This document shows positions 1 through 21,424 of a stretch of DNA of 21,424 bases, in pieces. Source of the DNA: a virus; the IMG/VR virus record IMGVR_UViG_3300001683_000218, positions 1-21,424 of that record; one strand, given 5' to 3'. A program made the translations under genes and the position numbers. The notes under the pieces were generated by a model. It was not told where the DNA came from. It did no database searches and saw only the letters and a list, made by a program, of their open reading frames with translations. Numbering within the stretch: the stretch's first letter is position 1; every line of letters starts with the position of its first letter.

Positions 1-166
1 GAAGAAAACGAATAATAGCATAACCGTTACCGTTTTTATCACGTTCACATTTCCAGATGCGTTCATCAACATATGATACCTTTTCATTTAACTTCTCTGA
101 TTCTTTAACCAAAGAATCAAACTTACTTGCTTTGTTTTTCTTTAAATCTCCAAAATTTGTTGCCAT
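1..166 (-). CDS. 32: Single-stranded DNA-binding protein gp32, N-terminal fragment
   Basis: The N-terminal ~55 codons of a T4 gp32-type ssDNA-binding protein; the rest lies beyond the window edge. The start is the ATG at 166-164, preceded by a strong TAAGGAG ribosome site. A Lys/Ser-rich, probably helical segment leads into a WKCERDKNGNGYAIIRFL stretch. That stretch matches the beginning of the gp32 core, where T4 has a W-K-L ... NGQAVIRFLPS segment. gp32 coats ssDNA during replication, recombination and repair. The neighbouring gp33-like gene just upstream supports the call, because 33 and 32 are close in T4. Only the N-terminus is visible, so OB-fold and zinc residues cannot be checked. Confidence 0.8.
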   Translation of the reverse strand, partial: MATNFGDLKKNKASKFDSLVKESEKLNEKVSYVDERIWKCERDKNGNGYAIIRFL

Positions 167-235
167 GATTTCTCTCCTTAAATTTATTATTACGTTATAT
201 TACGCTGTATAATTACAAACTGTCATCACAATACA
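167..235 (-). promoter_or_regulatory. AU-rich leader of gene 32 with a direct repeat
   Basis: The 69-base leader between the gp33-like gene and gp32 is very AU-rich and unstructured near the ribosome site. The heptamer CGTAATA (minus strand) occurs twice with a 10-base period, at 198-204 and 188-194, just upstream of TAAGGAG. In T4, gp32 represses its own translation by cooperative binding to an unstructured AU-rich leader. A similar operator here is inference; the repeat itself is seen directly. Confidence 0.35.
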
Positions 236-445
236 TTACAAAGGAAGTCTTGAACATTTCTTTTTCATCATGTTCAAATTTTGTGCTTCTGCTTCAATCT
301 TATCTTTAATCGATCTATTCAACATTTTTGCAACCATCTCAATTTCACAATCAATATCATCTGTATAAAAAACAATTGCTTCCATGTATGTTATCTTCTT
401 TTCAATAACCAAATTTTCAATAGTTGAATTAACATCTATACTCAT
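236..445 (-). CDS. 33: gp33-like late-transcription co-activator (small)
   Basis: A 69-residue protein, acidic in its first half and basic near the end. The central pattern (YMEAIVFYTDDIDCEIEMVA, then a SIKDKIEAEAQNLN segment) resembles small marine T4-like proteins annotated as late-promoter accessory protein gp33. In T4 that protein bridges RNA polymerase and the sliding clamp to activate late transcription. The start ATG overlaps the stop of the ClpP-like gene as ATGA, so the two are probably translationally coupled. The gene sits directly upstream of gp32, as expected. The call rests on recalled family resemblance plus position; T4 gp33 itself is longer and divergent. Confidence 0.6.
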   Translation of the reverse strand: MSIDVNSTIENLVIEKKITYMEAIVFYTDDIDCEIEMVAKMLNRSIKDKIEAEAQNLNMMKKKCSRLPL

Positions 446-1005
446 TTATATACCTTTATCTTATCACAAACACCAAGTTTTAATGCTTCTTTTGCACCAA
501 GATAAACATCAGTTGCTGGTAATAGATATTTACGAATATCTTTCTCATTCAAACCTGTACATTTCTTATAATGATTAATCATTCTTATAGATGTTAAATC
601 ATGTTCTTTACCTACTGCAACCAATTCATGTTCTTTACCCCACGAACCCCAACTCCATTGATGTGACATAATAGAAGTATTAGGAGTTAAAAGTCTATGA
701 CCTTTCTCACCAGCAATAAATATCATAAACCCAGCAGATGCAATCTGTCCTATTCCAACTGTATGAATTGGAATAGGACAACCACGCATAATATCAATAA
801 CAGCAAAAGCTGCATTTAAATCACCGCCAGGCGAATTAATTATAATTTGCAAAGATTTTGCTCTAGGTCTTTGAAAACTTTTAACCAGAATAAAAGAAAT
901 AAGGTCTTTACAAGTCTCTGTGTTTACTTCGTCCATAAAAAGATAAACACCCTTTTCCTCTGGCGTTGCTACTAAACTGTCCCCCTTAGATTTCTTTTCA
1001 GACAT
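442..1005 (-). CDS. ClpP-like serine protease
   Basis: 187 residues, close to the length of processed bacterial ClpP. The ClpP fold is recognisable: the INSPGGDLNAAFAVID segment (residues ~57-71), the nucleophile segment GIGQIASAGF with Ser90, His115 in IMSHQ, and Asp166 in ATDVYLG. The Ser-to-His and His-to-Asp spacing agrees with the E. coli S97/H122/D171 triad, so the enzyme looks catalytically intact. Known ClpP forms tetradecamers that degrade substrates delivered by ClpX or ClpA. No unfoldase is visible here, so it may use the host one, replace host ClpP subunits, or process phage head proteins. A tmRNA whose tag ends in LAA lies about 1 kb away. The ribosome site AAGGGAA precedes the ATG at 1005. 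Confidence 0.88.
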   Translation of the reverse strand: MSEKKSKGDSLVATPEEKGVYLFMDEVNTETCKDLISFILVKSFQRPRAKSLQIIINSPGGDLNAAFAVIDIMRGCPIPIHTVGIGQIASAGFMIFIAGEKGHRLLTPNTSIMSHQWSWGSWGKEHELVAVGKEHDLTSIRMINHYKKCTGLNEKDIRKYLLPATDVYLGAKEALKLGVCDKIKVYK

Positions 1006-1037
1006 ATACTTTATTCCCTTCGATTGAGTACCAGCGG

Positions 1038-1538
1038 TTAAAATCTATATGGATCGATATAAAATATATGATCTCCTATTATACCAGCTTTCAACATATC
1101 ACGATTCCAATATGGATTAATATCTACTCTATGATAATGAGTAGCACCATTTAAAAAATCATTAACCTTCCATTTTTTACCGTAATTTTTAATATGAACG
1201 CCAGGCTTTTCTAACATCGCTTTTGAAATAGTTAAAGCAACTCTCCATGCAATCTTGTCTTTAGGTCTATCGGATAGACCATCACAAAACCATGAAAATT
1301 GACATTTGTTTCTAACAATTTTCCCATTCCTATAACGTGCTTGTTTTACTACTTTACATATTGTATTAGGAAATCGTTTGCTCTTTACTCTATTTATAGT
1401 AACTAGAGAAATAGCAATCTGCCCTTTAATATTCTGATCTCTTGCTTCAAAATAAATATTTTGAGACAAACAAATAATTTCTTTTTTAGAAAAACCTGTT
1501 AGAAAAAAAAGAGAAAAAGCGATAAGTAATAGTTTCAT
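1038..1538 (-). CDS. SleB-type cell-wall hydrolase (Hydrolase_2), secreted endolysin candidate
   Basis: About 166 residues from the ATG at 1538. It begins with a hydrophobic signal-like segment (MKLLLIAFSLFFLTGF). The remainder follows the SleB/CwlJ 'Hydrolase_2' pattern: ICLSQNIYFEARDQ with the catalytic-type Glu, GQIAISLVTINRV, FPNTICKVV, CQFSWFCDG, GATHYHR ... NPYWNRD, and G-DHIFY near the C-terminus. The family cleaves peptidoglycan glycan strands. With an N-terminal export signal this could be a Sec-exported phage endolysin; a holin-like gene lies at 17.0-17.3 kb. The frame extends upstream to a TTG at 1568, but that region forms a strong terminator hairpin, so I prefer the ATG at 1538. 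This ATG has no clear ribosome site. Confidence 0.85.
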   Translation of the reverse strand: MKLLLIAFSLFFLTGFSKKEIICLSQNIYFEARDQNIKGQIAISLVTINRVKSKRFPNTICKVVKQARYRNGKIVRNKCQFSWFCDGLSDRPKDKIAWRVALTISKAMLEKPGVHIKNYGKKWKVNDFLNGATHYHRVDINPYWNRDMLKAGIIGDHIFYIDPYRF

Positions 1539-1546
1539 AATGTAAT

Positions 1547-1574
1547 AAAAAGGGGGCTGGTTTCCCAACCCCCC
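1547..1574 (-). terminator. Rho-independent terminator
   Basis: On the minus strand a 9-bp stem (GGGGGTTGG with CCAGCCCCC, one G-U pair) is capped by a GAAA tetraloop and followed directly by TTTTT. It lies after the small basic gene (1596-1808) and before the SleB-type gene. It would separate those units, or at least attenuate transcription into the lysis/ClpP/gp33/gp32 genes. Confidence 0.85.
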
Positions 1575-1595
1575 TCTCCTTTGTCAAAATTGAGA

Positions 1596-1808
1596 TTAAA
1601 CGCCCCAATAACTGTTTAGTGCTTTACGACAAGCAAAAACGGTTTTTGCGCCTCCTTCAAGTTGACAGTTCTTAAACGCAGTTTCACCAGTTGCTGGGGA
1701 AGTATAAATCTCTACCCAACGTGGCAAACCACTTGCATCTGACTCTGCTCGAGTAATCTTACGAGCGTTCTTCATACCTACTTTTGGCACACCTTGCATC
1801 TTTGACAT
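1596..1808 (-). CDS. Small basic protein of unknown function
   Basis: A 70-residue protein from the ATG at 1808, which has TAGGAGAA just upstream; an in-frame ATG at 1823 lies before that ribosome site and is rejected. It is rich in Lys/Arg in the first half and has two cysteines (NCQ and FACRK). I do not recognise a domain. The gene has its own candidate promoter immediately upstream (-10 at 1845-1850) and a strong terminator just after it, so it appears to be an independent single-gene transcript. That suggests a product needed early or in quantity. Confidence 0.7.
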   Translation of the reverse strand: MSKMQGVPKVGMKNARKITRAESDASGLPRWVEIYTSPATGETAFKNCQLEGGAKTVFACRKALNSYWGV

Positions 1809-1844
1809 AAATTCTCCTATCATTATTAATTTAACAACATACTC

Positions 1845-1877
1845 AGCTTATCACAAAACTGATTCATATACAAGGAA
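1845..1877 (-). promoter_or_regulatory. Candidate early-type promoter, copy 4 of 4
   Basis: On the minus strand: TTCC (1877-1874), -35-like TTGTAT (1873-1868), 17-bp spacer ending in TGA, -10-like TAAGCT (1850-1845), so an extended -10 (TGn). It aligns without gaps to the sites at 1988-2020, 8203-8235 and 16275-16307. It is the weakest copy around the -10. It precedes the 70-residue gene starting at 1808. Confidence 0.6.
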
Positions 1878-1890
1878 TTATATTCCCTTG
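1871..1890. repeat. Near-palindrome overlapping promoter copy 4
   Basis: CAAGGAATTATATTCCCTTG is an inverted repeat with one bulged base, between the tRNA-Gly 3' end and the promoter, covering its TTCC and part of the -35. It could be an operator, or a processing or termination hairpin after the tRNA. There is no T-run, so simple intrinsic termination is unlikely. Confidence 0.4.
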
Positions 1891-1893
1891 TTC

Positions 1894-1968
1894 TGGAGCG
1901 GGAAGTGGGGCTCGAACCCACAACATCCAACTTGGCAAGCTGGTACTCTACCATTGAGCTACTCCCGC
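1894..1968 (-). tRNA. tRNA-Gly(GCC)
   Basis: A full cloverleaf. The acceptor stem GCGGGAG pairs with the 3' strand (last pair G-U). The D arm contains AGCTCAATGGTAGAGT, the anticodon stem-loop CCAGC-TTGCCAA-GTTGG has anticodon GCC at 1936-1934, and the T arm is GTGGG-TTCGAGC-CCCAC. The discriminator is U73, usual for Gly. CCA is encoded (1896-1894). A candidate promoter lies immediately upstream at 1988-2020. Confidence 0.97.
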
Positions 1969-1987
1969 TAAACTCCATCATGTATAT

Positions 1988-2020
1988 AGCTTACCAAATA
2001 TTTGTGCAAAATGTAAGGAA
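1988..2020 (-). promoter_or_regulatory. Candidate early-type promoter, copy 3 of 4 (tRNA-Gly)
   Basis: On the minus strand: TTCC (2020-2017), TTACAT (2016-2011), exact 17-bp spacer ending TTTGG, TAAGCT (1993-1988). Transcription would start about 1980, twelve bases before tRNA-Gly. It is part of the four-member promoter family seen in this window. Confidence 0.65.
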
Positions 2021-2085
2021 CTATATAACCCTTATTTGGTGAGGGTTTCTGTTGACAAGTACCCTCGGACTCCGCTACTTAGTTA

Positions 2086-2118
2086 CTAAGCAGCAAGCGC
2101 ATACGAATAATCGTTAGC
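2086..2118 (-). other. tmRNA tag-peptide reading frame (ANDYSYALAA-stop)
   Basis: Ten codons from a GCT resume codon at 2118 to TAG at 2088-2086 encode ANDYSYALAA. This is close to the E. coli tag ANDENYALAA and keeps the LAA end recognised by ClpX/ClpP. The sequence before it (ATAAAC) fits an unpaired resume region. Confidence 0.92.
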
Positions 2119-2210
2119 GTTTATGGTTTGAATGATGATTAACGTGGCCAACATTCATCCACGTGCTGTCTTACACATTTCCCTCATCCTGTCGAAACCT
2201 AGTCACCCCC

Positions 2211-2285
2211 ATATTGTTAACTTGAGGAGTCGCTGAAACCTTCCGTTATCCAATTAGTTTCTAATTGTAGTCAGCATCTAAATAT
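2211..2285 (-). other. Intervening segment of the permuted tmRNA precursor
   Basis: 75 bases to be removed between the two tmRNA pieces. The ends ATATT and AATAT pair and would stack on the acceptor stem. Inside are a GCUGA/UCAGC helix (2273-2269 region with 2236-2232) and a perfect hairpin CAATTAG-AAA-CTAATTG (2267-2251). It likely presents the precursor to host processing nucleases. Confidence 0.75.
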
Positions 2286-2349
2286 TGGTGGAGGCGGGGG
2301 GAATCGAACCCCCGTCCAAAATGTTTCCATGTATAAGATTATACAGCAA

Positions 2350-3240
2350 TTAATGCCCAGCAACTTGTCTGGGCATTTTCTCTTGATTAACTTTAACATC
2401 TCTTACTGGCATTTGAAAGTTCAAATCCAATACTTGTCCATTCTTTACTTCAACCTGTTTCTCAATAATATGTGGATTATCATATACAGGACGTTTATCA
2501 GCTGCAAATTCCTTAATGTTATATCCTTCATGCCAAACAATCATATTATACTTACCATCAGGAACATCAGTCATTTCATAATTACCATCCTTATCAGTAA
2601 CAGAAAAGTATGGATGTTTTAATCCAAGCATCCAACCGTTCATATGAATATGAGTATCACATTGATACCTATTTATACCTTTCAGTCTCTTAACACGTTT
2701 AGTAGACATTCTATTCCTATCAGGTAAAGGTACATTAAATATTGTTGCACCATTAGAACCAAACGCATGAGGATTATGTAACAAGTTTTCCATATTGTAC
2801 ATACCAATTTTTCTAGTATTTACAAACGCAAAAACGTGTTGTTCAAAATTACACAACTGACTCTCTGGACGCTGTTTAATATCCTGTCCAGCATGAAGTG
2901 TACGTCCATTAGTAACTTTAATCTTTGCCTTTTTACTTGGTAATGCTTTTCCTACTGTAACTTTCTCAAGATAGACAGCAGTAAACTTAACACCTTTATT
3001 AGTAGGATTAATTACTAGTGCTGGGTTAACTACTTCTTGTCCACACTTATCCATATGTTTAAATACGGTAATAGGTGGCAGTTTCGGAATAGTACCCATC
3101 CATGTTACCTTACCCTTGATAGTAGAACCATTCATAACTTCGACTTCTTTATATTTAATCTTTCCTGCTTCAGCAAAATTAAATGCTACAAACATTAATC
3201 CAATAAGCAATATTGCTTGAAATAATAATTTACTCATCAT
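2350..3240 (-). CDS. Exported cupredoxin-like protein with carboxypeptidase-regulatory-like domain
   Basis: About 296 residues. GAGGAAGAAG precedes adjacent ATGs at 3240 and 3237; an in-frame ATG at 3258 is also possible. A signal peptide (LLFQAILLIGLMFVAFNFAEA) is followed by a GSTIKGKVTWMGTIPKLP strand, as seen in secreted proteins of the 'carboxypeptidase regulatory-like' family. Residues numbered from the 3258 start: His161 and His164 in LLHNPHAF, and C200-D-T-H203-I-H-M206 form a His...Cys-x2-His-x2-Met pattern like a type 1 copper site. A Tyr/Pro-rich segment (HPYFSVTDKDGNYEMTDVP, then GKYNMIVWHE) is the regulatory-like beta-sandwich. It overlaps the stop of the cytochrome gene, so co-expression is likely. 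Copper binding and an electron-carrier role are inferred. Confidence 0.75.
   Translation of the reverse strand: MMSKLLFQAILLIGLMFVAFNFAEAGKIKYKEVEVMNGSTIKGKVTWMGTIPKLPPITVFKHMDKCGQEVVNPALVINPTNKGVKFTAVYLEKVTVGKALPSKKAKIKVTNGRTLHAGQDIKQRPESQLCNFEQHVFAFVNTRKIGMYNMENLLHNPHAFGSNGATIFNVPLPDRNRMSTKRVKRLKGINRYQCDTHIHMNGWMLGLKHPYFSVTDKDGNYEMTDVPDGKYNMIVWHEGYNIKEFAADKRPVYDNPHIIEKQVEVKNGQVLDLNFQMPVRDVKVNQEKMPRQVAGH
2353..2376. repeat. 8-bp inverted repeat spanning the end of the cupredoxin-like gene
   Basis: ATGCCCAG and CTGGGCAT are separated by 8 bases and cover the last codons and stop region. On the minus strand no T-run follows (TTAATTGC), so it is not a typical terminator. It sits ~15 bases before the tmRNA acceptor piece and could mark a processing point or block ribosomes or exonucleases. 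A TATAAT (2343-2338) follows but overlaps the tmRNA P2 strand, so its role as a promoter is doubtful. Confidence 0.5.
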
Positions 3241-6082
3241 CTTCTTCCTCATCTTCATTATTAATAATAACTACTGGTTGTGTAGCATACTTCATTTGTA
3301 CTTCTTTAGAATAAGATACAACAGAATCATAATTTTCTTCTTTCCATCCAGTTGCACGTTTTACCTCACCTTTTGTGCCTCCACGTTTTTCATTATCAAT
3401 TAATCGTTGAATAATATTTACAGGTTTACCAGTTTTAGAAACATCCCTTTGTAAATTCATAATCAAAGCGATATCTTCTTTAGTTGCTGGTTTCTTCTTA
3501 CCCATATCATAAGACCGTGATATAAAAAAGTAAGGGTCTTTTGGCGGATAGTCTGGAAACGCATAACCCTTTTGAACATCCTTAAATACTTTCTTAAATC
3601 CATCACTCTGAATATAATCAACTATTTTATAGAGTTCATCTTTAGTTAATACACCACCGTGTTCATCCCTATTACCGATACCCCATTCAGGCATCAATCT
3701 AGTGAATCTACCATTGTTAGGAACTTCAAACATATCATCCCTAGTTCTAACAAGAGAATCTGCCTCATAAGATATACCAGTAATACCCTCACCAGTATAA
3801 CCATGACAATGAGCACAATTCATTTCAAAGATTTGTCTACCCGATAAATCAGAACCACGTTGAATAATTTTAGAAGGTGGCAGTTGTGTAGTTGTACCAT
3901 CCCACTTTAAAAGTTCATCACGTTCTTCCCAACCTTCATCCTCAACCATAGTTTCATAGTCAATCTTAATTGGTAGTTTCATTTCTTCAATAGAAGATGT
4001 TTGATATGCATATTGAATATCGCCACCATACATCTCTGCCCAATGTTTCTGACCTTTCAAGTTATTAAAGATACGATTCGTCTTAGGTTTACCAATGTTA
4101 ACTGCAACTTCAAGTGCTAATGTTGGTGCAATACCAAATTCACCATCACCTTTACCTAACCACGGCACACCATCATTATCCCAATCCGCTGAACCAACTC
4201 CTATTCCAAGTTCACCACTACGATTTTCTTCGGACTGAATCATTCCTGACATCATTAAGGTTTGAACTGCCCAACGTGAAAACTTAGTGATTAATGGTTT
4301 CGTCATATGTATAGGTGTTACAAACATCATTTCTCTATATGCTCTCAATTGTGCAGCAACATCTAAAGAATGAATGATAACTGTATCTTGACCTAGAGTA
4401 CTTCGGAATAATCCTGATGGTTCATCCCAATATACATCCCAAACATAATTCCAAGTTTTTCTTGCACCTTCCACATACTTAATTTCATGTGTAACTTTGT
4501 ATGCTTCAAGTAATGCAAAGATACCTGTAAAGTTTGGTCTTGACTTGTTACATGGTTCAATTGGTCTATTTGTAGTAACATAATAAGACTTACAAAATTG
4601 ACCTCTATCACCTTGCACCTTCAATAAAAAATCTGCATTAGTTGTAACTAAGTTTGTTGCAATTTTAGTCAACTCTGGTTCAAGATCATCCTTATCAGTA
4701 CCAAGTAATGCTTGAGGATCACGCATACGATCAACATACTCTTTCAATGCAATAAGAGTCAAACCCATATCAGTTATGTTAATTACTGTATACTTTCTCT
4801 TATCCCATGTTGAAACTAGAAGATCATTTCTAGTATGCATAGCAACAATATTCTTGATAATCATATTGGCCAAATAATGCGGTACTGCACCAAGATTCTT
4901 TTCAAGAATTCCACCATCAACTGGCGGATTGTCTGTAAACATTTCAGTCATTCGATATGTTGATTGAAAGAAATGTGCGTTACCCCAAAGTAATGCAGCT
5001 TGGTCAAACAATAAACTTCTAGTATCATCAACATCAAAACCCCATTGACGTTCTGGTAAATCACCAGCAAGAAGTAAATTAGGTTCAATCCTATGTGGAA
5101 AATACTTTAGTCCATTTTTAGGATCATACGTCTTTGGATTGACACCGCCAAGTTTACCATTTTCATCTACAACTAATTGTGACTTCAATGAAAGTACTTG
5201 ATTAACTCTAGTTGTTGCAAGTGCCATGCCACGGAAACCTTCTTCAGCATCATTACCAGCAAGTGTTATACGCCCAGATTGTGTAGATGGTGACTCACCA
5301 GTATGAGTTGCTTTCCACATATAATCAACCCACATAGATGCACGTTTCAACATGATACCAATACTACCCATGTCAAGAAACTTTGACATACCATCTCTAT
5401 CCCAACGCCATTGGCGATTTTGTAGGAAATAACTAGGCACTCCCCACTTACCATTTTTTCCAGATTGAGGATCATTGAAAGTGTCCTCTACTGGTGTAGG
5501 TGCTACAAAATGAGGATCACCAGATTCAAATTCTAAGTATGATGGAGAACCATCATCAGGAAATCTTGGGATACCTACACGTTTCCAAACTAATGGCAAA
5601 AAATGTTGTAACAATACATCTTTGTTTGATAAACGCCGTTCACCTCTATCTCTGTGAAGTCGATTAAACTTTGATAACTCAATCGCCTTTAAAGTAAAGT
5701 AAGGGCCATTAACAAAGTTAATACCAGCATGACTAGCTGCAAACCCAAAACCCAAATTGTTTCTTGCGTTCCAATACATCTGTTGGTTAGTCATCCAAAT
5801 AAACGCAGAGTTATGTGCCAACGGAAAAGCAGCTCTTACCATATTATTCAAACCAGTTTGGGACATTTCAAATTCTTCGTTAGCAGCCCATTGTTGATAC
5901 TTTGGTTTGAATGTCCTATCCAGAATTTTAACCTCTGGAAGTTTACTTCTATACAAACTCAAATCAGGTTGAAATGTTCCTTCTTTAAGATGTAACTTTC
6001 TACCATCTGCTGTACTCATAATATACTCAGCACTTACTAATGATGGTATCAATAATAAAAATGTTAAAATCAATTGAATCAT
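3230..6082 (-). CDS. Large periplasmic protein with C-terminal cytochrome c domain
   Basis: 950 residues with a clear signal peptide (LILTFLLLIPSLVSA). Residues ~20-700 are rich in helix and Trp/Tyr and look like a helical-barrel enzyme scaffold, but I recognise no named family. Residues ~745-830 form a c-type cytochrome: SGRQIFEMNCAHCHGYTGEG with the CxxCH heme site at ~756-760, and RLMPEWG ~37 residues later supplying a probable Met ligand, then TKDELYKIVDYIQS. A basic linker and an acidic tail (EDEEEDDE) close the protein. Heme attachment would need host Ccm in the periplasm. It lies between an outer-membrane barrel and a cupredoxin-like gene, suggesting substrate oxidation coupled to electron transfer. 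The substrate is unknown. Confidence 0.72.
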   Translation of the reverse strand: MIQLILTFLLLIPSLVSAEYIMSTADGRKLHLKEGTFQPDLSLYRSKLPEVKILDRTFKPKYQQWAANEEFEMSQTGLNNMVRAAFPLAHNSAFIWMTNQQMYWNARNNLGFGFAASHAGINFVNGPYFTLKAIELSKFNRLHRDRGERRLSNKDVLLQHFLPLVWKRVGIPRFPDDGSPSYLEFESGDPHFVAPTPVEDTFNDPQSGKNGKWGVPSYFLQNRQWRWDRDGMSKFLDMGSIGIMLKRASMWVDYMWKATHTGESPSTQSGRITLAGNDAEEGFRGMALATTRVNQVLSLKSQLVVDENGKLGGVNPKTYDPKNGLKYFPHRIEPNLLLAGDLPERQWGFDVDDTRSLLFDQAALLWGNAHFFQSTYRMTEMFTDNPPVDGGILEKNLGAVPHYLANMIIKNIVAMHTRNDLLVSTWDKRKYTVINITDMGLTLIALKEYVDRMRDPQALLGTDKDDLEPELTKIATNLVTTNADFLLKVQGDRGQFCKSYYVTTNRPIEPCNKSRPNFTGIFALLEAYKVTHEIKYVEGARKTWNYVWDVYWDEPSGLFRSTLGQDTVIIHSLDVAAQLRAYREMMFVTPIHMTKPLITKFSRWAVQTLMMSGMIQSEENRSGELGIGVGSADWDNDGVPWLGKGDGEFGIAPTLALEVAVNIGKPKTNRIFNNLKGQKHWAEMYGGDIQYAYQTSSIEEMKLPIKIDYETMVEDEGWEERDELLKWDGTTTQLPPSKIIQRGSDLSGRQIFEMNCAHCHGYTGEGITGISYEADSLVRTRDDMFEVPNNGRFTRLMPEWGIGNRDEHGGVLTKDELYKIVDYIQSDGFKKVFKDVQKGYAFPDYPPKDPYFFISRSYDMGKKKPATKEDIALIMNLQRDVSKTGKPVNIIQRLIDNEKRGGTKGEVKRATGWKEENYDSVVSYSKEVQMKYATQPVVIINNEDEEEDDE

Positions 6083-6096
6083 TATCTAATCTCCAG

Positions 6097-7293
6097 TTAA
6101 AAGGATACAGCAGCACCAAGATTCACAACATAACTAGGACTTGGGCCTAACTTTGGTGCATGAACTCTTTGTAAATATGTTGCAGTAAAACGAACTAAAG
6201 GATCAGGACTATAAATCAAACTAGGCCCAATTAAATTCAACCAACCCCCACGAAAATCGGGTCTTGGAGCTGCAGCACTCTGATTGGGAAATTTAAAATC
6301 CCCATCATAATGATCGTTCTCTTGCCATTTATTAATACTTGACAATTGCAAAGATACATAATCTTTATGTATCGGAACAACCGTTGATGCAAAGATAGTT
6401 GCAGTATCGCCTGGATCAACCCCTTCATGTTTCTGATTAAAACGATATGCAACTCCCCAATGAACAGCAAGTCTATCAAACTTAGTACCTTCTAGGAAAC
6501 TCGGCATATCGCCTGGCAGAAATTGTCTAGTCCAGAATGATGCAACTTTAAAAGACATTTTACCAAAACCTAATTGTCGCCCTGCTGGTAATTCACCAGT
6601 ATCAGTAAATCTTTTAAATGTAGGTTTCGATACTGTACCAGTAGCATCATCTTTAACAGAGATAACACCGTTATCGCCCGCTTTCATAGAACTGTCACCA
6701 GTAGGTAAATAAACACCAGCAGCAACCGCCCATCCAATAGGTTTATTCCCTTGATCCCAAATCTTCTTTTTAATCATAATGTTAATGTCCTGTAAACCTT
6801 CAGACGTTCCAGTATTATAAACGCTCTTCGCATTATTACCGACATCAGGCAGTCTAACAGGCCCACGATTAACAGAACTTTCATATGTAAGATTTAAAAC
6901 AGCAGTAAAACTGTGGAAGTATTTTCTATTAAGATCAAATCCATATTTTAGGGATGATGTAAGAAAACGGCGTTGGACTTGGTTTTCTCTATGAATACCA
7001 TTAATGTCTGCTTTGCCGTCTTTATACCAATCATCCTCATCAACATTAACAAATTTAAAATTTGTAGAAAAATTGAATAGCCCAGGCGGTAGAACATATG
7101 CGTGTCCACCAATCGCTGGAACTAGTAAGGGGGGAATAAAATTCTTAACTTGATCTTTAATAAGACCACGTTCTAATATTGTAAAATCTTCGTTTACACC
7201 AAGATTTAACATACGATCTTCAAAATTTTCAGTCGCAAACGCAACTGATATGCTCCACATCCAAAAGGATGCGATCAACGCAAAATGTTTCAT
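6097..7293 (-). CDS. Outer-membrane beta-barrel, MetA/phenol-pathway transporter-like
   Basis: 398 residues from the ATG at 7293 (GAGAGG ribosome site; an upstream in-frame TTG at 7308 precedes it). A signal peptide (HFALIASFWMWSISVAFA) is followed by alternating amphipathic strands. The segment DINIMIKKKIWDQ then WAVAAGVYLPTGDSS is typical of the 'transporter / MetA-pathway of phenol degradation' barrels. The final residue is Phe (NLGAAVSF), the outer-membrane insertion signal. It is the first gene of the three-gene exported block and may admit the substrate of, or dock, the cytochrome-containing protein 14 bases downstream. The same fold could instead alter phage adsorption or host permeability. 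Confidence 0.72.
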   Translation of the reverse strand: MKHFALIASFWMWSISVAFATENFEDRMLNLGVNEDFTILERGLIKDQVKNFIPPLLVPAIGGHAYVLPPGLFNFSTNFKFVNVDEDDWYKDGKADINGIHRENQVQRRFLTSSLKYGFDLNRKYFHSFTAVLNLTYESSVNRGPVRLPDVGNNAKSVYNTGTSEGLQDINIMIKKKIWDQGNKPIGWAVAAGVYLPTGDSSMKAGDNGVISVKDDATGTVSKPTFKRFTDTGELPAGRQLGFGKMSFKVASFWTRQFLPGDMPSFLEGTKFDRLAVHWGVAYRFNQKHEGVDPGDTATIFASTVVPIHKDYVSLQLSSINKWQENDHYDGDFKFPNQSAAAPRPDFRGGWLNLIGPSLIYSPDPLVRFTATYLQRVHAPKLGPSPSYVVNLGAAVSF

Positions 7294-7311
7294 TACTATA
7301 CCTCTCAAATA

Positions 7312-7707
7312 TTATAATACTGGTGCTCTCATTTCTTCTATTTTTTCATAAAATGAATTAATAGTTCCATTATTTTCTATATAAACATCAACATCCTCAC
7401 CCGACAAACCATTTTCACTAGCATGACTTCTATCTCTTATTAATTCTTGGTCACGATTAATATAAACAACAATACCGCCACGATTTCTAATCCAAAGTGC
7501 TTCATTAGAAAAACGAACATCTGTAATCACAAAAGAAAAACCTGGCTGTCTATTAATATACATCTCAGCATTTTTTACCCATATATTAACATCCATACTT
7601 CTGGCAACATCAGTTCCTAATTGTTGATAAAGTTGTCGAGGTGATTTACCCCATGGCTCAACAACTTTCTCTTTATTGTCAATTTGTTCATCAGTAAGAT
7701 TGAACAT
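7312..7707 (-). CDS. 1: Deoxynucleoside monophosphate kinase, C-terminal part (split)
   Basis: 131 residues matching the latter part of T4 gp1-type dNMP kinases: MFNLTDEQI, PWGKSPRQLYQQLGTDVARS, VITDVRFSNEALWIRNRGG, VVYINR and HASENGL. These enzymes phosphorylate dNMPs for phage DNA synthesis. The P-loop is missing here and lies in the overlapping upstream frame (7691-7864). The ATG at 7707 has AAAGG only three bases upstream, so independent initiation is possible but not ideal. Together the two pieces would total about 188 residues, a plausible full enzyme. Either two chains assemble, a +1 frameshift joins them, or the gene is broken. Confidence 0.75.
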   Translation of the reverse strand: MFNLTDEQIDNKEKVVEPWGKSPRQLYQQLGTDVARSMDVNIWVKNAEMYINRQPGFSFVITDVRFSNEALWIRNRGGIVVYINRDQELIRDRSHASENGLSGEDVDVYIENNGTINSFYEKIEEMRAPVL

Positions 7708-7864
7708 CGCCTTTGTTTAAAGGTTTTGCAAAAGAGTAATGTACAAACTGATAAGTATCTACTAAATATTTGCCAGCAGTATCTTTACCACTTCTCGCCT
7801 TACCAGCAAATCCGATAACCAACGGTTGACCATCGTTATTTGTCCAACCAAGAATAGGGAACAT
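7691..7864 (-). CDS. Deoxynucleoside monophosphate kinase, N-terminal P-loop part (split)
   Basis: 57 residues from the ATG at 7864 to a TGA at 7693-7691. It contains GFAGKARSGKDTAGKYL, the nucleotide-binding P-loop of dNMP kinases, and a typical continuation HYSFAKPLN. Immediately after that the frame diverges. The conserved continuation (MFNLTDEQ) is in the +1 frame and overlaps by 17 bases. Its start overlaps the stop of the 59-residue gene as TAATG, with AAGGAG upstream. Confidence 0.72.
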   Translation of the reverse strand: MFPILGWTNNDGQPLVIGFAGKARSGKDTAGKYLVDTYQFVHYSFAKPLNKGDVQSY

Positions 7865-8043
7865 TATTTAGATTCTCCTTTTCGATGATCTGGGCCACGT
7901 TTGATTTCATGTTTCCATTTGTGATTTGGGTATTTTCCATCTTTATCGGCAACAGGAATATACCCTTCTAATTTATTCCGATATGACTTTGCTTCAGATT
8001 TCTTTTCAAAGAATTCCTTTCCAACCTTAAAAAGTTTCTTCAT
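7864..8043 (-). CDS. Small basic phage protein, unknown function
   Basis: 59 residues, strongly basic, with an N-terminal KKLFKVGKEFFEKKSEAK segment and a C-terminal HKWKHEIKRGPDHRKGESK tail. The start ATG at 8043 has GTGGAG upstream and the stop overlaps the dNMP-kinase start. The composition suggests a nucleic-acid contact, but no family is recognised. Confidence 0.65.
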   Translation of the reverse strand: MKKLFKVGKEFFEKKSEAKSYRNKLEGYIPVADKDGKYPNHKWKHEIKRGPDHRKGESK

Positions 8044-8057
8044 TTTTTAACTCCACT

Positions 8058-8174
8058 TTAATGTGTTGCTACTAACCAAACAATACCAAATGGGGCAAAC
8101 ATAACTGCTAGGAAATAAGTCAATACAAAAACGACTGTTAAAAGTCCTAATGTTGCTTTAAATATATGTTCCAT
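8058..8174 (-). CDS. 38-residue single-membrane-segment peptide
   Basis: A tiny protein from the ATG at 8174 with GGAG eight bases upstream. It is almost entirely hydrophobic (residues ~8-36), with one long or two short membrane helices. It is the first gene after promoter copy 2 and could be an early membrane-acting phage peptide. No family recognised. Confidence 0.6.
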   Translation of the reverse strand: MEHIFKATLGLLTVVFVLTYFLAVMFAPFGIVWLVATH

Positions 8175-8202
8175 AATTTGCTCCAATCTAATTGTTAGTA
8201 TA

Positions 8203-8235
8203 AGAATACCAAAAATATAGTCATAATACAAGGAA
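8203..8235 (-). promoter_or_regulatory. Candidate early-type promoter, copy 2 of 4
   Basis: On the minus strand: TTCC (8235-8232), TTGTAT (8231-8226), 17-bp spacer ending TTTGG, TATTCT (8208-8203), giving an extended -10 TGGTATTCT. Transcription would start near 8196, leaving a ~20-base leader with GGAG before the 38-residue peptide gene. Confidence 0.7.
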
Positions 8236-8291
8236 AAGGTTACTCTTTATAAATCAATGACTTGTAAGTATATGATTCTAAAGGGTTTTTT

Positions 8292-8353
8292 GACCGTCTG
8301 AGTCGCTGTTTATGAGTTATTCTCTGCCGGCCATACTAGGGTATTCGCCAGTC
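8292..8353 (-). other. GC-rich possibly structured segment after the SbmA-like gene
   Basis: This 62-base stretch is clearly richer in G+C than its surroundings. On the minus strand its ends GACUG/CGGUC can pair. An alternative hairpin is CUGGC..AUAC-CCUA-GUAU..GCCGG, and a GAG-AAUAA-CUC mini-hairpin is present. There is no coding frame, T-run or tRNA signature. It could be a 3' stabilising structure, a small RNA or a termination region; I cannot assign it. Apart from this and promoter copy 2, I see nothing in 8175-8355. Confidence 0.35.
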
Positions 8354-8355
8354 AA

Positions 8356-9369
8356 TTAAACCCTCTTAAATCGCTCTAAATTGCGTTCAAACTCTTTGAG
8401 TCTTTTCCATATAGACCGAAATTCAGTTATCATAACCCAGCGGAATAGGAAAAAAGCGAGGCCTTCATGTACCTTACCAAACGCATTACTGACTTGAACC
8501 ACTATACCCAACGTAATTAACTTAGTAAATAGACCAGAACCAACTAATAGGTATGGAACTACTACCATGAATTGATTATATAAATTTATCCATCCTTCGG
8601 TATAACCATAATGCCAAAATAATCTTTGATAATTAAATCTAATACCAGTAAACAACTCAAGTATAGTATCAGGTTGTGCATAATTCTTTTTATCATCCTC
8701 TGCAAAAACTAATTCTTTTCTAAATGCAGCTTCAACTTTTTGGTTATTGTATTCAAGGCCTGGAAGTTTTGAACCAACAATCCATGTAATAATTAATCCA
8801 CCAATGGATATTCCAAATGCAATCCAAACTAAACTACCTTCAAAATATCCAAAATAAGGAATAATTACTTTCTCACTTAATCCATATAACAAAGGAATAA
8901 ATGCTATCAATGTCATTATAGTACGAATAAGATTAACACCAAGATTCTCAAGAATCAATACAAATCTTTTTATATCTTCCTGTATCCTTTGAGATGCACC
9001 TTCAATTTCTTCCTCAACATTTGTCCATTGAGGCATATAATGAAATGTTAAAGCTTCTCTCCATCTCAAACCATACCATCTTGTAAAGAAATCAGTAAAG
9101 GTTTGAAGAAACATAAATGGCATCGCAAGCATAAAAAATGATTTATCTGATGTCTCAAATGATATTAATTTTGTATAAAATAAATCTATACCCACTTGCG
9201 GATTATTAACATAATCAGCAGACTTTTGCATGAGATCATAGAATCCACCATACCATTCATTTATCATAACAGTAAGTGATACTTGTGCCCACATTAATAT
9301 CATTATAAACGAAAGTCCACCCCATGCCCATACTCTCCATTTTTTACTACAGAAAAAAGATTTAATCAT
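8356..9369 (-). CDS. SbmA/BacA-like inner-membrane peptide transporter
   Basis: 337 residues with several membrane helices. It is closely patterned on E. coli SbmA and rhizobial BacA: YGGFYDLMQ, FFTRWYGLRWREALT, IEGASQRIQEDIKRFVLILENLGV, TLIAFIPLL, GSKLPGLEYNNQKVEAAFRKELV, FAEDD, and a terminal RSIWKRLKEFERNLE. SbmA/BacA are proton-driven homodimers that import peptides (microcins, proline-rich and NCR peptides) and vitamin-like molecules; no ATPase domain is expected. It is ~70 residues shorter than E. coli SbmA, missing N-terminal membrane helices. The start ATG overlaps the preceding gene's stop (ATGA). The role in infection is unknown: nutrient import, or altering peptide sensitivity. Confidence 0.88.
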   Translation of the reverse strand: MIKSFFCSKKWRVWAWGGLSFIMILMWAQVSLTVMINEWYGGFYDLMQKSADYVNNPQVGIDLFYTKLISFETSDKSFFMLAMPFMFLQTFTDFFTRWYGLRWREALTFHYMPQWTNVEEEIEGASQRIQEDIKRFVLILENLGVNLIRTIMTLIAFIPLLYGLSEKVIIPYFGYFEGSLVWIAFGISIGGLIITWIVGSKLPGLEYNNQKVEAAFRKELVFAEDDKKNYAQPDTILELFTGIRFNYQRLFWHYGYTEGWINLYNQFMVVVPYLLVGSGLFTKLITLGIVVQVSNAFGKVHEGLAFFLFRWVMITEFRSIWKRLKEFERNLERFKRV

Positions 9370-9776
9370 GCATAAATACCTTCTTTTGGAATTATATCAT
9401 CATACCAACATTCCATTCCTGTAGATATATTGGAGCAATCAAGTCTAAGTAAAAATTCTGTTTTTGTATCTTGTCTATGTTTTTCTAAGATAAAAGTTTT
9501 TTCACATTTAGGACAATCAATCTTTCGCCGTTTTAAATGTTTTGCAACTCTTTCTGGTAGATTTATCAATTGAAAATGTTCAGATTTACCCAATGAATGA
9601 TAAACATAAACATCTAATCTTTTTTGACAATAACGACAGTAAACCATTACAAGGTCATGTGGATTTACTAAAGGATTATTTTGTAAAGAATTTTTAACTT
9701 TACTACCCTTAGAAACCTTTTTGACTTTATCTTGTATTTTTATGTTTGTTTTGATTAAAACATCATCGATTTTCAT
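9366..9776 (-). CDS. Zinc-ribbon protein of unknown function
   Basis: 136 residues. Two CxxC knuckles (CRYCQ and CPKCEK, ~40 residues apart) suggest a single zinc-binding site, and two more Cys lie near the C-terminus (LDCSN, ECWYDD). The N-terminal third is Lys-rich. It is coupled by an ATGA overlap to the SbmA-like gene, with GAGGAA upstream of its own start. I recognise no named family; nucleic-acid or protein binding is possible. Confidence 0.65.
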   Translation of the reverse strand: MKIDDVLIKTNIKIQDKVKKVSKGSKVKNSLQNNPLVNPHDLVMVYCRYCQKRLDVYVYHSLGKSEHFQLINLPERVAKHLKRRKIDCPKCEKTFILEKHRQDTKTEFLLRLDCSNISTGMECWYDDIIPKEGIYA

Positions 9777-9797
9777 AGATATATTTCCTCAAAAAAA

Positions 9798-9873
9798 TGG
9801 AGCTACTGGAGAGATTCAAACTCCCGACCTGCTGATTACAAATCAGCTGCTCTATCAACTGAGCTACAGTAGC
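9798..9873 (-). tRNA. tRNA-Thr(UGU)
   Basis: Acceptor stem GCTACTG/CAGTAGC fully paired. The D arm has AGCTCAGTTGATAGAGC, the anticodon stem-loop is GCTGA-TTTGTAA-TCAGC with anticodon UGU (plus-strand ACA at 9838-9840), and the T arm is GGGAG-TTTGAAT-CTCTC with one weak pair. Encoded CCA at 9800-9798. Confidence 0.96.
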
Positions 9874-9883
9874 TTGAATGAAG

Positions 9884-9956
9884 TGGAGCTAGAGAGAATC
9901 GAACTCCCGACATCTGCCTTGCAAAAGCAACGCTCTCCCATCTGAGCTATAGCCCC
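9884..9956 (-). tRNA. tRNA-Ala(UGC)
   Basis: Acceptor stem GGGGCTA/TAGCTCC with the G3-U70 wobble that defines alanine identity. The D arm has AGCTCAGATGGGAGAGC, the anticodon loop TTTGCAA has anticodon UGC, and the T arm is GGGAG-TTCGATT-CTCTC. A73 discriminator. CCA is not encoded, unlike the two other tRNAs. The anticodon stem has two G-U pairs. Confidence 0.95.
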
Positions 9957-9961
9957 TTTGT

Positions 9962-10768
9962 TTATAATTCGACTAACGGATCAGCAGATTTACTTGTACC
10001 AAGATTAAAGTTAATAATAGCTGCTACACGAATTCCACTACCAGTAAAAGTATTTGATTCGTGCCATAAATAGCCTGGATGTAATACAGACAATCCTACT
10101 TCTGGTTTGATAGCTCGTGCTTTTCTATTATACGGATATGATATAGCTGGTCTAGGATCAAGTAAAAGCATATTCCCTTGTGTTTCAAAATCCTTTGGAT
10201 GTGTACTAGGTGACTTTGGTGTTTGTTTATCCATCAAAGTATTTACATCAAGTTTCGGTGCTGGTATACGAATTAAAAAATCTTCCCAATTATTGTTTTC
10301 CATACAATCTACATCAACAGTAAATTCTCCCCCGACTGTAAGATAGGTAATCACCACACCATCAAAACCATGATGGTAATGAGGATAAGTACGTTGACCC
10401 CATGTTTGAATATTACCAAAACATTTCGCCTTTATTTTCATATCCGCAACATCTGTAACACCCCACGAATTTGCAACATAATAACGAATTAATTCAGTTG
10501 TAATTTCCCGATATTGTTGAATGTGTTTATCATCATCTACAAACATATTATAATGATGTCTACTAGTATATTCACTATCTGCACCATCTGGAGTAGATGT
10601 TTGATACTTACTTTGATATGCGTGTTTAGCAATATTTTTAATTAAACCAATACGCATTTCTTCGGGCAACTTAAACCTAATCTGTCCAATACTAGTTGAC
10701 CAATCTTCTTCAAAACTAAAAGCGTCCTTTAAAGGATGCTCTGAATTTTTTAAATAACAATCATTCAA
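9962..10768 (-). CDS. 2OG-Fe(II) oxygenase-like protein
   Basis: 268 residues. The start is a TTG at 10768 with AAGGAG six bases upstream; no in-frame ATG occurs near it. The second half has the layout of phage 2OG-Fe(II) oxygenases (PF13759-like): a metal-binding histidine cluster in PHYHHGFDGVVITYL (residues ~129-143), LLLDPRPAISYPY, then PEVGLSVLHPGYLWHESN with His236, and RVAAIINFNL with Arg247 for 2-oxoglutarate. Marine myoviruses commonly carry such enzymes, with mostly unknown substrates (protein, nucleic acid or small molecule). It follows the aldehyde dehydrogenase by 11 bases, so oxidation of a common compound is possible but unproven. Confidence 0.75.
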   Translation of the reverse strand: MNDCYLKNSEHPLKDAFSFEEDWSTSIGQIRFKLPEEMRIGLIKNIAKHAYQSKYQTSTPDGADSEYTSRHHYNMFVDDDKHIQQYREITTELIRYYVANSWGVTDVADMKIKAKCFGNIQTWGQRTYPHYHHGFDGVVITYLTVGGEFTVDVDCMENNNWEDFLIRIPAPKLDVNTLMDKQTPKSPSTHPKDFETQGNMLLLDPRPAISYPYNRKARAIKPEVGLSVLHPGYLWHESNTFTGSGIRVAAIINFNLGTSKSADPLVEL

Positions 10769-10779
10769 TTGTTTCTCCT

Positions 10780-12270
10780 TTAGTGATCTATTTGTGCCTT
10801 TTGTACTTTACCAGAATAATCAACCATACATGATTTCCATTCAGTACAGTTATCAATCATAGAACTACCAGCGTCCCTATGTCCATTACCAGTTCCTTTA
10901 ATACCACCAAACGGTAATTGAATTTCTGCACCAATAGTTGATGCATTAATATAACACAAACCAGTTTCAATTTCATTCAATGCTCGAAATGCAAAGTTGA
11001 CATCATTAGTATATACAGCTGCACTTAAACCATATTTAGTATTATTAACCATCCAGATTGCTTCATTAACATTACTAAATGTTGTTACTGCAACGACAGG
11101 GCCAAATATTTCTTCTTGCATTAACTCATCATTAATATCTATGTTGTCAAAAATAGTTGGTTCATAAAACCATCCATTACAATCTTCATTCGGTTGTCTT
11201 ATATGATTTCCACCAACCAAAGGTGTATGTCCATTTATTTTTGCCTGTTCAACATATTTTATAACTTTATTTAATGCTTTTTCATTAATCAATGGCCCTA
11301 CATCTGTTTTATCTTTCGTACCATCACCAAGACTTAGAGTTTTAGTTTTTGCAACTAGTTTCGCAATAAATTCTTCATGGATATCTTCATGTACCATAAC
11401 TCTACTGCAAGCAGTACACCGTTGACCAGTAGTACCAAATGCTCCCCATACTACACCTTCAACTGCCAAATCAATATCAGCATCTTCCATAACAACGATT
11501 CCGTTTTTCCCACCCATTTCTAACGAATATGGTTTCATCATAGATGCACAAGTTGTTGCTACAATCTTACCTGTAGCAGTAGAACCTGTAAACGAAATCA
11601 TTTTTACTTTTGGATTTACAAGTAATGGCATACCAGCAGTTACTCCATAACCAGTTACAACATTAAAGACTCCAGCGGGTAATCCTGCTTCATGGAAAAC
11701 CTCTGCAAGTTTAATGACAGACCAAGGCGTATCCTCAGCAGGTTTAATAACCATTGTGTTTCCTGCTACTAATGCTGGGAATGATTTCCAAGACGGAATT
11801 GCAATCGGGAAGTTCCATGGCGTGATTGCACCAATAACACCAATCGGTTCTTTTCGGGACATACACCATTTATTTTCTAATTCTGAAGGAACAACTTCAC
11901 CCGCCATTCGTCTACCTTCACCAGCTGCATAATATGCCATGTCAATTGCTTCTTGAACATCACCTCTAGTTTCTGATAAAGGTTTACCCATTTCTTGAGT
12001 CATTTGTCCAGCAATACATTCTTTATCTCTTAAAAGAATCTCTGCAGCTTTATACAGAATTTCACCACGCTTAGGTGCTGGAGTATTTTTCCACATTCTA
12101 AAAGCATCATGAGCAATCCCAACTGCTGTATCTACATCTACTGGTGCTGAATCTTGAAACTCTGAAAGAACTTTTCCTGTAGCTGGGTTTATGTTTTGGA
12201 AAGTTTTCTTAGTAACGCCCTCCATCCATACACCACCAACAAAATTTTTGTATATCATATTAATTACCAT
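10780..12270 (-). CDS. NAD(P)-dependent aldehyde dehydrogenase
   Basis: 496 residues, full length for the ALDH superfamily. Hallmarks: Asn153 in TPWNFP, the Rossmann segment SFTGSTATGK (~226-235), general base Glu251 in LEMGGKN, catalytic Cys285 in TTGQRCTACSR, EEIFGPV and LPFGGIKGTGNGHRDAG. The enzyme oxidises an aldehyde to a carboxylate with NAD(P)+ reduction. The C-terminal pattern (IGAEIQLPFGG, then EWKSCMVDYSGK) suggests a branch used in semialdehyde or amino-acid breakdown, but the substrate cannot be read from sequence. Two ATGs compete for the start (12270 and 12258). It is complete and intact, an unusual cargo for a phage. The preceding secreted-peptide gene overlaps its start. Confidence 0.95.
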   Translation of the reverse strand: MVINMIYKNFVGGVWMEGVTKKTFQNINPATGKVLSEFQDSAPVDVDTAVGIAHDAFRMWKNTPAPKRGEILYKAAEILLRDKECIAGQMTQEMGKPLSETRGDVQEAIDMAYYAAGEGRRMAGEVVPSELENKWCMSRKEPIGVIGAITPWNFPIAIPSWKSFPALVAGNTMVIKPAEDTPWSVIKLAEVFHEAGLPAGVFNVVTGYGVTAGMPLLVNPKVKMISFTGSTATGKIVATTCASMMKPYSLEMGGKNGIVVMEDADIDLAVEGVVWGAFGTTGQRCTACSRVMVHEDIHEEFIAKLVAKTKTLSLGDGTKDKTDVGPLINEKALNKVIKYVEQAKINGHTPLVGGNHIRQPNEDCNGWFYEPTIFDNIDINDELMQEEIFGPVVAVTTFSNVNEAIWMVNNTKYGLSAAVYTNDVNFAFRALNEIETGLCYINASTIGAEIQLPFGGIKGTGNGHRDAGSSMIDNCTEWKSCMVDYSGKVQKAQIDH

Positions 12271-12547
12271 CTCTAAAATAACATCCCGCCCAATAGGAAC
12301 AAGTAGTATAATTTAATGTTGCACCAGCAACCATTTTTTGTGCTACATCTTTATCCATAACATACTTCATCGATGGATTATCACCTACACATAAATCACC
12401 TGTAGCATATGTATCAATTTTACATTCCTCTAATGTTGCATATTCTGTTTTCTGTACATCTTGAACATAAGGCCCACTATCATATATCATTGGATCATAT
12501 GTATAACTACCTAAGACTAAACCTAACATAATTAAAATAACAGACAT
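12260..12547 (-). CDS. Small exported cysteine-containing protein, unknown
   Basis: 95 residues with a short N-terminal hydrophobic stretch (MSVILIMLGLVLGSYTY) typical of a signal peptide. The mature part has four Cys (EECK, DLCV, TTCSYWAGCYF), well suited to two disulfides in the periplasm. AAGGAG precedes the ATG at 12547. It lies between the IscA-like gene and the aldehyde dehydrogenase, whose start it overlaps. No family recognised. Confidence 0.65.
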   Translation of the reverse strand: MSVILIMLGLVLGSYTYDPMIYDSGPYVQDVQKTEYATLEECKIDTYATGDLCVGDNPSMKYVMDKDVAQKMVAGATLNYTTCSYWAGCYFRDGN

Positions 12548-12560
12548 AATAAACTCCTTT

Positions 12561-12887
12561 TTAATTCATTGAAAAACTTTCACCACATCCACACGTTGAT
12601 GTAGCGTTTGGATTAATAAACTGAAACCCCTTCCCTTGTAAACCATCTTCAAAATCTAACGCCATACCTTTTAAGTATATTATACTCTTTGCATCCATAA
12701 AAACTTTATAACCTTCATAATCAAAAATTGTATCACCAGACGCCTCGGACGTAAATTGTAGATCATAAGAAAGTCCAGAACATCCACCACCCTTGACTGC
12801 TAGACGTAAACCAATATCACTAGGGAACTCACTAATTAAGTACTTCACCTGTTTACTTGCTTTTGGTGTAATGGTTACAAAATCCAT
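12561..12887 (-). CDS. A-type iron-sulfur carrier (IscA/ErpA/HesB-like)
   Basis: 108 residues, typical for the HesB/IscA family. The three ligand cysteines are present: GGGCSGLSYDLQF (~Cys36) and CGCGESF near the C-terminus. Other hallmarks are GLRLAVKGGG, the central FMDAKSIIYLKGMALDFED and GFQFINPNA. These proteins hand Fe-S clusters to target enzymes. Similar genes are known in marine T4-like phages. A strong AAGGAG precedes the start. It could support host or phage Fe-S enzymes during infection. Confidence 0.93.
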   Translation of the reverse strand: MDFVTITPKASKQVKYLISEFPSDIGLRLAVKGGGCSGLSYDLQFTSEASGDTIFDYEGYKVFMDAKSIIYLKGMALDFEDGLQGKGFQFINPNATSTCGCGESFSMN

Positions 12888-12888
12888 A

Positions 12889-13263
12889 CTATCTCCTTGT
12901 AATTGCTACAATCTTTCTAATCTGTTTTTCGATAACATCTTTCCTGTTAGGCCATTTAATATAAATATCATCTGGATTTTTTTGTAGATTTTTCAATAAA
13001 GGCATAATTATTTTTTCTACATTTAGTAATTCTTCTTTACGTTTCTTTTCCAGTTCTTGTATTTTAGAAGTATCACCACTTCTAACTTCTAAAAGTTTAT
13101 TGATTTTTTGTTCAAGATCATTAGATATACTTGCACTTTCTTCAGCAACCTTTGATCGAACCTTTGATTCAAATTCTTCAACTTCGGCTTCATCAACTGT
13201 CGAAAAACCAAAATCAAATTCACCATAATCTTCTATATTAATGTCTTGTTTATCATTAACCAT
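12889..13263 (-). CDS. T4-like phage coiled-coil protein, unknown
   Basis: 124 residues: an acidic N-terminus (~1-45), a heptad-like helix (~45-95, KINKLLEV, then ELEKKRKEELL), then LLKNLQKNPDDIYIKWPNR and QIRKIVAITR. The NP-x-x-YIKWPNR type ending recurs, as I recall, in small conserved proteins of marine T4-like phages, but I cannot name a function. It abuts the IscA-like gene and follows the glycosyltransferase by four bases. Confidence 0.65.
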   Translation of the reverse strand: MVNDKQDINIEDYGEFDFGFSTVDEAEVEEFESKVRSKVAEESASISNDLEQKINKLLEVRSGDTSKIQELEKKRKEELLNVEKIIMPLLKNLQKNPDDIYIKWPNRKDVIEKQIRKIVAITRR

Positions 13264-13267
13264 ATTC

Positions 13268-14614
13268 TTATTCCTTCCATATATATTTTGGTATAGAACC
13301 GTTTACATCATATATATTAGAATGATCCATTAATGCTCTACGATAAGGAGTAAACTTTATACCCCTACCCCATCCTAAAAAACCCATCACTTCTCTTTTA
13401 GTTACAGAACCATTTTCTTTTATAAAATCTATTAGTTCATTTAACTTCTTAGAGAACTTCATTTGTTTGGTCTTACATATAAGAGTATTTATATACCCGC
13501 TCATTTGAGTCATTTCATGCTTGTAAACTAAATGGTCTACAATATGAGTTACGGCACTAAGACCCATTTCATCTCTATATTCTCTATCATCCAAATAAGT
13601 ATTTAGCAACATAACTGCATCATGGTCATTATCAAAGAATTCTCCTTGTGGTTGCAATTCTTCATAGTAAGTGTCGTTATACATTATATAAGGAACACCG
13701 TTCATCATTCCATCTGTAGTTGCTACACTCCATCCACCATAAGTTTGTTTAGGTGAAAACCCTACCCAACATTTCTTTAAGAAATCATAATAACCTTTTT
13801 TGTCAAACTTATCAGTAATAACATAGTCTCTGTTAGGTTTCCCAAGTAAAGGTATCCATACTTTAAAATCTTGTCGAATCTTCCAGAGTTCATCCATTAT
13901 TTTCATAAATGGTTCAAAGTTCTTATATGTATCTGGTCTATGATTAAATACAATAATCTTTTCTCTATCCTGTTTTATATCTTCTAATCTACAAATATCA
14001 TCTTCATCAACTCCAAGATGTTGTACAGTTAAAATGTTATGTAATTTTTGAATTACATTGTCATTGAATGTATCCTTCGCTTGTTCTAACACCATATCTT
14101 TTTGATGTTGTGTATTTAAATAGCATCTTTCATACTCTAACAGTCCTGTTATATTTTGAATAAAACTATCCTTAGACCACGCAACAACTGGTTTAACATC
14201 AAACCAATGACAATAACCAAAAAATAGTGGCGTATGATGTGTAACATTATACATGGTATTTTTAAGAGCGTGAGTATGCTCTGGTAAATGAGACATCACC
14301 AAATCAAAATCCAAATCATGTGATAACATTTCCTTCATTCCACTAACATCAAAATGAGATCGCATAGTTGGCGGATATGTTGGTAAGTCAATATAGAATT
14401 GTGTTACGTTATCAAATGTAAGTGATTCCATTGGTTCAGTAAGAACCAAATAAAACCACAAGTCATCCCTTTGCTCATTCAAGAGTTTAATTTGTTTCTT
14501 AATGACTTGGATATAACTATCTTTCTCCAAATCCTCTTGAAAAGTAATATTAGGATATACTAGAATCCTAATAGTCTTTTGTGGCTTTTCATCTGTAAAG
14601 TTTAATGATGGCAT
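13268..14614 (-). CDS. GT-B glycosyltransferase with C-terminal winged-helix-like region
   Basis: 448 residues. The first part carries Rossmann-like strands and a His-rich centre (MSHLPEHTHAL, HHTPLFFGYCHWFD). The second has the nucleotide-sugar-domain look: KIIVFNHRPDTYKNFEPF, VWIPLLGKPNRDY, GYYDFLKKCWVGFSPKQTYG, TTDGMMNGVPYIMYND. The last ~60 residues (KKLNELIDFIKENGSVTKRE, then MGFLGWGRGIKFTPYRRALM) resemble a winged helix. A sugar transferase fused to a probable DNA-binding domain fits glycosylation of modified phage DNA, as with T4 glucosyltransferases; a surface-sugar role is the alternative. The gene overlaps its upstream neighbour by 13 bases. Confidence 0.72.
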   Translation of the reverse strand: MPSLNFTDEKPQKTIRILVYPNITFQEDLEKDSYIQVIKKQIKLLNEQRDDLWFYLVLTEPMESLTFDNVTQFYIDLPTYPPTMRSHFDVSGMKEMLSHDLDFDLVMSHLPEHTHALKNTMYNVTHHTPLFFGYCHWFDVKPVVAWSKDSFIQNITGLLEYERCYLNTQHQKDMVLEQAKDTFNDNVIQKLHNILTVQHLGVDEDDICRLEDIKQDREKIIVFNHRPDTYKNFEPFMKIMDELWKIRQDFKVWIPLLGKPNRDYVITDKFDKKGYYDFLKKCWVGFSPKQTYGGWSVATTDGMMNGVPYIMYNDTYYEELQPQGEFFDNDHDAVMLLNTYLDDREYRDEMGLSAVTHIVDHLVYKHEMTQMSGYINTLICKTKQMKFSKKLNELIDFIKENGSVTKREVMGFLGWGRGIKFTPYRRALMDHSNIYDVNGSIPKYIWKE

Positions 14615-15156
14615 TTAAACATACCTTTTTCTATAGTAGTAAGATTAGTTCCAAATAAATTACCTTCACTAAATTTCAACTTTCTTACCTTATCACTTTT
14701 ACCATAATTCACAAAAAATTTATCTTCTATACGATATTTTTTTATTGATTCTTTATCCACTATGAGAAGTTTATTAAGTCTATTCGACATGAATACCATA
14801 AGGAATGGTACAGGCTCTTCTAAGAAATGACTTTTTCTTGCTAGAAAAGAGATATACTTATAATTAGCAGGCCATTCTTTATCCCATTGTTTCCATCTTT
14901 CTAAATCAATAAGTAAATGTTTTTTACCTGTTTCATCTACCAACGCAAAATCAATTCCATATTTATTGTCTGGATGATATTGCCATTTACAACCTATACC
15001 ATCTGGTATGTAATTTAATAGATATTTTTGCAATTTCCTATCAGTTAGAGTATGTTGAATAAACATCCTAGCATCAGGACTATCATCAAAGTTATTCTGT
15101 CTATCAGAAAAATCACTACCCCACTCATTTATTTGTTCTTTATTTACTTGTATCAT
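14602..15156 (-). CDS. Possible PD-(D/E)XK-like nuclease, uncertain
   Basis: 184 residues. The central region YGIDFALVDETGKKHLLIDLERWKQW (split: Asp69; Asp84, Glu86, Lys89) shows two beta-strands ending in acidic residues, as in restriction-type nucleases, but the usual E-x-K is not exact. The rest is Trp/Tyr/Lys-rich with SFLARKSHF and VPFLMVFMSN. It is translationally coupled by ATGA to the DruA-like gene and overlaps the glycosyltransferase, pointing to one functional unit acting on DNA. I do not recognise the family with certainty. Confidence 0.5.
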   Translation of the reverse strand: MIQVNKEQINEWGSDFSDRQNNFDDSPDARMFIQHTLTDRKLQKYLLNYIPDGIGCKWQYHPDNKYGIDFALVDETGKKHLLIDLERWKQWDKEWPANYKYISFLARKSHFLEEPVPFLMVFMSNRLNKLLIVDKESIKKYRIEDKFFVNYGKSDKVRKLKFSEGNLFGTNLTTIEKGMFKCHH

Positions 15157-16268
15157 CGTATTATATCAATCTCATTCATGGTTTTTGAATTCCAAACTTC
15201 TAGTTTGGTACGAACTTTTTCCTCTCTAATCATCTTATCAAATCTTTTAGTGGCATATTTCTTCCACCACTTAATCACATTCTCTAATTCAAAACGATCA
15301 AAGTTTTCTGCCTTTTCTAACTTATCAGTATTGCCCAATAGAACTTCACGCACATTAGAGAATCCATACTCACTCATATAAAATCTTTTTTGTGTGGTAA
15401 CACCAGTTGCTTCTTCCATCGACTTAACAAACATTTCATATGCTGTAGTATCATGTTCTTTTAAAGATGACTTAACTACACTAACCATTTTAGTTTGTAT
15501 TTTAAGTTTACGACTTGAAGCACCTTGATGAATTAACTCCTCACCATTGTTCCTATTAGTAAACCAATCCTTTAACTCTTTATAGATATCCTCACCCAAT
15601 GTTAAAAGAAACTTAGATTGAGTATCACCCTTATATCTAAGGAAAGGTTTCATACCATCATACATTGAACAACCTTTTATATTCCCATATAGTGATGTAG
15701 TTTCAAACAAACAAAACTCCGTATCATACTTAGCATCTAACATTCGTCTACTTGCATGAGAACAACATATAGCTGCAAGTAATTTTCCACCAAGATAATT
15801 AAATCCAAATGGTTGAACTGGAACGATATTGAAACCCATTATCGCTCTCTTATTGAAAATATCTAAATCTGGAGTACCATCAAGATAATCGTTTCTAGGT
15901 TTAGAATTAATTAAAGGCGAACCAAAACGAATAAAACCAACAATTGTATTAGTGTTAGTTTCTTTTATAACTATTTTTAATGTCTTGCCTGGATTTTCAT
16001 CTGGTGAAAAAGATGCAGTCTTTTCCAGCATAGTATCGAAATTTACTAATGGGATTTGACATACTTGGAAGTCCATCTCCGCTGGATGCATTTTATAATC
16101 TTGAAACATTTCATCCTCAATACTACCCATGCCTGGTAGCGGTAGAGGGATGTTCTTAACTCTTTCTATTTTTCTAGCACGAAAATAATCATCAATACGT
16201 TTAAAGTTCTTAAAGTATTCAATCATCTTCATCGCAGCCCACAGAGAATCTTTTTTTTCTAAAATCAT
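15153..16268 (-). CDS. DruA-like (DUF4338) protein
   Basis: 371 residues. The middle matches the DUF4338 pattern: IVGFIRFGSP, NKRAIMGFNIVPVQPFGFNY, LGGKLLAAICCSHASRR, CLFETTSLYGNIKG and YDGMKPFLRYKGDT. DUF4338 is the domain of DruA in Druantia anti-phage defence, and related proteins occur in marine T4-like phages. Biochemical function is not established to my knowledge. No ribosome site precedes the ATG at 16268, and promoter copy 1 would start transcription there. The real start may be an ATG at 16232 or 16226 unless the mRNA is leaderless. It is followed by the coupled possible nuclease. Confidence 0.75.
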   Translation of the reverse strand: MILEKKDSLWAAMKMIEYFKNFKRIDDYFRARKIERVKNIPLPLPGMGSIEDEMFQDYKMHPAEMDFQVCQIPLVNFDTMLEKTASFSPDENPGKTLKIVIKETNTNTIVGFIRFGSPLINSKPRNDYLDGTPDLDIFNKRAIMGFNIVPVQPFGFNYLGGKLLAAICCSHASRRMLDAKYDTEFCLFETTSLYGNIKGCSMYDGMKPFLRYKGDTQSKFLLTLGEDIYKELKDWFTNRNNGEELIHQGASSRKLKIQTKMVSVVKSSLKEHDTTAYEMFVKSMEEATGVTTQKRFYMSEYGFSNVREVLLGNTDKLEKAENFDRFELENVIKWWKKYATKRFDKMIREEKVRTKLEVWNSKTMNEIDIIR

Positions 16269-16274
16269 AATATA

Positions 16275-16307
16275 AGAATACCAAAAAAACTGTTAGAATG
16301 TAAGGAA
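16275..16307 (-). promoter_or_regulatory. Candidate early-type promoter, copy 1 of 4
   Basis: On the minus strand: TTCC (16307-16304), TTACAT (16303-16298), 17-bp spacer ending TTTGG, TATTCT (16280-16275), extended -10. It begins one base after the stop of the exonuclease gene and drives the DruA-like/nuclease/glycosyltransferase group. Confidence 0.7.
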
Positions 16308-16991
16308 CTAGTCTTGCTGTATAATTGATGGGCTCTTTTTCATAATAGTTAACAGCTTATCCATGTACTTATCCAGTTCCTTAATAGGTTTTGTAAAGGT
16401 CTGCACTTCAGTACTATCCCGAACCGCTATCAATATCACGACTTGTTCTGGCAACGCACCAACCATCTCATAAAATGCAGCTGCATAAAACATTGTTTGA
16501 ATATAGTAATCCTCAATCCAATCTTCTTTTTTTGCTCTTCGAGATGTCTTAAAATCGATTAAAGATAATACACCATTATATTCTGCTATACAATCAGCGG
16601 TGCCAGCAACTCTCAACATATCACTATGTAATGGAATTTCTAAACCGTAAATGTTGTCTATATTTCCTAATAGAAATCTAAGACGATTGAAAACTTCAAT
16701 CGCTTCGGGGTTGTTACACTTCAAGGGTAAATTATATAAATATTGTTCACAAAGATCATGGACAGCAGTACCCAATTTACTTGAGTCTTTTACAATCCTA
16801 TTTGCTTCATCTTCTCCTACTTTTCTTCGCCACACCTCTATTCCAGGCTTTGGTTGACTGCCTAGAATAGAGGTGATTGATGGGTATACGTTTCCATTTG
16901 GAGTTACATATACCCGCTTACCATCTCTTTCTTCACGCTGAGATGGTTCGTACCCATTTTCACTTAAATCGTTCAAATGACAAAACTCCAT
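16308..16991 (-). CDS. PD-(D/E)XK exonuclease, RecB/Cas4-like
   Basis: 227 residues with the full RecB-type nuclease order: GTAVHDLCEQYL (His78), Glu118 in GLEIPL, RVAGTADCIAEYNG (Asp133), LSLIDFKTSRR (Asp146, Lys148) and QTMFYAAAFYE (the Q-x3-Y motif, Gln165). The N-terminal VYPSITSILG is typical of this phage group. Such enzymes degrade or trim DNA ends; they are found in marine T4-like phages and may take the place of DexA-type exonucleases. The ribosome site AAGGAG is clear. Confidence 0.85.
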   Translation of the reverse strand: MEFCHLNDLSENGYEPSQREERDGKRVYVTPNGNVYPSITSILGSQPKPGIEVWRRKVGEDEANRIVKDSSKLGTAVHDLCEQYLYNLPLKCNNPEAIEVFNRLRFLLGNIDNIYGLEIPLHSDMLRVAGTADCIAEYNGVLSLIDFKTSRRAKKEDWIEDYYIQTMFYAAAFYEMVGALPEQVVILIAVRDSTEVQTFTKPIKELDKYMDKLLTIMKKSPSIIQQD

Positions 16992-17016
16992 AATATATCT
17001 CCTTCATTTCGTAATA

Positions 17017-17304
17017 TTACTTATTACTTCTTCCAAACAATTTATCAGCTATTCTAAACAACAATGCTTTTAATCCGAACACCACTAATAACACAACCAT
17101 TAATAATTGTTGATACCACTCGGGCATCAATGCAAGATTACTCCATGCAGTAGTCATGGTATCATCCGTGACATATGGATATAACATGGTTAGTGGTATC
17201 GGTAACATTAACATCACCACTATAAATTCATCTTTCCACGATCTACTTAGTGATTCTTCTTGTATCTCATGTTGTAACTTTTTTTCTTCTATTTTGTTTT
17301 TCAT
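17017..17304 (-). CDS. Holin-like membrane protein (3TM/GTA type)
   Basis: 95 residues. A charged N-terminus (~1-24) is followed by WKDEFIVVMLMLPIPLTMLY and a second hydrophobic stretch (YQQLLMVVLLVVFGLKALLF), ending in a basic tail. This matches the gene-transfer-agent-type three-helix holin family. Holins permeabilise the inner membrane to trigger lysis. GGAG touches the ATG at 17304, so translation may depend on coupling to the HtrA gene ending at 17311. It is distant from the SleB-type endolysin candidate. Confidence 0.72.
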   Translation of the reverse strand: MKNKIEEKKLQHEIQEESLSRSWKDEFIVVMLMLPIPLTMLYPYVTDDTMTTAWSNLALMPEWYQQLLMVVLLVVFGLKALLFRIADKLFGRSNK

Positions 17305-17310
17305 CTCCTG

Positions 17311-18387
17311 TTATTTTGATTTGGGTTGGAGAGTCATTTCTATAGGAACAAGCATACTATTCCTAAGTATTTCTAATTGAATTACGTCACCAATATTTTT
17401 CATCTTAATAACTGATGCAAACATTCTCCATTTTACATCTTTACCATTAAGTTTTAAAATAATATCATCTTTTTCTAAGATATATGCACCTTTACCATAT
17501 TGAAAGTTTTCCATGTCCTTACTTTCTACTGGACGGTATACAATACCCAAAAATGGTCTTATAATTTGTTCACCACTATACAATTTTTTAATTACTGTTT
17601 GAGCGTATGTCCCATCAACTGCAAATCCTAGTCCAATACTACCCCTACCACTATCAGTAATAATCATACTGTTAATTCCAATAACATCCCCATGAGAATC
17701 AAATAATGGGCCACCAGAGTTGCCTGGATTAACAGCTGCATCAGTTTGTATGAAAGGAACAAATGAAGGTGTTTTTGGTATAAACCTATCTAATGATGAT
17801 ACAATACCAGTTGTAACACTAAAAGATTGATTCATTGGTGAACCAATTGCAATTACATCATCACCTAATTCTGGTTTATCTCCCCATGTTAAAAAAGGAA
17901 ATACTTTATTATGCTTATTAATAATTCCTAATAACGCTATATCAGAATCTTCATCATAATTTATTAATTCAGCTTCATGTACTTCTTCATTGTGAAAAAT
18001 AAGTGTTATTTTTTTACAATTAGTAATACAATTATTTACTACATGAGCATTAGTTATAACATACCCATCACTACTAACAACAAATCCAGAACCTACATGA
18101 GTTGGTTCATCTTTTGGATTTTTGCCTTTTTGCAAAGGCGGACGTTGTTGTTGATTTTGGTTTGGGCGTTCTCTAAACCTAAAACCACCCTTATTATTTT
18201 CTCTGTCACCACCTGTAAGATTATCTAAATTAGTTGTGTCTTTTTCTGAAATAACTTCAACTACTGATTGTAGAACTTTTTCAACTACACTTGTTTTATA
18301 TGTATGATCTGCATATCCAATATCAGCTGTACCCAAAGTTAGTAAGATAATTGATAAACATAATATTTTTATCTTATTTGATAACAT
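17311..18387 (-). CDS. HtrA/DegP-like periplasmic serine protease
   Basis: 358 residues from the ATG at 18387, which has AAGGAGCTTAAA upstream; the frame is open further up but without a ribosome site. A signal peptide (ILCLSIILLTLG, then ADIGYA) leads into a Gln/Pro/Arg-rich linker and the trypsin-like domain: His115 (ITNAHVV), Asp149 (DSDIALL) and Ser224 (NPGNSGGPL). A single PDZ domain (~280-355) follows with RPFLGIVYRPV. All catalytic residues are present. HtrA proteases degrade misfolded envelope proteins. In a phage it could manage envelope stress caused by its exported proteins, or process host surface proteins. Confidence 0.92.
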   Translation of the reverse strand: MLSNKIKILCLSIILLTLGTADIGYADHTYKTSVVEKVLQSVVEVISEKDTTNLDNLTGGDRENNKGGFRFRERPNQNQQQRPPLQKGKNPKDEPTHVGSGFVVSSDGYVITNAHVVNNCITNCKKITLIFHNEEVHEAELINYDEDSDIALLGIINKHNKVFPFLTWGDKPELGDDVIAIGSPMNQSFSVTTGIVSSLDRFIPKTPSFVPFIQTDAAVNPGNSGGPLFDSHGDVIGINSMIITDSGRGSIGLGFAVDGTYAQTVIKKLYSGEQIIRPFLGIVYRPVESKDMENFQYGKGAYILEKDDIILKLNGKDVKWRMFASVIKMKNIGDVIQLEILRNSMLVPIEMTLQPKSK

Positions 18388-18433
18388 TTTAAGCTCCTTT
18401 AAATCTCGATTTATTATACCGAGGCTTATTTTA

Positions 18434-18763
18434 TTAGTTTTTTGGGATAAACAATTCGATATGATTGCCTCCAATGATACAAGAGAGATTTCCTTTTGTA
18501 TAGTTAAAAATAATAGCCCATTGTTTATTATTAGGATTCATAAGTATTTTCATAGATAGTAACATCCTATGTTTGTCATCATTGATGACACCACTTGCAG
18601 CTAACCCCAACATATAATCGTTTTCCGCCATGTCCATAATAAATTCTGGTGTATTACAATACAATAAAATTTCACTTAATGGTACTGTTTGTGGAGTTTC
18701 TGTAATTGGTTTATTACCTAAAATAAATAATAAACACAAGCCAATAAATATTAATTGCTTCAT
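18434..18763 (-). CDS. Small exported protein, unknown
   Basis: 109 residues with an N-terminal signal-like segment (LIFIGLCLLFILG). The C-terminal half (WAIIFNYTKGNLSCIIGGNH) looks like a short beta-hairpin region with one Cys; another Cys is in LLYCNTPEF. It sits directly before the HtrA gene with GAGG upstream. No named family recognised. Confidence 0.65.
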   Translation of the reverse strand: MKQLIFIGLCLLFILGNKPITETPQTVPLSEILLYCNTPEFIMDMAENDYMLGLAASGVINDDKHRMLLSMKILMNPNNKQWAIIFNYTKGNLSCIIGGNHIELFIPKN

Positions 18764-18766
18764 TCT

Positions 18767-19033
18767 TTATCTAACCTCGAATTTTGAATCTGTATGATTC
18801 TTCTTAATTCTTGTCATCACATCTGTAAAATCAGACGTAGGTTTTAACCTACCCTTTGTTGATTCCAACCTTCCTATATCAACAATTCTAGCAGAACCTA
18901 CAATACGAATGATACTACCATTCTCTTTACAACTAGGACAAGGATTGTTTAAAGGGACATCAATGTTTGCGATTGTTTGCAATTCATCGAATATATGTTT
19001 ACACGATTCACATTCAAATATATATTCTGGCAT
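18767..19033 (-). CDS. FmdB-type zinc-ribbon protein
   Basis: 88 residues. The N-terminus MPEYIFECESCKHIFDELQ with a second CPSC pair is the FmdB regulatory-protein zinc ribbon. The C-terminal half is basic and unassigned. Such small ribbons recur in marine T4-like phages. The start overlaps the stop of the SprT-like gene (TAATG). Function is unknown; regulation or nucleic-acid binding is possible. Confidence 0.78.
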   Translation of the reverse strand: MPEYIFECESCKHIFDELQTIANIDVPLNNPCPSCKENGSIIRIVGSARIVDIGRLESTKGRLKPTSDFTDVMTRIKKNHTDSKFEVR

Positions 19034-19434
19034 TATATACTAACTCCTAAAGGTATTTCAAATTGAGAAAATCTTTTTTTCCACTTCATAAATGATTGAC
19101 CATGATCCACTTTACCAGTTTCCATCCACTGCCATTGATGTATCATTTCATGTGCCAAAGTATATATAAAGTATGTTTTATTCATAAATGATTGTGAAAT
19201 GGATAATTCACCAAATAGATATCCATTCTTACAACGTCCTGTATACTCAGCATGACAGTCGTGTTTTCTTTTTATTTCAATTATCTTAAAAGGATGTATG
19301 GCATTATTAAATACTTCTTCATTTAAAATATTATGCCATCTTGTGACTAAATGTTTAGACGGAGTTAAGGGTTCACATTTATTTATATGACCACGAATTG
19401 TCTTAATAACAATATTATCCTTTTTGATATACAT
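19033..19434 (-). CDS. SprT-like zinc metalloprotease
   Basis: 133 residues. The zinc site HEMIHQWQWMETGKVDHG has H95-E96-x2-H99 and a third His111, the SprT/Spartan arrangement. FGELSISQSF precedes it, as usual for the family. Eukaryotic Spartan removes DNA-protein crosslinks; phage versions are common in T4-like marine phages, with unknown role. The gene lies in the cluster leading from rnh. Confidence 0.85.
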   Translation of the reverse strand: MYIKKDNIVIKTIRGHINKCEPLTPSKHLVTRWHNILNEEVFNNAIHPFKIIEIKRKHDCHAEYTGRCKNGYLFGELSISQSFMNKTYFIYTLAHEMIHQWQWMETGKVDHGQSFMKWKKRFSQFEIPLGVSI

Positions 19435-19435
19435 C

Positions 19436-19750
19436 CTATCGAAAAGCTACTGGGTATCCGCTGTGTTTCCTTTGTAACTTAACTGGTTCTGCTACCTTAT
19501 CTTCCACTTTAACCTTCGCAACTGAAAAATCTCTTTCAACATCATATGGACTAGTCATAGACATTTCTAGAAATTTTCCTTCATACATAAAACCATTCCA
19601 CTTTAATTGAAAGTGATGATCTACACCATCATCATCAAGTTCAACCTTGATATATTTTTGATGGAAACATTCAACTACAGTAGCATCTTTTTGAACTGTC
19701 TTTTTTTTACTAACCTTGATATTTAATACAGTTTTTATCTCGACACTCAT
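19436..19750 (-). CDS. T4-like phage protein, unknown
   Basis: 104 residues, beta-rich with VKVELDDD-type strands (KYIKVELDDDGVDHHFQLKW) and a basic tail (KLQRKHSGYPVAFR). AAGGTG precedes the start and it is packed between the SprT-like and the 144-residue genes. No domain recognised. Confidence 0.6.
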   Translation of the reverse strand: MSVEIKTVLNIKVSKKKTVQKDATVVECFHQKYIKVELDDDGVDHHFQLKWNGFMYEGKFLEMSMTSPYDVERDFSVAKVKVEDKVAEPVKLQRKHSGYPVAFR

Positions 19751-19752
19751 TT

Positions 19753-20187
19753 TTACACCTTTTGATATAAGTTAGGGAAAACTTCTAATACTAACTTTGA
19801 AGTTAATCCCTTTACTTTAAGTTTCTTTTTTAACATACCAGCAAAAATCTTGGATTCGTCTTGATGCATTACTTCTAACATTTGTACTAGTAAGTCAGAG
19901 GATTGTTTTGCTCTCAATGGTTTTGATCTATCATGCCCCTCAACAAAAATAGAACACTTTGGTACTGCCCCAAATAAACTTACATCCACTAAATCTAATG
20001 GTCTATCAGTAACAGGGATATATGGCGGTATCTTTTTTACAGTCCATTGAATAGAAGGATCAAATGTTCCTTGTAAAACAAATTTAAAAACCTTATTATC
20101 TTTACAAGATTCTAGTATTTCCTTTTTTTTCTTCCTATTTTTTGCGTTATCAATCCTATGAAAAATTTCAGATATATATTCAGTCAT
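19753..20187 (-). CDS. T4-like phage protein, DUF6433-type (probable)
   Basis: 144 residues. The pattern FKFVLQGTFDPSIQW, then PPYIPVTDRP, LLVQMLEVMHQDESKIFAGM and GLTSKLVLEVFPNLY resembles a family of unknown function in marine T4-like phages that I believe is DUF6433. The start overlaps the end of rnh (ATGA). Helical and Lys-rich at the N-terminus. Function unknown; coupling to rnh hints at replication. Confidence 0.65.
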   Translation of the reverse strand: MTEYISEIFHRIDNAKNRKKKKEILESCKDNKVFKFVLQGTFDPSIQWTVKKIPPYIPVTDRPLDLVDVSLFGAVPKCSIFVEGHDRSKPLRAKQSSDLLVQMLEVMHQDESKIFAGMLKKKLKVKGLTSKLVLEVFPNLYQKV

Positions 20188-21038
20188 AAAACAAAGTCCC
20201 CCTTATGCTCCATTAAATAGTTTAATTTATTCTTAACAAAATAACTGGTAAATCGGCCAGGCATTTCATTATTCTTTTTTGTTTTATTATATTCACTCAA
20301 GATAGTATCAGAAATATCTTTAGGAATATAATCAAAATCAATTAACATTTGATTCCGTTTCCATCTAGGATCAACATGAGTCATATCAGGTTCATTCATC
20401 CAAATCGCAATTTTCTTTTTTGAGATCGGTTTCTGCCTCACACCTTCAAGAATACAATCATCATCTGAAAGAATATTAGGAATACCATCACCTTTATCGC
20501 CACGAATTATGTGTTCCTTTAAGTATTTATAAGGGTCAGGCGTAACTACCATCTTTTTTTGTATAGGAGAATATTGTTTTATGTATTTAAATTTATGTAA
20601 TTGAGAAAAGTCTTTATCACTTGAGATAATGATGCTATTTTCCTCTATATTTTTACACAAAACACCGATAACATCATCGCCTTCAGCATGAGGGACGGAT
20701 ATAACTTTATAAGGGAAATATTCGTCAATTTCCTCTATAATTTTATTAATTATAGAGAATAATGCTTTCCAATCCATGCCACCTTTTTTTTCTTGTTTTT
20801 CTCTTACTTTCTTTCTATTAGCCTTATAATACTTAAATTGCTCTTTTCTCCAGCTAGATAAAAAATCAGTACAAATAACAATTTCACCATATTTTGAACG
20901 ATATTTCACCCGATAATTACGAATACTATTCAACACTAGATGTCGAATAAATTCTTCGGAAACGGTATCTTGATCGGAAGTCTTATGAGCAATCATAATA
21001 CTACCAATAATAATATTTGAAAAATCTAAAAGTATCAT
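20184..21038 (-). CDS. rnh: RNase H / 5'-3' exonuclease (T4 Rnh-like)
   Basis: 284 residues of the T4 RNase H / FEN-type nuclease fold. Metal-binding acidic residues appear in LLDFSNI (Asp5), IVICTDFLSSWRKEQFKYYK, VPHAEGDDVIG, ISSDKDFSQLHKF and RGDKGDGIPN. The enzyme removes RNA primers and adjacent DNA during lagging-strand synthesis with gp32. Its length is close to T4 Rnh (305). Translation is coupled to the upstream gene by an ATGA overlap. Confidence 0.9.
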   Translation of the reverse strand: MILLDFSNIIIGSIMIAHKTSDQDTVSEEFIRHLVLNSIRNYRVKYRSKYGEIVICTDFLSSWRKEQFKYYKANRKKVREKQEKKGGMDWKALFSIINKIIEEIDEYFPYKVISVPHAEGDDVIGVLCKNIEENSIIISSDKDFSQLHKFKYIKQYSPIQKKMVVTPDPYKYLKEHIIRGDKGDGIPNILSDDDCILEGVRQKPISKKKIAIWMNEPDMTHVDPRWKRNQMLIDFDYIPKDISDTILSEYNKTKKNNEMPGRFTSYFVKNKLNYLMEHKGDFVL

Positions 21039-21292
21039 ATCATATCCTTCAGCACTTCGTACTCTTTAATAGAATCCACACGAAAACTTCTCCAGCCACC
21101 TTTATCAATATCCCAAACAGAAACAGTATCTTGATTTGTTTTTTTATCAGATTTCGTAATAGTTGGTTCTGGCAAAATAGATTCATGTAGAGTACAATGC
21201 ATTATACGTTCATCACCATTAACTTTAGTAAATACTACTTTCATTAGATTTTTCTTTAATCCTTCAACCAACACATCCCGCTTCGTCATCAT
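21035..21292 (-). CDS. WYL_2/DUF2693-like small SH3-fold protein
   Basis: 85 residues from the ATG at 21292, which follows AGGAGAATT (an in-frame ATG at 21304 lies before it). The pattern VVFTKVNGDERIMHCTL, then SVWDIDKGGWRSFRVDSIKE, is the DUF2693/WYL_2 Sm-like beta-barrel, frequent in T4-like phages. It is probably a nucleic-acid-associated modulator. It overlaps the end of the upstream deaminase by 29 bases. Confidence 0.75.
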   Translation of the reverse strand: MMTKRDVLVEGLKKNLMKVVFTKVNGDERIMHCTLHESILPEPTITKSDKKTNQDTVSVWDIDKGGWRSFRVDSIKEYEVLKDMI

Positions 21293-21424
21293 AATTCTCC
21301 TCATTTTTAGATATATAATCAGTATGTTTTACTATCTTAATATCAGAGTACTTCTCTAATAAATCCAACCCATCACTACTTTTATATCGGTGTTCAAAAT
21401 AAAACTCCTTAATACCAGATTGCA
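21264..21424 (-). CDS. cd: dCMP deaminase, C-terminal fragment (probable)
   Basis: The last ~53 codons of a gene entering from the window edge, ending at TGA 21266-21264. QSGIKEFYFEHRYKSSDG, then LDLLEKYSDIKIVKH, parallels the end of T4 dCMP deaminase (AQSGIKKLVY, then GWDDILRNAGIEV). The enzyme makes dUMP for dTTP synthesis. The zinc site lies outside the window, so the call is by the C-terminus only. Confidence 0.65.
   Translation of the reverse strand, partial: QSGIKEFYFEHRYKSSDGLDLLEKYSDIKIVKHTDYISKNEENYDDEAGCVG

Follow-up and report, generated by a model that had tools for sequence, protein, structure and literature searches.

Genes for photosynthetic electron transport, that of plastocyanin among them, are carried by cyanophages (PMC5082946, PMC10452541), and two T4-like phages from Lake Baikal with predicted Nitrospirota hosts, VP_99 and VP_1723, carry genes for ferredoxin and Fe-S cluster assembly (PMC7678222); neither "cytochrome" nor "cupredoxin" appears in the main text of the latter paper. 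On the cellular side, two cupredoxin-like proteins are encoded in the NXR cluster that Nitrospina, Nitrospira and Kuenenia have in common; the Nitrospina gracilis genome led to the proposal that copper carriers connect NXR with the oxidase or the bc complex, and an unusual cbb3 motif of that organism is shared by Sinorhizobium alone (PMC3578206).

The locus considered here lies in a 21.4-kb marine virus record with T4-like genes; the whole stretch of 21,424 nucleotides was analysed and is called the window. It holds a block of three exported proteins that, on balance, we consider to be a host-derived auxiliary metabolic module of nitrite-oxidizer origin, probably feeding electrons into the periplasmic respiratory chain of the host of a T4-like phage. 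The features of the block are as follows.

6097-7293, minus strand: barrel-type outer-membrane protein, candidate channel (398 aa from ATG, signal peptide, C-terminal Phe)
3230-6082, minus strand: exported 950-aa protein with N-terminal helices, an (alpha/alpha)6-toroid-like domain and a C-terminal monoheme cytochrome c
4013-5395, minus strand: toroid-like helical domain, residues about 230-690 (profile match and low-confidence model)
4163-4186, minus strand: DWDNDGVP motif, residues 633-640, calcium-loop-like (DxDxDG-like at 633-637)
3605-3844, minus strand: cytochrome c domain, residues 747-826 (CxxCH 756-760, Met797; PF13442 and PF00034 above cut-off)
2350-3258, minus strand: exported 302-aa cupredoxin-like protein with a C-terminal carboxypeptidase-regulatory-like beta domain
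2776-2778, minus strand: His161, likely fourth copper ligand of the 302-aa protein
2641-2661, minus strand: copper-ligand loop Cys200-x2-His203-x2-Met206, aligned with the amicyanin CTAHPFM loop

The three genes follow one another in the order barrel, 950-aa protein, 302-aa protein, with a gap of 14 bp between the first two and an overlap of 29 bp between the last two, and each product begins with a Sec-type signal that can be read straight from the sequence (...SVAFA/T in the barrel, ...SLVSA/E in the 950-aa protein and ...FAEA/G in the 302-aa protein). Searches of the three proteins against PHROG and NCBIfam assigned no function except to the cytochrome domain. The identical order recurs in four further viral contigs, at least three of which are near-alike and represent one lineage. 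Between phages, dN/dS is 0.09-0.22 for all three genes, indicating that they are maintained by purifying selection, and this constraint together with the conserved order places the block beyond chance. The sequence-only reading had proposed three adjacent or overlapping genes with signal peptides, a CxxCH heme domain fused to a helical region of about 700 residues, a His/Cys/His/Met copper-like site and a terminal-Phe barrel; the first three of these proposals are borne out by the gene layout just described and by the domain evidence that follows, and the barrel is so in part.

The only CxxCH of the 950-aa protein, at residues 756-760, lies within a class I c-type cytochrome domain recognized by two Pfam models (PF13442, 28.1 bits with a cut-off of 27; PF00034, 25.8 bits with a cut-off of 21.3). 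The heme-binding residues and Met797-Pro798 are invariant in five sequences of the family, and Met797 is likely the second axial heme ligand. An AlphaFold2 model of the full protein, built with five sequences, was discarded as poor (pLDDT 37). The helical region falls outside every Pfam, NCBIfam and PHROG family. Plasmid records of Anoxybacillus and Aeromonas contain distant, heme-free homologues of about 670-690 aa, which share 24-25% identity with it (E down to 2e-20). A profile that includes these homologues matches cellobiose 2-epimerase along about 70 residues (E 7e-6). The domain was also modelled; the model is of low confidence (pLDDT 44, pTM 0.51) and serves solely to support this match, aligning with cellobiose 2-epimerases at a VIA-align Z of 15. 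Profile and model together suggest an (alpha/alpha)6 toroid of the 2-epimerase type as the most likely fold of the domain. In the epimerase stretch RHWWPQAE, the aligned active-site His, which we take to be catalytic in the epimerase, corresponds to Lys in the toroid family, so we do not file the family as an epimerase. Within the DWDNDGVP motif, D635, D637, V639 and P640 are invariant in the alignment out to Anoxybacillus and Aeromonas, and the motif by itself suggests a calcium loop. In the Anoxybacillus plasmid (L040, 7515-11613), the heme-free toroid homologue is followed by a beta-propeller and MauG/diheme-cytochrome gene, so that here, too, a redox gene adjoins the toroid; both of these genes are uncharacterized. 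No redox neighbour was seen at the Aeromonas loci. The toroid-cytochrome c fusion is an undescribed protein family and carries no family name.

The 302-aa protein contains the type 1 copper ligand set, namely His, Cys, His and Met with a short Cys-His-Met loop, and none of the four residues (His161, Cys200, His203 and Met206) varies among 11 homologues reaching as far as Sinorhizobium. The family profile gives weak matches across the ligand stretch to amicyanin 1sf3 (E 0.005) and to the type 1 copper protein 5fc9 (E 0.017), and its alignment with amicyanin sets the ligands in register. The NCBIfam amicyanin model TIGR02657 is absent from the matches of the window protein up to E 1, and in the Sinorhizobium meliloti homologue it reaches 13.1 bits, far under its cut-off of 110.2. 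The C-terminal beta domain resembles PF13620 and PF13715, both below cut-off. We predict that the protein is a blue-copper-type, cupredoxin-like electron carrier.

For the 398-aa protein, which ends in ...GAAVSF, the Pfam model PF13557 (Phenol_MetA_deg) gives a weak 19.9 bits in the window against a cut-off of 22, and 28.9 bits, above that cut-off, in the 84%-identical homologue of the sister contig L004; identity across L003 and L004 is 84-95%. A simple strand-alternation test showed no excess over shuffles, and the barrel profile run against the PDB returned matches at chance level alone. Because strand alternation does not rise above shuffles, the evidence for a barrel consists of the Pfam scores, the C-terminal Phe and the signal peptide, by which the protein is probably an outer-membrane channel.

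The contig is that of a T4-like phage. Its T4-like genes comprise a partial deoxynucleotide monophosphate kinase (phrog_139), an exonuclease (phrog_298) and T4 RNase H, and the sister contigs carry gp32, a baseplate hub protein and a T4-type DNA polymerase. Around the block we located the following genes.

442-1005, minus strand: ClpP-like protease
2086-2348, minus strand: permuted tmRNA (Rfam tmRNA_permuted, 120 bits)
7312-8360, minus strand: deoxynucleotide monophosphate kinase, in two reading frames in the window, intact in L003 and L004
8356-9369, minus strand: SbmA/BacA-like peptide-transporter gene (PF05992, E 5e-107), retained in L003 and L004
10780-12270, minus strand: aldehyde dehydrogenase gene
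12561-12887, minus strand: Fe-S cluster assembly gene
17311-18474, minus strand: exported trypsin-like serine protease with a PDZ domain
2172-2498 of sister contig L004: 4Fe-4S ferredoxin gene

The split of the kinase in the window is either an assembly error or a broken gene. The permuted tmRNA lies immediately downstream of the copper-protein gene and is followed by tRNA-Gly, and it is also present in the sister phages L002, L003 and L004. The SbmA/BacA-like transporter is uncommon phage cargo. The aldehyde dehydrogenase, Fe-S assembly and ferredoxin genes are further host-type metabolic genes and resemble those of the Baikal Nitrospirota phages. Scans for the T4 late-promoter motif, and for sigma-70 promoters and terminators, gave nothing above chance.

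A pattern-based search through 84,980 species genomes turned up close cellular relatives of the 950-aa protein in two Nitrospinota MAGs only (64-72% identity). A search of GenBank phages found none, and deeper viral scans with alignments returned the same four contigs and nothing further. In both MAGs the 302-aa gene is next downstream of the cytochrome gene, and one MAG has two such cytochrome-copper gene pairs with a TPR gene after each. The contigs that carry the pair are short (3.0-3.5 kb), and misbinning was considered; it is unlikely, since the GC of each contig (0.49 and 0.36) fits that of the rest of its own MAG (0.49-0.52 and 0.35-0.37, respectively), the two MAGs being 13 GC points apart. 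The barrel gene was not found in the Nitrospinota genomes, where the cellular contigs stop short of its expected place, and across the viral contigs and Nitrospinota genomes searched it is known so far from phages alone. Looking for the same gene order in cells thus recovered the cytochrome-copper pair in two MAGs and not the barrel. Phylogenetic trees place the phage copies together in one group that lies next to the cellular copies (support 86/89 for the copper protein and 98/98 for the cytochrome end), a pattern consistent with a single capture from Nitrospinota by phages; the direction, from cell to phage, is taken from the wider family being cellular, as the root of the trees is not fixed.

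The copper-protein family is much more widespread than the block, with at least one member in 70 of the 77 Nitrospinota genomes. In the loci that were read, Nitrospinota paralogs adjoin mono- or triheme cytochromes, NxrC-like cytochrome c and EB_dh proteins, and multicopper oxidases, and several EB_dh proteins are present in each of the two block-bearing MAGs. The S. meliloti homologue adjoins a SCO family protein, with cbb3 oxidase subunits about 5 kb away. In two Nitrospinota genomes a paralog is paired with a protein of about 1640 aa that contains a multicopper-oxidase domain.

L056, 1369-7291 and 9240-15161: paralog with the ~1640-aa multicopper-oxidase protein, as a tandem repeat
L057, 11811-17735: paralog with the ~1640-aa multicopper-oxidase protein

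Pathway neighbours of the cellular homologues, which had been put forward as a check on the sequence-only reading, include multicopper oxidases and respiratory cytochromes at the loci read. The block, however, does not lie at an NXR locus and occurs in only two of the 77 Nitrospinota genomes, which argues for an accessory function and not for a part in core nitrite respiration.

As close relatives of the block are found only there, Nitrospinota is the best guess for the host, and the phage most likely infects a nitrite oxidizer of this phylum. A DNA search of the 77 Nitrospinota genomes gave no spacer or prophage link, although short spacer matches could escape such a search; the matches that it did return were confined to shared metabolic genes, tRNA and tmRNA. 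The phage tmRNA scores 120 bits against the permuted model and those of the Nitrospinota genomes at most 45 bits, under the cut-off, and this wide difference, with no spacer or prophage link, keeps the host assignment short of proof.

How the block might work can be outlined from its parts. The barrel would form a channel in the outer membrane, and the 950-aa protein would reside in the periplasm, where its toroid would bind either a substrate or another protein as partner and its heme c would accept electrons. From this heme, or from the nitrite oxidoreductase chain of the host, the blue-copper protein could then pass electrons on to a cytochrome or a terminal oxidase of the host. If expressed in infected cells, the block would sustain the flow of electrons and the energy supply, or redirect them, during the shut-down of host genes. 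Given that the closest relatives of two of the block genes are in nitrite-oxidizing Nitrospina-type bacteria, the virus probably keeps or redirects host respiration while infecting. Host-type genes within a phage genome, under purifying selection, are the marks of auxiliary metabolic genes that we observe here. The heme c domain, the type-1-copper-like site, the export signals and the respiratory neighbours of the cellular relatives agree with the earlier claim of a periplasmic electron-transfer or substrate-oxidation module, which as a whole is partly supported.

The main rival is a dedicated substrate-oxidation enzyme: an organic or glycan-like compound enters through the barrel and is oxidized in the periplasm by the toroid, here a genuine catalyst acting on a new substrate, and the electrons go to heme c and the copper protein, with nitrite respiration linked only downstream. 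The predicted toroid fold is one seen in sugar epimerases and glycosidases, the Anoxybacillus homologue precedes a beta-propeller and MauG/diheme-cytochrome gene, the copper loop has the spacing of amicyanin, an acceptor for a periplasmic dehydrogenase, and the name of PF13557 refers to phenol degradation. However, no catalytic residues can be assigned, with Lys standing at the epimerase His, no redox cofactor site is visible besides the single heme, and the Aeromonas homologues lack a redox neighbour, so that we hold this explanation to be rather unlikely.

Metal handling, which the sequence-only reading offered as an alternative, receives no direct support: a system for uptake, storage or detoxification of copper or heme would account for the metal ligands of the 302-aa protein and for the neighbour of the S. 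meliloti homologue, an SCO family protein of a kind that often serves as a copper chaperone, but ligands of the His-Cys-His-Met type belong to a type 1 site for electron transfer and not to a chaperone, the cytochrome fusion would have no role, and most paralogs adjoin respiratory cytochromes, making this very improbable. We assign an equally low likelihood to a porin-cytochrome conduit, through which electrons would cross the outer membrane in either direction between the cell and external acceptors or minerals. Known conduits of this type use multiheme chains; the barrel gene does adjoin genes for an exported cytochrome and a copper carrier, but the 950-aa protein has a single CxxCH where a multiheme partner would be expected, and its toroid is much too big for a heme wire. 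Lowest of all we rate an envelope-remodelling or superinfection-exclusion set, with the toroid acting on surface glycans and the barrel replacing a phage receptor: the glycosidase-like fold and a barrel found to date only in phages would suit it, yet the heme, the copper site and the cellular cytochrome-copper gene pair would be left unexplained.

An auxiliary module that feeds the host respiratory chain hence remains our preferred reading. A bolder proposal, doubtful at present, is that some Nitrospinota and their phages possess an undescribed periplasmic oxidation system in which a channel-fed heme-c-toroid enzyme delivers electrons to a dedicated blue-copper carrier; if true, nitrite oxidizers would have a second source of electrons, one that phages have captured whole. 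Nitrospina-type nitrite oxidizers are major marine nitrate producers and important dark carbon fixers, and to our knowledge little is known about their viruses. A phage-borne exported redox module would show viruses acting on the energy conservation of nitrite oxidizers, as cyanophages do on photosynthesis. The analysis also brings to light the toroid-cytochrome c fusion family, which is open to direct testing.

The block had been called never typical of phages, which is too strong in view of cyanophage plastocyanin and the ferredoxin and Fe-S genes of Nitrospirota phages (PMC7678222). It had also been ranked as a candidate undescribed system; as two of the three are genes of Nitrospinota cells, it is better regarded as a host-derived auxiliary metabolic module than as an orphan system. 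Phage electron-transport genes are thus a known kind, and what we did not find in any paper of the open-access literature is an exported three-gene heme-copper-barrel module of nitrite-oxidizer origin.

Compared part by part with described systems, the toroid domain probably shares the (alpha/alpha)6-toroid fold of the N-acylglucosamine/cellobiose 2-epimerase superfamily, the similarity extending over about 70 residues, but it differs from these enzymes in lacking the aligned active-site His, in being exported and in its fusion to cytochrome c. The 302-aa protein has the Cys-x2-His-x2-Met loop and aligned upstream His of amicyanin, whereas the block has no methylamine dehydrogenase genes and the protein has an extra beta domain. 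As with the cupredoxin-like proteins of the NXR cluster (PMC3578206), to which they are likened by arrangement, family members in L054 and L057 adjoin cytochromes c and NxrC-type subunits; the phage copper protein, in contrast, has a toroid-cytochrome fusion and not an NXR subunit as its partner and is about 24-33% identical to these paralogs. Like VP_99 and VP_1723, the phages described here are T4-like and carry host-derived redox genes, including the Fe-S assembly gene of the window and the 4Fe-4S ferredoxin of L004, but the Baikal genes serve cytoplasmic carbon fixation by the reductive TCA cycle, and those of the window would serve periplasmic and outer-membrane redox reactions in a marine, Nitrospinota-linked setting (PMC7678222). 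The nearest functional parallel may be cyanophage plastocyanin, likewise a phage-encoded copper electron carrier presumed to sustain host electron flow in infection (PMC5082946, PMC10452541), from which the window protein differs in its extra C-terminal beta domain, its toroid-cytochrome and barrel partners and its chemolithotroph origin.
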